A stretch of DNA of 64,000 nucleotides from Oscillospiraceae bacterium. GTDB lineage: Bacteria > Bacillota > Clostridia > Oscillospirales > UBA929. Under the pieces are notes generated by a model that searched no databases, had not been told where the DNA came from, and saw only the letters and a list, made by a program, of their open reading frames with translations. Below are positions 1-64,000 of the stretch, in pieces; the first letter of the stretch is position 1; the number at the start of each line of letters is the position of its first letter. The DNA is taken from assembly GCA_009782215.1 (NCBI GenBank), contig WRKO01000003.1:1-64000 (forward strand), written 5' to 3'. The translations under genes and the position numbers were made by a program.

Positions 1-1
1 G

Positions 2-295
2 ACCATCACCTACGAAACCTACCCCACCGGCGACGAAAACGCCCACGGCTACAAAGTCCGCAAAGACGGCGTTGTCATCGCAGACCAACCCTACACCCCC
101 GGCGCGGAAGGCTTTACCCCCATGACGCTGGAGGAGGCGGAAACCCACGCGCAAGCCGCGCTGGAGGAATACATGAAGCCCCCTCCCCCGGAGCCGGAGC
201 CCGAGCCGGAGCCGGTGCGACCCATCGACCCAACGCAGCGCCTAAAGGCCATAGAAGCCGCGCTGCTCGAATTGGCAGGTGAAATTTATGGTTGA
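2..295 (+). CDS. Phage tail/fibre-associated protein, 3' end
   Basis: The reading frame is already open at base 2 and stops at TGA 293-295, giving 97 visible residues, so the gene is 5'-truncated by the window edge. The visible part has a compact N-terminal stretch (ITYETYPTGDEN, then VRKDGVV), followed by a Pro-Glu repeat linker (PPPPEPEPEPEPEP, about residues 61-74) and a short helical end. A Pro/Glu linker near the end of a late phage gene, followed by a CD1375-like mini-protein, is the usual layout at the 3' end of a clostridial phage tail-fibre or XkdW-like gene. The exact family is not recognised. Confidence 0.6.
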   Translation, partial: TITYETYPTGDENAHGYKVRKDGVVIADQPYTPGAEGFTPMTLEEAETHAQAALEEYMKPPPPEPEPEPEPVRPIDPTQRLKAIEAALLELAGEIYG

Positions 296-404
296 GTTCT
301 ACGTCATGCAGATACGGCTGGGGAATATTACGATTGACGACGTGCCGCAGAGGTTCAGGGAAGCCGTGAAAGCGGCGCTGAAAGGACAGAAAGAGGAGGA
401 CTGA
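288..404 (+). CDS. CD1375/XkdX-like 38-residue phage protein
   Basis: ATG at 288 overlaps the previous stop by 8 bases, and the frame ends at TGA 402-404. The 38-residue product begins MVEFYVMQIRLG and continues ITIDDVPQRFREAVKAAL. The pattern of a hydrophobic start, a TxDDVP turn and a C-terminal amphipathic helix is what I know from the CD1375/XkdX-like mini-proteins that sit between tail-fibre and holin genes in clostridial phages. The function of that family is not known. No separate ribosome site is obvious, so translation is probably coupled to the upstream gene. Confidence 0.65.
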   Translation: MVEFYVMQIRLGNITIDDVPQRFREAVKAALKGQKEED

Positions 405-406
405 AA

Positions 407-691
407 ATGAACATCGCGGATATGACAATCGGCGAAATCGGGATAAACCTTGTGGAGCTTTCAGTGATTGCCGGCTGCGTTCTGGGTTTGTTCCGGCTGT
501 GGTACAGATTCAACAGCATGGAGCGGCAGGGAGGCTATCGGCAGGAGGATACGGCGATGATTTTCAAGTGTCTGAGGGCGTGCCTTCTGGGGCAAATCCA
601 AAACGGCGCGAACGGAGAGGTGCGGGACGCGCTGAGAGAGCTGAACGACTATATGAGCGAGGCCACGGCGGGGCTGCGGACGAAAAAATAA
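407..691 (+). CDS. Small phage membrane protein
   Basis: A 94-residue protein starts at ATG 407, two bases after the previous stop, with the purine-rich AGAGGAGG just upstream. Residues about 12-32 form one hydrophobic segment (INLVELSVIAGCVLGLFRLW); the rest is charged and helical. This resembles the single-span accessory proteins (haemolysin XhlA-like or holin-partner types) found just before phage lysis genes, but I see no diagnostic motif and would not assign it to a family. A true holin candidate lies further on at 4449. Confidence 0.6.
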   Translation: MNIADMTIGEIGINLVELSVIAGCVLGLFRLWYRFNSMERQGGYRQEDTAMIFKCLRACLLGQIQNGANGEVRDALRELNDYMSEATAGLRTKK

Positions 692-711
692 GCGGAGAGG
701 GAGAGAGCCAT

Positions 712-1911
712 ATGCCGGGTCTGCGGAAAATCCTGCGCCTGACGGCGTGCCTGTTTTTAGCGGTGACGGTCTGCTCGTACATAGCGTACAAACTGGGGTA
801 TGACGGACTGCTGCTGACCGGGACGTGGGCGCTGCCGGACTGGGCGAATGTGGCGGTCTGCTTCGCGCTGTTTTCGGCGCAGTCGTTTTTGCTGTTCTGC
901 GTGATTTTGGACGAATACGGCAAGAAGATATGGCGGATGCTGCTGCCATACCTCGCGCTGGACTTGGCGGCGGGTTTCCTGCTGCCGGCGCTAGTGCAGT
1001 CCGGGGCGCTGCCGGTCGTTTACCTGACGGTGTGCGCGGTCGTGAGGCGCGACGTCAAGAGAACGGCGCTGCGGGCGGCGATTGTCTGCCCGGCGCTGAT
1101 GCTGTATCAATGGTTTGTGTTGACCGTAAAGCTCGGCGGCTTTATACCGGATTATAACCACGCGCCGCTGGCGCAAGCTGTCGTCGCTTCGGTAGACCTA
1201 ATCATAATCATCGGGATTTTTTATGCGATTGGAGGTGAAAAGCATTATGACACTAAGACCTATAAGCTGGTTCTTTTTCCCGAAGCTGTCGAAGCTGCTC
1301 GGCTTGACGGCGAAGACCGGGAAGCGCTGACCGCCTTTTGGAACCTGACGAAATTTCAGCGCGTAAGGGCGATGGCGACGCTGCTCGGGTTTCAGATGCT
1401 GCAATGGATGGTGATTTTAGCCGCCTGCGCGGCGGGGAACGTGCTGGTTGAAGGGCTGATTATCTCGGCGTCGTTTATAGCGTATGGCTTCATCGTCCGC
1501 AGACGGTGGCACTCCGGTAGTGTCACCGTCTGCACCATTTTGTGCGCGGCGATGTTTTACGCGGCGGCGAAGCTGTCGCCGGCGTTTAAGCACACGCAGC
1601 TCTTCCCGGTGCTGATTGGTCTGCTGTTGATTTATGGGCTGTATAGGGTGTCGCTTTACACGGATAAAGTCCAAGCGCTGCGCGAGCGGGCGGCGGGCTG
1701 GGATGCGTTTGTGCTGGAGCCTTACTGTGACTTTGCGCGGCTGAAAGAGATTGCGGCGGGCAAGGGACTGACCCGGCGTCAGGTGGAGCTGCTGGAATGG
1801 AAATACTGCAAGAAAGCCAACTGGGCGCAGATTGAAACGCGCTTTGCGCCGTGGAGCCAGAGCAGCATACGAAAACATTTGAAAGAGGCGGAAGACCGTT
1901 TCCGGTCATAG
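712..1911 (+). CDS. Phage membrane protein(s) with C-terminal HTH-like region; likely two genes run together
   Basis: The frame is open from ATG 712 to TAG 1911 (399 residues). Residues 1-185 carry about five or six membrane segments. Residues 225-325 carry about four more. The end (about residues 352-399, with GLTRRQVELLEWKY then SQSSIRKHLKEAEDRF) has the shape of a sigma/LuxR-like helix-turn-helix. The middle looks wrong: at 1231-1249 there is an excellent GGAGGT...ATG start in another frame encoding MTLRPISWFFFPKLSKLLGLTA, which would join smoothly to the present frame (EDREALTAFWNLTKFQR) if one G were added near 1309-1313. I therefore think this was an upstream membrane protein and a downstream membrane-HTH protein, now read as one. 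A true fusion is the alternative. Confidence 0.55.
   Translation: MPGLRKILRLTACLFLAVTVCSYIAYKLGYDGLLLTGTWALPDWANVAVCFALFSAQSFLLFCVILDEYGKKIWRMLLPYLALDLAAGFLLPALVQSGALPVVYLTVCAVVRRDVKRTALRAAIVCPALMLYQWFVLTVKLGGFIPDYNHAPLAQAVVASVDLIIIIGIFYAIGGEKHYDTKTYKLVLFPEAVEAARLDGEDREALTAFWNLTKFQRVRAMATLLGFQMLQWMVILAACAAGNVLVEGLIISASFIAYGFIVRRRWHSGSVTVCTILCAAMFYAAAKLSPAFKHTQLFPVLIGLLLIYGLYRVSLYTDKVQALRERAAGWDAFVLEPYCDFARLKEIAAGKGLTRRQVELLEWKYCKKANWAQIETRFAPWSQSSIRKHLKEAEDRFRS
1231..1249 (+). promoter_or_regulatory. Internal Shine-Dalgarno and ATG inside the 712-1911 gene
   Basis: GGAGGTGAAAAGCATTATG gives a near-perfect ribosome site (1231-1236) followed after a good spacing by ATG at 1247. The TGA inside GGAGGTGA (1236-1238) would end the upstream gene in a neighbouring frame. 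This stop-in-SD layout is typical of two adjacent phage genes and supports splitting the long open frame. Confidence 0.55.
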
Positions 1912-1993
1912 CCTGTAAAAATCTTTTTACGGAAAAGTAAAGACGTCCGGCGTTACGATGGGGCTACCAAAAATTTTAAGGAGGTAGACCCAC

Positions 1994-2611
1994 ATGGATT
2001 ACAAGTCCAAATCAAGCACGGTGGCTAAGGCCGGACTGGTCACCGGAATCATCGGCACATCGCTCGGCGCCATCGACTGGATGCGCGAAACCCGCGAGCG
2101 GAGAGACGGCCACGGTCACGGCAACGGTTATCCCGGCTACGGCGGCTATCCGCATATGCCCTATCCCTTTCCCGGGTATGCGTACCCGTACGCACACGGC
2201 TGCCACGAGGGCGACCGGCCCGTCACCGAGCGCGAGGCGAAGCTCCGCCAAGAGCTTGCCTACAAAGACGACATCATCGTAAAGCAGGAGAACGAAAAGT
2301 ACACCTTGGAGCGCGTCGGGGCTGCGGTTGCTCCGTTGCACGCGGAAATCTGCAAGCTGCAAGGCGAGCTGATTCACACGCGGGACAAACTCAACTGCTT
2401 CATCGAAACAGAGCGCCGCGACATCAATGACGTCTACCGCTGGTCGGAATGCACCTTTGTCCCGCAGGAGAAGGGCTACATGGACGGTCGGAAAATCAAC
2501 TACCACGGTGTTGACCCTGACCTGCACGTCCGCCCGTGCGACACGCGCTTCCGGGACGACCGGCGCGACAGACGCGACCGCGACGACTTCGACTGCCGCT
2601 GCGACGACTAA
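1994..2611 (+). CDS. Phage accessory protein, Gly/Tyr/His-rich, coiled coil
   Basis: A 205-residue protein starting at ATG 1994, with AAGGAGGT ten or so bases upstream. Three parts are visible: a short N-terminal hydrophobic segment (KAGLVTGIIGTSLGAIDW, about 12-29); a low-complexity Gly/Tyr/Pro/His region (about 37-70); and a long polar helix (about 76-135) likely to form a coiled coil, followed by an Arg/Asp-rich tail ending in DCRCDD. The layout of a glycine-rich hinge plus a coiled coil containing YKDDIIVKQENEKYTLE resembles a group of uncharacterised gut-phage proteins placed near structural genes. The role is unknown. Confidence 0.65.
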   Translation: MDYKSKSSTVAKAGLVTGIIGTSLGAIDWMRETRERRDGHGHGNGYPGYGGYPHMPYPFPGYAYPYAHGCHEGDRPVTEREAKLRQELAYKDDIIVKQENEKYTLERVGAAVAPLHAEICKLQGELIHTRDKLNCFIETERRDINDVYRWSECTFVPQEKGYMDGRKINYHGVDPDLHVRPCDTRFRDDRRDRRDRDDFDCRCDD

Positions 2612-2685
2612 AAAATCAAAAGGGCGCAGGGGTTGGGGATGGGGGTACTCTCTCCAACCCCGCGCCAAGTTAAGGAGAGAGTGAA

Positions 2686-3132
2686 ATGATTACCAAAAAG
2701 CAACTGCTCGACACTGCGGCGTCTTTTGTGGAGACGGAGATTGTTTCCCGGATGGAAGGATGGCAGAAGTTCATGGGTTTCGGCGCGTTGGCGTTGGTGC
2801 AAATGGGCGGGGACAAACTGCTGGACGAATATTTTCTGAAAAACAAATTTGCCGCTGCGTTGGGCGTGGTGAAAGAGGGCGGCTTGATTGACAACGAGAA
2901 GGTTTACTCGGCGCTGAAAAAAGCGGGAAGCAAGGCGCTGCCGATAGAGCTGTCGCTCGGCCCGATGGGAGACATCACCGTCACGCGGGAGGATGTGGAG
3001 GCATTTTTCGGGCAGCTAAGGAAATTGCCGCAGTCAGCACCGCCGCAACCGCCTAAACCGCCCGCTCCTCCTACGCCGCCCCCGACTGCTGCGGCGACCG
3101 AGGAAAACGAGGACGAGGATGATGACGAATGA
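2686..3132 (+). CDS. Phage accessory protein, unknown function
   Basis: 148 residues from ATG 2686, preceded by AAGGAGAGAG. The first 80 residues are mostly helical with a moderately hydrophobic stretch (MGFGALALVQMGG, about 30-42). The end is a Pro-rich linker (PPQPPKPPAPPTPPP) and an acidic tail of Glu/Asp. An acidic tail on a small late phage protein suggests a partner-binding or decoration role, but that is only inference. It is co-oriented with and about 75 bases from its neighbour. Confidence 0.6.
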   Translation: MITKKQLLDTAASFVETEIVSRMEGWQKFMGFGALALVQMGGDKLLDEYFLKNKFAAALGVVKEGGLIDNEKVYSALKKAGSKALPIELSLGPMGDITVTREDVEAFFGQLRKLPQSAPPQPPKPPAPPTPPPTAAATEENEDEDDDE

Positions 3133-3196
3133 GCCCGTACCCGCAATGAAAAGAATTCGACGCGGCTGAGCGTCGTAAAAGAAGGAGTGTAAAAAA

Positions 3197-3598
3197 ATGA
3201 AATTTCTCAATCCCATTGACATTACGGTGGTTCCGGGGGCAACCCTGACCATCACCATCCCGGAAATCGGGCTGGAAAACGGCTTGGTGCGGACGCTGAA
3301 ATACTGCTTAACCCGCGCCGCGCAAATCAAGATGAACACCGCCACCGGAACCGAGGTCGTGAGCATTATGAACGGCGCCGGCGGAACGGTGTACCCGCTG
3401 CTGACACGGCTGGGCAACATCTTTTACGCCGACAAGCTGCGCCGGTGCTTTGAGTATCGGATTGCTTACGGCAACAACGGCGCTCCGGCAGGGGTGCAGC
3501 ATTTTATCAGCTTCAACACACCGAAATGCGCTTGGGGCTATGACCCGAGCAACGCGACGCCGTCCGTGCCTCCGGCAGCGGAACCGGCGGTTGACTAA
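3197..3598 (+). CDS. Phage accessory protein, beta-rich, unknown
   Basis: 133 residues from ATG 3197 with GAAGGAG upstream. The N-terminal half is rich in beta-forming stretches (ITVVPGATLTITIPEIG). The middle is mixed, and the C-terminus is a short Pro/Ala tail. There is no signal peptide or membrane span. Size and position fit a small virion decoration or appendage protein, which is inference only; no family is recognised. Confidence 0.6.
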   Translation: MKFLNPIDITVVPGATLTITIPEIGLENGLVRTLKYCLTRAAQIKMNTATGTEVVSIMNGAGGTVYPLLTRLGNIFYADKLRRCFEYRIAYGNNGAPAGVQHFISFNTPKCAWGYDPSNATPSVPPAAEPAVD

Positions 3599-3615
3599 GA
3601 AAGGGGATGGAAACG

Positions 3616-3822
3616 ATGAAATGCAATATGGAAAGATACCTAGAGTGGGCTGAGTGCGAACTCGCTAAGGCGATGGAGCATGAAATCTGCGAATGCGGAA
3701 CGATGGAAGGCGAAGCCTACATCAACAAGCTGCTGAAAAACATCTTGATGGTGAAAACCATGCAGGGGATGCACGGCGAGCCTATGCGCCACACCGGGAA
3801 ATCGTCCGCCGGCCCGGCGTAA
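3616..3822 (+). CDS. Small phage protein, Cys/Met/Glu-rich
   Basis: 68 residues. An ATG also occurs at 3607 but it abuts the AAAGGGG ribosome site with no spacing, so the ATG at 3616 (nine bases after the site) is the better start. The product is helical, with three cysteines in its first 30 residues and many methionines. No motif is recognised. It lies 18 bases before the ferritin-like gene and probably shares its message. Confidence 0.55.
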   Translation: MKCNMERYLEWAECELAKAMEHEICECGTMEGEAYINKLLKNILMVKTMQGMHGEPMRHTGKSSAGPA

Positions 3823-3840
3823 GGTAAGGAGGAGAGCCAA

Positions 3841-4398
3841 GTGATTAACGAGATGCTGGCAAAAGACCTCAACCACATCGCCGCCTATCTCTCGTACGGC
3901 GTGAGCTGGCACACGAAGGTCGCCAACGAGCTGCGCCGGATGCCCAAACTGCGCGGCTATGCCCGTTGGCATGACGACGGCGAAGCGGCAGAGGACGCGA
4001 TGTGCAGGATTAAACTTGACAAGCTGCTGGGCGACCAGCTCGGCTATGCGCCTAAGCCGGATATGGCATGGGTCGCGACCGCTTCGGCGGCGTCCATCAA
4101 GGACTTGGACGGTTTCAAGGCTCACTTTGCGGAGTGGACGGAGAGGGAAGGCAAATTTTTGGCGACGATAACCTCCGCCATCGACAAGATGCGCACCGAG
4201 GACATCAGCGTGTACAACGAGCTGTGCAACCTCTCTACGTTTGTGAAAAACGAGAAAATCCGCGCCGAATGGGTCTACAACGGGCTTGTGTTCGTCGGAT
4301 GGGAGCCGCATCACATCGCGGTCGAATCCAAATGGCTGCACGACTACTTTGAAAAAGTATGGAAGCCCGGAGACCCGATTGACTTCAACATCGGATAA
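3841..4398 (+). CDS. Four-helix, ferritin-like phage protein
   Basis: 185 residues starting at GTG 3841 after AAGGAGGAG. The predicted layout is four long amphipathic helices: about 3-28 (LNHIAAYLSYGVSWH), 37-68 (ARWHDDGEAAEDAM), 86-120 and 123-150. The lengths and connections resemble the ferritin/Dps-like bundle. The usual di-iron motif E-x-x-H is not clearly present, so metal binding cannot be claimed. It is the last gene before a hairpin at 4405-4426. The fold call is my reading of helix pattern, not a domain search. Confidence 0.5.
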   Translation: MINEMLAKDLNHIAAYLSYGVSWHTKVANELRRMPKLRGYARWHDDGEAAEDAMCRIKLDKLLGDQLGYAPKPDMAWVATASAASIKDLDGFKAHFAEWTEREGKFLATITSAIDKMRTEDISVYNELCNLSTFVKNEKIRAEWVYNGLVFVGWEPHHIAVESKWLHDYFEKVWKPGDPIDFNIG

Positions 4399-4404
4399 AA
4401 AACA

Positions 4405-4426
4405 CCCCGCCGGAATACCGGCGGGG
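4405..4426 (+). terminator. Hairpin between accessory cassette and lysis genes
   Basis: CCCCGCCGG and CCGGCGGGG form a perfect 9-base-pair stem with loop AATA, seven bases after the stop of the 3841 gene. The following T-run is weak (ATTTTG), so it may slow or attenuate transcription into the holin-amidase pair rather than stop it completely. Confidence 0.6.
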
Positions 4427-4448
4427 CAGTATTTTGAGGAGGAATACC

Positions 4449-4760
4449 ATGCAAATTATAGACTTTTCGCAGTATATCATCATCGCGATTTGCCTGACGG
4501 TGGGGAAGTGGCTGAAAGCGAGAACGCGGTTTGACAATCAGCTCATCCCCGTTGCTTGCGGCGTCATCGCGTGGGCGCTGGCGGCTGCGGGGCATAAGTA
4601 TCTGCCCGGATTCCCGACGGAAACGGCGTCGGACGCGATAGAGCTTGGAATACTAGGCGGTTTGTCGGCCATCGGTGTACACCAACTGGGAAAGGCGTCA
4701 CTTCCGGCGATATTCGGGGCATTTACCGAACAAAATACGAAAGGGGCAAGAGAAGAATGA
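4449..4760 (+). CDS. Phage holin
   Basis: 103 residues from ATG 4449, chosen because TGAGGAGG lies at the right spacing. Segments at about 6-20 (SQYIIIAICLTVGKW), 30-48 (QLIPVACGVIAWALAAAG) and 63-88 are hydrophobic, with a charged C-terminus (EQNTKGAREE), as in small phage holins of the Hol44/phi-29-like superfamilies. It overlaps the amidase gene by 4 bases, and the holin-endolysin pairing supports the call. Holins permeabilise the membrane to release the endolysin at the end of infection. Confidence 0.75.
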   Translation: MQIIDFSQYIIIAICLTVGKWLKARTRFDNQLIPVACGVIAWALAAAGHKYLPGFPTETASDAIELGILGGLSAIGVHQLGKASLPAIFGAFTEQNTKGAREE

Positions 4761-5470
4761 CCATCATCCAAGACTTTATTCCGCCCGGAGTGCGGAACCG
4801 ACCCGGCCGCCCGAACGCGATGACGCACATCACCATCCACAACACGGGCAACAGTGCGGCGACCGCGGGGGCTCGGAACCACGCGGCATACCTAAAGGCG
4901 GGCGCAATCAACGTCCCTGTGAGCTGGCACTACACGGTTGACGACAAAGAGGTCATCCAGCACCTGCCCGACAATGAGTTTGGCTACCACGCGGGCAGCA
5001 AGGGCAACCCTGTGAGCATAGGGATAGAGGTTTGCATGAACGCGGGCGGCGACCTGCTCAAAGCAACCGACCTGACGGTGACGCTCTGCGCATATCTCTG
5101 CAACAAATACGGCATCTCGCCCGAGAACATCAAGCAGCATAACGACTGGGACGGGAAAAACTGCCCGCAGAAAATCCGCGCCGGTCAGCCGTACAACTGG
5201 CAGGAGTTTATCATGCGCGTCCGGGAAGCGCTTGCCGACCTAAACCAACCCGCCCCGGACAACCAGCCCGCCGCACCGGATATCCCCAAAGAAGACACCC
5301 CGTCCGAATGGGCGAAGACCGCCTGTATCGCCGCCGTCACGTCCGGCCTGATTGCCGGGGACGGGCAGGGCTGGTATGGCTGGAAGGAGCCGGTGACGCT
5401 GGAGCGGCTGCTGGTGATATTGAGCAAACCGGAGTTTGACGGGTTTGTGAAAGCTGCGCGGGGCGGATAA
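4757..5470 (+). CDS. N-acetylmuramoyl-L-alanine amidase (phage endolysin, PGRP/amidase_2 type)
   Basis: 237 residues. The amidase_2 domain covers about 1-160. Visible zinc-ligand candidates are His28 in ITIHNTG, His128 in QHNDWDG and Cys136 in the following NCP, which matches the family's H-H-C set. The enzyme cuts the bond between muramic acid and the stem peptide. A Pro/Ala linker (about 163-180) leads to a C-terminal module of about 55 residues that looks like one SLH-type or cell-wall-binding repeat. The 4-base overlap with the holin shows translational coupling. No signal peptide is seen, as expected for holin-dependent export. Confidence 0.9.
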   Translation: MTIIQDFIPPGVRNRPGRPNAMTHITIHNTGNSAATAGARNHAAYLKAGAINVPVSWHYTVDDKEVIQHLPDNEFGYHAGSKGNPVSIGIEVCMNAGGDLLKATDLTVTLCAYLCNKYGISPENIKQHNDWDGKNCPQKIRAGQPYNWQEFIMRVREALADLNQPAPDNQPAAPDIPKEDTPSEWAKTACIAAVTSGLIAGDGQGWYGWKEPVTLERLLVILSKPEFDGFVKAARGG

Positions 5471-5516
5471 TTGCTTATAGCTTGTTGTATGCCGTGACAA
5501 AGATTGTCTGGAGGAT
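5471..5516 (+). other. Prophage-chromosome junction (candidate att region)
   Basis: Between the endolysin stop and the next gene there is no promoter, terminator or credible start. The frame of the 5517 gene stays open back to 5481 and encodes a Cys-rich stretch (CRDKDCLED) that I recall as an internal motif of a clostridial protein family, not an N-terminus. The simplest reading is that chromosomal sequence resumes near here. The core sequence cannot be fixed without the other end of the element. Confidence 0.45.
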
Positions 5517-6227
5517 TTGCGCGTTTACTTTACCAATGAAGGACAGGCCATGATTGACAGCGCCGTCAGCGCCAAATGCCATAAGGCAGAGCTGATTTGG
5601 TGCGACATCGAGGTCGAGAGCGTCGCGTTCAACCGAGGCTTCTATTCGGTGGACGTGGGGTATTACTATTATGTGACGCTGGATGTGTCAATGGGCGTGG
5701 GCCGCCCGGTCAAGGTTTGCGGTCTTGCCACGTTTGACAAGCGCGTCATCCTGTTCGGCAGCGAGGGCAATGCCAAAATCTTCTCCAGCGTGTCCGACCC
5801 CGACAACGCCGCCGCCGCTCAGAAAGCCCATCTGCCGACAGCCGTCGTCGAAGCGGTCGACCCCATCAGCCTGAGTGTAAAGGTGATTGACAGCCACCTT
5901 ACGCCCCAAGGAACCTATGGCAGCGAGCTGCGCGACGTGCCGTCGTCCGTCAGAGATTTCTTTGAGGACGACATCCTCCTGAGCGGGGGCGAAAAACGCG
6001 TGTATTGTACGCTGGGACAGTTCTCCATCATCCGCCTTGAGCGCGACACGCAGCTTGTCATGCCGTGCTACGATTTCTGTATGCCGGAAAAAGAATGCAT
6101 CGGCGGCTCCGACGACAACCCCTGCGATTTGTTCAAGCGCATCAAGTTCCCGGTCGATGAATTTTTCCCGCCCGTCGCGGGCGATTACACAGACTACCGC
6201 GAGCTGCGCGACAGCCTGTGCCGGTAA
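5517..6227 (+). CDS. Conserved clostridial protein, 5'-truncated at the prophage junction
   Basis: From TTG 5517 the product is 236 residues, but the start is poor: GGAGG lies only two bases upstream, and upstream in-frame codons encode CRDKDCLED. Visible segments are WCDIEVESVAFNRGFYSVDV, TFDKRVILFGSEGNAKIFSS and a near-C-terminal CMPEKECIGG with KFPVDEFFPP. I recall this pattern (an internal CRDKDC, then RGFY, LFGSEGN and FPxDEFFPP) from uncharacterised proteins common in spore-forming clostridia. Those proteins are longer at the N-terminus. I infer the true 5' end was separated by the prophage. Function is unknown. A hairpin follows at 6244-6274. Confidence 0.6.
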   Translation: MRVYFTNEGQAMIDSAVSAKCHKAELIWCDIEVESVAFNRGFYSVDVGYYYYVTLDVSMGVGRPVKVCGLATFDKRVILFGSEGNAKIFSSVSDPDNAAAAQKAHLPTAVVEAVDPISLSVKVIDSHLTPQGTYGSELRDVPSSVRDFFEDDILLSGGEKRVYCTLGQFSIIRLERDTQLVMPCYDFCMPEKECIGGSDDNPCDLFKRIKFPVDEFFPPVAGDYTDYRELRDSLCR

Positions 6228-6243
6228 AACGGCCGACCGGATA

Positions 6244-6274
6244 AAGAACTGACGGGTTTTTACCGTCAGTTCTT
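6244..6274. terminator. Terminator-like hairpin
   Basis: AAGAACTGACGG and CCGTCAGTTCTT form a perfect 12-base-pair stem with loop GTTTTTA, 16 bases after the stop of the preceding gene. The trailing sequence is only moderately T-rich (GCATATTTT). Confidence 0.7.
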
Positions 6275-6339
6275 GCATATTTTAGAAATATCTGCTATAA
6301 TATGTAAAACGCCAGTGTTTCATCGGGAGGGTGCGGGAA

Positions 6340-7143
6340 ATGAATGTGATTGCCGTAGACGACGAACAATACGCGCTGCATCTGCTGAAAAGCGCCATAC
6401 TGGAGGTTATTCCGGGCTGTACCGTCTTCGGATTTGACTCCTCCGCAGACGCGCTTGAGTACGCGGAGGAAAACAGGGTGGACATCGCCTTTCTCGACAT
6501 CCGAATCGGCGATACGGACGGCCTGTTTCTCGCCAAATACCTGCGGGGGATTTACAGCATGACCAACATCATCTTCGTAACCGGGTTCACGCATTACGCC
6601 GTGGCGTCATACGAAGCCTGCGCGAGCGATTATCTGCTCAAGCCCGTCACCCATGAAGCCATCGCCTGCGCGGTGACCCGTTTGCGCAACCCCATCGCGC
6701 CGCCGACCGTCAGAAGGGTGCGCGTGCAAACCTTCGGCAACTTTGAAATCTTTACCGACGGCAAGCCTCTCCTGTTCACCTACGCAAAAACAAGAGAGCT
6801 GTTTGCCTATTTGGTGCATCGCAGGGGCGCGGTGTGCAGCAACAACGAAATCATGGCCGCCCTCTGGGAAGACAGGGCGGATACGCCGTCTCTAAAGAGC
6901 TATTTCCGTTCCCTAGTGTCGGATTTGATGCTGACGCTCACCTCCAAGGGGCTGAGGGATATGGTTTTGAAAAAGCACGGGCACATTGCGGTCATAACCG
7001 AACGGTTTCGGTGCGACTATTATGATTTTATCGAAAAGCACCCCAGAGCCATCCGCGCCTACGCCGGCGAATACATGACCCAGTTTAGCTGGGCGGAGGA
7101 AACAAACGCCTATTTGCAGAGTGTGAAGGAAAACGAGGCATAG
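6340..7143 (+). CDS. Response regulator with winged-helix (SARP-like) output
   Basis: 267 residues from ATG 6340, chosen because CGGGAGG at 6324-6330 is nine bases upstream; an earlier GTG at 6331 abuts that site. The receiver domain (about 1-118) shows Asp7/Asp8, the phosphorylation site Asp53 in FLDIRIGD, the Thr of FVTG and the Lys of LLKPV. The C-terminal part (about 128-235, VQTFGNFEIFTDGKPLLF) is a winged helix of the OmpR/SARP kind with a short trailing helical part ending MTQFSWAEE. No kinase gene is adjacent, so it is an orphan here. The SLH surface protein downstream is a plausible but unproven target. Confidence 0.85.
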   Translation: MNVIAVDDEQYALHLLKSAILEVIPGCTVFGFDSSADALEYAEENRVDIAFLDIRIGDTDGLFLAKYLRGIYSMTNIIFVTGFTHYAVASYEACASDYLLKPVTHEAIACAVTRLRNPIAPPTVRRVRVQTFGNFEIFTDGKPLLFTYAKTRELFAYLVHRRGAVCSNNEIMAALWEDRADTPSLKSYFRSLVSDLMLTLTSKGLRDMVLKKHGHIAVITERFRCDYYDFIEKHPRAIRAYAGEYMTQFSWAEETNAYLQSVKENEA

Positions 7144-7174
7144 TTGTTTCCGCATTAAAATTGTTAAAATAATC

Positions 7175-7205
7175 GGTAAATCCCGGAAAAATTCCGGGAT
7201 TTACC
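7175..7205 (+). terminator. Intrinsic terminator after the response regulator
   Basis: GGTAAATCCCGGAA and TTCCGGGATTTACC form a perfect 14-base-pair stem with loop AAA, 32 bases after the stop codon. A strong U-run is absent after it, so some bidirectional or attenuating role is possible. Confidence 0.7.
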
Positions 7206-7230
7206 ATTGCGTTCCCATTTTCACTTGCGC

Positions 7231-7256
7231 TTGACTTGCGCATCGGCCTTTATAAT
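7231..7256 (+). promoter_or_regulatory. Candidate promoter for the SLH protein
   Basis: TTGACT (7231-7236) and TATAAT (7251-7256) are good sigma-A boxes but are separated by only 14 bases, shorter than the usual 17. The -10 box is also the start of a three-copy 10-base repeat, so activity may depend on a bound regulator. Confidence 0.45.
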
Positions 7257-7280
7257 CGACTATACTCGACAATGTTCGAC
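7251..7280 (+). repeat. Three tandem 10-base repeats over the promoter
   Basis: TATAATCGAC, TATACTCGAC and AATGTTCGAC follow each other without gaps; every copy ends in TCGAC. They lie on and just after the candidate -10 box, a place where an activator or repressor site would act. Confidence 0.5.
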
Positions 7281-7310
7281 AAACTCATAATGCTGAGGAG
7301 GACAGTCAAA

Positions 7311-9965
7311 ATGCGAAACTCAAAAAAAGTCCTGTCATGGGCGCTGATTCTGGCAACGGCGCTGACCCTGCTCCCCGCGACAGCCCCGCACGCCGCGGCC
7401 GCGGCGGAAACCTTTACGCTGTATTTCGGAATGGGCGAAGCCGAAGACGACGGCAGATTTACCGAAGGCTGGGGCCTGTATACGGATTTCGACTATTCGC
7501 AGAAATACTCCGGCGGCAACTGGAAGGGCGATCCGTTCACGCTTACGCTTGACAATTTCAGCTTTACCACAAACGCCTCAACCGAGTCCACGGCAGCCGC
7601 CTTGGATGTCATAATGAACACAAAAATCATCCTTATCGGGGAAAACACCCTCGTAAGCTCCGGCACCGACGAAAACAACTGGGGCATTGCCGCGCAGAAC
7701 GGCCTGACCATCACCAGCGAAAGCGGCGGTACTCTGAATATCGTCAGCGGAGCAGGAACCGATAACAGCAGAGGGATATCCGTCAACAGCGGCAACCTCA
7801 CCATCAACGGCAGCGCCGTCGTCAGCATTGAGACGGGCGCGTCGGCTCACAGCGCCGCGATATGGACGGCGGGAACGGGAAACGTCACCATCGGGAACAG
7901 CGCGAAGGTCACCGCCGCCGGGAACAACGGCACCGTTTCAAACAACGGCGTTAAGGCAAACAACCTGACCGTCAACAACAGCGCGACGCTCTCCGCCACC
8001 TCCGGCGGCGGGGCAAGCACTGAAAACTTCGGCGTCAAAGCGGGCGCAACCGTCACTTTCAACAGCAGCGGAACCGTTACCGCCGGCGGCGGCCCCGGCG
8101 CCAACAGCATCGGCGTCAGCGCAAGCATGGTCACCATCGTCGCGGGAACCGTCAGCGCCTCGGGGAAGACGGCCGGCATCAAGGCGGGCAGCTCGGTAAC
8201 CATCGGAAACGGCGCCAACAGCGTCAGTGTCACCGCCACCGCCGACGACGACGGCGGCTTTGGCATCCTTGTGCAGGGCGGTATCGAAATCAGCGGCGAC
8301 GCGACCGTGCTGGCCGCCGCGCCCGGGGAAGACGGCGTGGGCGTCAGCGCGTTCAGCGTCTATATCCACAGCCTTTCCACCGACGCGAACCTCACCATGC
8401 TCGGCGGCGGCGCGGCGCTCAAATGGAGCTCGGGAGGGACGCCGTATGTCGTCGAGGCCGGCGTCGCCGGGTCGGACGCAATCGGCTCCGAAGCGCTGAT
8501 TTGTGTAACCTACAGCAGCGACGACGGGATATATACGGTGGACGAGAGCGGGGAAAACGCCAGAAAGATTGTGATTCCCGGCGAATGTGAGCTGTGCGAC
8601 TCGTGCGCTGAACCCGAAACCGTCATTGACGAAGAGGAGGAACCGGAGACGCCCCAGACGGAAGCCCCCTTGGCGGAAGCGCCGCCTCCGCCGCCGCCCG
8701 CTCCCAGCGAGCCGCCGCTCTCCGTTCTCATTGTGGACGGCGAGGAGGTCAGCGCGGGCGAGGTGACGGTGGACGAGGAAAGCGGCACGGTTACCGTGAC
8801 GGTCAATCAGGACATCATCACCGCCGAGCTTGAGAAGGCCGCCGATCATCTGATTGTCATCATCCCGGACGGCGGGAACGTCAGTACAGCCAAAGCGTCG
8901 ATCACGGCGAAAAACATAGCCGATATGGCGGCGAAGGGCATGGATATCATCATACAGTCGGGCGGCGTCCGCTTTGAAATCCCCGCTTCGGCCATCGGCA
9001 TAGCGGAAGCAGCGGACTGGCTCGGCGCGGAAACCCCAGCCGACGTCGCCGTCATCTTCACCATCACGACGGTTTTTGACGAGGACGTTTTGGAACGGAT
9101 CAAAGCCGCCGTTGACAGGCTTGGCGCGGAGCCGGTTCTTCCGCCCATCCTGTTCGCCGCGGAGGCGGTATACGCCGGGCGCTCCGTGGAAATCACCGGG
9201 TTCAGCCGGTTTGTCAGGCGCGCCGTCGAAATCGGGCGGGAGGACGCCGAACGCATCGACACCGCCGTCGTCATTGAGGAGGACGGCTCGGCGCGCCATG
9301 TGCCGACCTACGTAGGTCAGGCTGAAGCCACCGGCTCATGGTACGCCGCCATCAGCAGCATGACCAATTCCATTTATGTGTTGGTTTCAAACGGCGTCTC
9401 CTTTGAGGATGTGAAGGGCGAGTGGTTTGAAGCGTTTGCCGACGAAATGGGATCGCGAAAGGTCATCGCCGGCGTCGGCGGCGGCCTGTTTGACGGCAGG
9501 CGCGATATCACCCGCGCGGAATTTGCCGCCATCATTGTCAACGCGCTGGGCCTTCCCTCCGGCGGCGATTCGGACTTCGGCGATGTGGAGACCGGCGCTT
9601 GGTATCGCGGGTATGTAAGCATGGCCTATGAAATCGGCCTGATGGAGGGCGTTGGAAACGGCCTGTTCGCTCCCGACCGGAAAATCACCCGCCAAGAGGC
9701 GATGGTGATTGTTTGGAAGGCGGCGCGGCTGGCCGGTCTCAACGGCAGCTCCGGCGATCTGACCGATTTTGCCGACGCGGACGGCGTAAGCCCGTGGGCG
9801 CTTGACGCGGTGGCATGGAATGTCGGGAGCGGCCTGATTGTCGGCGCCGCCGGACGGCTCAGCCCGACAGACAGCATCACACGCGCCGAAACCGCCGCGC
9901 TGATTCTCAATTTCCTGCGCGCGGCAAATCTTGTGGACATAAGGACAGTCAGCCGGCCCGATTGA
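7311..9965 (+). CDS. Secreted SLH-domain surface protein with beta-helix-like repeats
   Basis: 884 residues from ATG 7311, preceded by GAGGAGG; this start places a clean signal peptide (KKVLSWALILATALTLLP, cleavage near residue 32) at the N-terminus. Residues about 80-420 contain many short repeats of the type NLTVNNSATLSA / GGTLNIVSG / AKVTAAGNNG, the pattern of a right-handed beta-helix adhesin. A Pro-rich linker (about 460-480) and a domain with alternating strands follow. The last 190 residues hold three SLH modules (ITRAEFAAIIVNALG, ITRQEAMVIVWKAA, ITRAETAALILNFL) that anchor proteins to secondary cell-wall polymers. It is a likely surface adhesin or S-layer-associated protein. It sits directly before two glycosyltransferase genes. 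Confidence 0.85.
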   Translation: MRNSKKVLSWALILATALTLLPATAPHAAAAAETFTLYFGMGEAEDDGRFTEGWGLYTDFDYSQKYSGGNWKGDPFTLTLDNFSFTTNASTESTAAALDVIMNTKIILIGENTLVSSGTDENNWGIAAQNGLTITSESGGTLNIVSGAGTDNSRGISVNSGNLTINGSAVVSIETGASAHSAAIWTAGTGNVTIGNSAKVTAAGNNGTVSNNGVKANNLTVNNSATLSATSGGGASTENFGVKAGATVTFNSSGTVTAGGGPGANSIGVSASMVTIVAGTVSASGKTAGIKAGSSVTIGNGANSVSVTATADDDGGFGILVQGGIEISGDATVLAAAPGEDGVGVSAFSVYIHSLSTDANLTMLGGGAALKWSSGGTPYVVEAGVAGSDAIGSEALICVTYSSDDGIYTVDESGENARKIVIPGECELCDSCAEPETVIDEEEEPETPQTEAPLAEAPPPPPPAPSEPPLSVLIVDGEEVSAGEVTVDEESGTVTVTVNQDIITAELEKAADHLIVIIPDGGNVSTAKASITAKNIADMAAKGMDIIIQSGGVRFEIPASAIGIAEAADWLGAETPADVAVIFTITTVFDEDVLERIKAAVDRLGAEPVLPPILFAAEAVYAGRSVEITGFSRFVRRAVEIGREDAERIDTAVVIEEDGSARHVPTYVGQAEATGSWYAAISSMTNSIYVLVSNGVSFEDVKGEWFEAFADEMGSRKVIAGVGGGLFDGRRDITRAEFAAIIVNALGLPSGGDSDFGDVETGAWYRGYVSMAYEIGLMEGVGNGLFAPDRKITRQEAMVIVWKAARLAGLNGSSGDLTDFADADGVSPWALDAVAWNVGSGLIVGAAGRLSPTDSITRAETAALILNFLRAANLVDIRTVSRPD

Positions 9966-10009
9966 TACGGCGCGGCGGAGGGGTGCGGGCCGCCACCCGC
10001 CCCCCTTTC

Positions 10010-10038
10010 TTGACGTTTTTCAAAGCCTATGGTATAAT
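10010..10038 (+). promoter_or_regulatory. Sigma-A promoter for the glycosyltransferase pair
   Basis: TTGACG (10010-10015), 17-base spacer, TATAAT (10033-10038), 49 bases before the ATG of the GT2 gene. A GC-rich imperfect inverted repeat lies just upstream (about 9981-10000) and may end transcription of the SLH gene. Confidence 0.75.
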
Positions 10039-10086
10039 CCCGTCAGAAAGCGGAATCCATCTTTCACGGCGGGAAGGAACCGGAAT

Positions 10087-11031
10087 ATGAGCAGCATTGC
10101 CGTCTTGATTCCATGCTATAACGAACAGCAAACCATCGCGGGCGTGGTAGCGGACTTTCGGCGCGCGCTGCCGGACGCCGCCATCTATGTCTACGACAAC
10201 GGCTCTGCCGACGAAACCGCCGCGCGCGCGGAGGAGGCGGGCGCCGTTGTTCGCCGCGAACCCAAGCGGGGAAAGGGCAACGTTCTTCGAACGATGCTGC
10301 GGGATATAGACGCGGACTGCTATCTGCTGACCGACGGAGATGGGACTTATTCAGCCGAAGCCGCCGCGCGGATGTGCGCCGAGGTGCTGGAGAGGGGAGC
10401 GGACATGGTTGTCGGCGACCGCCTGTCCTCAGCCTATTTCACCCAAAACAAGCGACGGTTTCACAGCGCGGGCAACAGGATGGTGAAAGCCCTTGTCAAT
10501 CTTATCTTCCGCAGTGACGTCAAGGACATTATGACCGGCTGCAGGGCGTTCAGCCCCTTGTTTGCCAAAACCTTCCCGGTGCTGTCCCGAGGCTTTGAAA
10601 TCGAAACGGAGATGACCATTCACGCCCTTGACAAAAACCTGAACATCGCTGAAATCCCCGTTTCAACGCGGGAAAGGCCGGAGGGCAGCCAATCCAAGCT
10701 GAACACCTTTTCAGACGGCGTCAAGGTACTGCTGATGATTTTCAAGCTGTACAAGCATTACCGGCCCCTGCCGTTTTTCGGGATGCTCACGGCGCTGTTC
10801 GCCGCGCTGTCGCTCGGCCTGTTCGCCCCTGTCTTTATCGAGTTCTTGCACACCGGCCTTGTCCGGCAGTTCCCCACGCTGATTGTCTCCGGCTTTATCA
10901 TGCTGGCGGCGCTGCTCTGCCTCTCCTGCGGGCTGATTTTGGATACCATAGCCCAAAAGGCGCGGCAGGATTTTGAGTTCAAGCTGACGATGACGCGGAT
11001 GATGATGGATTCGCGCCGCCGGAAAGACTGA
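10087..11031 (+). CDS. Family 2 glycosyltransferase, polyprenyl-phosphate sugar synthase type
   Basis: 314 residues. The GT-A fold is shown by IAVLIPCYNEQQTI at the start, VYDNGSADET at about 37-46, and LTDGDGTY (DxD-type) at about 80-87. The sequence then follows the DPM1/GtrB pattern up to about residue 220. Two C-terminal membrane segments (about 227-250 and 258-285) are typical of bacterial polyprenyl-phosphate glucose/mannose synthases that load a sugar onto a lipid carrier at the inner leaflet. The next gene, 10 bases on, encodes a GT-C-like membrane protein, the expected user of such a donor. The sugar is not predictable from sequence. Confidence 0.85.
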   Translation: MSSIAVLIPCYNEQQTIAGVVADFRRALPDAAIYVYDNGSADETAARAEEAGAVVRREPKRGKGNVLRTMLRDIDADCYLLTDGDGTYSAEAAARMCAEVLERGADMVVGDRLSSAYFTQNKRRFHSAGNRMVKALVNLIFRSDVKDIMTGCRAFSPLFAKTFPVLSRGFEIETEMTIHALDKNLNIAEIPVSTRERPEGSQSKLNTFSDGVKVLLMIFKLYKHYRPLPFFGMLTALFAALSLGLFAPVFIEFLHTGLVRQFPTLIVSGFIMLAALLCLSCGLILDTIAQKARQDFEFKLTMTRMMMDSRRRKD

Positions 11032-11041
11032 GGGCCGAACG

Positions 11042-13100
11042 GTGAAGAAGCAACACAGAAAACGCCCGCATGCCGCGGTATGGCTGATTTTGGCCGTAAT
11101 CCTCCTTGAGCTGACGCTCTGGAACCGCCCTTATTACGCGCATTTCTTCCAAGGGGCGGAAGCGTCGGCGTTTGAAACGCAATTCATCACCGATTTGGGC
11201 GGCGTCTATATCGCGGACGACGAGATGTCCGGGGACGCCGTGGAGAGCGGCCTGCCCATAACCCCGGCGTTTGTCTTTCGCGGCCTTGACCGGCGGGTCG
11301 GCAGCGTATACATCAGACCTTACACGGAGCGGGAATTGGGGCAGATGCAGTTTGCCATCCTCTACGGGGACGAGGACGGCTCGCAGAAGCAGACGGCCAT
11401 GACCGTCATCCCCGGCGTCGAGGGCAGCTACCATCAGGAAATCAACCCCTACGGCAAGGTCAGCTATCTGATGGTCGCGCTTATCGGCGAAAACTGCGCC
11501 GTACGGGAGGTTTCCGTAAACAGGCCGATACCGTTCCGTTTCAATCTTTTACGGGTGCTGCTGTTTTCGGCGCTGGCGCTCGGCGCGTTCTTCTTTGTCA
11601 AGTCGGACGTTACAAAAACGGTGTTTGACCCCAAAAGCCGCAAGCAGGGGCTTATACTGGCGCTGGTCCTCGTCCTGTTTTCCGCGCTGACGCTCCAGAT
11701 AAGCCGCTCAACGCAGTATTACAGCCGGACGGGGCCGTACGCGCATATGGTGACCTCGCTCCTTGACGGACGGCTCGACCTCGGCATTGACGCGCCGCCC
11801 GCGCTGTCTTCGATGGACAACCCGTATGACTATTCGGCAAGGCAGCAGCTCGGTCTGCCCACGTATTCCGACGACCCGGAGGGTCTGATATGGGATAACG
11901 CGTACTATAACGGCAGGTTTTATATGCAGCACGGGATTGTTCCCGTTGTGCTGCTCTATTTGCCGTACCGTCTGCTCACCGGCGGCGATTTGCCCAACGG
12001 CGCCGCGGTGTGGGTGCTGGTGTCGCTGAGCGGCGTTTTCCTTGCCCTTTTGTGGCGGAAGATTATTTTCCGCTTTATCCGGCAGATGCCGTTTGTGATG
12101 CTTGTCTGCACGACGGTCGCGGTGCTTTTCACCTCCATGATTGTCAGCGCCGCGTGGCTGCCGCGCAAATATGAGGTGTCCTCGGCCGGCGCGATGATGT
12201 TTGCCGCGCTGGGCTTGTGGCTGCTCCTGCCGAAGGCCGCGCCCGCGGGGAGAGGGGGGGGGGGGAGAAAAAACGCCCTATCTCAGCATTGCTATGGGGA
12301 CGCTCTGTCTCGCGCTGGCGGTCGGCTGCCGCCCGACGTTCCTGCTCGCGTCGGCGTTTGTGCCGTTCCTGCTGTGGCGGTATCTCCCGAAAAAGAAAGC
12401 GGGGGAGACGGTCTTGCTCATCGCGAGCGCGGCCGTCCCGTACATCCTCGCCGCCATGCCGCTTATGTGGTATAACCACGCGCGGTTCGGCAGCGTGTTC
12501 GACTTCGGGACGTTTTACGTGTACCATTCCCCGAACGCTTCGCAGCAGATGAACCTCAACCCGATGGGGACGCTGAGGGTGTTTGGCGTCGCGCTGAGGA
12601 ATATGCTGTTCAACCCCATCGCGTTTACGGCGGGGTTCCCCTTCGCGCTGAACAGCGGAACGATGACGTTCGGCCCGGAGTTTCCCCAGCGGTACAACCA
12701 CTCCCTCGCCGGGCTGATAAACTTCCCGGTCATGTGGTCGTTCGCGGCCCTGCCGCTGCTGAAGGAGCGCTTGCAAACGGAGCCGAAGCGTCTCGTGCGG
12801 GCGCTCGGCGCATCGGTGCTTCTGGGATTGGTTCTTGGCGTGTACGCTTACGGCGCGGTCGGGATGAGCGTCCGGTATCAGATGGATTATATGTGGCTGT
12901 TCCTCTTCCCCGCGCTGGTATGGATGGTTTGGCTCTGGGAGCGGTTCGGCGGAAACGGTTCGCTGGCGAAGGGTTTGTGCGCGGCTTGTCTCCTGAGCGC
13001 CGCCGCCGCGCTGATTCTCCCGTCCGAGGGCGCCCCGTTCTCGTCCGTCACACCGGAGGCGTATCACGCCTTGACGCAGTTATTTGCCCCGTTCGGGTAA
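11042..13100 (+). pseudogene. GT-C-like multi-span membrane protein, frame broken in a run of 12 G
   Basis: The start is GTG 11042 with GAGGG upstream. The frame runs correctly to the G-run at 12254-12265, then continues only as a scrambled tail to 12475. The real protein clearly goes on in the next frame (LSIAMGTLCLALAVGCRP, then a further 280 residues of membrane segments and loops) to TAA 13100. Eleven G instead of twelve would give one 685-residue protein. The layout (N-terminal span, a large outer domain, about ten spans, an Asp/Tyr-rich first loop) fits a GT-C glycosyltransferase using polyprenyl-phosphate sugars, and the partner GT2 gene is immediately upstream. Either a phase-variable off state, a real mutation or a homopolymer sequencing error. 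Confidence 0.7.
12254..12265 (+). repeat. Homopolymer G12 tract inside the GT-C-like gene
   Basis: Twelve consecutive G after GGGGAGA. Such tracts slip during replication and are the classic switch of contingency genes in other bacteria. Reading frames before and after the tract match one protein only if its length is 11 (or 8 or 14). Confidence 0.85.
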
Positions 13101-13123
13101 ATTGACAAAAACGCCGCGTCCTA

Positions 13124-13152
13124 TTTACATAACCTGACGCATATGTTATACT
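13124..13152 (+). promoter_or_regulatory. Sigma-A promoter for the Asp23 gene
   Basis: TTTACA (13124-13129), 17-base spacer, TATACT (13147-13152) with an extended TGT before the -10 box, 42 bases upstream of the ATG. A second TTGACA at 13102-13107 has no well-spaced -10 box. Confidence 0.7.
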
Positions 13153-13194
13153 GGACGTGCCTATGAATCCATCGGAAAAAGGAGACGTTTAGCT

Positions 13195-13581
13195 ATGGCG
13201 GAAAATAAAGACGGGATTATCAAGCTGGAGGAACACGGAACCGTCCGTATTTCGGAAGAGGTGGTGGCAGCCATCGCGTCGCAGGCCGCTATGGAGGTGG
13301 ACGGCGTGATGCTGATGACGGCGTCCGGCTCGGGCGTGTCCGACTTGGTCGGGAAGAAAAACTTCAAGAAGGGGATTAAAATCACCCTTGAGGAAAACCG
13401 CGTCTCGGCTGACATATTTCTTCTGACCGTTTACGGCAAGCAAATCCCCGCGCTCGCGCAAAAGGTGCAGGATCGCGTTACATCGTCCCTGCAAAGCATG
13501 ACCGGCCTGACGGTCGGCGCCGTCAACATCCATGTGGGCGGCGTGGTTTTTGAAAAAGAAAAGGGCGCCAAAGGCTCTTAG
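13195..13581 (+). CDS. Asp23/Gls24 family envelope protein
   Basis: 128 residues from ATG 13195 after AAAAGGAGACG. The family pattern is clear: GTVRISEEVVAAIASQAAMEVDGV at the N-terminus (about 17-40, only part quoted here as RISEEVVAAIAS) and a C-terminal VNIHVGGVVFEKE. Such proteins are cytoplasmic and associate with the membrane in envelope-stress responses; clostridia usually carry one near fatty-acid or division genes. A monocistronic unit with its own promoter is seen here. It converges on the recombinase gene. Confidence 0.92.
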   Translation: MAENKDGIIKLEEHGTVRISEEVVAAIASQAAMEVDGVMLMTASGSGVSDLVGKKNFKKGIKITLEENRVSADIFLLTVYGKQIPALAQKVQDRVTSSLQSMTGLTVGAVNIHVGGVVFEKEKGAKGS

Positions 13582-13611
13582 CGTTTTTGCGGGCAGGGGA
13601 GGGGAGCGCCT

Positions 13612-14607
13612 CTATTGGGATTTCTTCCGCACCCTGCTCAAAGGGTTGGCTTTCGCGGCCATCCGCAGTTCGGTATTGTCAATATGGGTGTATATCTGCG
13701 TGGTGTTGAGGTGTTCGTGCCCCAGCACCTCTTGCAGTGTACGCACATCCACGCCGTGCGAGAGCATCAGCGTCGCCGCCGTGTGCCGCAGCTTATGCGT
13801 TGAGTAGCGGGCGGGATCCAGCCCGGCGCGGAGGATGGTCTTTTTGACCAGCGCGTGGATGGTGTTCGGGTGCATCCGCTTGCCTTGCCCGGACAGGAAG
13901 AGCGCCTTTTCCTCCGTGTTCAGCTTGTCCCGCGCCGTCCGCCAAGCGCCCAGCGCCTCGCGGCAGGCGTCGTTGAGATACAGCTCCCGCTCCTTGCCGC
14001 CCTTGCCGAAAACGCGCATCTTTTCCTCGCCGATATCCGTCAAATTCAGCTCCGCCAACTCGGAGCGCCGCAGCCCGCAATTCAAAAAGAGCGTTAGAAT
14101 GGCGTAGTCGCGCTCGGCGTGACGCCCCTCCACCGCATCCAACAACGCAAGGCTCTCCTGTAGGGTTAAGTAACGGGGGAGTTTTTTCATTTGCTTGGGA
14201 GATTCAAGCTCTGACATAGGGTTTTCCTCAATGATATGAAACTTTTTCAAGTATTTGTAAAACGAGCGTATCGCCACGATTTTGCGCGTGCGCGACGAGG
14301 CCGCCAAGCCGTATCCGGTATGGGGGCTGTTTTGCCTTGTGGGGCGCTCGCGGCTGAGGTAACGCATGAAATCATAGACCTCATTGAGCGTGACCGACTG
14401 TAAAAACGCCTTGTCCACCTCTAAGATGGAAACGTCCTCCATCGGCGTGGACGCCGGAAGCCGATTGTGGATGATAAATCGTAAAAACATCCGCAAATCA
14501 AGGAAATATTCGTCAACCGTCTTTTCAGAGTGTCCGGCAATCGTCTCATGGTATGACAAATAATCCCGCAGAACAGCCGGAGCCAGCGCCAAATCCTCGC
14601 GTTTCAC
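13612..14607 (-). CDS. Tyrosine recombinase, XerC/XerD-like
   Basis: 331 residues. The N-terminal SAM-like core-binding domain covers about 10-125. The catalytic domain shows Arg180 (CGLRRSEL), Lys in the beta-hairpin GKGGKERE (about 202-205), His271-x-x-Arg274 (HKLRHTAATLM), His297 (GHEHLN) and the nucleophile Tyr306 (TQIYTHID). All six catalytic positions are intact. It is longer than classic XerD by about 30 residues, mostly at the N-terminus. I take it as the host chromosome-dimer or housekeeping recombinase rather than a phage integrase, because it is coupled to ogt by a 4-base overlap and not next to a prophage end. The family assignment within Xer is not certain. Confidence 0.85.
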   Translation of the reverse strand: MKREDLALAPAVLRDYLSYHETIAGHSEKTVDEYFLDLRMFLRFIIHNRLPASTPMEDVSILEVDKAFLQSVTLNEVYDFMRYLSRERPTRQNSPHTGYGLAASSRTRKIVAIRSFYKYLKKFHIIEENPMSELESPKQMKKLPRYLTLQESLALLDAVEGRHAERDYAILTLFLNCGLRRSELAELNLTDIGEEKMRVFGKGGKERELYLNDACREALGAWRTARDKLNTEEKALFLSGQGKRMHPNTIHALVKKTILRAGLDPARYSTHKLRHTAATLMLSHGVDVRTLQEVLGHEHLNTTQIYTHIDNTELRMAAKANPLSRVRKKSQ

Positions 14608-15065
14608 CGTTTCCAGCCCTCCAAATCAAGCAGAAATTTTTTCCGCTCCAAGCCGCCGCCGTAGCCGGTCAGCGAGCCGTCCGAGCCGACCACGCGATGG
14701 CATGGGATTAAAATATTCACGCGGTTCGCGCCCACGGCCTGTCCCACGGCGATCGGCGCGGAGCCGACGCGCTCGGCGATATGCCGGTAAGAAACCGTCT
14801 CGCCGTACGGAATCCCGCGCAGCGCGTCCCAGACCTTGAGACGGTGCGCCGTGCCGGACAGCGCCAACGGAACGCCGAAGGTTTTCCTCTGGCCGGCGAA
14901 GTATTCGTCCAGCTCATCGCGCAGCCGCGCCAGAACAGGATTGAGCTTGCCGGCGTACGGTTCGCCGGCGGCATACAAGACCTCAAGCACCGCGCCGTCG
15001 TCCGCCGAGCAGTACAAAACCCCCAACGGCGACAGGATAGCGGCCCGGTAAATGGCTTGACTCAT
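14604..15065 (-). CDS. ogt: Methylated-DNA-[protein]-cysteine S-methyltransferase
   Basis: 153 residues from the ATG at 15065, which has AAAAGGAG at correct spacing; a longer frame upstream lacks a site. The active-site motif is PCHRV with Cys122, followed by the family's GYGGGLERKKFLL. The enzyme removes methyl groups from O6-methylguanine in DNA in a suicide reaction. The typical N-terminal Ada-like fold is short, as usual for Ogt. It is transcribed into the recombinase with a 4-base overlap. TTTGTACAAA-like palindromes upstream (about 15092-15117) may be a regulatory site. Confidence 0.93.
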   Translation of the reverse strand: MSQAIYRAAILSPLGVLYCSADDGAVLEVLYAAGEPYAGKLNPVLARLRDELDEYFAGQRKTFGVPLALSGTAHRLKVWDALRGIPYGETVSYRHIAERVGSAPIAVGQAVGANRVNILIPCHRVVGSDGSLTGYGGGLERKKFLLDLEGWKR

Positions 15066-15243
15066 TGTAACGTCTCCTTTTAGGGGCACTTTTTGTACAA
15101 AACTATCATTTTGTACAATTTACTCAAAATTCCTTACAGCCGCGCGGCACCGTCATTATACCACGCGAGCGCCCCCCTGTCTATCTCTGCCGGCTGTCCC
15201 GACCGTTGTTTTCTTCGGCTCCGTCAATTTGCACAAACTTGAA

Positions 15244-15292
15244 AATACGAACATAACAAAAAAACGCGGTTTTTGGCCGTTTTGTTCGTATT
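15244..15292. repeat. Inverted repeat in the ogt-VanZ intergenic region
   Basis: AATACGAACA (15244-15253) is exactly repeated inverted as TGTTCGTATT (15283-15292). Inside, AACAAAAAAACG faces CGTTTTGTT, so the stem can extend with a bulge. It is not followed by a clear T-run, so it might be an operator or an element remnant rather than a terminator. Confidence 0.6.
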
Positions 15293-15366
15293 ATCCGTCC
15301 GGTCTGTCTGAACAGGCGTTTTCTTTGGCTGGGGCGTGTGTCAAATGGCGGAAAAAAATAGATAGT

Positions 15367-15393
15367 TTTACATAGTTGATCATGTGCTATAAT
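15367..15393 (+). promoter_or_regulatory. Promoter for the VanZ-like gene
   Basis: TTTACA (15367-15372) and TATAAT (15388-15393) with an extended TGC just before the -10 box. The spacer is 15 bases, which the extended -10 can compensate for. Confidence 0.6.
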
Positions 15394-15446
15394 GGTAATG
15401 TAGAAAATTGGGCGTACGGCGTGTTATATTCTCGGAGGTTGAAAAA

Positions 15447-16052
15447 TTGGTGCAAATAATTGGTTACATAATGGATATGCTTCCCTATATGTTGCTGTCA
15501 TTGCCATTTATAGCCATATGGCGTATTGTTGCTGTTCATTTGATGAAGCGCAAAAACAGGAAAACGACTACGTTGCACGAGGTGGGACTTATACTGTTTG
15601 TGTTATTTATAGTTGGGTTAGCCTCACAAACGGTTATTCCAAAACTGGTGATTACACAAAATGGCATTGGTATATCCGATTACTATTTATCTGCGGCAAA
15701 CCAATTAAACCTCATCCCTTTTAAGGTATTCCCCGAAACATACACAGCCTTATTTATAAACCATCATTTCAATTATGGTTTGATTAACTTTTTAGGCAAT
15801 ATCATCATGTTTATGCCAATCGGATTCTTTGTTCCTTTACTATGGGAAAATATATCAATAAAAAAAGCGACGTTCATCGGATTTGTCGCTTCATTTACAA
15901 TCGAGGTTCTTCAAATTCCATTTGCACGCGGGACTGATATTGATGACTTGTGGCTTAATACATTGGGCACTATTTTGGGCTTCTTAGTTTATAAGCTGCT
16001 AAGACAACAGGCGGAAATAGTAACAGCAAAATTTAAGACTAAGGCATTTTAA
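15447..16052 (+). CDS. VanZ-like membrane protein
   Basis: 201 residues. GGAGG at 15434-15438 points to TTG 15447 or the adjacent GTG 15450 as start. Four to five membrane segments are visible (MLPYMLLSLPFIAIW; LILFVLFIVGLA; NIIMFMPIGFFVPLL; FIGFVASFTIEVLQ), and the VanZ signature region NFLGNIIMFMPIGFFVPL ... EVLQIPFARGTDIDDLWLNTLG is present. Members of the family give low-level teicoplanin resistance in enterococci, but most clostridial copies have no proven role. Base composition is clearly AT-richer than on both sides, and codon use differs, which suggests transfer. It stands alone with its own promoter. Confidence 0.85.
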   Translation: MVQIIGYIMDMLPYMLLSLPFIAIWRIVAVHLMKRKNRKTTTLHEVGLILFVLFIVGLASQTVIPKLVITQNGIGISDYYLSAANQLNLIPFKVFPETYTALFINHHFNYGLINFLGNIIMFMPIGFFVPLLWENISIKKATFIGFVASFTIEVLQIPFARGTDIDDLWLNTLGTILGFLVYKLLRQQAEIVTAKFKTKAF

Positions 16053-16135
16053 GCATAACGTCTATCTGCCGGACGGCGCGGAGTCGATGATGTCCTGACA
16101 ATCATTACCGCGCAACAATAAAATGCCCTGTGGCA

Positions 16136-16168
16136 TAATAACCCCGCTGAATAAAGGTGGGGTTATTA
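16136..16168 (+). promoter_or_regulatory. Hairpin that would cover the ribosome site of the M23-deacetylase gene
   Basis: TAATAACCCC (16136-16145) pairs perfectly with GGGGTTATTA (16159-16168) around a 13-base loop. The right arm includes the end of the ribosome site (AGGTGGGG) and the A of the start codon. Folding would hide the start, so the stem may control translation. Confidence 0.5.
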
Positions 16169-17877
16169 TGATGTGTAAACGCTTGACGGGCCTCCTGCTC
16201 GCGCTTTGCCTGCTGACGCCGTCTATGGCTGTAAAGGCGGAAGATGAACAGCCTAAAAAGTTTATCAAATGGGTGGATTTCACCGTTCCGGCGGGCTTGA
16301 TGAAGCAGGCGCTGGCTTGGGAGCGGGATTGCGGCGAAACGCCGCCGTCGGGAAGCTGGATTGAGCTGCTGGCCTATCTGGGGACGAAATGCGGCGGGGA
16401 TTTTAAGAAGAGCAGGCCGCAAGCGCTGCAAAAGCTGACCGAGAAGCTCAAGGACGGCGAGACGATGGAATCGCTGACCGGGAATATGAAGCACTACGGG
16501 TATTATCTGGAGGCCTATACCGCCGTGCTGGGCGGCCTTGCCGGGCCGGGCGGGCTGTGCGCCTATCACCCCATCGCCAAAGGCTTTGACTACCAGCATT
16601 ATGACGATTTCGGCAACGGGCGGAACTATGGCTATAAGCGCAAGCATCTGGGCCACGACTTCATGGCGCTGACCGGCACGCCCGTGGTGGCGGTGGAGTC
16701 CGGCACGGTGGAGGAGCTGGGCTGGAACCAATACGGCGGCTGGCGGGTGGGCATCCGCAGCTTGGACGGAAAGCGGTATTACTATTACGCCCATTTGCGG
16801 AAAAACCGCCCGTACGCCGAGGGGCTGGAAAAGGGCAGCGCTGTTTCGGCGGGCGACGTCATCGGCTATGTGGGGCGCACGGGCTACAGCAGGACGGAAA
16901 ACACCAACGGCATCACCGAAAGCCATCTGCACTTCGGCATCCAGCTCATCTTTGACGAATCGCAAAAGGACGGCGTCAACCAGATATGGATTGACCCGTA
17001 TGAAATCAGCAAGCTGCTGGCGTCCAACCGCTGCGAGGTGACCCGCAACCCGGAGACCAAAGAATACACCCGCACCGTCCCGTATCAGACGCCCGCTCAC
17101 ACAGAGGCTCCGCGGGCGGCCGAGCATCGCCCCCACACGGCGCTCCCCGTCGTCATGTACCACTCCATCCAAAAAAACCGCGCCAAGCTGGGCGCGTACA
17201 CCATCACGCCGGACGAGCTGGAACAGGATTTGCTGTGGCTGAGAGACAACGGCTATCAGTCCGTCACCGTCGATATGCTGGTGGATTACACCGAAAAGAG
17301 CGCTCCCCTGCCCCCCAAGCCGGTCTTGCTGACCTTTGACGACGGGCATTACGACAACGCGCACTACGCCGGGCCGCTGCTCAAGCGGTACGGCTTCACG
17401 GCGGTGATATTTGTGGTGGGCGATTTTATCGTTCACAGCGAGAAAGAGGGCGTGCAAAACCCCAATTTTTCCTACGCCAGCCGGGAAACGCTGCGGCAAA
17501 TGGCCCAAGAGGGCGTCTGGGAGATTGAAAGCCACAGCCATTCGCTGCACTACAACAAAAAGGGGCGCGAGGGCTGCACGCGGGCGCGGGGCGAGAGCGA
17601 TGAGACGTATTACGCCGTACTGCGTAATGATTTCGCAAATATCGGACAACTGATTCAAAGCGTTACGGGGCGTCCTCCCCGCGCGTTCGCCTACCCTCTC
17701 GGCGCGATGAGCCGAGAGGCGGAGGAGGTGCTGAGGGAGATGGGGTATAAAATCACCCTCTCCTGCGCCCTCGGCGTCGCCAAGGTCCGGGAGGGCGACC
17801 CTGATTCGCTGTATCGGATGAAGCGGGTGCTGAGAGCCCACAAAAAGCCGCTTGGCGGCTTGCTGGCGAAAGGGTGA
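16168..17877 (+). CDS. Secreted M23 (LytM) peptidase fused to a polysaccharide deacetylase
   Basis: 569 residues from ATG 16168 (a second ATG follows at 16171). A signal peptide is clear (LTGLLLALCLLTPSMAVKA). The M23 domain (about 165-275) shows the HDF...D region near GHDFMALTG, YYAHLRKN and the HLHFGIQL metal motif. The NodB-type deacetylase domain (about 345-565) shows VVMYHSI, the metal-binding LTFDDGH, IESHSHS and AFAYPLGAMS. M23 enzymes cut peptidoglycan cross-bridges; NodB domains remove acetyl groups from glycans. Both in one exported protein suggests cell-wall remodelling, perhaps during sporulation, since cwlD lies nearby. Unusual for the fusion, with both sites apparently intact. 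Confidence 0.88.
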   Translation: MMCKRLTGLLLALCLLTPSMAVKAEDEQPKKFIKWVDFTVPAGLMKQALAWERDCGETPPSGSWIELLAYLGTKCGGDFKKSRPQALQKLTEKLKDGETMESLTGNMKHYGYYLEAYTAVLGGLAGPGGLCAYHPIAKGFDYQHYDDFGNGRNYGYKRKHLGHDFMALTGTPVVAVESGTVEELGWNQYGGWRVGIRSLDGKRYYYYAHLRKNRPYAEGLEKGSAVSAGDVIGYVGRTGYSRTENTNGITESHLHFGIQLIFDESQKDGVNQIWIDPYEISKLLASNRCEVTRNPETKEYTRTVPYQTPAHTEAPRAAEHRPHTALPVVMYHSIQKNRAKLGAYTITPDELEQDLLWLRDNGYQSVTVDMLVDYTEKSAPLPPKPVLLTFDDGHYDNAHYAGPLLKRYGFTAVIFVVGDFIVHSEKEGVQNPNFSYASRETLRQMAQEGVWEIESHSHSLHYNKKGREGCTRARGESDETYYAVLRNDFANIGQLIQSVTGRPPRAFAYPLGAMSREAEEVLREMGYKITLSCALGVAKVREGDPDSLYRMKRVLRAHKKPLGGLLAKG

Positions 17878-17882
17878 TTTCC

Positions 17883-18014
17883 ATGATTCCCTGCACGGAT
17901 GATTGCGTCTATCAAACCGAGGGCGTCTGCGGGCTGAAGCAGGCGGCGTCCTCCGGCACGGCGGAGGGCGTCTGCCGCAACCGCGTCAAAAAACCAGCCT
18001 GCAAGCCTCTTTGA
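17883..18014 (+). CDS. Small Cys-rich protein
   Basis: 43 residues from ATG 17883, five bases after the previous stop (AAGGGTG upstream). Sequence begins MIPCTDDCVYQTEGVCGL and has five cysteines, spaced C-x3-C-x7-C, then two more. This resembles short clostridial metal- or disulfide-binding proteins with the pattern CxxxCxxxxxxxC. Its 3' end overlaps the convergent radA gene by 29 bases. Function unknown. Confidence 0.5.
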   Translation: MIPCTDDCVYQTEGVCGLKQAASSGTAEGVCRNRVKKPACKPL

Positions 18015-19335
18015 GCGTTTTGGCCCGTATCACTCTCATCCCCTCCGGGACGGGGGTGTTTTTCACCGGCGGGATTACAGCCGTGGTAAACCCAAGGCGG
18101 TACGCCTCACTCAGCCGCTGCTCGATGAACGGGACGCTCCGCAGCTCTCCCGCCAGCCCCACCTCGCCGAACGCCGCCATCTCGGACGGCAGGGGTTTAT
18201 CCGTATGGCTGGACGCCAACGCCAGCAGCGTCGGCAAATCCGCCGCCGTATCGCTGACCCGCAGGCCGCCCACCACGTTGATGTACGCGTCCTGATTGCC
18301 CACATACAGCCCCGCCCGTTTTTCCAAGACCGCCAGCAGCAGCATGGCGCGGTTGTATTCGATTCCGCTGACCGTGCGGCGCGGCGACGGGAACGGCGTG
18401 GGGGTGACCAGCGCCTGTATCTCCGCGAAAACCGGACGCAGTCCCTCCATCACGCAAGCCACGCAGGTACCGGAGACGTTGACCGGCCTGCCCGTCAGCA
18501 GGGTTTCGGACGGGTTCGGCACTTCTCGCAGCCCGTCCTCCGCCATCTCAAACACGCCAATCTCGCGGGTGGAGCCGAAACGGTTCTTCTCCGAGCGCAA
18601 AACGCGCAGATGCCTGTCCCCTTCCAGATACAAAACGCAGTCAACCATATGCTCCAAGACCTTCGGCCCCGCAATCGCGCCCTCTTTGGTGATATGGCCC
18701 ACCAGAAAGACGGTGACGCCCTCGTCCTTTGCCAGCCGCATCAGCGCCAGCGCGCACTCCCTTACCTGAGACACGCTGCCCGGCGCGCCGCTGAGGGCCG
18801 CGCTCCGCAGGGTCTGTATCGAGTCCACCGCCAAAATCTCCGGCTTTTCAGCCTTCACCGCCTCGAACAGCTCTTCCAGGCCGGTCTGCGCCAGCACAAG
18901 CATATCGTTCGAGCCCAGACGTTCCCCGCGCAGACGCAGTTGGCGCACGGACTCCTCGCCGGAGCAGTATAAAACCGTATGCCGCCGCGACAGCTCTCCG
19001 CATATCTGCATCAGCAGGGTCGATTTCCCTATCCCGGGGTCGCCCGCGAGCAGATACAGCGCCCCCGCCACCGCGCCGCCGCCCAAGACGCGGTCGGCCT
19101 CGTTCAAGCCGGTAGAGACGCGCGCTTCCTCGCTCACGCGCACCAAGCCGAGCCGGACGGGCGGCTCCGCCGATCCCGCGGGGCCGGGAGACGGGCTTTT
19201 CTTCTTCCCTCCCGCCGGCTTTTCCACCGGCTGCTCGACCAAAGAGTTCCACGCGCCGCAAGCGGGGCATTTCCCCATCCACTTGGCGCTTTCGTTGCCG
19301 CATTCGGCACAGAAAAAGGCTGTGTCACGTTTCAT
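17986..19335 (-). CDS. radA: DNA repair protein RadA (Sms)
   Basis: 449 residues from the ATG at 19335, which overlaps the cwlD stop by 4 bases. A four-cysteine zinc finger lies at the N-terminus (Cys9, Cys12, Cys23, Cys26). A RecA-like ATPase follows with Walker A in GDPGIGKSTL, and then the RadA hallmark KNRFG (in RSEKNRFGST). The C-terminal Lon-like domain is complete. RadA is a hexameric branch-migration helicase working with RecA in recombinational repair. No own ribosome site is seen, so it is probably translated by coupling to cwlD. Confidence 0.95.
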   Translation of the reverse strand: MKRDTAFFCAECGNESAKWMGKCPACGAWNSLVEQPVEKPAGGKKKSPSPGPAGSAEPPVRLGLVRVSEEARVSTGLNEADRVLGGGAVAGALYLLAGDPGIGKSTLLMQICGELSRRHTVLYCSGEESVRQLRLRGERLGSNDMLVLAQTGLEELFEAVKAEKPEILAVDSIQTLRSAALSGAPGSVSQVRECALALMRLAKDEGVTVFLVGHITKEGAIAGPKVLEHMVDCVLYLEGDRHLRVLRSEKNRFGSTREIGVFEMAEDGLREVPNPSETLLTGRPVNVSGTCVACVMEGLRPVFAEIQALVTPTPFPSPRRTVSGIEYNRAMLLLAVLEKRAGLYVGNQDAYINVVGGLRVSDTAADLPTLLALASSHTDKPLPSEMAAFGEVGLAGELRSVPFIEQRLSEAYRLGFTTAVIPPVKNTPVPEGMRVIRAKTLKEACRLVF

Positions 19336-20054
19336 TGGGCTGCCGCGCTCCAATCCATCAATCCTTTTATCATGGCCATCGCCATCTTGCGCTGATACGT
19401 CTCTGAGCGGAGCAGGGCCTCCTCCTCCGGGTTGGAAAGGAAGCCGCACTCGATCAGAATGGCGGGGTTTGTCACGTTGTTGAGCAAAAAGACATTGCCG
19501 GTCGCTTTGCTTTCGCGGCGGTTATCGGGGTCAAGCACCAGCCGGAGGGTTTCCTGCATCAGTTCCGCGAAGGGCTTGTTGTCCGCGCCGCTGTAAAAGA
19601 CCTGCGCGCCGCGGGATTCGCGCTGGTCGAAATAATTTTGATGGATGCTCAGCAGCACGCCGTTTTCCACCTCTCCGACCAGCCTGACGCGGTTTTGGAT
19701 GTCCGAAACCTTCCTGTCCCGAATCGAAACCGCGCTTGACTCGTGAATGGCGATATCGGCGCTGCGGGTCATCACGGTGTTCAGCCCCAGAAAGCGCAGA
19801 AGCAAATCGGTTTTCAGCCCGATATCCAGATTGATGTCCTTCTCCAAGGCCCCATTCGCCGATTCCGTCCCGGGGTCGAAGCCGCCGTGGCCGGGGTCTA
19901 TGATTGGAATCCATCCGTAAGGCGCGAACAGAACGGCTTCGTCCGGGCCTTCCGCCGAAGCCGGTTCCGCCTGTTGCGGGCCGAACAGCGCATACCCGAT
20001 GATGCAGATGAAAACGATGAACAGCAGCAGTATGAACAGATTTCGGCGGAGCAT
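19332..20054 (-). CDS. cwlD: N-acetylmuramoyl-L-alanine amidase CwlD (spore cortex)
   Basis: 240 residues from the ATG at 20054, preceded by GGGGGTGG; this start gives one N-terminal anchor (LFILLLFIVFICIIGYALF, about 6-24). The amidase_3 zinc site is visible: His56 in DPGHGG, Glu71 in ALEKDIN and His138 in SIHQNYF, with the catalytic Glu in ILIECGFLSN near 211. CwlD removes the stem peptide from muramic acid as the first step of muramic-delta-lactam formation in the spore cortex, and Firmicute cwlD is produced in the mother cell. Its presence marks the organism as an endospore former. Confidence 0.9.
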   Translation of the reverse strand: MLRRNLFILLLFIVFICIIGYALFGPQQAEPASAEGPDEAVLFAPYGWIPIIDPGHGGFDPGTESANGALEKDINLDIGLKTDLLLRFLGLNTVMTRSADIAIHESSAVSIRDRKVSDIQNRVRLVGEVENGVLLSIHQNYFDQRESRGAQVFYSGADNKPFAELMQETLRLVLDPDNRRESKATGNVFLLNNVTNPAILIECGFLSNPEEEALLRSETYQRKMAMAMIKGLMDWSAAAQ

Positions 20055-20096
20055 GGGCCACCCCCTAAATATTGTGCTTATTTTTTTCAAAACCAC

Positions 20097-20125
20097 TTGA
20101 TATATGGAACAAGCTGTGGTATACT
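20097..20125 (+). promoter_or_regulatory. Promoter for the 20163 gene
   Basis: TTGATA (20097-20102), 17-base spacer, TATACT (20120-20125), 37 bases before the TTG start. It points away from cwlD. Confidence 0.7.
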
Positions 20126-20162
20126 TCATGTAGACCTTACGCTTAAAGGAGATTGATTCGCC

Positions 20163-20474
20163 TTGATACATACGCCAGACGCGCTGCTTCGCCAAGCGGA
20201 GATGGCGCTCCAAAAACAAGACCTCGCCGCGCTGCTCCCGTTTGCCGCGCAGTTGGAGTCTCACGCCGCCTCCCCGGACGTCTTCGCCTTTTTCAAAAAG
20301 CTGACGAAGACCATTCTTTGCGACCAAGGCGAACACTACCGGCTGTTTTCCCATTGCCTTGAAGCGGTCTGCGCCTACGACCCCGTCGAGGGCGCGGCGT
20401 TCCTTGAGCGTATGCTGACCCTTACGGCCAGCCTAGAGGGGGCGGTTTTGTCGCCTGCCGGTATTTTACATTAA
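20163..20474 (+). CDS. Hypothetical helical protein
   Basis: 103 residues from TTG 20163, with AAAGGAG at 20145-20151. Helical throughout, no membrane span or signal peptide, with Leu/Ala-rich amphipathic stretches that could form a small helical bundle. It has its own good promoter and a hairpin downstream, so it is a self-contained unit. I do not recognise a family. Confidence 0.6.
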   Translation: MIHTPDALLRQAEMALQKQDLAALLPFAAQLESHAASPDVFAFFKKLTKTILCDQGEHYRLFSHCLEAVCAYDPVEGAAFLERMLTLTASLEGAVLSPAGILH

Positions 20475-20491
20475 CGGCGCCGCTTTTGTCA

Positions 20492-20525
20492 AACCCGGCT
20501 CTCGGCAACAAGGGGCGGGTTTTTT
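20492..20525 (+). terminator. Terminator for the 20163 gene
   Basis: AACCCG (20492-20497) pairs with CGGGTT (20516-20521) and is followed by TTTT. The loop is long with a possible inner stem. It also overlaps the end of rnmV on the opposite strand. Confidence 0.5.
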
Positions 20526-21139
20526 CATGCGCGCGGCCCATCGCCCTCGTCCTGTACAATATATGCGGCCGCCTGCTCATAAAGCCCCAGCATTGTCAAA
20601 ACCTCGCACAGGGCTTTCGCCGACAGATTTTTCGGGAGCGAGAGCTTTTCTTGCAGCCTCCGGCGCAGCTTCGCGCTGTTCGGCCCGCCGGACAGCCCCC
20701 ACTCATACAGGTCGCGCTTGGTGACGGGCCTGCGCTCCCCTTCCCTCTCCGTCGCCCCCGCGTTGATCAGCGCGGCGCGCAAAACCTCCGGCGTCATGCC
20801 CTCCACCCCGAGCAGACCCGCCTTGCCCGCCAGCTTTTTCCGCTTTTCCTTTCCTTCGCGCGCCGGGATATAGGCGTGCCTGACCAGCTCCGGCGGCAGA
20901 AAGCCGCGCAAGCGGTTGCGGATGACCAAGCCCGCGCCGTCGGCGTCGGTCAGCACGATGACGCCGCGCTCCCGCGCAAGCCTTAGCAGCAGCGCGCGGA
21001 GTCCCTTATCCTTGAACAGCGAAAACCCGCCGGTCGTGATGATGGTCGCGTCAACCGCCTGCGAAAGCGTGTTTTTATCATATTTGCCCTCGACGACGAT
21101 GACTTCCTTGATTTTCAGACGATTTTCGCCAGCAGCCAT
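20525..21139 (-). CDS. rnmV: Ribonuclease M5
   Basis: 204 residues. A TOPRIM domain is clear at the N-terminus (IKEVIVVEGKYD with the catalytic Glu, then VIVLTDADGAG with the DxD). The C-terminal part (about 120-195) is the RNase M5-specific helical region. The enzyme matures 5S rRNA in Firmicutes with ribosomal protein L18. The ATG lies inside the end of holA (25-base overlap) behind a GAGGGTGATGGA-type site. The 3' end reaches the hairpin at 20492-20525. Confidence 0.88.
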   Translation of the reverse strand: MAAGENRLKIKEVIVVEGKYDKNTLSQAVDATIITTGGFSLFKDKGLRALLLRLARERGVIVLTDADGAGLVIRNRLRGFLPPELVRHAYIPAREGKEKRKKLAGKAGLLGVEGMTPEVLRAALINAGATEREGERRPVTKRDLYEWGLSGGPNSAKLRRRLQEKLSLPKNLSAKALCEVLTMLGLYEQAAAYIVQDEGDGPRA

Positions 21140-22125
21140 TCCATCACCCTCTCTCTGTCGGTTTCAATCTCGCCCTTCAGCATGGCGTCCGCCTCGCGCA
21201 GGGAATGAAGCGCGGCTCGGCACCACGCGAGCGGGCGTTTTTGCGCGGAACGCATCAGCTTTTCGGCGGGATAGGCGCTGCGGTATCCGCAAACCGCCAT
21301 TACATCGCGCGCGGATTTTTGAAGCTCTATCGCCAGACGCGCCGCGTACAGCCCGCGCAGGGTCTTCCCCACCGTTCCCAGCAAGACCTCCGGCGGCTCC
21401 CGCATCCATTGAAGCGTTTCTAAAATCTTTGCCGCTTTGCGCGTATTGCCGTCCGCGACGGCGTCGCTCAGCTCAAACGCCACCGCCTCCAAAACCGGCT
21501 CCGCCACCTCGTCAATCGCCGCCTGCGTCACGCGCGCCTCTTGGCTGTAAGCCGCCACCTTCTGTATCTCGCCGAGCAGCCCCGTCATCCCGCGCCCGCA
21601 CCGGAAGATGAGATATTCGCAGAGCGGGCGGTCTATCTCCTTGCCCAGCGACTTGAAGTGCCGCCCAATCCACGCGATGAGCTGGTGATCCTCCTGCTCC
21701 TTGAACTCCACGATGCTCGCGCTTCGGTTCAGCGCCGCCTGTATCTTGCTCCGCCCGTCCGGCTTGTAGGGGATGGCGTCATAGACGAAAATCAGGCAGC
21801 AGGTTTGCGGGATGTTGTCCAGAAAGGCCGCCCAGCGGTCGCGCTCGGCGCTTGGAACGCCCATTATATCCACGTCGTCGGCCAAAACCAGCTTGCGCTC
21901 GCACAGAAACGGGATTCCGTCAACCGCGTCCGCAAGCTCATGCAGCGCGGTTCCTTTGCCGGAAAAGCGGTGCAGGTTAAATCCCTCCGCCCCGTCCGGC
22001 ACGAGCGCCTTCTGTATCTGCTCAAGGCAATGCCTGCGCAGATACCGCTCCTCGCCGTGGAAGAGATACAGCTTCCCGATTTTGCCCTCCTTGATATCCC
22101 GGCTGAGTTTGGCATACCCTTGCAC
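21115..22125 (-). CDS. holA: DNA polymerase III subunit delta
   Basis: 336 residues from GTG at 22125, which is well placed after AAGGAGG; a GTG at 22134 abuts that site. The N-terminal region KLYLFHGEERYLRRHCLEQI is the diagnostic start of the clamp-loader delta subunit, followed by the two AAA-like domains without a complete Walker A, as is normal for delta. The C-terminal collar domain ends about residue 330. Delta opens the beta clamp in replication. It lies between comEC and rnmV, a frequent clostridial order. Confidence 0.92.
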   Translation of the reverse strand: MQGYAKLSRDIKEGKIGKLYLFHGEERYLRRHCLEQIQKALVPDGAEGFNLHRFSGKGTALHELADAVDGIPFLCERKLVLADDVDIMGVPSAERDRWAAFLDNIPQTCCLIFVYDAIPYKPDGRSKIQAALNRSASIVEFKEQEDHQLIAWIGRHFKSLGKEIDRPLCEYLIFRCGRGMTGLLGEIQKVAAYSQEARVTQAAIDEVAEPVLEAVAFELSDAVADGNTRKAAKILETLQWMREPPEVLLGTVGKTLRGLYAARLAIELQKSARDVMAVCGYRSAYPAEKLMRSAQKRPLAWCRAALHSLREADAMLKGEIETDRERVMEWLLAKIV

Positions 22126-22130
22126 AAGGC

Positions 22131-22829
22131 TCACCTCCTTATGGTGATGTGACCGCTCCTGTCCGTTCGGTAAACGGCAATCTCCCGCTCAAAAAGCCGG
22201 TTCAGCGTTTCCGCCGCCGGGTGTCCGTAGCGGTTGGACGCACCGGACGAAATCACGGCCGCCAGAGGCTTGAGCGTATCCAGCAGCTCCTCGGACGCAG
22301 ACCCCGCCGACCCATGATGCCCGGCGATGATGACGTCGGCGGAGGAAAGGCCGGTATAGCGCAGCAGCCAGCGCTCGGACGGATGCCCCAAATCGCCCGT
22401 CGCCAAGAATGCGAATCCGTCCAGCGTCACAAGCATCGAAACGCTCCGCGCGTTGTCGTCGCCAAACCAAAGGGACGGGATGACCCATATCTCCGCTTTC
22501 CCCAGTGTAAAGGAAAACGCTTCATCCACGCTCTCCGCCGTATACTCCGGCGGCGCGGTTTCCGAGACCGGCCCGATGATGCGCTCCGCGCCTGTCACCG
22601 CCAGCAGCGCCGGAACGCCGTTGACATGATCCGCGTCGTAGTGGGACAGAATCAAGGCGTCCACCCCGCGCGCGCCCCGGCTTTGCAAATACCGCGACGC
22701 GACGCGTCCGGCGTTCACGCCGCCGCAGTCATACACCAGCGTTTCCCCGCCCGAACGAACCACCACGCTCTGCCCCTGCCCGACGTCCAGCACCGTAATC
22801 TCCAACGCAAACCGCCCGTCGCGCCACAC
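22131..22829 (-). CDS. comEC: ComEC C-terminal metallo-beta-lactamase part (separated by a stop codon)
   Basis: 232 residues if started at GTG 22829. The metallo-beta-lactamase fold is clear: ITVLDVGQGQSVVV, then LSHYDADHVNG, ATGDLGHPSE, and AGHHGSAGSAS. The frame stays open to 22919 and encodes two further membrane-like stretches (AIFVILILTKRW and LSLAALAVCLSLTV), then meets TAA 22920-22922, directly after the ComEC permease part in the same frame. No ribosome site is seen before the GTG, so this half may not be made efficiently. Intact ComEC needs both halves on one chain in most species, though split versions exist. Confidence 0.8.
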   Translation of the reverse strand: MWRDGRFALEITVLDVGQGQSVVVRSGGETLVYDCGGVNAGRVASRYLQSRGARGVDALILSHYDADHVNGVPALLAVTGAERIIGPVSETAPPEYTAESVDEAFSFTLGKAEIWVIPSLWFGDDNARSVSMLVTLDGFAFLATGDLGHPSERWLLRYTGLSSADVIIAGHHGSAGSASEELLDTLKPLAAVISSGASNRYGHPAAETLNRLFEREIAVYRTDRSGHITIRR

Positions 22830-22919
22830 CGTTAGGGATAAGCAGACGGCCAGCGCCGCCAGCGAAAGCGCCGCGGGCGCTTTCCAGCGCTTTGTCAGTA
22901 TCAGTATAACAAATATCGC

Positions 22920-24116
22920 TTAAGCATACAACAGCCACGCGAACAAATATGGCTGCCCGGTGTACAAAACGGCATAGGAAACGCCGCTTAACAGCTCAAT
23001 CGCCGTACGGAACAGCCAAAGCGCGGCCGCCGCCGCATGGGCTAAGAACGGCAGCATGAGCGACAGCGCCCCCACGATGAAGATGACGTTTACCAGCCAG
23101 AGCAGCAGCAGATTTGACAGCGGAGCCAGCAGCGACGCCCCGCCGAACCAATACGCCGCGAATGGCATGGAAAAAACCAGCGCGGCAAGCGAGGCCGCCA
23201 AGGACGAGCAGAGATACCGCGCCGCCCACTTGGGAATCTGGAGTTTTTCCGCCCGCGCAAGCAGCGCCTTTTGCCACTTGAACGCAAACAGCAGCAGTCC
23301 CAGCGTCGCCGAAAACGAAAGCTGCATGGACGGCTCGAAAACGGCGTATGGATTGATGACGCACAAAATCAAGAACGCCGAGGCCAGCGCGCGCAGGGAA
23401 TTGTATTCCCGCCCGAGCAGCGGCGCGATGGTGAACGCCGCAATCATAATGCCCGCGCGGGTCGCCGACGGTGTAAACCCGGTGATGGCTGCGTAGAGGA
23501 AAATCATTGGCAGGGAGATGAAAAACGACCGTCTGCGGCTGCGCGTAACCAGCGTGATGAACCCGACCAGCATGGAGATATGCAGCCCCGACACCGCCGC
23601 CACATGGGTCATCCCGGCGGTAAATAGTCCCTCGGTCAGACTGTCGGACAGGCCGCTCCTGTCTCCGGTCAGAATCCCAATCAGCATCGCCGCGTCGTCG
23701 CCGGCATAGAGCGACGCGATTCGGTTTTTGATGCCCTGCGCCCAGACGGCCGGTCTGTCGCGCAAGCGCGGAGGCGCGGAGAGGACGCCGATTTCTTCAT
23801 ACGACGACGCCTTGAAATGGCTCACCGCCAGACTCGTGAGCGTGATGCGGAAGGGCGCGTTCAGCAGGTCGCCCGGCCGGTACTCGCTCTCCCCTGTGTA
23901 GTACAGCGTGCCCTTGACGCCGTTCAGCCTCACCGCGACCTGCTTGCCGTACGGCGTGTCGCGGGAAAACCCGGCGGTCTCCAGCGTCAGATGGTGCGTC
24001 CCCCCGTCATATGGGCGGACAGGCGCGGGAATGGCGATATACCGCCAGACCGCCGCGCCCAGCATGACGCAGACCAGAAGGATCATCCATTGTCGCTGTA
24101 AAGCTATATTATTCAC
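22920..24116 (-). CDS. comEC: ComEC/Rec2 competence channel, permease part ending at an in-frame TAA
   Basis: 398 residues from GTG at 24116, which overlaps the tgt stop by 4 bases and has GAGGA upstream. About ten membrane segments are visible, with the competence domain containing VAAVSGLHISMLVGFITL and TGFTPSATRAGIMI. ComEC carries single-stranded DNA across the membrane during transformation. The frame ends at TAA 22922-22920 (...WLLYA, stop) but continues in the same frame into membrane and beta-lactamase parts, so I read the TAA as a nonsense change in one long gene. A natural split or sequencing error are alternatives. Confidence 0.82.
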   Translation of the reverse strand: MNNIALQRQWMILLVCVMLGAAVWRYIAIPAPVRPYDGGTHHLTLETAGFSRDTPYGKQVAVRLNGVKGTLYYTGESEYRPGDLLNAPFRITLTSLAVSHFKASSYEEIGVLSAPPRLRDRPAVWAQGIKNRIASLYAGDDAAMLIGILTGDRSGLSDSLTEGLFTAGMTHVAAVSGLHISMLVGFITLVTRSRRRSFFISLPMIFLYAAITGFTPSATRAGIMIAAFTIAPLLGREYNSLRALASAFLILCVINPYAVFEPSMQLSFSATLGLLLFAFKWQKALLARAEKLQIPKWAARYLCSSLAASLAALVFSMPFAAYWFGGASLLAPLSNLLLLWLVNVIFIVGALSLMLPFLAHAAAAALWLFRTAIELLSGVSYAVLYTGQPYLFAWLLYA

Positions 24117-25273
24117 ATTGAAGTCCTCGAGTCCAGCAGGCCCGCGCACTGTGCGCGAAACCCTTGGAATGTCCCGCTTTCAATCTCCGCGCGTATCCGC
24201 GCCAGCAGGCTGTTATAGAAATACAGGTTGTGCAGCACGGCCAAGCGGAGAGCCAAAATCTCCCCCGCCTTGAACAGATGCCGCAGATACGCGCGGGAAT
24301 GGTTTTGGCAGAGCGGGCAGCCGCAGCCGTCGTCAACCGGCCCGCCATCGTCTTTATGGCGCTCGTTGAGCAGGTTGAGCCGTCCCCGCCATGTATACAG
24401 GTGCCCGTGCCGCGCGTTTCGGGCGGGAAGGACGCAGTCGAAAAAGTCTATCCCGCGCGCGACGGCCTCGATGATGTTCTCCGGCGTCCCCACACCCATC
24501 AGATAGCGCGGCTTTTCACGGGGCATATGCTCTTCCAAGATATCCAGCACATGATACATCACGCCCGTCTCCTCGCCGACCGCCAGACCTCCGACGGCGT
24601 AGCCCGGCAGGTCAAGCCCGGCAATGCGCTTCATATGTTCTATCCGCAAATCCTCGTAGGTTCCGCCCTGATTGATTCCCCAGCAGGCACGGCCTGCAAC
24701 GAATGTCCGTGTCAAATCACCGCAATCGCCGGGCTGCCCGCCCGCTCTCTCAGTCCAGCGCGCTTTCGTCCGCTCCAGCCAGCGGGTCGTGCGTTCCGAA
24801 GACGCTTTGACATACGCATACGACGCGGGGTTTTCCACACATTCGTCCAGCGCCATGATGATATCCGCGCCCAGCTTTAGCTGGATGTCAACCGCGCCCT
24901 CCGGGCTTAAAAAAACGCGTTTCCCGTCGATGTGCGACGCGAACGAGACGCCTTCCTCGGTAATCTTGCGTAATTTCGCCAGCGAAAAGACCTGAAAGCC
25001 GCCGCTGTCGGTCAGCATCGGCCCGTCCCAATTCATAAAGCGGTGCAGACCGCCCAGCTTTTGCACCATCTCCTCGCCGGGGCGCAGATGGAGGTGATAG
25101 GTATTGCACAGCGCGACCTGACAGCCGATATCGGCGAGGTCGGACGAGGACAGGCCGCCCTTGATGGCCGCCTGCGTGGCGACATTCATAAACACCGGCG
25201 TTTCAACCGTCCCATGCAGGGTTTGGCAGCGCCCGCGTCTGGCTTTGCCGTCTGTTGAACTCAAAGAAAACAT
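24113..25273 (-). CDS. tgt: tRNA-guanine transglycosylase (queuosine)
   Basis: 386 residues from the ATG at 25273; the longer upstream frame runs through the end of the phosphoesterase gene and is not part of it. The TIM-barrel catalytic signature is intact: LTDSGGFQVFSL (about 90-101, with the catalytic Asp), the nucleophile region MALDECVEN, GGLAVGEE and YLMGVGTPENI. The zinc site is CGCPLCQNHSRAYLRHLF. Tgt exchanges guanine for preQ1 at the wobble position of tRNAs. It is followed directly by comEC (4-base overlap). Confidence 0.95.
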   Translation of the reverse strand: MFSLSSTDGKARRGRCQTLHGTVETPVFMNVATQAAIKGGLSSSDLADIGCQVALCNTYHLHLRPGEEMVQKLGGLHRFMNWDGPMLTDSGGFQVFSLAKLRKITEEGVSFASHIDGKRVFLSPEGAVDIQLKLGADIIMALDECVENPASYAYVKASSERTTRWLERTKARWTERAGGQPGDCGDLTRTFVAGRACWGINQGGTYEDLRIEHMKRIAGLDLPGYAVGGLAVGEETGVMYHVLDILEEHMPREKPRYLMGVGTPENIIEAVARGIDFFDCVLPARNARHGHLYTWRGRLNLLNERHKDDGGPVDDGCGCPLCQNHSRAYLRHLFKAGEILALRLAVLHNLYFYNSLLARIRAEIESGTFQGFRAQCAGLLDSRTSM

Positions 25274-25277
25274 CACT

Positions 25278-26207
25278 CTATTTCCCTCTTTGCGCCGTTT
25301 CAAACGCCAGATTCCACACCTCGTTGCTGTAGGGGATGCCTGATTGGCCGCGTTCGTTGGCAAGCCGTTCGCACAGCTCGAAAAAGGAGCCGAAGGTATC
25401 CAGCCCGCTCCGCAAAGCCGCAAGCACCAGCTCGATCCACGCCCTGCCCTGCCGGTAGATTTCCGACCGCTCCGTCTCGGCGATGACGGCCTCCACATCG
25501 TAGCAAACGCGCCGCTCCTCAGCCGTTATCCCGTCCGGCGCGTCGGTCAGCAGCGTATAGGCGGCGCGGTTGTCGCCGTCCAACGGCTGTCCGCAGGAGC
25601 CGGGGTTGAGTACCAGCCTGCCGCCGCAAGCGCCGTGCCATTGCAAATGCGTATGCCCGAAGACGATTACCTCCGCATCAACGCCGCTCAATGCGTTTAC
25701 AACATAGTCCCGCCGCAGAAACTCATGGACGTGGCGCAGAAACGCTTCGCGGTCATATGAAGGGTTTTGCGACGCTTCGCGGTACAACTGGGCGCTTTGC
25801 GCCGCCAGCTTGCCGCCGTCCCGAAAGCCGGGGAACCAATGGGTGACGTACACCGTCCCGCCGGACGGCAGGATCACCGCCGCCGATTCGGGCAGGGACA
25901 GCAGATATTCCGCGTTGTCCGGCTTCAGCTCCCGTATGGTTTGATACATTGCGCCGAATTGGTCGAACGTCCAGCCCGAACGGTCGCCGGAGAGGAATTT
26001 CGGCAGATAGCCCTCTTTGTTGCCCCTGACCGCCGTCGCCCCTTCAAGGGAGCGGACGGTTTCGGTCACCTCGTTTGACCACGGCAGGTCAAAGATATAA
26101 TCCCCCGCCAGTATGTACCGTTCGACGCCGCAACCCCGCGCGTCGGCCAGCACGGCGTTCAGCGCGGGGAGGTTTCCGTGGATATCGGCAATGACGGCGG
26201 TTTTCAC
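25278..26207 (-). CDS. Metallophosphoesterase
   Basis: 309 residues from GTG at 26207. The calcineurin-like metal site is complete: D8-x-H10 in AVIADIHGN, GDY at about 36-38, GNKEG, TYVTHW and the closing GHTHLQWHG. The long C-terminal helical part (about 215-309) is unusual for a simple YfcE-like enzyme and contains RRVCYDVEAVIAETERS. The substrate is not predictable. It is transcribed with the CD1247-type gene before it and tgt after it. Confidence 0.85.
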   Translation of the reverse strand: MKTAVIADIHGNLPALNAVLADARGCGVERYILAGDYIFDLPWSNEVTETVRSLEGATAVRGNKEGYLPKFLSGDRSGWTFDQFGAMYQTIRELKPDNAEYLLSLPESAAVILPSGGTVYVTHWFPGFRDGGKLAAQSAQLYREASQNPSYDREAFLRHVHEFLRRDYVVNALSGVDAEVIVFGHTHLQWHGACGGRLVLNPGSCGQPLDGDNRAAYTLLTDAPDGITAEERRVCYDVEAVIAETERSEIYRQGRAWIELVLAALRSGLDTFGSFFELCERLANERGQSGIPYSNEVWNLAFETAQRGK

Positions 26208-26210
26208 GGG

Positions 26211-26696
26211 TTACTCGCCGCCGCAGCCGTCCGGTTCGCCGTGGCATCCGCCGCAGCCGCCGCCACAGCCGCCGCTGACGTCAAACGCCAGCTTTTCTTT
26301 GCAGGAGGGGCAGACCACCTTGCCCTTGAAGATGGTTTCCTCGTCTACGATAAAGACATGGGCGCAGCCGGGGCAGGTGACTTCGTATTCACTCTCGTCG
26401 TCATCGTCGTCGTCTTCCTCGTCCGAGACGGGGAACGGGCGGATGTTGTCGTCCTCGTCGTCGTCGCCGAACGGGATGAGCGCTTCCATCAGGTCGCTGA
26501 CGGAATCCAGCTCGTCGCCGATGTCGTCCAACGTGTCCTCAAGGTCGGCGATATCATCTTCTATGTCGCCCACCGCGCCGGCAAAAGCGTCCAGCGCTTC
26601 GATGACCGCCGAAAAGAGCTTATACTCCTCTGTATTGGTATCCAGAGACAGTCCGGCCATCAAGCCTTTAAGATATTCCACTTTTTTAGCGTACAT
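26211..26696 (-). CDS. CD1247-type protein with acidic linker and zinc ribbon
   Basis: 161 residues from ATG at 26696 with AAAGGAA upstream. The N-terminal domain (KVEYLKGLMAGLSLD, about 4-18, then an acidic coiled coil to about 70) matches the clostridial CD1247 N-terminal family as I recall it. An Asp/Glu-rich linker follows, then a zinc ribbon with CPGC (about 110) and CPSC (about 130). The tail is very Gly/Cys-rich (GGCGGGCGGCHG). The role is not established. It heads a leftward run of genes after EF-P. Confidence 0.8.
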   Translation of the reverse strand: MYAKKVEYLKGLMAGLSLDTNTEEYKLFSAVIEALDAFAGAVGDIEDDIADLEDTLDDIGDELDSVSDLMEALIPFGDDDEDDNIRPFPVSDEEDDDDDDESEYEVTCPGCAHVFIVDEETIFKGKVVCPSCKEKLAFDVSGGCGGGCGGCHGEPDGCGGE

Positions 26697-26738
26697 AATA
26701 ATTCCTTTCTCTTCTCCCCGCCTTAGGTGAGGAAAACG

Positions 26739-27305
26739 TCAGTTTTTCGCCCTTTCAAGGTATTCGCCCGTCCGCGTGTCAATCCGCAGCCTGTCGCCCG
26801 TGTCGATGAACAGCGGCACCTTCACCACCGCGCCCGTTTCCAGCGTGGCGGGCTTGGTGACATTGGTGGCGGTGTCGCCTCGGACGCCCGGCTCGGTTTC
26901 GGTCACCAGCAAATCGACAAAGGTCGGCAGCTCGATGCCGAACACGCTGCCCTTGTAGGAGAGGATTTTGCAGGAGGTGTTTTCCTTAATCAGCTCGAAC
27001 CGGCAGGTTGAAATCACGTCCTTGCCGACGGGAATCTGCTCGTAGGATTCGTTGTCCATGAAGTAGTATAGCTCTTCATCGTTATAAAGATACTCCATGT
27101 CGCGCCGCTCCACAAAAGCGTTTTCAAATTTGTCGCTCGGGTTGAACGTGCGCTCAATCACGCCGCCGGAAATGACGTTGCGGATTTTGGCGCGCACAAA
27201 CGCCGCGCCCTTGCCCGGCTTGACGTGCTGGAACTCCACCACCTGCATGACCTGCCCGTCCATTTCAAATGTAACGCCGTTGCGGAAATCCCCCGCCATA
27301 ATCAT
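26739..27305 (-). CDS. efp: Translation elongation factor P
   Basis: 188 residues from ATG at 27305 (GGGGAG is well placed). The three OB-like domains are complete. The tip of the first domain carries VKPGKGAAF, with Lys32 at the position that is modified in EF-P of other bacteria. EF-P helps ribosomes through polyproline stretches, for example the Pro-rich linkers seen in this window's surface proteins. Upstream, the usual partner M24 peptidase gene is present but separated by a dead flavoprotein gene. Confidence 0.95.
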
Positions 27306-27409
27306 GTTTGACTCCCCCTGTTTTCAGCTTTCCTAAGTATTGTATAATAATTCCCCGGATTTTGCAAGGTGAATTTGCCGCCGTTTCGGAGCCGGTTCTT
27401 GAGAAGCGC

Positions 27410-27749
27410 TTATGCCCTGCTGTAGCTGATGATGTTCCGCCCCAATATCCGCGCCTGTTCCAATCTGTACGGTTGATTCAAGACGTCGCCGGGTTTATCG
27501 GCGGAAACGGTTACGCCGTTTAATTCGCCGGGAACGCACAGCATACCGCTTGAAAGGTAGAAGTTATTGATTGCGCCCAGCACATTTGTCTGACCGCCGC
27601 CGCTTGTGCTTCGTCCCGGCGCTCTTTTCGGAAAGCAAAATTTTTCTGATTTCCCATCCGGCTTCCGCGAACGGCTCCAACGCGGCGTTAAGCAAACATT
27701 CTGAATTGCCGTTTTTTCTGGGTGTTCCAGAGATTCCAAGGATCCTCAA
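27410..27749 (-). pseudogene. Remnant of an NADPH-dependent FMN reductase / iron-sulfur flavoprotein
   Basis: The start from 27749 (ILGISGTPRKNGNSECLLNA) is the flavin-binding phosphate loop of the flavodoxin-like reductase family. The frame then ends at 27564, while the family's C-terminus is read in a different frame down to 27410 (GGGQTNVLGAINNFYLSSGM). The middle of the protein is missing, so about 60-90 residues appear deleted with a frame change. It sits between the M24 peptidase and EF-P genes, which are often neighbours, so it looks like an inserted and decayed gene. Confidence 0.75.
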
Positions 27750-27796
27750 TCTTTCCCCTCCGTTCGTTTTTATACACTGCGCCCCGCGCCAAACCC

Positions 27797-28882
27797 CTAC
27801 ACCACCACCAGCTCCTTCGGCGCCGTCATCAGGTTTTCGCAGCCTGTTTCGGTCAGCACCAGCACGTCTTCGATGCGTACGCCGAATTTGCCCGGCAGAT
27901 AGACGCCCGGTTCGGCGGAGATGACGGCTCCGGCGGGGAGGGCTTTTTCCTCCGCCGGGTTGGCATTGGGCGATTCGTGGACTTCCAGCCCCAGACCGTG
28001 GCCGAAGCCGTGGCCGAAGTTATCGCCGTATCCGGCGGCGGTGATGATGTTCCGGGCGGCGGCGTCGATGTCTTTCCCGACGGCGCCCGCCCGCGCCGCC
28101 GCGATGCCGGCCACCTGCGCCGCCAGCACAAGGCTGTAGACTTCCCGCATCTTCCCGTCCGCGCCCCCCACGGCGACCGTGCGCGTCATGTCGGAGCAGT
28201 AGCCGTTGTAAACACAGCCGAAGTCCATCGTCACAAAGTCGCCCTTTTGAATGGCGCGGCCGGACGGCACGGCGTGGGGCATACTGCCGTTGGGGCCGGA
28301 CGCGACGATGGGGTCGAAGCTCGGCTTTTCCGCGCCGTTTTGAATCAGGCGGTACACAATCTCGGCGCAGACGGCGCGCTCGGTCGTCCCGGGGCGCAGG
28401 AGCGGCAATATCTCGTCCAGCGTCCGTTCCGCGATGCGCTGAGCCTGCCGCATGGCGTCAATCTCGGAGCTGTCTTTCACCGCCCTCAGCGCGTGGATTC
28501 CGTCCTCGGCGGGAATCAGCTTGACCGCCTTGCAGCCAAGGTCGGCAAAGCTCTTTTTCCAGCCCTCCGCGCCCTTGAGCGTCAGCACATCGGCCTCGAC
28601 GCCCAGCCTTCGGACGCGCGGCAAAAACTCAAGGATGATTTTCGCCGTCTTGCGCTCAACCGTGTTCTGCTCCACCCTGAACAGCCCGCCCAGCTTGGCC
28701 CGCGCCGCCTCAGCATAGCGGAAATCGGTGATGAAAACGCCGTCAAGCGGCGTGATGAGAACCACGCCCGCCGACGTACGCATCCCGGAAGCGTAGAATC
28801 GGGATACATCCCCCGTCAGCATCAGCCCGTCGAGATCCTTTTCCGCGAGCATACTCCTTATTTTTTGTAAACGCTCCGTCAT
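27797..28882 (-). CDS. M24 family aminopeptidase (Xaa-Pro type)
   Basis: 361 residues from ATG at 28882, where GGAGGG precedes and the previous stop overlaps by 4 bases; the longer frame upstream is not used. An N-terminal creatinase-like domain covers about 1-125. The metal ligands of the pita-bread fold are visible: Asp in VTMDFGCVYNG, Asp in YCSDMTRTV, His in FGHGFGHGLGLEVHE, Glu in SAEPGVYLP and Glu in VRIEDVLV. It removes N-terminal residues before proline. Pairing with efp (about 500 bases downstream) is the known YqhT-EF-P arrangement of Firmicutes. Confidence 0.9.
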   Translation of the reverse strand: MTERLQKIRSMLAEKDLDGLMLTGDVSRFYASGMRTSAGVVLITPLDGVFITDFRYAEAARAKLGGLFRVEQNTVERKTAKIILEFLPRVRRLGVEADVLTLKGAEGWKKSFADLGCKAVKLIPAEDGIHALRAVKDSSEIDAMRQAQRIAERTLDEILPLLRPGTTERAVCAEIVYRLIQNGAEKPSFDPIVASGPNGSMPHAVPSGRAIQKGDFVTMDFGCVYNGYCSDMTRTVAVGGADGKMREVYSLVLAAQVAGIAAARAGAVGKDIDAAARNIITAAGYGDNFGHGFGHGLGLEVHESPNANPAEEKALPAGAVISAEPGVYLPGKFGVRIEDVLVLTETGCENLMTAPKELVVV

Positions 28883-29700
28883 GTCTTTCCCTCCATATAG
28901 ATTTTTTTCATGGCCGCCGCGTCCCGCGTTTGCGTACCGCGGCTTTCGCAGACGACGGTGGATTGGTAGCCGCGCTCCGCCAGCAGCCGCGCCAGCGGCG
29001 CCCATTCGGGGCCGCCCTCGTCGTCAAAGGTCAGATGCTTGCTCTCCCCGCTCTTGGTGTAGGCGATTTTGGAGAAATGGATGTGGCACCCGCGCGCCCG
29101 CTCAACGCCCAAAGCCTCCTCCGCCGCGTCGAGAACGGACGCGAAGTCGTCAAACGTCCCCGCAGACCGGGCGTACAAATGCCCGAAGTCGATACAGGGC
29201 AGCAAGCGCCCGTCTGTCCCGCACAGCTCCAGCACTTCCTCCACCGTTCCCAGTTGGTTGACCTTGCCCATTGTTTCCAAGCAGAAAACCGCATCCGGCC
29301 AGCCCTCCGCCCGCGCCGCTTCCAAAACGGCCTCCACCGTTTTCGCGGCCCGCGACTGCGCTTCCCGCCGAGGCAAGCCCATCACCGCGCCCGTATGGAC
29401 GACCACCCGCTCCGCGCCCAGCCACCCCGCCAGCGCCGCCGTCTGACGCAGATACTGAAGGTTGCCGTCAAGACGTTCCGGGTTTGTCAGGCTGATGAAA
29501 TACGGCGCGTGAACGCTGAGGGTGATGCCGTGCCGCTCCGCGTTCGCCCGAAGCGTCCGCGCCGCGCTCTCCCCCATCCGCACGCCGTGCCCGCATTGCA
29601 CCTCAAACGCGTCAAGCCCGTTCTCAGCCAGATACGCCGGGATGTCAACAACCTTGCCGGCATACCCCTCGTCACACCCCGCCGGCCCAAATTTCAGCAT
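28879..29700 (-). CDS. TIM-barrel endonuclease IV-like / sugar-isomerase-like protein
   Basis: 273 residues from ATG at 29700 with GGGGGAG upstream. The AP endonuclease 2 / xylose-isomerase-like barrel is supported by LKFGPAGCDEGY at the start, LSVHAPYFISL, VVHTGAVMG, FCLETMGKVNQLGT, IDFGHLYARS and HIHFSKIAY. The order of His, Glu and Asp positions matches Nfo-type endonuclease IV, a DNA repair enzyme, better than a sugar isomerase, but the length and the loops allow either. It overlaps the M24 gene by 4 bases. Confidence 0.78.
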   Translation of the reverse strand: MLKFGPAGCDEGYAGKVVDIPAYLAENGLDAFEVQCGHGVRMGESAARTLRANAERHGITLSVHAPYFISLTNPERLDGNLQYLRQTAALAGWLGAERVVVHTGAVMGLPRREAQSRAAKTVEAVLEAARAEGWPDAVFCLETMGKVNQLGTVEEVLELCGTDGRLLPCIDFGHLYARSAGTFDDFASVLDAAEEALGVERARGCHIHFSKIAYTKSGESKHLTFDDEGGPEWAPLARLLAERGYQSTVVCESRGTQTRDAAAMKKIYMEGKT

Positions 29701-29717
29701 ATGATTCTCCCCCAAAT

Positions 29718-30206
29718 TCACGATTTCTTGTCACGGCTTGCCGCTTGGATGAAGGGTTTTTCAAGCCATCTTCTGAGTGTAAAGAGAAAACCTTTCACCC
29801 GTGGCGGGACTAGGATTGCCTGTGTGCCCGCGCGCCGGGCCGCCAGTACGTCGGTGAAAAACTGGTCGCCTGCCAGCGCCGTTTGTCCGGCGCCTACGTT
29901 CAGCCGGTTCAACGCCTCAAGCAGTTTCCGCGCGCCCGGTTTTCCGGCGGACGCGACATAGGGCAGCCCGAGCGGGCGGCAAAAGGCGTCCACCCTCGCC
30001 GTCCCCGCGTTGGAGACAATCAGAATCGGGATGCCGGCGTTTTTAAGGCTTTCAAGCCATTGCCGGATTGATTCGTCCGGGGTCATCTGGCCGTAGCCCG
30101 CCAGCGTGTTGTCTAAATCGCACAAAACAGCGCTGATTCCCCGCCCATGAAGCCAAGCGGGGGTCAATTCGGAGATATCGCCGGCGATGATTAAGGGTTT
30201 TCTCAT
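29718..30206 (-). CDS. yqeG: YqeG-family HAD phosphatase
   Basis: 162 residues. The HAD motifs are LCDLDNTLAGYG (catalytic Asp pair), LIVSNAGTA, GKPG and GDQFFTDVLAA. The match to the YqeG subgroup (HAD IIIA type) is good in size and motif spacing. Substrate unknown. Its stop lies 17 bases before the endonuclease-like gene, and its start faces the divergent 30238 gene, so the two probably share a promoter region of about 30 bases. Confidence 0.9.
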   Translation of the reverse strand: MRKPLIIAGDISELTPAWLHGRGISAVLCDLDNTLAGYGQMTPDESIRQWLESLKNAGIPILIVSNAGTARVDAFCRPLGLPYVASAGKPGARKLLEALNRLNVGAGQTALAGDQFFTDVLAARRAGTQAILVPPRVKGFLFTLRRWLEKPFIQAASRDKKS

Positions 30207-30237
30207 AAGTGCGTCATTCCTGTCGTATAGTAATACT

Positions 30238-31002
30238 ATGGAACTGCCGTTTACAACCTACTGCTGCGCGGTGCCGCCGGAGCCGGGCGCCTCGGGGCGT
30301 GTCCCGGTGGCGCATATGGCTTGGTCGGCGGGGCCGGGGCTGGCGTTGTGGGCGCCGCATCCGGGCGTTTTTCCCGGCGGCGGGCTGATGGTTCTGGACG
30401 ACCGGCCTTATGACCGTTCCGAGGGCGACCCGAGGCGGCTTGTCCGGGAATGCCTGACCGTCTGCCGTTCCCTTGGCTTTGCCGGGCTGGTCTGCGACTT
30501 TGAGCAGCCGGTGCGCCCCTTGCTGGAATCGTTCATCCGCGAATGCGCCGAAGCGTTTGAGGAGCGCGGCTTTGCCCTGTACGCGCCTGAGCGCTACGCG
30601 CATTGCCATGTGAAAACCCGCGTCATCATCCCCACGGCGCTGACAAGCGGCTCGCTTCCAGCCCGTCTGCGTCAAGCCGCCGCCCTTTACGGGCCGGGAC
30701 GCGTCGCGCTGGAAATGGAGCGGGCGGCGCGCGATTTGCTCCTGCCCAGCTCAAGCGGCGCGGGGACGCCCCTCTCGGGCGAAGCCGTTTCGATGATGCT
30801 TGCCTCACGGGGCGGCGCGTCTTTCTTCTCCGGCGAGCTGGGCGCGCGCTATTTCACCTATAAAGACGAAGCCGGGCGCACGCACTTTGTCGTCTACGAC
30901 GACCCCGGCACCGTCCGCTATAAAATTGAGCTTGCCCTGCAAATGGGCATCCGCGAGGGGTTTATGCTCTACCCCGACATGGTGGGGCTGGGGCTGCTAT
31001 AG
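30238..31002 (+). CDS. Hypothetical TIM-barrel-like protein (GH18-like pattern)
   Basis: 254 residues from ATG 30238 (MELPFTTYCC). There is no ribosome site before it; the upstream GTATAGTAATACTATG is promoter-like, so the message may be nearly leaderless. A stretch FAGLVCDFEQPV resembles the DxxDxE-like strand of GH18 chitinase folds, and SFFSGELGARYFTYKDE and IREGFMLYPDMVGLG look like later barrel strands. No signal peptide. I would not assign an enzyme. Its stop overlaps the convergent exonuclease gene by 6 bases. Confidence 0.5.
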   Translation: MELPFTTYCCAVPPEPGASGRVPVAHMAWSAGPGLALWAPHPGVFPGGGLMVLDDRPYDRSEGDPRRLVRECLTVCRSLGFAGLVCDFEQPVRPLLESFIRECAEAFEERGFALYAPERYAHCHVKTRVIIPTALTSGSLPARLRQAAALYGPGRVALEMERAARDLLLPSSSGAGTPLSGEAVSMMLASRGGASFFSGELGARYFTYKDEAGRTHFVVYDDPGTVRYKIELALQMGIREGFMLYPDMVGLGLL

Positions 31003-31506
31003 CATTTCCAAAAGCGCCATCAGCACCCGCGCCGTGGTATACGCGTCCGCCAAAGCCCGGTGGTATCCCCCGTCGTCCACGCCCAGCGCCCTCGCCACGT
31101 CCTCCAGCCTGTGCGAACGCAGACGGCAGTAACGCCGCGACAGTTGAAGGGTGCAGCTTGTCTTGGGCGGCACGGGCAGGCCCGCGTCCCGGCAGTAACG
31201 GGTCAGAAACCCCATGTCAAACGGGATATTGTGCGCCACGACGGTATCCGTGCCGATAAAGTCAAGCAGCCGGCGCAAATGCTCCTCAAAGGGCGGCTTT
31301 CCTTTCACCATATCGGGTGTGATGCCGGTAATCTGCGTGATTTTCGGCGAGATGTACGAGCGGCGCGGCGCGCACAAATCGGTTAGAACCTCCCCGACGG
31401 TCAGTCCGTCGCCGCCGTTATTTTCGACCCGCACCGCCGCGTATTCGATGATATCGCTGCCGTGCGGCGACAGGCCGGTCGTCTCAAAGTCAATAACGCA
31501 ATACAT
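30997..31506 (-). CDS. DEDDh 3'-5' exonuclease, PolC/DnaQ-like
   Basis: 169 residues from ATG at 31506 with AAAGGTGAGG upstream. The exonuclease motifs are VIDFETTGL (Asp6-x-Glu8), the mid-protein HNIPFDMGFLTRYC (Asp), and the closing HRALADAYTTARVL with His and Asp. Compact and single-domain, so it is a free-standing epsilon-like exonuclease rather than a polymerase. It probably proofreads or processes DNA. Follows the DUF6062 gene in the same direction with a 19-base gap. Confidence 0.88.
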   Translation of the reverse strand: MYCVIDFETTGLSPHGSDIIEYAAVRVENNGGDGLTVGEVLTDLCAPRRSYISPKITQITGITPDMVKGKPPFEEHLRRLLDFIGTDTVVAHNIPFDMGFLTRYCRDAGLPVPPKTSCTLQLSRRYCRLRSHRLEDVARALGVDDGGYHRALADAYTTARVLMALLEML

Positions 31507-31525
31507 CAAACCTCACCTTTCGAGC

Positions 31526-32173
31526 CTATAGCTTCTCACCCTTCGGGCCGCTCAGAAACGCCGCCGCCGCTTGCACCGCTTGCTTATGCTCCCCCAAGTC
31601 CTCGCCCGCGAAACGGTGGTCGAAGCTGCGGATGAAGACGGACAGGCTTTCATGCAGCCCCCGCATATACGCGGCCGCTTTCTTTTTGAGCGACGCCGTA
31701 AACACCGGCGTTTCCTTCTTGCCAAGCTCCTTGGGCGCGCGGGCGGCGAGCGCGGCGGTGTGCGGGCGGCAAATCATCGGCTGCGCCTCCCATTTTCGCC
31801 GAAAGTCCTCCTCGGTGCGCCACAGGTGGAGGATGTTTCCGGTATATGCGTCGAAAAAGCCGTTTACGCGGTTGCAAACATAACAGTCCTCCGCAAACAG
31901 AAGCCCCTCGTTTTGAATCAGCTCTTGGATATGCGTCTCCAGCACGAGCGCCAGAGGAAGCCGTTTCTGACGCTTGATCAGCGCGTCCAAGTGTTCGGCG
32001 CAAAAGCCGAGCTTGTTGGTACGCTTGCGCACATCCGGCTCCATCATGGCGGGGCCGAGGGTGTAATCCAGCGTATCGTCGAACAGCTTGCGGTGGAGAC
32101 GGCAAACGGGACACTGCCCGTCCAGAACCTCAAACGATTCGTTGATAGGGATTGAGTATATCGTTTCCTTCAC
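31526..32173 (-). CDS. DUF6062 protein
   Basis: 215 residues from GTG at 32173, preceded by GGGGGGAG; a longer upstream frame has no site. A short Cys pattern is visible (GQCPVCRLH near the N-terminus, FAEDCYVCNRVNGFF in the middle) and conserved helical stretches (KLGFCAEHLDAL). This matches my memory of the clostridial DUF6062 family, which has no known function; the paired cysteines suggest metal binding. It shares its upstream region with the divergent thioesterase gene. Confidence 0.75.
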   Translation of the reverse strand: MKETIYSIPINESFEVLDGQCPVCRLHRKLFDDTLDYTLGPAMMEPDVRKRTNKLGFCAEHLDALIKRQKRLPLALVLETHIQELIQNEGLLFAEDCYVCNRVNGFFDAYTGNILHLWRTEEDFRRKWEAQPMICRPHTAALAARAPKELGKKETPVFTASLKKKAAAYMRGLHESLSVFIRSFDHRFAGEDLGEHKQAVQAAAAFLSGPKGEKL

Positions 32174-32203
32174 TTGCGCTCCCCCCTTTGCGTGTGCTAT
32201 AAT
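32174..32203 (+). promoter_or_regulatory. Promoter for the thioesterase gene
   Basis: TTGCGC (32174-32179) and TATAAT (32198-32203) with an 18-base spacer and an extended TGC. It begins right after the DUF6062 start codon on the other strand, so the two genes' control regions overlap. Confidence 0.55.
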
Positions 32204-32253
32204 TATCCCTGCAATTTGGCTTTTTGTCAATCTATACTTTTGGGAGACTGTCT

Positions 32254-32982
32254 ATGGGCTACGTATTCAAGCACACCCACACCATCCCCGATAACGACTC
32301 GGATTTGTTCGGCGTCTGCCGTCCCGGCGCGCTGCAAAGCATCATGCAGGAAGCCGGCAATATGCATTCCGCTCAAATCGGCTACGCCCGCGACGACCTT
32401 GGCGACGGGATTGTCTGGGTGCTGGTCAAGGCGTTCCTGCGCTTGAACAGGCCGGTCACGCGGAAGGAAGAAATCACCGTCAGCACATGGCACCGGGGAA
32501 ATCTAGGCGCGCAGTTTTACCGCGACTACGACGTCCACGCCGGAGACGAGCATGTCGGCGAGGCCGTTACCTCGTGGGTCATGTTTGACCTGAACAGGCA
32601 GCGCCCCGTCCGTCCCGGCGCCGCGGCGGCCGAGGAGCTTTTCTACACGCCGCCCAACCCCAAAACGCTGGTCATCGGCAAGCCCCAACGGCCGGAAACC
32701 GTTCTGGACGCGGGGACGCGCCCAATCCGATATTCCGATTTGGACATGAACGGGCATGTGAACAATATCAAATATATGGACATTCTCTGCGACACGCTGA
32801 GGCTGGAAGAGCGCGCGGGCGTCTTCCTGAAAAGCGCCGAGATTCACTATGTAGGCCAGACCCTGCCGGGGCAAATGCTCGCCCTTGAAACGGGGACGCT
32901 CCCCGGCGGGCGGCTCTATGTCTCCGGCGCGGTTTCGGGCAAGCGCACCTTTGAAGCCATCGCGGAGCTGGGCGGGAGATAA
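32254..32982 (+). CDS. Acyl-ACP thioesterase
   Basis: 242 residues from ATG 32254 with GGGAG upstream. Two hot-dog domains are visible; the first starts YVFKHTHTIPDNDSD and LQSIMQEAGNMHS, the second contains the catalytic set in DLDMNGHVNN (Asn, His). This matches the FatA/FatB-like bacterial thioesterases that release fatty acids from acyl carrier protein. It likely adjusts lipid supply. Its last 67 bases overlap the 3' end of the gerB-like gene on the other strand. Confidence 0.88.
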   Translation: MGYVFKHTHTIPDNDSDLFGVCRPGALQSIMQEAGNMHSAQIGYARDDLGDGIVWVLVKAFLRLNRPVTRKEEITVSTWHRGNLGAQFYRDYDVHAGDEHVGEAVTSWVMFDLNRQRPVRPGAAAAEELFYTPPNPKTLVIGKPQRPETVLDAGTRPIRYSDLDMNGHVNNIKYMDILCDTLRLEERAGVFLKSAEIHYVGQTLPGQMLALETGTLPGGRLYVSGAVSGKRTFEAIAELGGR

Positions 32983-33725
32983 GCTCTGACGCCAAACGCA
33001 ATCACGGCCATACATGCCGCCGCCTTCAGCACCGTTACGCACAGCGCGACCGGAATCAAAAACGCCTCCACACGCCCAATCAGCTCCCCGCCCTTCGCCA
33101 CGCGCAAGGCATGGTGGAACGGATAGGCGACGCTCCCCGCAAGCCCCGCGCCAAGCGTAAGACCGCTCAGCACCCACACCGCCGCGCCGATTCCCAAGGC
33201 CGCGGACAACGCAAACAGATAAGCCCGGACGGGCTTTTTTGTATACCCCAAGGCGGGAATCAGCATTGTCAAGGTAATCCCTTCACATATCATCAAGGCG
33301 GGGTTTTGCGCCCACACACGCGGGACGTCTAAGCCCTCCGCTTGCAGCTTTCCGGCCAGCAAGACGGCGGCAAGGGCGATAAACCCCAGCGTCAGCGGCA
33401 GTGTAAAGCCCGCCCATTTCAACACAGCCTCCGCCTCGCCCGAGGCGACGTATAAAGCGGCGGCGAGCGTGATTCCCGCGAGCAGCCACACGGGCGTCTT
33501 GGGCAGGCTTACCGCGCCGGCAAAGACCGCCAAACGGCTTGCCGCCGCCGCCGCGGTCACGGCGGCGCACGGGATGACGGGAACGGCCAGCGCCATCCTC
33601 CCGCCGCGCCGCGCCGTCAGCGGCTTCATCAGCGGTATCAGCGGCAGCGCGAACAGGGGGACAAACGGGACGGTCAGCGTCTCCCCCGTCATATACAGCG
33701 CAAGCACGGCGATGACCTTACCCAT
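32916..33725 (-). CDS. GerB-like germinant receptor permease, short
   Basis: 269 residues from ATG at 33725. About eight membrane segments are visible; the N-terminal part (IAVLALYMTGETLTVPFVPL) and the later LMICEGITLTMLIPALG match the GerAB amino-acid-permease-like subunit. Known GerB subunits are about 360 residues with ten or more spans, so this copy is short. It overlaps the 3' end of the C gene by 8 bases and also overlaps the thioesterase gene on the other strand by 67 bases. With gerA and gerC it should form a germinant receptor in the spore inner membrane. Whether it is functional is open. Confidence 0.72.
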   Translation of the reverse strand: MGKVIAVLALYMTGETLTVPFVPLFALPLIPLMKPLTARRGGRMALAVPVIPCAAVTAAAAASRLAVFAGAVSLPKTPVWLLAGITLAAALYVASGEAEAVLKWAGFTLPLTLGFIALAAVLLAGKLQAEGLDVPRVWAQNPALMICEGITLTMLIPALGYTKKPVRAYLFALSAALGIGAAVWVLSGLTLGAGLAGSVAYPFHHALRVAKGGELIGRVEAFLIPVALCVTVLKAAACMAVIAFGVRAYLPPSSAMASKVRLPETAPET

Positions 33726-34230
33726 GCGTTTCGCCCTCCACTTTGTAAAGCTCCAGCGGTTTTTCCTCCCCGGACGCGTCAAGAATATCGCGCAACTTAT
33801 ACGCCGCGATGCCGTCCTCCTCTTCCGTTTGCAGCATGGCTCCCGCCTTGTCGTCAAACAGGACGTACACGGTCTCGCGCACCTCGCGGTTGTTCATCAG
33901 CCAGCCTATAATCTCGGGCCGGGGCGCGTTTCCGCCGAATATCACAACGGCCATCGCCCCGTAATACAGCTCAAAATCCAAGCCCTTGGCCAGCGTCCCG
34001 ATTGCGTCGTCCGTATCCTGACCCGACGCCTCGACGACACGCGTCCGCAGGCCCTCCTTCTCCGCCGACGGCGAACGGTCTACAATCTCAAGGGAAACCT
34101 TTACCCCGCCGTTTGCCCCCTCCTCAAACGCCATGCCGGTGACGATGGAGAGCTTGTCTAGGTCTTTGTAGTCCCAGCAGCCGGACAGCAGAAAGAAGGA
34201 AAGCGCCAGCACCAACAGCAGTCTGCCCAT
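33718..34230 (-). CDS. GerC-like germinant receptor lipoprotein, N-terminal domain only
   Basis: 170 residues. A lipoprotein signal is clear (LLLVLALSFFLLSGCWDY with the lipobox Cys), followed by the start of the Ger(x)C fold (LSIVTGMAFEEG, then VVIFGGNAPRPEIIGWLMNNREV). Complete GerC subunits are about 370-400 residues with three domains; this one stops after the first, at TGA 33718. ATG at 34230 overlaps the gerA stop by one base and the stop overlaps gerB by 8. So the B and C subunits are both reduced, while A is full length. Confidence 0.75.
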   Translation of the reverse strand: MGRLLLVLALSFFLLSGCWDYKDLDKLSIVTGMAFEEGANGGVKVSLEIVDRSPSAEKEGLRTRVVEASGQDTDDAIGTLAKGLDFELYYGAMAVVIFGGNAPRPEIIGWLMNNREVRETVYVLFDDKAGAMLQTEEEDGIAAYKLRDILDASGEEKPLELYKVEGETHG

Positions 34231-35684
34231 CACCGCAGCCTCCCCAAACGCTTGCGGTTGCGGGATAACCTCGGCGGGCGGGTGTTCAGCGCCCAATACG
34301 GCGCGCGGACGAGCGCGTCCTTTTGCTCGGACAGCGGCCCGCCAAGCTGCTTGACGCCGAAGGATTGCAGCCTCTGCATATGAACAACGGCGACGGCAAC
34401 CCCGGCCGACAGCCCGAACAGTCCGAACAGCGACGCGCAGAACAGCAGTAAAAAGCGCAGGACAAGACAAGCCTCGTCCAGCTTTGGGACAAGGATTCCC
34501 GTGATGCCGGTCAGCGCGGCGACAATGATGATTTGCGGCGAAACAATCCGCGCCTCCACTGCCGCCTGCCCGATAATCAGCGCGCCGACAATACTCAGCG
34601 CCTGTCCCCCGCCTAGCTGCATCCGCATCCCCGTTTCGCGCAGAATATCAAACACAATCAGCATGAATACAGCCTCGAACGCCGCCGGAAAGGGCGTGTT
34701 TTGAAACTCGGACGCCATATTCAGCAGCATCGGCCCCGGCAAAATCTCATACTGCCCGGAAACGACGCAGATATAGAACGCGGGCGTGACAACGGTGATG
34801 AAAAACGCCGCCGCCCTCAGCCACCGCGCAAAGGACGCGTGGACAGGCCCTACATAGTAGTCCTCATTGGCCTGAAAATTCTCCGTGAAGAGATACGGAA
34901 GCGTTAAGACCGCCGGGGAGCCGTCCGCCATCAGGGCAATCCGCCCTTCCAGCAGCTTGCCGGCCACGATATCGGGCCGCTCCGTCACGCCGACAACGCG
35001 AAAAGGCGTCCGGCGGGACAGGGGCGGCCGGTGGATAAGCTCGCATATCGCTTGCGTATCCAGCACGCCGTCAATGTCGATTGTATCCAGCCGTTCCAGT
35101 ATCTCCGCCAGAAGCTCCGGCTTGACCACGCCCTCAAGATAGCAGACGGCGACGCGGGTGCGGGTGCGCCGCCCGATGGGCTTGATTTCAATTTTCAAGT
35201 CACCGTTCCGAAAGCGCCGGTGAAGCATGGTCAGGTTGTTGAGCAGTGTTTCCCCAAACCCTTCCCTCGGCCCGCTCAAGACCCGTTCGCCCTGCGGCTC
35301 GGCAATGCCGCGTATCGGAAAGCCCTGTGTGGAGAAGATGACGGCCTCCAGCCCGCCCGGCAGCAGCACAGCCGTATCGCCCGACGCGACGCTCTCCTCT
35401 ATCTCCGCGAAGGAATGTGTGCTTTGCGGGAAATGCCCCAGCAGAACCTCCTCCGCGACGGCGGACGGGCGGCTGTGGTCAACGGCCTCCGAATTGACCA
35501 GCGGGCCGATGATGTATTCATTGACCACGGCGTTGTCAATCATCCCGCCGCAGTACGCCAGATGAAAGACCGCTTTGGCGTCGTGTATGTTGCGGACGGT
35601 ACGCAGGATAAAGGTGCCGTCCCGCTCAAAACGCCGTCTCAGCTCAATGACATTGTTTTCCGCGCACCCGGTCAGCGTGTCCAT
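34230..35684 (-). CDS. GerA-family spore germination protein
   Basis: 484 residues, full length. The N-terminal soluble domain (FILRTVRNIHDAKAVFHL and LLPGGLEAVIFSTQGFPIRG) is followed by about five membrane segments in the C-terminal half (SFARWLRAAAFFITVVTPAFY, FPAAFEAVFMLIVF, ALSIVGALIIGQAAVEA, VAALTGITGILVP, RFLLLFCASLFGLFG). This is the GerAA/GerKA subunit, which with B and C forms the germinant receptor. It is the first gene of a leftward operon. A terminator of the upstream gene lies before it, but no promoter is clearly seen in the short gap. Confidence 0.9.
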   Translation of the reverse strand: MDTLTGCAENNVIELRRRFERDGTFILRTVRNIHDAKAVFHLAYCGGMIDNAVVNEYIIGPLVNSEAVDHSRPSAVAEEVLLGHFPQSTHSFAEIEESVASGDTAVLLPGGLEAVIFSTQGFPIRGIAEPQGERVLSGPREGFGETLLNNLTMLHRRFRNGDLKIEIKPIGRRTRTRVAVCYLEGVVKPELLAEILERLDTIDIDGVLDTQAICELIHRPPLSRRTPFRVVGVTERPDIVAGKLLEGRIALMADGSPAVLTLPYLFTENFQANEDYYVGPVHASFARWLRAAAFFITVVTPAFYICVVSGQYEILPGPMLLNMASEFQNTPFPAAFEAVFMLIVFDILRETGMRMQLGGGQALSIVGALIIGQAAVEARIVSPQIIIVAALTGITGILVPKLDEACLVLRFLLLFCASLFGLFGLSAGVAVAVVHMQRLQSFGVKQLGGPLSEQKDALVRAPYWALNTRPPRLSRNRKRLGRLR

Positions 35685-35702
35685 AGGTCACCACCCAAAA
35701 GA

Positions 35703-35728
35703 AAGAATCCCGTCGCGGCGGGATTCTT
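35703..35728 (-). terminator. Terminator of the MgtC-like gene
   Basis: AAGAATCCCG and CGGGATTCTT pair over 10 bases with a 6-base loop, and on the minus strand the stem is followed by TCTTTT. It is placed just after the MgtC-like stop (35751) and before gerA. Confidence 0.75.
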
Positions 35729-35750
35729 AGTATATACGGTTCGGCGGGGG

Positions 35751-36173
35751 TTATTCCTCCGTATGCGCCGCGGGCCGGATTTTATCCTCCACAAGCCGGA
35801 TGAGCAAGTTGACCGCAAGCAGAATGGCCGCCGCAACGGTTGCGAACAGCAGTTTTCCGCTGCTGCACAGCACCCCGATGGCGGCGGTGCACCATATGGT
35901 GGCGGCTGTATCTAAGCCTTTGACATTGATCCCTTCCTTGAAGATGATGCCGCTGCACAGAAACCCGATGCCCGTCACCACCTGCGCCGCGATGCGCGTC
36001 ATGTCCGGCGCACCCATCAGCACGGAAAACAGCGTGAACAAACACGCCCCCATGCTGACCAATATGTTTGTACGGATTCCCGCGGCGTGCCCGGTAAGCT
36101 GCCGCTCCAACCCAATAAAAAACCCAAACGCAACCGCGCAGGCGACGCGTACGGTAAAATCAAGCAACTCCAT
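35751..36173 (-). CDS. MgtC/SapB-family membrane protein
   Basis: 140 residues from ATG at 36173, with AGGAGAGG upstream; an in-frame ATG further up has no site. Four to five membrane segments and the MgtC signature IGLERQLTGHAAGIRTNILVSMG and GIGFLCSGIIFKEG, NVKGLDTAATIWCTAAIG are visible. Family members help growth at low magnesium or in hosts; most act on the membrane ATPase or transport. It has its own terminator. Confidence 0.9.
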   Translation of the reverse strand: MELLDFTVRVACAVAFGFFIGLERQLTGHAAGIRTNILVSMGACLFTLFSVLMGAPDMTRIAAQVVTGIGFLCSGIIFKEGINVKGLDTAATIWCTAAIGVLCSSGKLLFATVAAAILLAVNLLIRLVEDKIRPAAHTEE

Positions 36174-36331
36174 TTGGTTCCTCTCCTGTTTCAAAAAGTT
36201 CTGTCAAACGTATGCTCCCCATGATAAAATACTCGGTATGGAGACAAGGCTACATCAATACAGCATCATGGTTCTATCTATCGTGCGCGGCCGCCGCCGC
36301 TGCTTTATACTGTAATCGGGAGGTGAGACTG

Positions 36332-37813
36332 ATGAAAGAAGAAAACCCCGTGTTCCGTTCGCTTGAGCTGATTGAAAGCCAAATCTCAGAAAAATTAACC
36401 GTTGGGAATATCGCGGGCGGCGTTTATTTTTCCAAAAACCATTACCAGCGATTGTTCCGTGAAACCGTAGGCAACAGCGTGATGGAGTATGTGACGAAAC
36501 GGAAGCTGACCCTTGCCGGCAGGGCGCTATTGGAAACCGACGCGGCCATCCTCGACATCGCGCTGGACTACGGCTACGATTCCCGCGACGGTTTTACGCG
36601 GAGCTTCAAGGGATATATGGGCGTAACGCCCACGGAATACCGCAAATACGGTCTCGCCGCCATCTCACAAAAAACAATGAAGGAGAGGCCAATCATGAAG
36701 TACTCAAAAGCAACCGACGAAATTCTGCGGGAACTCAACGAGTTTATCGCAAAGGCAAAAGAAACGGCGGAGGCGGCGCGAAAATGTACGCTGCCGTGGT
36801 ATAAGGAGTTTTGGGAGAATATCGCGGCCCAGACCGATACCTATTCCGGCAAGCTGGAAGCCGTACTGGAACGCATTGGCGGCATCGCGGAACGCCCGGA
36901 TGAAATCACAAACAGGTTCAGCATCTTAAAAGTCATTGACGACACGGCGTTTGCGCTGAACGCCTTGGTATTCAGCGCCGAGCTGACCGCCGCGCGCGCA
37001 AAGCCGGAGGATTACCAAGCCATGCGGCCGCTTTACGAACGGTACCGTGAGCTGATGCAGATGATTTCTCAGAAAATATCTGCAATTACGCAATTCTTCA
37101 ATGAATTGTCCGCGCTTATCTTTGAGGATATGCGCAAAACCTTCGCCGGGAAAATGGAGGAGGTTGTCCGCAAGGCCAGAGCTGCCGCCGACGGTATTTG
37201 CGGATACGCATACATCAAGAGCGAGTTTATGAATATAGCGGACGCGCTGGTGGCCATCCCGATTGAGGACATTACGGCGCATAGGCTTGATGATGAACTC
37301 TTCAAGCTGCCCATTCTCCGGTTTGCGATAGACGCCGACGTCCTCCGCAGCGGCGGCAGAGACAAAGCGATGTTTGACGGCGTGGAACCATTCAAGCAAA
37401 GCCTTGAGGACGCCGTCGGCTTTATTCAGACCCTGCCGGCGCCGGAAGCAGAGGAGCCTATGGTTGTGCGCGTCGCAAAAGTGATTTCCGACATCGGTTA
37501 TCAGGGCAATATCCTGTTGTTTTTCACACGGGGCGAGGCCGAAAAGCTTGGAGACCTGCTTAACGATGAGCAAAAAGCAGCCGTTGACACGATTTGCCAT
37601 CAAATCAATCACTATATACATTTCACTCAAAGCTCTGCCGATGCATCGGCGTTTCAGCCGATTGCCGACAGGATTTGCGCAATTAAGGACGACATGGCGG
37701 CATTGGCAGACCAACTGGGGGAATACGGCGGCGCGCTGAAATTTATCAGCCTTACATTCGGGCAGCTTCATGTCAAGGTGACTGAGTGCATACAAGCATT
37801 CGAGACAGACTGA
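36332..37813 (+). CDS. AraC-type HTH protein with long helical C-terminus
   Basis: 493 residues from ATG 36332 with GGGAGGTGAG upstream. The DNA-binding part is at the N-terminus (about 6-110: IAGGVYFSKNHYQRLFRETVG and YGYDSRDGFTRSFKGYMGVTPTEYRKYG), which is the reverse of the usual AraC order. The rest is helical with many Glu/Lys/Ala residues, a coiled-coil-like part and no membrane span. An internal AAGGAGAGG-ATG (about 36681-36697) could start a shorter product without the HTH (MKYSKATDEILREL). The signal it senses is unknown. It converges on xylulokinase but nothing links the two. Confidence 0.78.
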   Translation: MKEENPVFRSLELIESQISEKLTVGNIAGGVYFSKNHYQRLFRETVGNSVMEYVTKRKLTLAGRALLETDAAILDIALDYGYDSRDGFTRSFKGYMGVTPTEYRKYGLAAISQKTMKERPIMKYSKATDEILRELNEFIAKAKETAEAARKCTLPWYKEFWENIAAQTDTYSGKLEAVLERIGGIAERPDEITNRFSILKVIDDTAFALNALVFSAELTAARAKPEDYQAMRPLYERYRELMQMISQKISAITQFFNELSALIFEDMRKTFAGKMEEVVRKARAAADGICGYAYIKSEFMNIADALVAIPIEDITAHRLDDELFKLPILRFAIDADVLRSGGRDKAMFDGVEPFKQSLEDAVGFIQTLPAPEAEEPMVVRVAKVISDIGYQGNILLFFTRGEAEKLGDLLNDEQKAAVDTICHQINHYIHFTQSSADASAFQPIADRICAIKDDMAALADQLGEYGGALKFISLTFGQLHVKVTECIQAFETD

Positions 37814-37826
37814 CGCACCCCTGCTT

Positions 37827-39320
37827 TTATACCCCCGCCAGCGCCCGGTAGTTCTCCCGCAGCGCCGGGTAGAGAGACTTGTACACGGCGTAGTATCCCT
37901 CGTACGCTTTGGCGTTTTCGGCGATGGGCGGCTGGGCGTCGTTGTAGCGCAGCAGGCTGTCGCACGCGGCCGGTACGGATTTGAACAGGCCCGCGCCCAC
38001 ACCGGCCAGAATCGCGGCGCCCAGCGCGGGGCCTTCGCTTGACACGGCGGTTCGCACCGGGCAGGCAAACAGGTCGGCCAGCATCTGGCGCCAGACGGCG
38101 CTTGTGCCGCCGCCGCCGCACGCCAGCATTTCGCTTGTTTGTACCCCCATGCCGCGCAGGATTTCCACGCAGTCGCGCAGGGAATAGGACACGCCCTCCA
38201 AAACGGCGCGAAGCAGGTCGGCCTTGGTGTGCATCCCGGAAAGGCCGAAGAAAACGCCCCGGCAGTCGGCGTCCAAGTGCGGGGTGCGCTCCCCCATCAG
38301 ATAGGGCAGATACAGCAAGCGCCGCGCCCCGATGGGAACCTTGTCGGCAAGGGCGGTGATGCCGTCGTAGGTGAGGTCTTCGCAAAACTGCTCACGAAAC
38401 CATTTGAGGGAAAGCCCCGCCGCCTGCGTCACGCCCATCACGTGCCACGCGCCCGGTACGGCGCAGCAGAAGGTATGCACCCGCCCGTCCGGGTCGATGG
38501 TGACGTCGTCGGTGTGGGCAAAGACCACCCCGGAGGTGCCGATGGTGGTGAACGCCCGGCCGTCTGTGACCACGCCCATCCCCACCGCCGCCGCCGCGTT
38601 GTCCCCCGCGCCGCCGACCACGGCCGTCTTGACCGACAGCCCGGTGGCGCGGGACGCCGCGCCGCTGACCGTGCCGGTCACTTCGGGCGATTCATAGACC
38701 TTCGCAAGCAGAGCCGGGTCGATATCCAGCTTATCCAGCACCTCGCCCGACCATGTCCGCGCGGGGACGTCCAGAAGCTGCATCCCCGACGCGTCGGATA
38801 CCTCGGTGGCAAAATCCCCGGTCAGCTTATAGCGCAGATAGTCTTTAGGCAGCAGGATATGGCGGCATTGGGCGTAAACGTCCGGCTGATGCTTCTTCAC
38901 CCACATGATTTTCGACGCGGTGAAGCCGGTCAGCGCCGGGTTGGCGGTGATTTCCACCAAGCGCTCCGCGCCGACGCGTTCGGTGATATCGGCGCACTCC
39001 GCCGCCGTGCGCTGGTCGCACCAGATGATGGACGGGCGAAGCACATTGCCGTCCCCGTCCATCATCACAAGGCCGTGCATCTGCCCCGAAATGCCGACGG
39101 CGGCGATATTTTCCGCGCCAATCCCGCTTTTTTGCAAAACGGAGCCAATCGTCTTGACGGCGGCGTTCCACCAATCCTCCGGGTTCTGCTCCGCCCAGCC
39201 GTTGTGCGGCTGGTTCAGCGGATATTCGGCGGACGCCGACGCTAAGACGTTGAGTTCACTGTCAAAAAGCACCGTTTTGGTCGCGGAGGTTCCCAAGTCG
39301 ATACCCAGTAAAGTTTTCAT
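37827..39320 (-). CDS. xylB: Xylulokinase
   Basis: 497 residues from ATG at 39320; AAAGGA is seven to eight bases upstream while the earlier ATG (39326) sits right on the site. FGGY carbohydrate kinase domains are both present. Hallmarks are LLGIDLGTSATKTVLFD, WAEQNPEDWW, GISGQMHGLVMMD with the substrate residues, and IIWCDQRTAAEC. The ATP side shows GRAFTTIGTSGVVF, YLMGERTPHLD and MLACGGGGTSAVWRQ. It phosphorylates D-xylulose. No xylose isomerase, transporter or typical xylose regulator is beside it, so it is an orphan gene. Confidence 0.95.
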   Translation of the reverse strand: MKTLLGIDLGTSATKTVLFDSELNVLASASAEYPLNQPHNGWAEQNPEDWWNAAVKTIGSVLQKSGIGAENIAAVGISGQMHGLVMMDGDGNVLRPSIIWCDQRTAAECADITERVGAERLVEITANPALTGFTASKIMWVKKHQPDVYAQCRHILLPKDYLRYKLTGDFATEVSDASGMQLLDVPARTWSGEVLDKLDIDPALLAKVYESPEVTGTVSGAASRATGLSVKTAVVGGAGDNAAAAVGMGVVTDGRAFTTIGTSGVVFAHTDDVTIDPDGRVHTFCCAVPGAWHVMGVTQAAGLSLKWFREQFCEDLTYDGITALADKVPIGARRLLYLPYLMGERTPHLDADCRGVFFGLSGMHTKADLLRAVLEGVSYSLRDCVEILRGMGVQTSEMLACGGGGTSAVWRQMLADLFACPVRTAVSSEGPALGAAILAGVGAGLFKSVPAACDSLLRYNDAQPPIAENAKAYEGYYAVYKSLYPALRENYRALAGV

Positions 39321-39347
39321 ATCCATTTCCTTTCTGTTTTTATATAG

Positions 39348-39378
39348 ACATATCCCCCGCCGTTGGCGGGGGATATGT
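39348..39378 (-). terminator. Terminator of the regulator gene
   Basis: ACATATCCCCCGCC and GGCGGGGGATATGT pair perfectly over 14 bases with loop GTT. It lies just after the regulator's stop (minus strand) and just before the xylB start. The following T-run is weak. Confidence 0.65.
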
Positions 39379-39384
39379 AGGAGA

Positions 39385-39960
39385 TTACGATAACAGGCAG
39401 AGCTTCACGACCTCCAGAAGCTGTTCGGCGTTGCCGCCCGCTTTGGCGCGCACATACAGCGCGTGGAGCAGCTTGGAAGCGCTGTCGGCGTCCAGCTCGC
39501 TGATGGCGTCGCGCATCTTGGGCGCGTTGGCCAGCGTGATGGGGATGGTGATGGAGCCTTCGTCCGGGTCGGCGTCGCGGGATGCTTTCCCGCCGTCGGC
39601 GGACGCGGGCTTTCTGCCACGCTTCGGCGCGAGAGAAGCTATGTTTTTGTAGCCGCGCCCGTCAAGGAAAGACAGAATCAACGCGTCGGAGCATTTCTCC
39701 ATCTCGTCTGTCTCTCCCGTGAACCAAAACGGGGTGATGTTGAGCTTCTCAGCCAAGGGGAGCAGCACCTTCGCGCTGAGACTGCCGGTTTTGAACACGC
39801 GGTAGATGGACGTGCGTTTTTGGCCGGACAGCTTTTCGATTTCATGCTTTTGCTTGCGGGTGGCGGATGAAAAAGCGTTCTTCACGCGCTCCGCGCTTTT
39901 GTCTTTGTCTTTGCTGACGTTGACCTGCTTCAGGCGGTCAATCAGTTCGGGTGTGACCAT
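39385..39960 (-). CDS. Small DNA-binding regulator (XRE-like HTH)
   Basis: 191 residues from ATG at 39960, with ATGGAGGT upstream. The N-terminal half holds an HTH: AERVKNAFSSATRKQKHEIEKLSGQKRTSIYRVFKTGSLS, where QKRTSIYRVFKTG looks like the recognition helix, followed by LLPLAEKLNITPFWFTG. A Lys/Arg/Asp-rich linker leads to an alpha-helical C-terminus (KMRDAISELDADSASKLLHALYV). I take it as a plasmid/prophage-style or stress-type repressor. Its own promoter has an inverted repeat on the -10 box, which suggests autoregulation. Confidence 0.72.
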   Translation of the reverse strand: MVTPELIDRLKQVNVSKDKDKSAERVKNAFSSATRKQKHEIEKLSGQKRTSIYRVFKTGSLSAKVLLPLAEKLNITPFWFTGETDEMEKCSDALILSFLDGRGYKNIASLAPKRGRKPASADGGKASRDADPDEGSITIPITLANAPKMRDAISELDADSASKLLHALYVRAKAGGNAEQLLEVVKLCLLS

Positions 39961-39976
39961 TTCATATACCTCCATC

Positions 39977-40021
39977 ATATGGTTTTGACAGGAGTATACC
40001 ATATAACTTTGCAAATATCAA
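39977..40021 (-). promoter_or_regulatory. Promoter with operator-like inverted repeat for the regulator gene
   Basis: On the minus strand: TTGATA (40021-40016), 17-base spacer, TATACT (39998-39993), then the ATG at 39960. ATATGGT (39977-39983) and ACCATAT (39998-40004) are an exact inverted repeat, with the right arm overlapping the -10 box. This is what autoregulation by the encoded HTH protein would look like. Confidence 0.75.
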
Positions 40022-40073
40022 GTGTTTTTTACGAAATAATATCAACAATAAATAAGTTTATGTATCATCGCTC

Positions 40074-41579
<1,506 letters not shown>

Positions 41580-41592
41580 TCAATTTATTTGA

Positions 41593-41634
41593 TGTATTGT
41601 GAACCACAATACACCGATACGAGCCTTTTGTCAA
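41593..41634 (-). promoter_or_regulatory. guaB promoter with palindromic operator-like site
   Basis: On the minus strand TTGACA (41634-41629), 17-base spacer, TATTGT (41611-41606) lead to guaB. TGTATTGTG (41593-41601) and CACAATACA (41605-41613) form a perfect 9-base inverted repeat with spacer AAC, lying over the -10 box. A repressor would block transcription there. The protein is not known. Confidence 0.7.
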
Positions 41635-41679
41635 GCCGCTTTCTATAAATTTTTGTTGTATTATGTTTACCCTTAACGG

Positions 41680-41723
41680 TCAAGCATAATTTACGTTGAC
41701 TTGCTAACGTAAATTATGCTTGA
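41680..41723. repeat. Long perfect inverted repeat before the HD-GYP sensor gene
   Basis: TCAAGCATAATTTACGTT (41680-41697) and AACGTAAATTATGCTTGA (41706-41723) pair over 18 bases around an 8-base loop. GTTTAC (41666-41671) and GTAAAC (41731-41736) extend the symmetry outside. The right arm meets the -35 box of the next promoter. Confidence 0.85.
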
Positions 41724-41748
41724 AAAAAAGTAAACGCTCTGATAGTAT
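41720..41748 (+). promoter_or_regulatory. Promoter for the beta-propeller HD-GYP gene
   Basis: TTGAAA (41720-41725), 17-base spacer, TAGTAT (41743-41748), 75 bases before the ATG. The -35 box overlaps the last bases of the 18-base inverted repeat. Confidence 0.55.
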
Positions 41749-41823
41749 TAATAAGTATGGCTGTTTGAATCCATATTTCAGGATATTATTGGTTATTTAT
41801 GGGTAAAAAGGAGAATTTACGCT

Positions 41824-44796
41824 ATGAAACGACGTCTTTCTTTTTTTACGGCCGCGGCATTGCTGTGGCTGTGCGTTCTGCCGGTACTCGGCTCGGACGA
41901 GCCGGAGGCGGAGCGCCGCGACGGGTATGCCGCGCGTTTTCTCGCCAATTACGCCGTGACCATGTACAATACGAGCTACAATAATTTCCCCAGCGACGAG
42001 GCCAACGCCGTCGTCCAGACCCGGGACGGCTATATGTGGTTTGGCGGATACAACGGGCTGTACCGTTACGACGGCGCGAGGTTTACCGTATGGGACGCCG
42101 TTTCTCCGAACGGCTTCGGCAGCTCCAACATCCGCGTGCTGTATGAGGATTCAAGCGGCGTCCTCTGGATTGGCACCAATGACAAGGGGCTTGTCGCCTA
42201 TGAAAACGGGGCGTTCACGGTGTACAGCCGGACGCACGGTCTGCCGTCCAACACCATCAGGGCCATCGCGGAGGACGGGGCCGGCAGGATATGGTGCGGC
42301 ACGCCGGAGGGGCTGTTTACCATAGACCGTGACGGAACTGTTTCGGAGATGCCCGCGGCAACCTCCGAGCAGCCCGCCGTGGTGTCCCTCTGCGTTGACG
42401 CGAACGGCCATGTTTACGCCGTTCTGAACAGCGGAGAGCTGTATGTGGTTACAAGCGACGGGCAAACGGTGCGGTATCCCCATGAGGAGCCGGTCTATTC
42501 CGTCGGCAGCGTGTCGGGCGGCCGCGTCGTCGCGGGGACGAGAAGCGGGGAGGCACTGATTCTGCAATTTGACGGCGGCGCGTTTACCCGCTCGGACATC
42601 ATCGCGACGCCGCTTGCCAACATCGACGCCGTTTATGAAGACTCGCGCGGCTATGTCTGGCTGCCCGCGGAAAACGGGATTGGCTTTTTGGATACGGAGG
42701 AGCGATACCGCAACGTCGGCAATCCCGGCGGGGCGGGGTTTTACAGCGGCATTTGGGAGGACTATCAAAACGGCTATTGGATTACCGGCACCAGAAGCGG
42801 GGCCGTGAATCTGTCGGTCAGCGCGTTCACCAGCGTCAACGCGCTGATGGATATCGAAACCGGCACGGTGAACGCGGTCGTATTGCATGACGGGCATACA
42901 TACATCGGCACAAACAGCGGGCTGATGATATTCGACGCCCACGGCAGACCGGCGCACAGAGGCTTTGCGGAGATATTCGACACGCGGGTACGCGGGATTT
43001 TCCCGGACAGCCGGGGACATATATGGATTTGCACATACTCGGAGCTTGGGGTGGTGCGCTACACGCCGGAGACCGGCGCGTATATCAGCCTGACGCCTGA
43101 GGACGGCATGGCGACCGAAAGGACGCGCCTGATACAGGAGCTTCCGAACGGCGTGACAGCCGTGGGGACGGCAAGCGGCGTGAACTTTATCAAGGACGAC
43201 AAGGTCGTTTCCGCCGGAGAGGCGTTTGAAACGGACGCCGCCATCGAGCTGCCGGACATTATGGTTTTGTCTATGGAGGTGTCCGCCGACGGGACGCTGT
43301 ATCTCGGCACAGACGGCAACGGCGTATACGCCGTCAACAAAAACGGCACGACCCGTTACCGGGAGGAGGACGGCCTTACCGGGGGCGTGGTTCTGCGGAT
43401 GCGGGCAAACCCGAAGGAAAACGGCGTGTGGGTGGGCGCCGCGCCCGGTTTATGCTATATCGGCGGCGACGGCTTGGTGACCGTCATCGAAAAAGTCCCG
43501 CCGTATACCTTTTTGGATATCCTGCAATATGAGGACGACCTGCTTCTGCTCACCTCCGGGATGATTATCCGCACCGGCGCGGACGCGCTGCTCGACCCCG
43601 CCGCGCCGTTTGTGTTCACGTCCGCGGGCCGGTCGTCCGGTCTCACCGCCTCCATCAACGCCAACGCGTGGAATCTGATTACCGGGGAGGGCGACCTTTA
43701 TTTCTGCACCGACAGAGGGGTCAGCGTTTTCAGCCTTGAGCGGCACGCCTCGCCGTTCATCCCCTTCGCGGGCGTCGCCCGGATTGAGGTGGACGGCGAG
43801 GAGCAAACGGCCTTTTCGGAGGGAATCAAAATCCCCCGCGGCGCTTACCGCCTGACCGCCGAGCTGTCCTTCCTGTCCTTCGGGCTGACGGGCAGCGCGT
43901 CCCTGCGCTATATGCTGATTGGACAGGATAAGGAGCCGGTCGCCCTGACGCAGGCCGACAACCTTGAAATATCCTACACCAACCTGCGCGGCGGGGATTA
44001 CACGCTGCGGGTATGGACGGAGGATTCCGCCGGGAATATCGGCAACAGCATCGACATCGGCTTGCAAAAGGAGCTGCGTTTCTTTGAGCGGGTCTATGTA
44101 TGGGTGATTGCAGCCGTCCTTGCCGCGGCGCTGATTACGCTGACCGCCGCCGTCATTATCCGTTACAGGACGCGCCGGCTTTATAAGAGACAGCAGGAAT
44201 ACCGCACCATCCTTTCGCAGGCGCTGACCGCCGTCACCAACGCGATAGACGCGAAGGACTCCTATACGAGCGGGCATTCATCGCGGGTCGCGGTGTATTC
44301 GGCCGAAATCGCGCGGCGGATGGGTATGGACAGGGAGTTTGCCGAAAACCTCTATTATATAGGTCTTTTGCATGATGTGGGTAAAATCGGCATCCCGAAC
44401 GAGATTATCAACAAGCCCGCGGCGCTCACGGATGAGGAATATGCCACCATGAAGCGGCATCCCGACATCGGGCATGAGATCCTCAAGGAAATCACCTCCA
44501 TCCGAAACCTGACCGCGGGGACGACCGAGCATCACGAACGCTGGGACGGGGCAGGCTATAACAAAGGCATCCGCGGAGACGGCATCTCGCTGGAGGGGCG
44601 CATCATCTCCGCCGCGGACGCTTACGACGCCATGTCTACCGACCGCTCCTACCGCAAGGGGCTTGCCAAGGAGCGTATCCTTGAGGAATTCAAGCGATGC
44701 AGGGGCAGCCAGTTTGACCCCGAAATCGCGGACGTCGTGATTGACATGATTGAGCGGGACGCTTTCGGCGGCATCGCCTTGGAGGAGATTATTTGA
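41824..44796 (+). CDS. Beta-propeller sensor with HD-GYP output (cyclic-di-GMP phosphodiesterase)
   Basis: 990 residues with AAAGGAG upstream and a signal peptide (LSFFTAAALLWLCVLPVLGS). Residues about 40-640 are Reg_prop repeats (DGYMWFGGYNGLYRYDG, GVLWIGTNDKGLVAY, GRIWCGTPEGLF and more), forming two propeller-like blades sets as in hybrid two-component sensors. A Y_Y_Y domain follows, then one membrane span (about 757-778, VYVWVIAAVLAAALITLTAA). The cytoplasmic part has HD-GYP motifs: HSSRVAVYSAEIA, LLHDVGKIGIP, HHERWDGAGYN and SAADAYDAM. Normally such propeller sensors end in a histidine kinase; an HD-GYP domain instead would link extracellular sensing directly to c-di-GMP breakdown. Confidence 0.88.
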   Translation: MKRRLSFFTAAALLWLCVLPVLGSDEPEAERRDGYAARFLANYAVTMYNTSYNNFPSDEANAVVQTRDGYMWFGGYNGLYRYDGARFTVWDAVSPNGFGSSNIRVLYEDSSGVLWIGTNDKGLVAYENGAFTVYSRTHGLPSNTIRAIAEDGAGRIWCGTPEGLFTIDRDGTVSEMPAATSEQPAVVSLCVDANGHVYAVLNSGELYVVTSDGQTVRYPHEEPVYSVGSVSGGRVVAGTRSGEALILQFDGGAFTRSDIIATPLANIDAVYEDSRGYVWLPAENGIGFLDTEERYRNVGNPGGAGFYSGIWEDYQNGYWITGTRSGAVNLSVSAFTSVNALMDIETGTVNAVVLHDGHTYIGTNSGLMIFDAHGRPAHRGFAEIFDTRVRGIFPDSRGHIWICTYSELGVVRYTPETGAYISLTPEDGMATERTRLIQELPNGVTAVGTASGVNFIKDDKVVSAGEAFETDAAIELPDIMVLSMEVSADGTLYLGTDGNGVYAVNKNGTTRYREEDGLTGGVVLRMRANPKENGVWVGAAPGLCYIGGDGLVTVIEKVPPYTFLDILQYEDDLLLLTSGMIIRTGADALLDPAAPFVFTSAGRSSGLTASINANAWNLITGEGDLYFCTDRGVSVFSLERHASPFIPFAGVARIEVDGEEQTAFSEGIKIPRGAYRLTAELSFLSFGLTGSASLRYMLIGQDKEPVALTQADNLEISYTNLRGGDYTLRVWTEDSAGNIGNSIDIGLQKELRFFERVYVWVIAAVLAAALITLTAAVIIRYRTRRLYKRQQEYRTILSQALTAVTNAIDAKDSYTSGHSSRVAVYSAEIARRMGMDREFAENLYYIGLLHDVGKIGIPNEIINKPAALTDEEYATMKRHPDIGHEILKEITSIRNLTAGTTEHHERWDGAGYNKGIRGDGISLEGRIISAADAYDAMSTDRSYRKGLAKERILEEFKRCRGSQFDPEIADVVIDMIERDAFGGIALEEII

Positions 44797-44829
44797 TATG
44801 TTTCACTTGACAATCGGGGAAATCGGCGC

Positions 44830-46968
44830 TTATGGAGATGGCTTGAACCGCTTCAGCCGCAGCGCGTTTGTCAATACAGAAATCGAGCTGAGGCCCATCG
44901 CGGCGGCGGCCAGCATGGGGTTGAGCAGCGGCCCGCCGAAGATGTGCAGCACGCCCGCCGCGACCGGAATCAGCGTCGCGTTGTAAAGAAACGCCCAAAA
45001 CAGATTCTGCTTGATGTTGGTCATCGTTTTCTTGCTGAGCCGGATGGCCGCGGGTACGTCCGTCAGGTCGGAGCGCATCAGCACAATGCCGGCGGACTCG
45101 ATGGCGACGTCGGTGCCGGAGCCGACGGCAATGCCGATATCGGCCTGCGTCAAGGCGGGCGCGTCATTGATGCCGTCGCCGACCATCGCGACCTTCCGCC
45201 CCCCTCTTTGCAGCTTCCGCACCTCACCGGCCTTGTCCTGAGGGAGAACCTCGGCCAAAACCCTGTCGATACCGACCTGCCTTGCGATATCGTTTGCCGT
45301 TTGCAGGCTGTCGCCGGTCATCATAATGACCTCGACGCCCATTTCCTTGAGGCGGGCAACCGCCGCCCCGCTGCTCGGCTTGGGCCTGTCCGAAACCTCC
45401 ACCCGCCCGATATAGACGCCGTCGGCGTACACGCGGACGCCCCTCTTGATTTCAACCTTTTTCCCGCCGATAACGCCCTCCACGCCCTGCCCGACAATGG
45501 CCCTGAAGTCTTTGACCTCCAGAAGCCCGCCCTTGTAATGCCCGCAGATTGCCTTGGCAATCGGATGCTCGGAATACCTCTCCAGAGAGGCGGCAAGCTG
45601 CAGCACATCTCCCTCGACCGACACCACCTCCGGTTTGCCCTCGGTGACCGTGCCGGTTTTATCGAGGACGACGGTATCGACCTTATGCGCGATTTCAAGA
45701 GCTTCGCCGCTTTTAATCAATATCCCGTTTTCCGCGCCCTTGCCCGTGCCGACCATAACGGCGGTGGGCGTGGCCAACCCGAGGGCGCAGGGGCAGGCGA
45801 TGACCAGCACGGCGACAAACGCGGTCAAGGCAAACTCAATATCCCCGGCGGCGGCAAACCAAGCGGCGCCCGCCGCGACGGCAATCAGGCAGACAATCGG
45901 CACGAAATACGCGGAGACTTTATCGCCGATGGCGGCAATGGGCGCTTTGGAGCCCTGAGCGGCCTCCACCAGCTTGATAATCTGCGCGAACGCCGTGCCG
46001 CTCCCCACCTTATCCGCGCGGAAACGGAACGCGCCGGTGGTGTTGAGGGTGGCCGCGCAAACCGTCGAACCCTCCGTTTTGTCCACCGGCATACTCTCTC
46101 CGGTCAGCATGGATTCGTCCACGGCGGAATGGCCTTCCGTCACCGTGCCGTCCACGGGAATCTTCGCGCCGGGCTTTACCGCGATGATATCGCCGACGTT
46201 CACCTCGTCGATGGGGATTTCCCTTTCTTCGCCGTCTTGGACGACAATCGCGGTTTTCGGCGCAAGGCCCAGCAGCTTTTTCAGAGCCTCGCTCGTTTTG
46301 CCCTTTGTGACGGCCTCCAGTGTTTTGCCGAGCAGAATCAGCGTGACGATTACGCCGGCCGTCTCATAGTAGAGCATATCCGCCGCGTGGTGATGACCCC
46401 GCAGAATCAGCACCGTATTATATACGCTGTAGCCCATCGCGGCCGTCGTCCCGAGGGCAATCAGAGAGTCCATATTCGGGCTGCGCCGCCAGAGCGCCCT
46501 GAAGCCGACGGTGTAAAACGTGTGTCCCGCGGCGACAATGGGAACCGTCAGAGCAAGCTGAACCAGCGCATACGCCAGCGGATGGCGCATCATATCCAAC
46601 GCTTGGGGGAACGGCAGCGCGACGACGGTCACCATCGGCGCCATTGAGAGGTAGAAAAGCGGAACGCACAGCGCGGCGGCTATGATAAATTTTACCCGCA
46701 GGTTTTGGATTTCTTTTTCTTTCCGGGCTTTGTCCGCGTCCGCGGCGCTTGATTCGGCGTCCGCCGAAGCCTTATAGCCGAGTTTTTCAACGGCCGCCTG
46801 AATCGCCGGCGCGCTCAGTTTCTTCGGGTCATAGGTAACGAAGGCTTTTTCCGACGCGAGGTTGACCGACGCGCTTTCCACCCCGTCCGTTTTTTGCAGT
46901 GCCCTTTCAACCCTCGCGGCGCAGGCGGCGCAGGACATCCCTTGGATGCTGAGAGCCAGTTTTTCCAC
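44830..46968 (-). CDS. copA: Copper-translocating P-type ATPase
   Basis: 712 residues from GTG at 46968 with AAGGAGGTG upstream. One heavy-metal-binding domain with Cys13-x-x-Cys16 ([11 protein letters not shown]) lies at the N-terminus. The ion path shows the CPC motif at about 392-394 ([13 protein letters not shown]), phosphorylation Asp436 in DKTGT, the SEHPIAKA motif and GDGINDAP. The C-terminal [15 protein letters not shown] and [16 protein letters not shown] match Cu(+) pumps. It exports copper. No CsoR or copper chaperone gene is beside it, so regulation is not visible here. Confidence 0.94.
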
Positions 46969-47229
46969 GCGATGACACCTCCTTGAAATTTTCAACCGTC
47001 AAGCGGCTTTCCGCAAACGGCAGGCGGGAACGGGCCGAAGACGTCCTCCGCTCCATGATACATCCCTTCGGCGCGCTTGTCTACAACATATTCTGTTTTC
47101 TCTTTTCTCCATGCCGCCAGACCCGTTTTCCCGCAGGGGATTTAGGTTTTCGCGGGGCGAATCCGCGGCCCGAATCGGGCAGTACAATAATTGGAAAATC
47201 GCAAACAGCGCGAAAAATGAAAAAAGCTG
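46969..47229. other. Divergent intergenic region, copA to the peptide ABC operon
   Basis: About 260 bases without a supported gene. It has no clear CueR- or CsoR-like operator. The only clear signal is the promoter that follows at 47230-47258. Confidence 0.5.
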
Positions 47230-47258
47230 TTGACATTCTAGGAAATATAAAGTATGAT
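47230..47258 (+). promoter_or_regulatory. Sigma-A promoter of the peptide ABC operon
   Basis: TTGACA (47230-47235), 17-base spacer, TATGAT (47253-47258), 31 bases before the ATG of the first ATPase gene. Confidence 0.8.
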
Positions 47259-47288
47259 TGTATGATAAATCAGATAGGAGAGGTTTCC

Positions 47289-48305
47289 ATGAGCGGGAAC
47301 ATTTTGGAAATAAAAAATCTTGTCACCTCGTTCCGCATCAGGGGCGACTATTATGCCGCCGTGGACGGTGTGTCGCTTGAGATTAAGCCCAACGAGGTGT
47401 TCGCCATCGTCGGTGAATCGGGGTGCGGCAAAAGCGCTCTGGCTTTGTCTATCCTGCGCCTGCACAAGGGCTTTTACACCAAAGTGGAAGGCAGCATCTT
47501 CTTCAAGGGGCGCGACCTTCTTTCCCTTCGCGACGACGAGCTGAACGACGTTAGGGGCAAGGAAATCGGCATGATTTTCCAAGACCCTCTCACCGCGCTC
47601 AACCCCTTGATGAAAATCGGCGCGCAGATTGAGGAAAGCCTTACCATCCATACCGACTACACCGCGGCGCAGAGGGCAGAACGGACTCTTGAGCTGCTCA
47701 ACAGCGTGGGGATGCCCCGCCCGGGACTTGTTTACGGGCAATATCCGCATGAGCTTTCGGGCGGCATGAGACAGCGCGCCATGATTGCCATCGCGTTGGT
47801 TTGCAAGCCCTCCGTCGTCATCGCCGACGAGCCGACCACCGCTCTGGACGTCACCATACAGGCACAGATTCTAGACCTTCTGCGGGACTTGCAGCGCCAA
47901 ACGCAGAGCGCGGTCATCCTGATTACGCACGACCTCAGCGTCGTGGCCGAAATGGCGCACCGCGTCGCCGTGATGTACGCCGGACAGATTGTCGAGCTGG
48001 CCGACGCGCGGGAGCTGTTCCACAACCCCAAGCACCCGTATACCCGCTCGCTGCTTGAAAGCAACCCGTCGTCGAGTTCCTCCGGCGAAGGGTTCCTCCA
48101 TGTCATTGAGGGCATGGTTCCCAACCTTGACAGGCTTCCCAGAAGCGGCTGCCGTTTCTCCCCGCGCATCCCGTGGATTCCCGACGACGCCCATGAAGCC
48201 GACCCGACCTACCGCACCGTCGCGCCCGGGCATCTCGTCTTATGTTCCTGCCATGAGCATTTCAGGTTCAGTGACGAAAGGGGGACGTCCCATGCCCTTG
48301 CTTGA
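47289..48305 (+). CDS. Oligopeptide ABC transporter ATPase (OppD/DppD type)
   Basis: 338 residues from ATG 47289 with AGGAGAGG upstream. ABC motifs: Walker A in VGESGCGKSALA, the Q-loop in GMIFQDPLTALNP, signature LSGGMRQRAMIAIAL, Walker B VVIADEPTTALD. The C-terminal Cys-containing SGCRFSPR is typical of the OppD-DppD pair. It energises peptide uptake together with the next ATPase. Overlaps the next gene by 14 bases. Confidence 0.92.
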   Translation: MSGNILEIKNLVTSFRIRGDYYAAVDGVSLEIKPNEVFAIVGESGCGKSALALSILRLHKGFYTKVEGSIFFKGRDLLSLRDDELNDVRGKEIGMIFQDPLTALNPLMKIGAQIEESLTIHTDYTAAQRAERTLELLNSVGMPRPGLVYGQYPHELSGGMRQRAMIAIALVCKPSVVIADEPTTALDVTIQAQILDLLRDLQRQTQSAVILITHDLSVVAEMAHRVAVMYAGQIVELADARELFHNPKHPYTRSLLESNPSSSSSGEGFLHVIEGMVPNLDRLPRSGCRFSPRIPWIPDDAHEADPTYRTVAPGHLVLCSCHEHFRFSDERGTSHALA

Positions 48306-49218
48306 GGTTAAGGATCTTAAAGTGTATTTCCCGATTAAGGGCGGGATACTGGCGCGCACCGTTGACCATGTAAAGGCTGTGGACGGGGTTTCTTTCATCA
48401 TCGAGCCGGGGCAGACCGTCGGTTTGATTGGCGAATCCGGTTCCGGCAAGAGCACCATCGGCAAATCGGTTGTGGGGCTGGCCAAGCTCTACGGCGGCAG
48501 CATCCTCTATAACGGAGAGGACATCACCAAATATATCGGCAAAAACCGCTCGTCCTACCGCAGGGGCGTTCAGATGATTTTTCAGGATGTCTATTCCTCC
48601 CTCGACCCCAAGCGGCGGGTGCTTGACCTCGTAGCCGAACCGCTGAGGAATTTTGAAAAGCTGACCCGCGCCGAGGAGCGCAAAAAGGTGGACGAATTGC
48701 TTGCCATCGTCGGGCTCGGCCCTGAGAACGCGATGAAATACCCTCATGAATTTTCCGGCGGACAGCGCCAGCGAATCGGCATCGCCCGCGCGGTGGCGCT
48801 GCGCCCCAAGCTGATTATCGCCGACGAGCCGGTCTCGGCCCTTGATTTATCCGTGCAGGCGCAGGTACTCAATTACCTCAAAATCATCCAGCAGGAATTC
48901 CGTCTGGCTTACTTATTCATCAGCCATGACCTCGGCGTTGTGCGGTTTATGTGCGACCACCTGCTGATTATGCACCGGGGCCGCTTTGTTGAGACCGGCA
49001 ACCGCCAAGACGTCTACGAAGACGCGCGGCACATCTACACCCGCCAGCTCATTGCCGCCATTCCCGACCCCGACCCCGACATGAAGGATGAAAAGAGGAC
49101 GCTCCGGGATCGGGTGGGCAAGGAATATGATGATTTGAAAGACAAGCACTACAGCGAGGATGGCCGCGTTTTCGATTTGAAAAAGCTGAGCGATACGCAC
49201 TGCGTGGCTTTACCGTAA
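48292..49218 (+). CDS. Oligopeptide ABC transporter ATPase (OppF/DppF type)
   Basis: 308 residues from ATG 48292. Walker A is LIGESGSGKSTIGK, Q-loop QMIFQDVYSSLDPK, signature FSGGQRQRIGIARAV, Walker B LIIADEPVSALD. The start MPLLEVKDLKVYFP with a long insert before the Walker A is the OppF pattern. Part of the D-F-B-C-A operon. Confidence 0.92.
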   Translation: MPLLEVKDLKVYFPIKGGILARTVDHVKAVDGVSFIIEPGQTVGLIGESGSGKSTIGKSVVGLAKLYGGSILYNGEDITKYIGKNRSSYRRGVQMIFQDVYSSLDPKRRVLDLVAEPLRNFEKLTRAEERKKVDELLAIVGLGPENAMKYPHEFSGGQRQRIGIARAVALRPKLIIADEPVSALDLSVQAQVLNYLKIIQQEFRLAYLFISHDLGVVRFMCDHLLIMHRGRFVETGNRQDVYEDARHIYTRQLIAAIPDPDPDMKDEKRTLRDRVGKEYDDLKDKHYSEDGRVFDLKKLSDTHCVALP

Positions 49219-49235
49219 GGAAGGAGGGACGCTCT

Positions 49236-50204
49236 ATGTGGAAAACCATTGTCCGCAGAATCCTGATACTGATACCGCAAATGTTTGTGCTGAGCGTATT
49301 CCTTTTTCTTCTCGCCGAGAGGATGCCGGGGGACGCGCTGACCGGGATGATTGACCCGACCACCACCAGACCGGAACGCCTTGAGGAGCTGCGGCATCAA
49401 TACGGGTTCTACGACCCTTGGCACGTCAAATACACCCGCTGGATAGGCAACGCCGTCCGGGGCGATTTCGGCAGGAGCTTTTACCACAAGCTTCCGGTTA
49501 CGCGCATCATCGCGGACAGGGCGGCCAACACATTCTGGCTCGGGTTGCTTACCGTTCTGCTGATTTATCTGATAGCCATCCCCTTGGGCATCACGTCGGG
49601 GAGGTTTCACGACAAACCGCCCGACCGCGCCATCTCTTTCTATTCCTATTTCGCTATGGCGACGCCCACGATTGTTTTGGCGCTCTTCTTAATCCCCCTG
49701 TTCGCTTTCCGGCTGGGCTGGTTTCCTTTCGGGGGAAGCGTTGACCCGCGCGCGTTCTCGCAGGGCGGCATCCATTATTTCCTCAGCAGACTGCATCATA
49801 TGCTTCTGCCCGCCATGACCGCCGCGCTTGTGTCAACCGCTTATATCATCCAATATCTGCGGAGCGAAATCGTTGACTACGAGCAGTCCGACTTTGTCAC
49901 CACCGCCCGATCCAAGGGGGTGCCGCAGCGTCAGATATATTCGCGGCATATCTTTCGCAACGCGCTGATTCCGGTGGCGTCCTTCGTGGGGTATTCCATC
50001 ACCGGCGTCCTCTCCGGCTCCGTCCTCTTGGAAACCATCTATTCCTATCCCGGGATGGGCGAGCTGTTCGTTTCATCCATCACTCTCCGCGACTACCCCG
50101 TGGCCAACGCGCTGATTCTGCTGTTTGCCGTGCTGGTCGTGACGGGGACGCTGCTCTCCGATATCATTCTGCGTATAGTTGACCCGCGGCTGAAAATAAA
50201 GTAG
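49236..50204 (+). CDS. Oligopeptide ABC transporter permease (DppB type)
   Basis: 322 residues from ATG 49236 with AAGGAGGG upstream. Six membrane segments; the N-terminal LILIPQMFVLSVFLFLLAERMPGD and the EAA loop (TTARSKGVPQRQIYSRHIFRNALIPV) with the family's later TGVLSGSVLLETIYSYPGMGEL are clear. This subunit forms half of the channel. Confidence 0.92.
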   Translation: MWKTIVRRILILIPQMFVLSVFLFLLAERMPGDALTGMIDPTTTRPERLEELRHQYGFYDPWHVKYTRWIGNAVRGDFGRSFYHKLPVTRIIADRAANTFWLGLLTVLLIYLIAIPLGITSGRFHDKPPDRAISFYSYFAMATPTIVLALFLIPLFAFRLGWFPFGGSVDPRAFSQGGIHYFLSRLHHMLLPAMTAALVSTAYIIQYLRSEIVDYEQSDFVTTARSKGVPQRQIYSRHIFRNALIPVASFVGYSITGVLSGSVLLETIYSYPGMGELFVSSITLRDYPVANALILLFAVLVVTGTLLSDIILRIVDPRLKIK

Positions 50205-50218
50205 GGAGGAGGGTTACG

Positions 50219-51124
50219 ATGACAGAGTTTTCCGAAATGACGCAAACGGCGGAATCCGGGCGGCCGCCCTCATTCTTCCGCATTTGCCGGCGCGAAATCT
50301 GGTCGGATAAATTCGCGTTCATTTCCCTTGTCTTTTTGGTCATACTGTTCCTGTATATCTTCATCGCCGCCTCTCAGGTGGACCCGGACGGCGTCGTCAG
50401 GGTCAATCTGCGGAAAATCAACGGTTCTCCCGAGCCGGGGCATCTCCTTGGTTTCGACCCCTCCGGCAGAGATATGTATACCCAGCTAATCGTGGGCGCG
50501 CGCAACTCCGTCAGCATCGCGGCCGGAATCGCCGCCATCTGCTGCATTTTCGGAACGCTTATCGGTTTGTTCGCCGGGTTTTTCGGCGGCTGGGTCGATA
50601 ACATCGTGATGAGGGTCGTTGACTTTTTCTCCATGCTGCCCATTTTGATGATTGTCATCGTGATTGTCTCCCTCATCCCGTCATACACCGTCATCACGCT
50701 TGTATGGGTTTTGGCTGCCTTTTACTGGATGTTTGACGCCCGCCTGACGCGGGCCAAAACCCTTCAGCAGAGCAACCTAGACTATGTGTCGGCCGCAAAG
50801 ACGCTGGGGACGCCCAACTGGAAGATTATGTTCACGCAGGTGCTTCCGAACATCGCTTCCATCGTCATCGTCAACCTCACCCTCAACCTCGCGGGGCTGA
50901 TGGGTGTGGAAACCGGGCTGACCTTCCTCGGCTTCGGCCTCCCCTTCAGCTCCCCCTCCCTAGGCGCCCATCTCGCGAACGCCCGCACCTTGGGGCCCCT
51001 TCTGATGACGAGATGGTGGATATGGTTACCGTCAGCATTGCTGATTGTAATAATGATGCTTTGCATTAATTTTATCGGCCAAGCTTTCAAGCGGGCCGCC
51101 GATGCAAGGCAACGAATCGGATAG
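50219..51124 (+). CDS. Oligopeptide ABC transporter permease (DppC type)
   Basis: 301 residues from ATG 50219 with AGGGAGGAGGG upstream. An N-terminal tail with one span (FAFISLVFLVILFLYIFIAAS) is followed by five more; GFDPSGRDMYTQLIVGARNS and the EAA loop VSAAKTLGTPNWKIMFTQVLPN mark the DppC family. It is the second half of the channel. Confidence 0.92.
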   Translation: MTEFSEMTQTAESGRPPSFFRICRREIWSDKFAFISLVFLVILFLYIFIAASQVDPDGVVRVNLRKINGSPEPGHLLGFDPSGRDMYTQLIVGARNSVSIAAGIAAICCIFGTLIGLFAGFFGGWVDNIVMRVVDFFSMLPILMIVIVIVSLIPSYTVITLVWVLAAFYWMFDARLTRAKTLQQSNLDYVSAAKTLGTPNWKIMFTQVLPNIASIVIVNLTLNLAGLMGVETGLTFLGFGLPFSSPSLGAHLANARTLGPLLMTRWWIWLPSALLIVIMMLCINFIGQAFKRAADARQRIG

Positions 51125-51136
51125 GAGGAAAAAAAG

Positions 51137-52987
51137 ATGAAAACACGCAAAATTCTCTCCCTCGCGCTCGCACTGATGATGGTGCTTACCCTGCTTGCCG
51201 CTTGCAGCCCCGCCGAGGAAGACCCCGTCGATCCCGGTGTCTCTCCCCCGCCCGGCGGCGCCAGCGCCGACCCCAGCACCGATCCTGGCACAGACAGTCC
51301 CTTTGACCCTCCCCCGGACGGAATCGTTGACACTAACATCCCGTTTGCCGTGGTCAACGACAACCCGGCCATTGAGGGCGGTGTCCTGCGCGTCGGCTAC
51401 GCCGCTCCGGGGCCGTTCAGAGGCCTACTCTCTCCCCTGCTCTATCAAGGCAACGACGACGCCCAGCTCCTCAACTGGTTTGACGAAGGTCTGCTGAGCT
51501 ATGACCTCGACTTCGTCGCCGATCAGGACGGCCCCGCCACCTACACCTCCGACAGCGAGGCGAAAACCATCACCCTGACCCTGCGCCCCGGCATCACTTG
51601 GCATGACGGCGCGCCGCTTACCCTTGACGACCTCGTCTTTGCCTATGAGGTCATCATCCATCCCGATTACACCGGCCCGCGCTTTAACGATGAATTCAGA
51701 AACATTGTCGGTTGGGACGCCTACAGAGACGGAGAATCCGACACCATCTCCGGCCTTGTCCTCTCCGAAGACAACATGCAGTTGACGATTCATTTCCATG
51801 AATTCGTCCCCACCCTGCTGGTCAACGGCTTCTGGTCTTCCGCCGCGCCGCGCCACTACCTCGGCGACATCCCGGTGGCGGACTTGGAAACCCACGACAG
51901 AATCCGCATCAACCCCATCGGCTTCGGCCCGTTCAAGCTCGAATCCATCGTCCCGGGCGAATCGGCCATCTTTACACGCTTTGACGATTACTGGAAGGGC
52001 GCCCCCAAGCTGGAAGGCATTGACTTTAAGGTCATCGCCCCCGAGATGGTGCCGGCCGCGATGGAAAACGGCGAATTTGACGTCGCCGATTTCAGCACCC
52101 AGCACTACCTTGATTACCTGAACCCCACCAACTTCCAATATATCGCCCAACTGGCGACCGTGTTCAACTATTTCGCCTTTGACCTCGGCTATTGGGACGA
52201 CGAAAACGAGACCGTCGTACTCCACGACAATCCCAAGCTGGGCAATCTCAATCTGCGTAAGGCCCTCGCCCACGCGGTTGACCACGATACGCTCAACGAA
52301 ACGGTTTGGAACGGCCTGCGCGTAAGAGCCACCACCATGATTACCCCGCGCCACGGCGGTTACCAAAACCAAGATATCCCCGGCTTCTACTATGACCCCG
52401 ACAAGGCGAAGCAGCTCCTTGACGAGGCCGGATATATCGACGTTGACGGTGACGGGTTCCGCGAAGACCCCGACGGCGAACAGCTTACCATCACCTTCGC
52501 GCATATGGAAGGCGCGGGCGCCGAAACCATCACCCAGTTCATGCTTCAATGCTGGGCGGACGTTGGTCTGCGCGTAGAGCTGTTCCTCGGCCGTCTGCAT
52601 GACTTCAACGTCTTCTACGATTATGTCGAGTACAACGAGCCCGGCCTCGATATGTGGGCCGCCGCGTGGCAAACCGGCATCAACCCCGACCCGGCCGGCC
52701 TGTGGGGCAACCACGCTTGGAACTACTCGAAGTATATCGACGACGAGCTGGTCGAAGCTATGGCGGCCTGCATCGCCGAAGAAGCGTGGGACGACACATT
52801 CCGCATAAACGCGTTCCGCCACTGGCAGCAACTGATGTATGACAAAGCCACCGCCATCCCGTTCCAGTGGAGGATGGAGCTGATGTCCGTCAACAACCGC
52901 GTGAAGAACTACGACATGATGCCTGCCTTTATCGACGCGAAGCTCCACCTCATTGAGCTGACCGCCGACGCGCCGTACGTTAAATAA
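51137..52987 (+). CDS. Oligopeptide-binding lipoprotein (SBP family 5)
   Basis: 616 residues from ATG 51137 with TAGGAGGA upstream. Signal peptide and lipobox are clear (LALALMMVLTLLAACSP). A disordered Pro/Asp linker (about 25-65) precedes the periplasmic-binding fold, with LRPGITWHDGAPLTLDDLVFAYE and YDPDKAKQLLDEAGYID as family marks. It captures peptides outside the membrane and passes them to the permease. Last gene of the operon, followed by a hairpin. Confidence 0.93.
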   Translation: MKTRKILSLALALMMVLTLLAACSPAEEDPVDPGVSPPPGGASADPSTDPGTDSPFDPPPDGIVDTNIPFAVVNDNPAIEGGVLRVGYAAPGPFRGLLSPLLYQGNDDAQLLNWFDEGLLSYDLDFVADQDGPATYTSDSEAKTITLTLRPGITWHDGAPLTLDDLVFAYEVIIHPDYTGPRFNDEFRNIVGWDAYRDGESDTISGLVLSEDNMQLTIHFHEFVPTLLVNGFWSSAAPRHYLGDIPVADLETHDRIRINPIGFGPFKLESIVPGESAIFTRFDDYWKGAPKLEGIDFKVIAPEMVPAAMENGEFDVADFSTQHYLDYLNPTNFQYIAQLATVFNYFAFDLGYWDDENETVVLHDNPKLGNLNLRKALAHAVDHDTLNETVWNGLRVRATTMITPRHGGYQNQDIPGFYYDPDKAKQLLDEAGYIDVDGDGFREDPDGEQLTITFAHMEGAGAETITQFMLQCWADVGLRVELFLGRLHDFNVFYDYVEYNEPGLDMWAAAWQTGINPDPAGLWGNHAWNYSKYIDDELVEAMAACIAEEAWDDTFRINAFRHWQQLMYDKATAIPFQWRMELMSVNNRVKNYDMMPAFIDAKLHLIELTADAPYVK

Positions 52988-53004
52988 CCATCGGAGCAAA
53001 ACAC

Positions 53005-53033
53005 CCGCGGAGGCGCAGCTTGCGTCTCCGCGG
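53005..53033 (+). terminator. Terminator of the peptide ABC operon
   Basis: CCGCGGAGGCGCA and TGCGTCTCCGCGG form a 13-base stem with one G-U pair and loop GCT, followed by CCCTTTG. It lies 18 bases after the stop of the binding protein. Confidence 0.75.
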
Positions 53034-53128
53034 CCCTTTGCCCGGACGAGATATTTTGTGTAATACCCCCCACGGCCCCTTTATATTTTCCGTCCGCCGT
53101 TTATACTTCATAGAGAGGTGGGCTTATC

Positions 53129-56100
53129 ATGTTTGAGTTTCTCAACATTTTCGGAGGGGTTTTCTTCTCCATGTTCCCGTATTCCATCCTTTGCCTTGTC
53201 CCGTTTTGGGGCGGCGCGGCAAATTTGAGGGGCAGCAAGAAAAGAGCCTATATTTATTTTCTGCTGTTTACAGCCTATTTACTGGGAGAATCCATCGTTA
53301 TTTTCGTTGCCGGCCTCGCCCTCGGCACCACCACGCACATCCTTACCGTTGTGAAGCTGATACTCAGCTTTGCCCTGTTGTTTTCCATCATCAAGGCGCG
53401 GCTGATGAAGCTGCTCTATGTCTTCCTCGTCGTGGCGGTCTACGCCACCTGCCTGAGCAGTATGGCCAGTCACTTCGAGGCGGTGTTTTTCCCCGAATAC
53501 CACCAGTTGTACAACCAAATCACCCATAATCTGTTTCATTTCACCCTTATGATTGTAACCATACCGTTTGTATGGAGATTTTTCCGCAGCCAGATGAGGG
53601 TGTTCGTCGGCGGCGAACACAGGCATTTATGGAAGGTCATGTGGCTGATTCCCGCCGCGGCGCTGGCTGTTATCTCCATATTCACCGCCAGTTACGACGT
53701 TGAGGTTATCGCCGGACGGCCGTTTTTCTTCCGCGTGCTGCTGTTGTCCCTCGCCTCGTTTCTCTTGAATTATGCCGTGATAAGAAGCGTCAACACCAGC
53801 GTGCAAAAGCAGTGGAAGAAATTGAGGTTCCCGGTATTTTCCTTCCTGCTGTTTTTGGCCATTTCTTTGATTGCGTCTGTGGCGTACATCCTCTCGGCGC
53901 GTCAAATCAACCGCACTTACGCGTCTCAGCAGCTTGTCGTTTCGGGCGAAACCATAAAGCTGTCTCTGGCGACGGCCATCAACAGTGAATTGTCGCTGAT
54001 ACGAAAGCTGGGGGACTCCCCGATTATCCGGGATTATTTTACCCAGCCGGGCGACCCCGTCCATACAGCGTATGCCGTTTCCGAGTTTGAGCTGTTTCAG
54101 CAGCACAGCTCGGAGGGAATTGTCTTTTGGGTCAATGACATCGACAAGATGTTTCACGCCACCGGCACCGAGCCGTATCTCGTAGACCCGGACGACCCTG
54201 AGAACTACTGGTATAACCTGACGCTGTATGAAACGGACGACTATAACTTCAACATAAACTATAACCCGGAGATGGACATGATTAACCTTTGGATCAACGT
54301 CCCGGTCTTTTCCTATTCGGCCGGCGGGGCGCGGACGCCGGTGGGTATGCTCGGCACGGGCCTCAACCTAACCGCAATCACCGAGCTGGTGGACGCCGCC
54401 CACCGGGAGCGCAGCCGGTACATAACGGCCTATCTGTTCAATCGGCACCACGAAATCACCATCGCTGCGGATTTTGACTTAATCACGCATAAGGTTCTCC
54501 TCTCGGAGCATTTAGGCGGCGCCGGAGAGGAAGCCATCCGTGTCGCGGATTCGATTGTTGACGGCAAAGGCCAAAACTATATCTACGGGGATTATATGTA
54601 CCGGGTGGGCGTCATTCCCTCGATAAAAGACTGGAATATCGTGATGAGCTATCCGCTTCCCGGTCTTTTGGCGCTGAATCAGGATATGAACGTGGTCTTT
54701 TTCGGGATGCTGTCCCTTATCCTTATTTTGTTTGTCATTATGAACATTTTCGTCGCCCGCTCAAGCCGGGCTATGTCGGAGCAGAATTTACGGCTGGAGG
54801 AAAGCAACCGGAACGCCGCGGAGGCGAACGACATCCTAAAAACGGTCAACGACGCCGCCGCTTTACTGCTGCAAGCAGGGGTGGACGGATTCATGGACGT
54901 CCTCTGGCGCTGTATGGGCATGATTGGCCAAACCGTGAGCGCCGACCGCGTGTATATTTGGAGAAACCGCACCGAAAACGGCGTGGTATACAGCACCCAG
55001 CTTCTTGAATGGTCGATGGGCGCGGAGCCGCAGCAGGGAAATGAATATACCATCGACATCCCGCTTGAGGAAACCTCCGAGGAGTGGGTGGAAACGCTGA
55101 CAAGCAAGCGGTGCGTCAACGCCATTGTCCGGGAAATGACGCAGGGCTCGCAGGAACAGCTTTCCCCGCAGGGGATTCTGTCTATTTTCGCCGCGCCCAT
55201 TTTCTTCGGGGATTATTTTTGGGGGTTTGTCGGATTCGACAACTGCCACAGCGAAAAGGTGCTTCCCAAGCATCTGGAAGAAAGCCTGTATTCCGCCGGG
55301 CTTCTCATTGGCAACGCCTTCAAGAATATCGACGACATTACCGCCACCATTAACTTGCAGGCAGAGTTGAAGGAAGCGCTGGAGGAGGCGCAGGCAGCCA
55401 ATGCCGCAAAATCAAAGTTTCTCGCCGCGATGAGCCATGAAATCCGCACCCCGATGAACGCCATTATGGGAATCGCGCAGACAGAGCTGCAAAAGGACAC
55501 CCTGCCGGATGAATACGTAACGGCGCTGAACAGGATTCATAACTCCGGCGGCAGTCTGCTGGGGATTATCAACGACATTTTGGATATGTCGAAAATCGAA
55601 ACGGGCAAAATGGAGCTTCATCCCGTGGAATATGACATCCCCAGCCTGATTAACGACACGGTACAGCTTAACATCGTGCGAATCGGCTCCAAGCAGATTA
55701 AGCTCATCCTCGACATCGAGGAGACCCTTCCCTCAAGGATGATTGGCGACGAGCTGAGGCTGAAGCAGATTCTGAGCAACCTTCTCTCCAACGCCATCAA
55801 GTATACGGACAAGGGCTATGTCAAGCTGACGGTGTCGTTTTCCGAGCAGGACAGCGGCCTCACGCTGCGGTTTGTCGTTGAGGACACGGGGCAGGGCATG
55901 AGGCCGGAGGACAGGGACAGATTGTTTACCGAATACTCCCGCTTCAATACCGAGAGCAACCGGGCTACCGAAGGCACGGGAATCGGCTTGAGCATCACAA
56001 AAAGCCTGACGGAGCTGATGGACGGAACCATCGAGGTGGAAAGCGAATATGGCATAGGCAGTGTGTTTGCGGTGACGGTCAGGCAAACGGCGGTGGACTG

Positions 56101-57763
56101 TGAGCCTATCGGCCCCGAGCTTGCGGAAAGGCTGCGCAGCTTCACCTTCACCGGGGAACGGCAGGCCGCCAGACTGCAAATCAACCGCGAGAGGATGCCC
56201 TACGGCAAGGTGCTGATTGTGGACGACGTGGAAACCAACTTGTATGTGGCGGAGGGGCTGATGACCCCGTATGAGCTGAAAATCGAAACGGCGCTCAGCG
56301 GGTTTGAAGCCCTCGACAAGATACGGAACGGCGCGGTGTATGACATCATCTTTATGGATCACATGATGCCGCAGATGGACGGGATAGAAACGACACAGCA
56401 CCTGCGCGATTCGGGTTACACCAACCCGATTGTCGCGCTGACCGCCAACGCCATCACCGGGCAGGCCGACCATTTCCTCGCCAACGGCTTTGACGACTTC
56501 ATCTCAAAGCCGATTGACCTCCGCCAGCTCAACGCCACGCTGAACCGTTTTATCCGCGACCGACAGCCGCCCGCGATACTGGCGGCGGCAGGGCAGCAAA
56601 AGGAAAAAGCCCAGCGCCCCTCCAAAAAAGACTTGCATCCAATCTTCGTCAGGGACGCCAAAAAGGCCATGCCCATTCTCGAAAGGATATATCAAGGCAT
56701 TGAAGACGAGGCGGAGGATGATTTGCGCCTGTTCGCCGTCAACGCCCACGGCATGAAGAGCGCCCTTGCCAGCATCGGAGAGCGTGAGGCGTCTCAGCTT
56801 GCCGGTATCTTGGAGGACGCCGCGAAAAAGAAGAACAAGGCCGTCGTCCAAGCCGAGACTCCGGCGCTGCTTGATTCCCTGCGGAGCGCCGTCGCGAAAA
56901 TCGAGGCGGAAACGCCCGCCGAGGCATCCGCCGCCAACGACGATTTGACCGTGCTGCGCAAGCATCTGGCGACCATTGCCGCGGCGTGCGCGGAGTATGA
57001 CGACCAAGCCGCCGAAGCCGCCCTCGCCGAGCTGGCGAAGCATCTGTGGACAAAGGAGACAAAAGAGGTTTTGGACAAAATCTCGGAACACCTCCTGCAC
57101 AGCGACTTTGAAAAAGCGGCGGAAGCCGCTGAGTCGCGGCTTTCGGACAACCCCGATTCCTTCGCGCTTCTCCAAACCGTCGACGGGCTGGACGCGGACG
57201 ACGCGCTCGCGGCGATGGGAGGTCTGCGGGACATATACCTAAACACGGTCAAGCTGACGGCGCGCCTGCTCCCGGAAACCATCTGGAAAATGGATAACTA
57301 TGCCGCCGCGGGCGGCGTAAAGGAATTCGCGATTGAAATCCACGGGCTGAAAAGCGTGCTGAAAAATATCGGCGCGTCGGCGCTGGGCAGAGAAGCGGAG
57401 CGCTTGGAAACGGACGCGCGCGGCGGCAAGGTCAGCGTGGAGGCTTACCAATCGTTTAAGGATTCGCTCACTGAGCTGCTGCGGAAACTAAACCTTGCCA
57501 TCCGGTCGGAGAAGCCCGAGAGCAAGGTTATAGACGGCGGCGCGTTCGCGGAGGCGCTGACGGAGGCGCAAACCGCCGCCGGAGAATTTGACTGCATCTT
57601 AGCGCTGGAGCTTCTCTATCCGTTCGCGGGCGGCTCGCTCGGCGGCGAAACGGAGACGCTTTTGGAGGGCGCAATCCACGCGCTTGAAGCGTTCGACTGC
57701 GAGGACGCGTTGAAATATATGAAGAAATTGGAGGATTATATCCATGATAGAACCGGGCAATGA
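53129..57763 (+). CDS. Large hybrid sensor histidine kinase with two HPt domains
   Basis: 1544 residues with AGAGAGGTG upstream. The N-terminus has about seven membrane segments. A further span (about 235-255) leads into an extracellular sensor region, another span lies near 525, and then comes a GAF-like domain (about 565-740). The HisKA box is AAMSHEIRTPMNAIMG, with the phospho-His near 770; the ATPase part shows LKQILSNLLSNAIKYT, EDTGQGM and GTGIGLSIT. The receiver has VLIVDDVETN and the acceptor Asp near 1076 in FMDHMMPQMDG. Two HPt domains follow, with His near 1206 (NAHGMKSAL) and 1404 (IHGLKSVL). A phosphorelay is likely; the overlapping response regulator is the obvious partner. Confidence 0.92.
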   Translation: MFEFLNIFGGVFFSMFPYSILCLVPFWGGAANLRGSKKRAYIYFLLFTAYLLGESIVIFVAGLALGTTTHILTVVKLILSFALLFSIIKARLMKLLYVFLVVAVYATCLSSMASHFEAVFFPEYHQLYNQITHNLFHFTLMIVTIPFVWRFFRSQMRVFVGGEHRHLWKVMWLIPAAALAVISIFTASYDVEVIAGRPFFFRVLLLSLASFLLNYAVIRSVNTSVQKQWKKLRFPVFSFLLFLAISLIASVAYILSARQINRTYASQQLVVSGETIKLSLATAINSELSLIRKLGDSPIIRDYFTQPGDPVHTAYAVSEFELFQQHSSEGIVFWVNDIDKMFHATGTEPYLVDPDDPENYWYNLTLYETDDYNFNINYNPEMDMINLWINVPVFSYSAGGARTPVGMLGTGLNLTAITELVDAAHRERSRYITAYLFNRHHEITIAADFDLITHKVLLSEHLGGAGEEAIRVADSIVDGKGQNYIYGDYMYRVGVIPSIKDWNIVMSYPLPGLLALNQDMNVVFFGMLSLILILFVIMNIFVARSSRAMSEQNLRLEESNRNAAEANDILKTVNDAAALLLQAGVDGFMDVLWRCMGMIGQTVSADRVYIWRNRTENGVVYSTQLLEWSMGAEPQQGNEYTIDIPLEETSEEWVETLTSKRCVNAIVREMTQGSQEQLSPQGILSIFAAPIFFGDYFWGFVGFDNCHSEKVLPKHLEESLYSAGLLIGNAFKNIDDITATINLQAELKEALEEAQAANAAKSKFLAAMSHEIRTPMNAIMGIAQTELQKDTLPDEYVTALNRIHNSGGSLLGIINDILDMSKIETGKMELHPVEYDIPSLINDTVQLNIVRIGSKQIKLILDIEETLPSRMIGDELRLKQILSNLLSNAIKYTDKGYVKLTVSFSEQDSGLTLRFVVEDTGQGMRPEDRDRLFTEYSRFNTESNRATEGTGIGLSITKSLTELMDGTIEVESEYGIGSVFAVTVRQTAVDCEPIGPELAERLRSFTFTGERQAARLQINRERMPYGKVLIVDDVETNLYVAEGLMTPYELKIETALSGFEALDKIRNGAVYDIIFMDHMMPQMDGIETTQHLRDSGYTNPIVALTANAITGQADHFLANGFDDFISKPIDLRQLNATLNRFIRDRQPPAILAAAGQQKEKAQRPSKKDLHPIFVRDAKKAMPILERIYQGIEDEAEDDLRLFAVNAHGMKSALASIGEREASQLAGILEDAAKKKNKAVVQAETPALLDSLRSAVAKIEAETPAEASAANDDLTVLRKHLATIAAACAEYDDQAAEAALAELAKHLWTKETKEVLDKISEHLLHSDFEKAAEAAESRLSDNPDSFALLQTVDGLDADDALAAMGGLRDIYLNTVKLTARLLPETIWKMDNYAAAGGVKEFAIEIHGLKSVLKNIGASALGREAERLETDARGGKVSVEAYQSFKDSLTELLRKLNLAIRSEKPESKVIDGGAFAEALTEAQTAAGEFDCILALELLYPFAGGSLGGETETLLEGAIHALEAFDCEDALKYMKKLEDYIHDRTGQ

Positions 57764-58727
57764 GTATTTTTTCCGCATCAAAGGGCTGATGGTTCCTAGG
57801 CGGTGCGATTCCACTCTCATCCATAAAAACATCAACCGTTATATCGACCTTGCTCAGCCGCTCTCTGAAAAGCTGGAAAAGTCGTTTACCGACAAACGGT
57901 ATGATTTCTTTGCCGCGAATATGGAGACAGCGCTGTCAATGCTGAACTCGGTGTATGCCCGTTGGCTGGAAACCGAGGGCGATATCATCCTTCGCTGGCT
58001 TAGGGATAACCGTATGCCGTCTGCCAGCCCGCGGATAAGGCCGTTTATCGCCGATATGCTCACGCTGTCAATCGAAATGCAGCGGGTGCAGAATCAGGCG
58101 AAGCAGGAGTTTCTCAGCGAGGTCGAGCAGCACGCGGATATGGCAGACAATCTCTCGGCGGTAGGCTCACTGATTGGCGAAGGTGAATATGAGCAGGCGC
58201 AGAGCATGATTGCCGAGCTTGAGGAATACAGCCCCGAGGCGATGCTTGTCAATCTGCTTGACTTGGTGACCTCCCGGCAATATGACAAAGCGGGCGAGCT
58301 GGCAAACCTCCTCAAGGAAAAACACGTGGACGCCATCAAGACCTTCGGCGCCTCAGCGGACGCGGCGCAGAAAACCATCCTCGCCGTGGACGACAGGCCG
58401 GAAATCCTCTCCGGCATCAGCGCCGCGCTGAAAGGCCGCTATAAAGTGTTCGGCGTCACCGGCGGCAAAGCGGCGCTGAAATTCCTGCAAACCCGGCAGC
58501 CCGACCTGTTCATCCTCGACATTGATATGCCGGACATGGACGGCTACGAGCTGTCATACGCCATCCGCATGATGGAGCGTCATGCTTGGACGCCGATTAT
58601 CTTCCTGACCGGCAATTCATCGCGCGAGCATGTGATGAAAGCCATGCAGGCGGGCGGAAACGACTTTATCGTCAAGCCCGCTAACTACGACGTTTTGCTG
58701 ACCAAGGCGGGGAAATATCTGACATAA
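57744..58727 (+). CDS. Response regulator, receiver at the C-terminus
   Basis: 327 residues from ATG 57744, overlapping the kinase end by 20 bases, so it is co-translated. The first 200 residues are helical with no known domain. The receiver occupies about 208-325, with ILAVDDRPEI, acceptor Asp near 258 in LFILDIDMPDMDG, a Thr in IIFLTGNSS and Lys in FIVKPAN. There is no DNA-binding output, so its helical N-terminus may act by protein contacts. This order (helical domain first, receiver last) is unusual. Confidence 0.85.
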   Translation: MIEPGNEYFFRIKGLMVPRRCDSTLIHKNINRYIDLAQPLSEKLEKSFTDKRYDFFAANMETALSMLNSVYARWLETEGDIILRWLRDNRMPSASPRIRPFIADMLTLSIEMQRVQNQAKQEFLSEVEQHADMADNLSAVGSLIGEGEYEQAQSMIAELEEYSPEAMLVNLLDLVTSRQYDKAGELANLLKEKHVDAIKTFGASADAAQKTILAVDDRPEILSGISAALKGRYKVFGVTGGKAALKFLQTRQPDLFILDIDMPDMDGYELSYAIRMMERHAWTPIIFLTGNSSREHVMKAMQAGGNDFIVKPANYDVLLTKAGKYLT

Positions 58728-58814
58728 AAGTTCCCCGGATTCATCCCCCCGCCGGGACGCGCCATACATAACCGCCGCCGTCCGCGAATATATATGCGGA
58801 CGGGGGTGAGGCCG

Positions 58815-59738
58815 GTGACGGAGGAACACGCGGAACGGAAACGGACGGAGCAAAAGAATCCGGCGGCGTTTTACAGATTATGCGTATCGCTGGCGATATT
58901 GGGAGCGGCGCTGATTTCGCGCGCTTTTTTTCCCGAGCAAACCCGAAGCTTTCTGCATAACACCGTTTCGGGCGGCTGGGATTACACCGCCCTGCTGGGC
59001 GGCGCGGGCGACAGGCTGCGCTCCTTTGTTTTGGGCGTCCCCCACCCGGACAGCCTTGAAATTGCCGCGGAGGAGGACTCAACGGCGGCGACGGACGGCC
59101 CGCCGTATGTCAACCGCGAACTGGAGGAGACGTACGACCCTGAGCATGAGCCTCCGCCCGACGACGACCGGCCCTCGGGCGGCTTGCCCATCCCGGCGGA
59201 GGGAATGGGCGGCTTTGATTTGCCTGTGATGCGGGCGGACGCCCGCCTTTTCCTCTCGGAGTTTGACGGAGAGGACGACACCTTCCCCCTCCCCTTCGGG
59301 ATGCAAAAGCCCGAACGGGTGGACTACACGGTATACGATTTGCCGTTTGAAACAGCCCTCCCCGCTGCCGGAAGGCTCACATCCGCCTTCGGCTACCGCA
59401 TCCACCCGATTTACGGCGACTGGCGTTTTCATTTCGGCATAGACATCGCCAACGCCGCCGGGACGCCGATTCTGGCGTTTGCCGACGGGACTGTCTCCGC
59501 GACCGGGCGCAGCAACGGGTACGGCAATTATGTCATCCTTGAGCATGAGGGCGGGTTTTACACCCTCTACGCGCATTGCCGCACGGTGGACGTTCGGGCG
59601 GGGCGGACGGTTGAGCGCGGGCAGAAAATCGCCTCGGTCGGTTCTACCGGGGTAACCACCGGGCCGCATCTCCACTTCGAGCTGCGCTACGGAGACGCGT
59701 TTCTGGACCCGGAACGCTATCTCTCCGCCGTGCCGTGA
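58815..59738 (+). CDS. spoIVFA: SpoIVFA-like sporulation protein (M23 domain)
   Basis: 307 residues if started at GTG 58815, behind GGGGGTGAGG. An ATG at 58794 sits inside a GC-rich hairpin loop and seems less likely. One membrane anchor (FYRLCVSLAILGAALISRAFF) is followed by a Glu/Pro-rich linker and a C-terminal LytM/M23 domain (HFGIDIANAAGTP, YAHCRTVDVRAG, HLHFELRYG). It is directly followed by a site-2 protease gene with a 4-base overlap, the exact arrangement of spoIVFA-spoIVFB. In Bacillus the A protein holds B inactive until sigma-K activation is due. A CATACATA box at 58763 resembles a sigma-E -10 element, but no fitting -35 box is seen. Confidence 0.8.
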   Translation: MTEEHAERKRTEQKNPAAFYRLCVSLAILGAALISRAFFPEQTRSFLHNTVSGGWDYTALLGGAGDRLRSFVLGVPHPDSLEIAAEEDSTAATDGPPYVNRELEETYDPEHEPPPDDDRPSGGLPIPAEGMGGFDLPVMRADARLFLSEFDGEDDTFPLPFGMQKPERVDYTVYDLPFETALPAAGRLTSAFGYRIHPIYGDWRFHFGIDIANAAGTPILAFADGTVSATGRSNGYGNYVILEHEGGFYTLYAHCRTVDVRAGRTVERGQKIASVGSTGVTTGPHLHFELRYGDAFLDPERYLSAVP

Positions 59739-60397
59739 AAATCGGGAAACTTACCGTTCGTGCCGGGTTCATTCTGCTGGTAACCACGTTGGTTTATTTA
59801 GACCAAGGCGGGCTGCTTTGGGTGGTATTCGCGGCGGCGCTGCTGCATGAGCTGGGGCATTACATCCCGCTCCGTCTTCTGGGCGGGCGGGTGTCGCGGA
59901 TAGAGCTGACCGGGGGCGGCATGGGCATGGAGGCGGCGGCCCCGCTGAGCTATAGGCGGGAGATTATAAGCGTGCTGGGCGGGCCGGCGGCCAGCTTGGT
60001 TTTCGCGTTGCTTTTTTCCCTGCGGGATGGTATGATAGAGGGACAGGCCGCCATCGCCGGGATGTGTTTTTCCCACGCGCTGTTCAACATGCTGCCCATG
60101 CGCGGGCTGGACGGCGGGCGGGCGTTGGAATTGATTCTAACAGCCTGCGGCGTTGAGCGCGGACGGACGGTGGTGCATATCACCACCGCCGTGACCGCCT
60201 TGGCGCTGGGGCTTCTGTGCGGTATTTTGGCGGTGCGGCATAAAAACATATCGCTGCTACTGGCAATGATTTACGTCTTTACGTCCGCGTGCCGCCGCCG
60301 GGCGGCGGGAGGAGAACCGTATGAACCCCTACCAAAGAATAGAACCGTTTTTAACCGCCGTCAAAAAACCGGCCCGTTACACCGGCGGCGAGGTTAA
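59735..60397 (+). CDS. spoIVFB: SpoIVFB-like site-2 metalloprotease
   Basis: 220 residues from GTG 59735, overlapping the previous stop by 4 bases. An M50 family intramembrane protease: HELGH (His38, Glu39, His42), and the second motif NMLPMRGLDGGR with Asp126, sit in membrane segments. In Bacillus it cleaves pro-sigma-K in the mother cell. Its 3' end overlaps the radical SAM gene by 77 bases, a long overlap that makes the last residues (RRQKTGPLHRRRG) doubtful; the real stop may be as written, but sequence quality should be checked. Confidence 0.85.
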   Translation: MKIGKLTVRAGFILLVTTLVYLDQGGLLWVVFAAALLHELGHYIPLRLLGGRVSRIELTGGGMGMEAAAPLSYRREIISVLGGPAASLVFALLFSLRDGMIEGQAAIAGMCFSHALFNMLPMRGLDGGRALELILTACGVERGRTVVHITTAVTALALGLLCGILAVRHKNISLLLAMIYVFTSACRRRAAGGEPYEPLPKNRTVFNRRQKTGPLHRRRG

Positions 60398-62108
60398 TTC
60401 CGTCATTAAGGATTCGCGTTCGGTTGAGCTGCGAATGGCGTTTTGCTTCCCCGACACCTATGAAATCGGGATGTCTTGTCTTGGGCTGCGTATTCTGTAC
60501 GACGCCGTCAACCGCTTGCCGTACGCGTGGTGCGAGCGGGCGTTCGCGCCGTGGGAGGATATGCGGGCCTTGCTGCTGCGTAAAAAAATCCCCCTCTATG
60601 CCTTGGAGAGCGGCGACGCGCTGCGCGATTTTGACATTTTGGCGTTTACCCTGCAAACCGAGCTGTCGTATACCAACGTCCTCTCTATGCTCGACCTCGC
60701 CGGTATCCCGCTGCGGTCGGGCGAACGGGACGATTCTCACCCGCTGGTCATGGCGGGCGGCCCCTGCGCGTTCAACCCCGAACCGCTCGCGGACTTCATC
60801 GACCTCTTTGTCATCGGCGAGGGCGAAGAGGTCATCGTCGAACTGGCCGAATTGTTCCGCCGTACGGACGCACACTGTGCGTCCGCCGCCCCCGATGCGC
60901 GCCGCAACCTCCTGACCCAAGCGGCCGCGCTCCCCGGCGTCTATGTTCCCGCCCTGCACACGGAGGGCGCGGTCATTCAAAAACGAACCGTCCTTGATTT
61001 AGACGGCGCGTCCTATCCCGAAAAGCCGATTGCCGTGGGTACGGAGATTGTCCATGACCGGGTGATGCTGGAGCTGTTCCGGGGCTGCGCGAGGGGCTGC
61101 CGCTTCTGCCAAGCGGGGCATACAAACCGTCCCGTGCGGGAAAAATCGCCCGGTACGCTTGCCCACCAAGCAAAAGCGGCGGTTGAAAGCGCGGGCGCGG
61201 ATGAAATCGGCTTGCTCTCCCTCTCGACCAGCGACTATTCCGGCTTGGAGCCCCTGTGCGAGGAGCTTGTCTCTTGGTGCAGGCCCAAGCGGGTCAGCCT
61301 TTCCCTTCCCTCGCTCCGCGCCGACAGCTTCCATGTGGGGCTTTTACAGAAAACAGGGCGGAAGACCGGGCTGACCTTCGCGCCGGAGGCGGGCTCGGCC
61401 AGACTGCGGGACGTCATCAACAAAAACCTGAGAGAAGAAGATTTGCTCTCCGCCTGCGCCACTGCGTTTTCCAACGGCTGGAACGGCGTCAAGCTGTATT
61501 TCATGCTGGGCTTGCCGACCGAGACGAACGAAGACCTGCGCGCCATTGCCGAGCTGTGCGAGCGGGTGTGGCGGCTTTCGAGGGCGGACAAGGGGCGGAG
61601 CGTGCGGATTACCGCAAGCGCGTCCTGCTTTGTACCCAAGCCGCACACGCCCTTTCAGTGGGAGCCGATGGTTCCGCCGGACGAGCTGCGGCGGCGCGCG
61701 GCGCTTGTGAAGGGAGCGATGCGCCGTCAAATCACCTTCCACTGGCATGAGCCGGACACGGCCTATCTTGAATGCGCTCTGGCGCGGGGCGACCGGCGCT
61801 TGGGCGCGGTGGTGGAGCGGGCCTATCGCCTCGGCTGCCGGATGGACGGCTGGAGCGAATGTTTCTCGATGGAAAGGTGGCGCGAAGCCTTCGCGCTTGA
61901 GGGCCTTGACCCCGATTCCTACACCCTGCGGCGGCGGGAACCCGACGAGGCCTTGCCGTGGAGCCACATCTCCTGCGGCGTATCGGCGGAGCATCTGAAA
62001 CGGGAACGCGACAAAGCGTACCGGGGCGAAACGTCGGTGGATTGCCGGACAGGGTGCATGAACTGCGGGATTGAAAACTGCCTGCAAAAAAAGGAGGGCG
62101 GCGAATGA
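60321..62108 (+). CDS. B12-binding/radical SAM protein, TIGR03960-like
   Basis: 595 residues from ATG 60321, preceded by GGAGGAG. An N-terminal cobalamin-like domain (AFCFPDTYEIGMSCLGLRI) is followed by the radical SAM domain with the Cys-x3-Cys-x2-Cys motif in CARGCRFCQAG. The C-terminus has CRTGCMNCGIENC. The layout matches the clostridial TIGR03960 family as I recall it. That family usually has a second protein (TIGR03936) beside it; here the next gene is a sugar isomerase-like gene instead. The reaction is not known. Confidence 0.82.
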   Translation: MNPYQRIEPFLTAVKKPARYTGGEVNSVIKDSRSVELRMAFCFPDTYEIGMSCLGLRILYDAVNRLPYAWCERAFAPWEDMRALLLRKKIPLYALESGDALRDFDILAFTLQTELSYTNVLSMLDLAGIPLRSGERDDSHPLVMAGGPCAFNPEPLADFIDLFVIGEGEEVIVELAELFRRTDAHCASAAPDARRNLLTQAAALPGVYVPALHTEGAVIQKRTVLDLDGASYPEKPIAVGTEIVHDRVMLELFRGCARGCRFCQAGHTNRPVREKSPGTLAHQAKAAVESAGADEIGLLSLSTSDYSGLEPLCEELVSWCRPKRVSLSLPSLRADSFHVGLLQKTGRKTGLTFAPEAGSARLRDVINKNLREEDLLSACATAFSNGWNGVKLYFMLGLPTETNEDLRAIAELCERVWRLSRADKGRSVRITASASCFVPKPHTPFQWEPMVPPDELRRRAALVKGAMRRQITFHWHEPDTAYLECALARGDRRLGAVVERAYRLGCRMDGWSECFSMERWREAFALEGLDPDSYTLRRREPDEALPWSHISCGVSAEHLKRERDKAYRGETSVDCRTGCMNCGIENCLQKKEGGE

Positions 62109-62890
62109 TTACGACGTACGCGTGGTTCGGGTACAATCTGCCGATGAAGGAGAGCCTTGAGCTTATCAAGCGGGCGGGCTTTGACGGGGTTACGCTCTGG
62201 TGGAGCGTGGACTTCGGGCGGACGGATTTCCGCGATGCCCCGGATTTGGTGAGACGGGCGGGGCTGTTTGTGGAAAACATCCACGCGCCGTTCGAGGGAA
62301 TCAACAACCTCTGGCTGGATACCCTTGACGGGGACACGCTGACGGATTATTTCCTGCAATCGGTTGACGATTGCGCCGAATATCAAATGCCGGCGATGGT
62401 TCTCCACCTTTCGGGCGGCAGCCGCCCGCCCCCGTTCAACGAGCTGGGCTTAGACAGGTTCAAAAGAATCGTGGAAAGGGCGGAAAAGCGCGGCGTCAGC
62501 GTGGCCTTTGAGAATTTACGCAAACCGGAATATCTGGACTATGTGCTAAGCCGTATCGACTCCCCGCGCGCCGGGTTTTGCTATGACAGCGGGCATCATC
62601 ACTGCTATACGCCGGACGAGGACTTTTTCGCGAAGCACGGCTCCCGCCTGAAGGCTCTGCATCTGCACGACAACGACGGAGGCGGCGACCGGCACCGCCT
62701 GCCGTTTGACGGCACAATCGACTGGGCGGCGGTTATGAAACAGATTTCCCAAGCCGGTTACAAGGGCGCCGTCGCGATGGAAGCGCAAAACTTGGGATAC
62801 GAAAGCCTGCCGCCGGAGGCATTTCTGCGTTTACTCTTTGAACGGGCGGAGCGCCTGCAAAAAATCATGAAGGAGTGGGACACCCCATGA
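62105..62890 (+). CDS. Sugar phosphate isomerase/epimerase-like TIM barrel
   Basis: 261 residues from ATG 62105, overlapping the previous stop by 4 bases. The xylose-isomerase-like barrel is supported by GFDGVTLWWSVDFG, VENIHAPFEGINNLW, LHLSGGSRPP, VAFENLRKPEY, GFCYDSGHHHCYTPDED, ALHLHDNDGGGDRH and VAMEAQNLGYE. The Glu, His and Asp ligands for a metal are present in the right order. The substrate cannot be told. It is coupled to the lipoprotein gene by ATGA. Confidence 0.85.
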   Translation: MITTYAWFGYNLPMKESLELIKRAGFDGVTLWWSVDFGRTDFRDAPDLVRRAGLFVENIHAPFEGINNLWLDTLDGDTLTDYFLQSVDDCAEYQMPAMVLHLSGGSRPPPFNELGLDRFKRIVERAEKRGVSVAFENLRKPEYLDYVLSRIDSPRAGFCYDSGHHHCYTPDEDFFAKHGSRLKALHLHDNDGGGDRHRLPFDGTIDWAAVMKQISQAGYKGAVAMEAQNLGYESLPPEAFLRLLFERAERLQKIMKEWDTP

Positions 62891-64000
62891 AAAGGCTTGT
62901 TGTTTTCGCAATTTTCCTCGCTTTGATTCTACCTCTCGCCGCCTGCGGCGGCACAGTCTCCCCGGAACCCTCTCCCGCGCCGGGGGCGCCGTCCCCGGAG
63001 ATTTCTCCCCCGCAGGACGCGGAATCCCCGGTGGGATACAACCCGCCCATGCCGCCGCCGGAATACCCCGTCATCGACGGCAGTTCGTCCACCATCCTCA
63101 TGCACGCCGCCATCCGCGCCCATCTGACCGGCGCGCGCTTGGTGGATTCCCACAGCCAAACCTACGCCGCGCTGGAGCGGCTCATTCCGGGGCATGACGA
63201 CCCCGCCGACGTGCTGCTCTCGGTGAAATACTACGACGAGACGCTGCAAGACGCCGAAGACCGGGGCGCGGACTTGATTGTCACCCCGGTCGCCAAGGAG
63301 GGGTTTATCTTCCTCGTCAACAAGGACAACCCCGTTGACAGCCTGACACAGCAGCAACTGCGGGATATCTACGCGGGCAGCATCACCAACTGGAAAGAGG
63401 TCGGCGGGAACGACGAGGAGATTAAGCCCTACACCCGCAACTGGGATTCGGGCAGCCAGACGGCGATGGAGGACTTCATGGACGGCGTCCCGATTACGAA
63501 AAACGCGATTGACCAGATGCTGTTTTCCATGTCGTTTATGCTGGAGGGGGTGGCGTATGAGCCCTCCGCCATCGGCTACAACATCTACTCTTGGTCTATG
63601 GAGCAGGCGGTGATGGAAGGCGTGAAGCTGGTGACGGTAGACGGCGTCGCGCCGTCCAACGCCGCGCTCTCGGACGGCAGCTACCCCCTGATTGTCTACA
63701 CCTACAGCTATTACAACCGCGACAACGCCAAGGGCAAGGCCCTGACCGACTGGCTCCTGACCGCCGAGGGGCAGAGAACCATTACAAGCGCGGGCTATGT
63801 GGGCATTTTCGGTGACCTGCCGGAGCCGGATTTCAGCTACTATGACGATGAAAACGCTTCCCGAGAAGCCGCCGACGTCTATTACTCAGAACACGCGAAA
63901 GCCTTCGGCTGGAATGATTACGGCTGGTATGGCTGGCGGCAGACCGACCGGGCGCTGATTGAGTCCTTGGCTGACGGAAAGGGCCGGGATGTAACGGTTT
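62887..64000 (+). CDS. PstS-like phosphate-binding lipoprotein, 3' end outside window
   Basis: From ATG 62887 the frame is open to the end (371 residues so far), with the ATGA overlap to the gene before. A lipobox is clear (FLALILPLAACGG), followed by a Pro/Ser linker (about 24-55) and the phosphate-binding-protein-like fold: VIDGSSSTILMHAAI, VTPVAKEGFIFLVNKDNPV, QQQLRDIYAGSITNWKEVG, WDSGSQTAMEDFMDG and the closing AIGYNIYSW. The lack of the usual strict GAG and TSGT phosphate contacts in place of IDGSSS makes the ligand uncertain, so a PstS-like family protein rather than a proven phosphate receptor. Confidence 0.82.
   Translation, partial: MKRLVVFAIFLALILPLAACGGTVSPEPSPAPGAPSPEISPPQDAESPVGYNPPMPPPEYPVIDGSSSTILMHAAIRAHLTGARLVDSHSQTYAALERLIPGHDDPADVLLSVKYYDETLQDAEDRGADLIVTPVAKEGFIFLVNKDNPVDSLTQQQLRDIYAGSITNWKEVGGNDEEIKPYTRNWDSGSQTAMEDFMDGVPITKNAIDQMLFSMSFMLEGVAYEPSAIGYNIYSWSMEQAVMEGVKLVTVDGVAPSNAALSDGSYPLIVYTYSYYNRDNAKGKALTDWLLTAEGQRTITSAGYVGIFGDLPEPDFSYYDDENASREAADVYYSEHAKAFGWNDYGWYGWRQTDRALIESLADGKGRDVTV

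Follow-up and report, generated by a model that had tools for sequence, protein, structure and literature searches.

The locus

The stretch of DNA analysed here (the window, 64 kb in length) carries a run of 12 consecutive G residues on the + strand, inside the coding sequence of a GT-C-type glycosyltransferase (Table 1). It is the only G/C run longer than 6 in the window, and it makes up the core of a 27-nt homopurine run, the one place in the window where purines or pyrimidines continue unbroken for at least 20 nt. An earlier note on this DNA had described a GT-C-like gene whose reading frame is broken at the tract and had proposed that 11 G would restore a protein of 685 residues. The run count and the two ORFs in adjacent frames confirm both the tract and the break. 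The first ORF passes from its GTG start through the tract in its own frame to the stop at 12475, and the frame 3' of the tract is open from 12201 to 13100, offset from the first by one base. Reading through with one base fewer in the tract joins the two frames into 685 residues, as proposed; the in-phase lengths are 11 G, and also 8 or 14. Homology to intact proteins switches frame within about 60 nt around the tract, which is therefore the obvious site of the shift. GC3 is 0.78 in the upstream and 0.85 in the downstream part of the gene.

Table 1. Features at the split glycosyltransferase gene, in window coordinates.
Feature	Position	Strand	Basis
Accessory block: response regulator, SLH-domain protein, GT2, GT-C	6331..13100	+	Comparison with G003
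Promoter-like TTGACG-N17-TATAAT 5' of the GT2/GT-C pair	10010..10038	+	Consensus match only
GT2 glycosyltransferase, hydrophobic C-terminus	10087..11031	+	Pfam PF00535, E 1.1e-15
Upstream 404 codons of the GT-C-type gene, GTG start	11042..12253	+	ORF and homology
Jelly-roll CBM-like domain, codons 37-162	11150..11527	+	Fold match only, Z about 7 to CBM32/lectin domains
27-nt homopurine run around G12, mirror AGA-G12-AGA	12247..12273	+	Sequence
G12 tract, frame-break site (assembled state: off)	12254..12265	+	Sequence
Out-of-frame tail of the off product, stop at 12475	12266..12475	+	ORF
Downstream 277 codons and stop of the GT-C-type gene, next frame	12267..13100	+	ORF

The GT2 gene ends 10 nt upstream of the GT-C gene, and its product is the probable donor-lipid partner of the GT-C enzyme. 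A GtrA flippase is typical of gtr operons, and we considered whether the pair belongs to a three-component GtrA/GtrB/Gtr-GT-C operon. A GtrB/CsbB-like GT2 does adjoin the GT-C gene, but Pfam scans of the neighbours returned no GtrA-type flippase, the pair itself taking up all the space from the SLH gene to the Asp23 gene, and the pair was not assigned to this class of operon. In G003, which to judge from this region is a near relative, the Asp23 gene comes directly next to the homologue of 5517-6227 and the accessory block is absent; either the window's genome has gained the block by insertion or G003 has lost it by deletion. Relatives of the GT2 in G002 and G003 (55-56% identical) stand beside a different large ORF; Pfam gives no match to it, and by eye it resembles another membrane glycosyltransferase.

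Predicted fold and homologues of the GT-C protein

Sequence profiles from Pfam, NCBIfam and PDB gave no match to the window protein, and for this reason its fold was shown by structure comparison. An AlphaFold2 model of the read-through protein (pTM 0.84, pLDDT 81) has a GT-C fold over residues about 193-680, with Z up to 18.6 to PMT, OST and ArnT. The top 43 structural matches are GT-C-type chains (Z 9.5-18.6) and the next matches fall to Z 7.6, which bears out the GT-C-like description of the gene. The fold is common to this region and to the GT-C glycosyltransferases PMT, OST/AglB/PglB, ArnT and AftB, although identity to such enzymes in structural alignments is at most 16% and the window protein, unlike them, has the extra CBM-like domain (residues 37-162), which sits between the first helices and the GT-C core. 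The GT-C fold and the adjoining GT2 together imply surface glycosylation as the predicted role. Residues 401-407, which the tract encodes, have pLDDT below 50 and lie between helices 376-395 and 413-429; the loop at this position is short and variable in homologues, and longest in the window. On the model, the tract encodes a disordered, length-variable and tolerant loop.

Searches of the genus (six genomes) and the family (eighteen genomes), the window's own genome counted in each, found no orthologue of the GT-C gene, and across the order a match was present in 44 of 394 genomes, again including its own. GTDB contigs and plasmids held no close orthologue, the plasmid collection yielding one Monoglobus protein at 27% identity, and the exact 21-mer beside the tract is absent from IMG/VR. 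Over the matched stretch most of the distant homologues share 25-32% identity, and with one exception their reading frames are open and free of stops. When 28 of them (20-25% identical) were aligned, every one crossed the tract position in a single frame without a G tract; in 29 homologues G runs reach at most 6 anywhere in the gene, and the G12 position is without a tract in all of them.

Since single homologous proteins align across the tract, a misassembly fusing two genes is ruled out. The alignment of the 28 homologues with the read-through protein contains 18 invariant columns, D285 and D615 among them, and the window keeps all 18, nine on each side of the tract. Together with the GC3 values of the two frames, this shows that the gene has not decayed, and an old pseudogene that has lost its function by decay is an unlikely description of it.

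A candidate phase switch

We propose that the G12 run is a slippage-prone contingency tract which switches a membrane-bound GT-C-type glycosyltransferase and which has been assembled in the off state; we put the probability of this reading at roughly 0.55. Slippage of DNA polymerase by one base at the tract would convert in-phase into out-of-phase lengths and back again. A tract of in-phase length would give the full-length enzyme, and one of out-of-phase length, such as the 12 G assembled here, a product of 477 residues from which about seven helices at the end and half of the invariant residues would be missing. The truncated product is what the sequence predicts; length heterogeneity, reversibility, a role in glycan synthesis and a selective value are what we infer beyond it. 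The GT2 would probably load a sugar onto a lipid carrier, from which the GT-C enzyme would probably transfer it to a cell-surface polymer or protein, and switching would leave part of the population without that surface sugar.

Frequency of G runs, reliability of the tract length and rival explanations

The window's genome (54 contigs, 2.36 Mb) contains 111 G/C runs with a length of exactly 7 and, in contig interiors, 8 with a length of 9. Extrapolation from these two counts gives about 0.2 runs of 12 or more expected genome-wide, versus 0.7 under a first-order Markov model. By itself the G12 run is only mildly unusual for this genome, and what makes it informative is that it coincides with the frame break; an expectation of about 0.2-0.7 chance runs of this length per genome counts against the proposed switch. 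A scan of the same genome found no other clean interior G run longer than 9 and no poly-G promoter spacer, so that it does not look rich in such loci.

The exact length of the tract is the weakest point of the proposal. The other runs of at least 10 G in the assembly, on contigs C13, C22, C25, C27, C30, C37 and C41, lie no more than about 130 nt from a contig end, except on C27, where the distance is about 700-780 nt (at 709-738), and degenerate sequence borders all of them. We had thought of using these loci as support for switching and dropped them on account of this placement. The end of C24 is a similar case, being metK (recognised by eye) with its bases smeared into homopolymers, and the long G runs at contig ends look like sequencing failure. 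The first roughly 700 bases of C27 (1-709) have 40% GC compared with 61% further in and end in G17/G12 runs; this start is possibly chimeric or foreign sequence.

Given these neighbours in the assembly, the figure of 12 is not proven, and the true tract might be in phase, at 11 G for instance, the gene being simply intact. The lengths that Illumina sequencing gives for G tracts are known not to be dependable (PMC8808543, PMC9187656), and in work on Bifidobacterium breve, Illumina reads that ran through G tracts deteriorated into repeated G, termed 'G's end' (PMC9187656), which means that poly-G contig ends could also hide real tracts. Caution about interior poly-G is justified as well, because G339, a genome of the same order, has an interior artefact in which G15 lies inside the Walker A motif of an ABC transporter. 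Unlike the contig-end runs, however, the tract in the window has clean coding flanks on both sides that are homologous to intact proteins, so that reads must have crossed it and its exact length alone is in doubt; moreover, the indel problems that have been published increase chiefly in tracts longer than 14 bp (PMC8808543). Were the majority length 11, a tract of G11-12 would still be expected to slip, and an error of length would alter the assembled state but not the mutability of the locus. We regard an error of this kind as unlikely.

A second possibility is that the run drifted upward in a tolerant loop and slipped once, leaving a young null allele without selected switching. The gene is accessory and no other member of its family has the tract, which together with a chance expectation that is not negligible would suit such an event. 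Both halves nevertheless keep every invariant residue, and the order has further poly-G tracts, in coding sequences as well as in promoters (see below); we consider a one-off frameshift decidedly unlikely. Like an error of length, it would leave a tract in which further changes of length are to be expected. In principle, slippage at long G runs can also occur during transcription or translation. Leaky decoding, in which slippage of the ribosome or RNA polymerase at the 12 G would yield some full-length enzyme and the tract would set a level of expression rather than an on/off state, has the G run itself in its favour, but with no conserved shift signal and with the tract entirely absent from homologues it is very improbable.

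Relation to known systems

The working system that the locus most closely resembles, by analogy, is that of the sortase-dependent pilus genes bbr_0113 and bbr_1889 of B. breve UCC2003, a Gram-positive gut commensal (PMC9187656). These likewise have a coding G tract of similar length, appear in the database record as two ORFs in different frames and, as would be the case here, regain their surface product at in-frame lengths. They differ in encoding pilins and in that their switching was measured by maximum-depth sequencing, whereas for the glycosyltransferase of the window we infer it. The coding poly-G loci of Campylobacter, Helicobacter and Neisseria (PMC8355987, PMC2823697, PMC5084427) also place a G/C tract in a surface-structure gene that is turned on and off by frame, but those genomes have many tracts, with switching shown, compared with the one clean interior tract of at least 10 G in the window's genome.

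The gtr operons of Salmonella (PMC3688519) can be likened to the GT2/GT-C pair as phase-variable, mobile and accessory glycosyltransferase operons for surface glycans. They are switched by Dam/OxyR rather than by a homopolymer, and the pair in the window differs from them in the missing GtrA.

Poly-G tracts elsewhere in the genus and order

The earlier note had described poly-G switching as rarely reported in clostridia. For the order this fits the literature: we found no report of poly-G phase variation there in open-access publications, and the clostridial phase switches covered by a review (PMC11868660) are DNA inversions in C. difficile. Genome searches, however, show that poly-G occurs across the order in promoter spacers and also divides a few genes, and poly-G switching there is probably under-reported rather than absent.

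One such split gene occurs in the genus of the window's genome (G001:C24:9021-9034), where a gene unrelated to the one described above, of PP-loop type as judged by eye, is divided by G14 into 224 codons and a further 290 in another frame; a search of the order found no homologue over its tract region. Another, elsewhere in the order (G186:C3:7218), has an N-terminal domain and a C-terminal part that by eye is nucleotidyltransferase-like, and is split by G11 in an apparent linker.

We searched the order (394 genomes) for poly-G tracts flanked by TTGACA on one side and TAnnnT on the other, with the reversed pattern as a control. This gave 46 matches in 20 genomes versus 0 for the control. Eight of the matches, in G340, are identical copies of TTGACACC-G9-TATGTT (C4:46125 and C5:75902, for example) with an 11-base spacer, and are thus probably copies of a repeated element and not promoters independent of one another; one of its neighbours is a lipoprotein gene. 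Without this element 38 matches are left, with spacers mostly of 15-21, tracts of G8-G12 and an exact TATAAT in 15, more than the TAnnnT of the search pattern required; examples are G264:C9:25551, G327:C7:19026, G059:C112 and loci in G334, G265 and G164. Among 30 genes examined 3' of the spacers, about 19 start with a signal peptide or lipobox as judged by eye, and leucine-rich-repeat-like proteins are included among the genes that follow them. An earlier test of promoter flanks (score of 4 or less) gave a weak result, 13 against 7.0 +/- 2.2, and the spacer pattern was not found in the window's own family.

Judged by their sequence patterns, the spacers look like promoter-strength phase variation across the order, and poly-G slippage looks like a mechanism in use there. 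The promoter-type spacers raise the prior for slippage and are no proof of it for the GT-C gene. The broader proposition would be that slippage is a regular mode of switching in the order, operating both at promoter spacers in front of genes for surface proteins and at tracts within coding sequences, and that the GT-C gene would exemplify the latter and control surface glycosylation in a lineage probably related to termite-gut bacteria; we consider this about as likely as not. The locus of the window joins a known kind, the coding poly-G tract, and the order-wide pattern of promoter spacers is the more surprising by-product of the analysis. If the proposed switch is real, it would be an on/off control of a surface-sugar enzyme in an uncultured gut lineage, and the pseudogene label may be wrong for split genes of this sort in MAGs. 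The spacers, standing mostly before secreted proteins, make phase variation in gut Clostridia directly testable.

The window's genome also encodes four large secreted proteins (G000:C7:5706, C12:39644, C15:54234 and C27:21270; 871-1159 residues within the sequence examined) that have a near-identical signal peptide, LCTN(L/M)GGGFV. We considered these paralogues as evidence of slippage and set them aside, the four exact copies all having G9 in frame. The G9 within the signal-peptide coding sequence is flanked by inverted GCACAAA/TTTGTGC.
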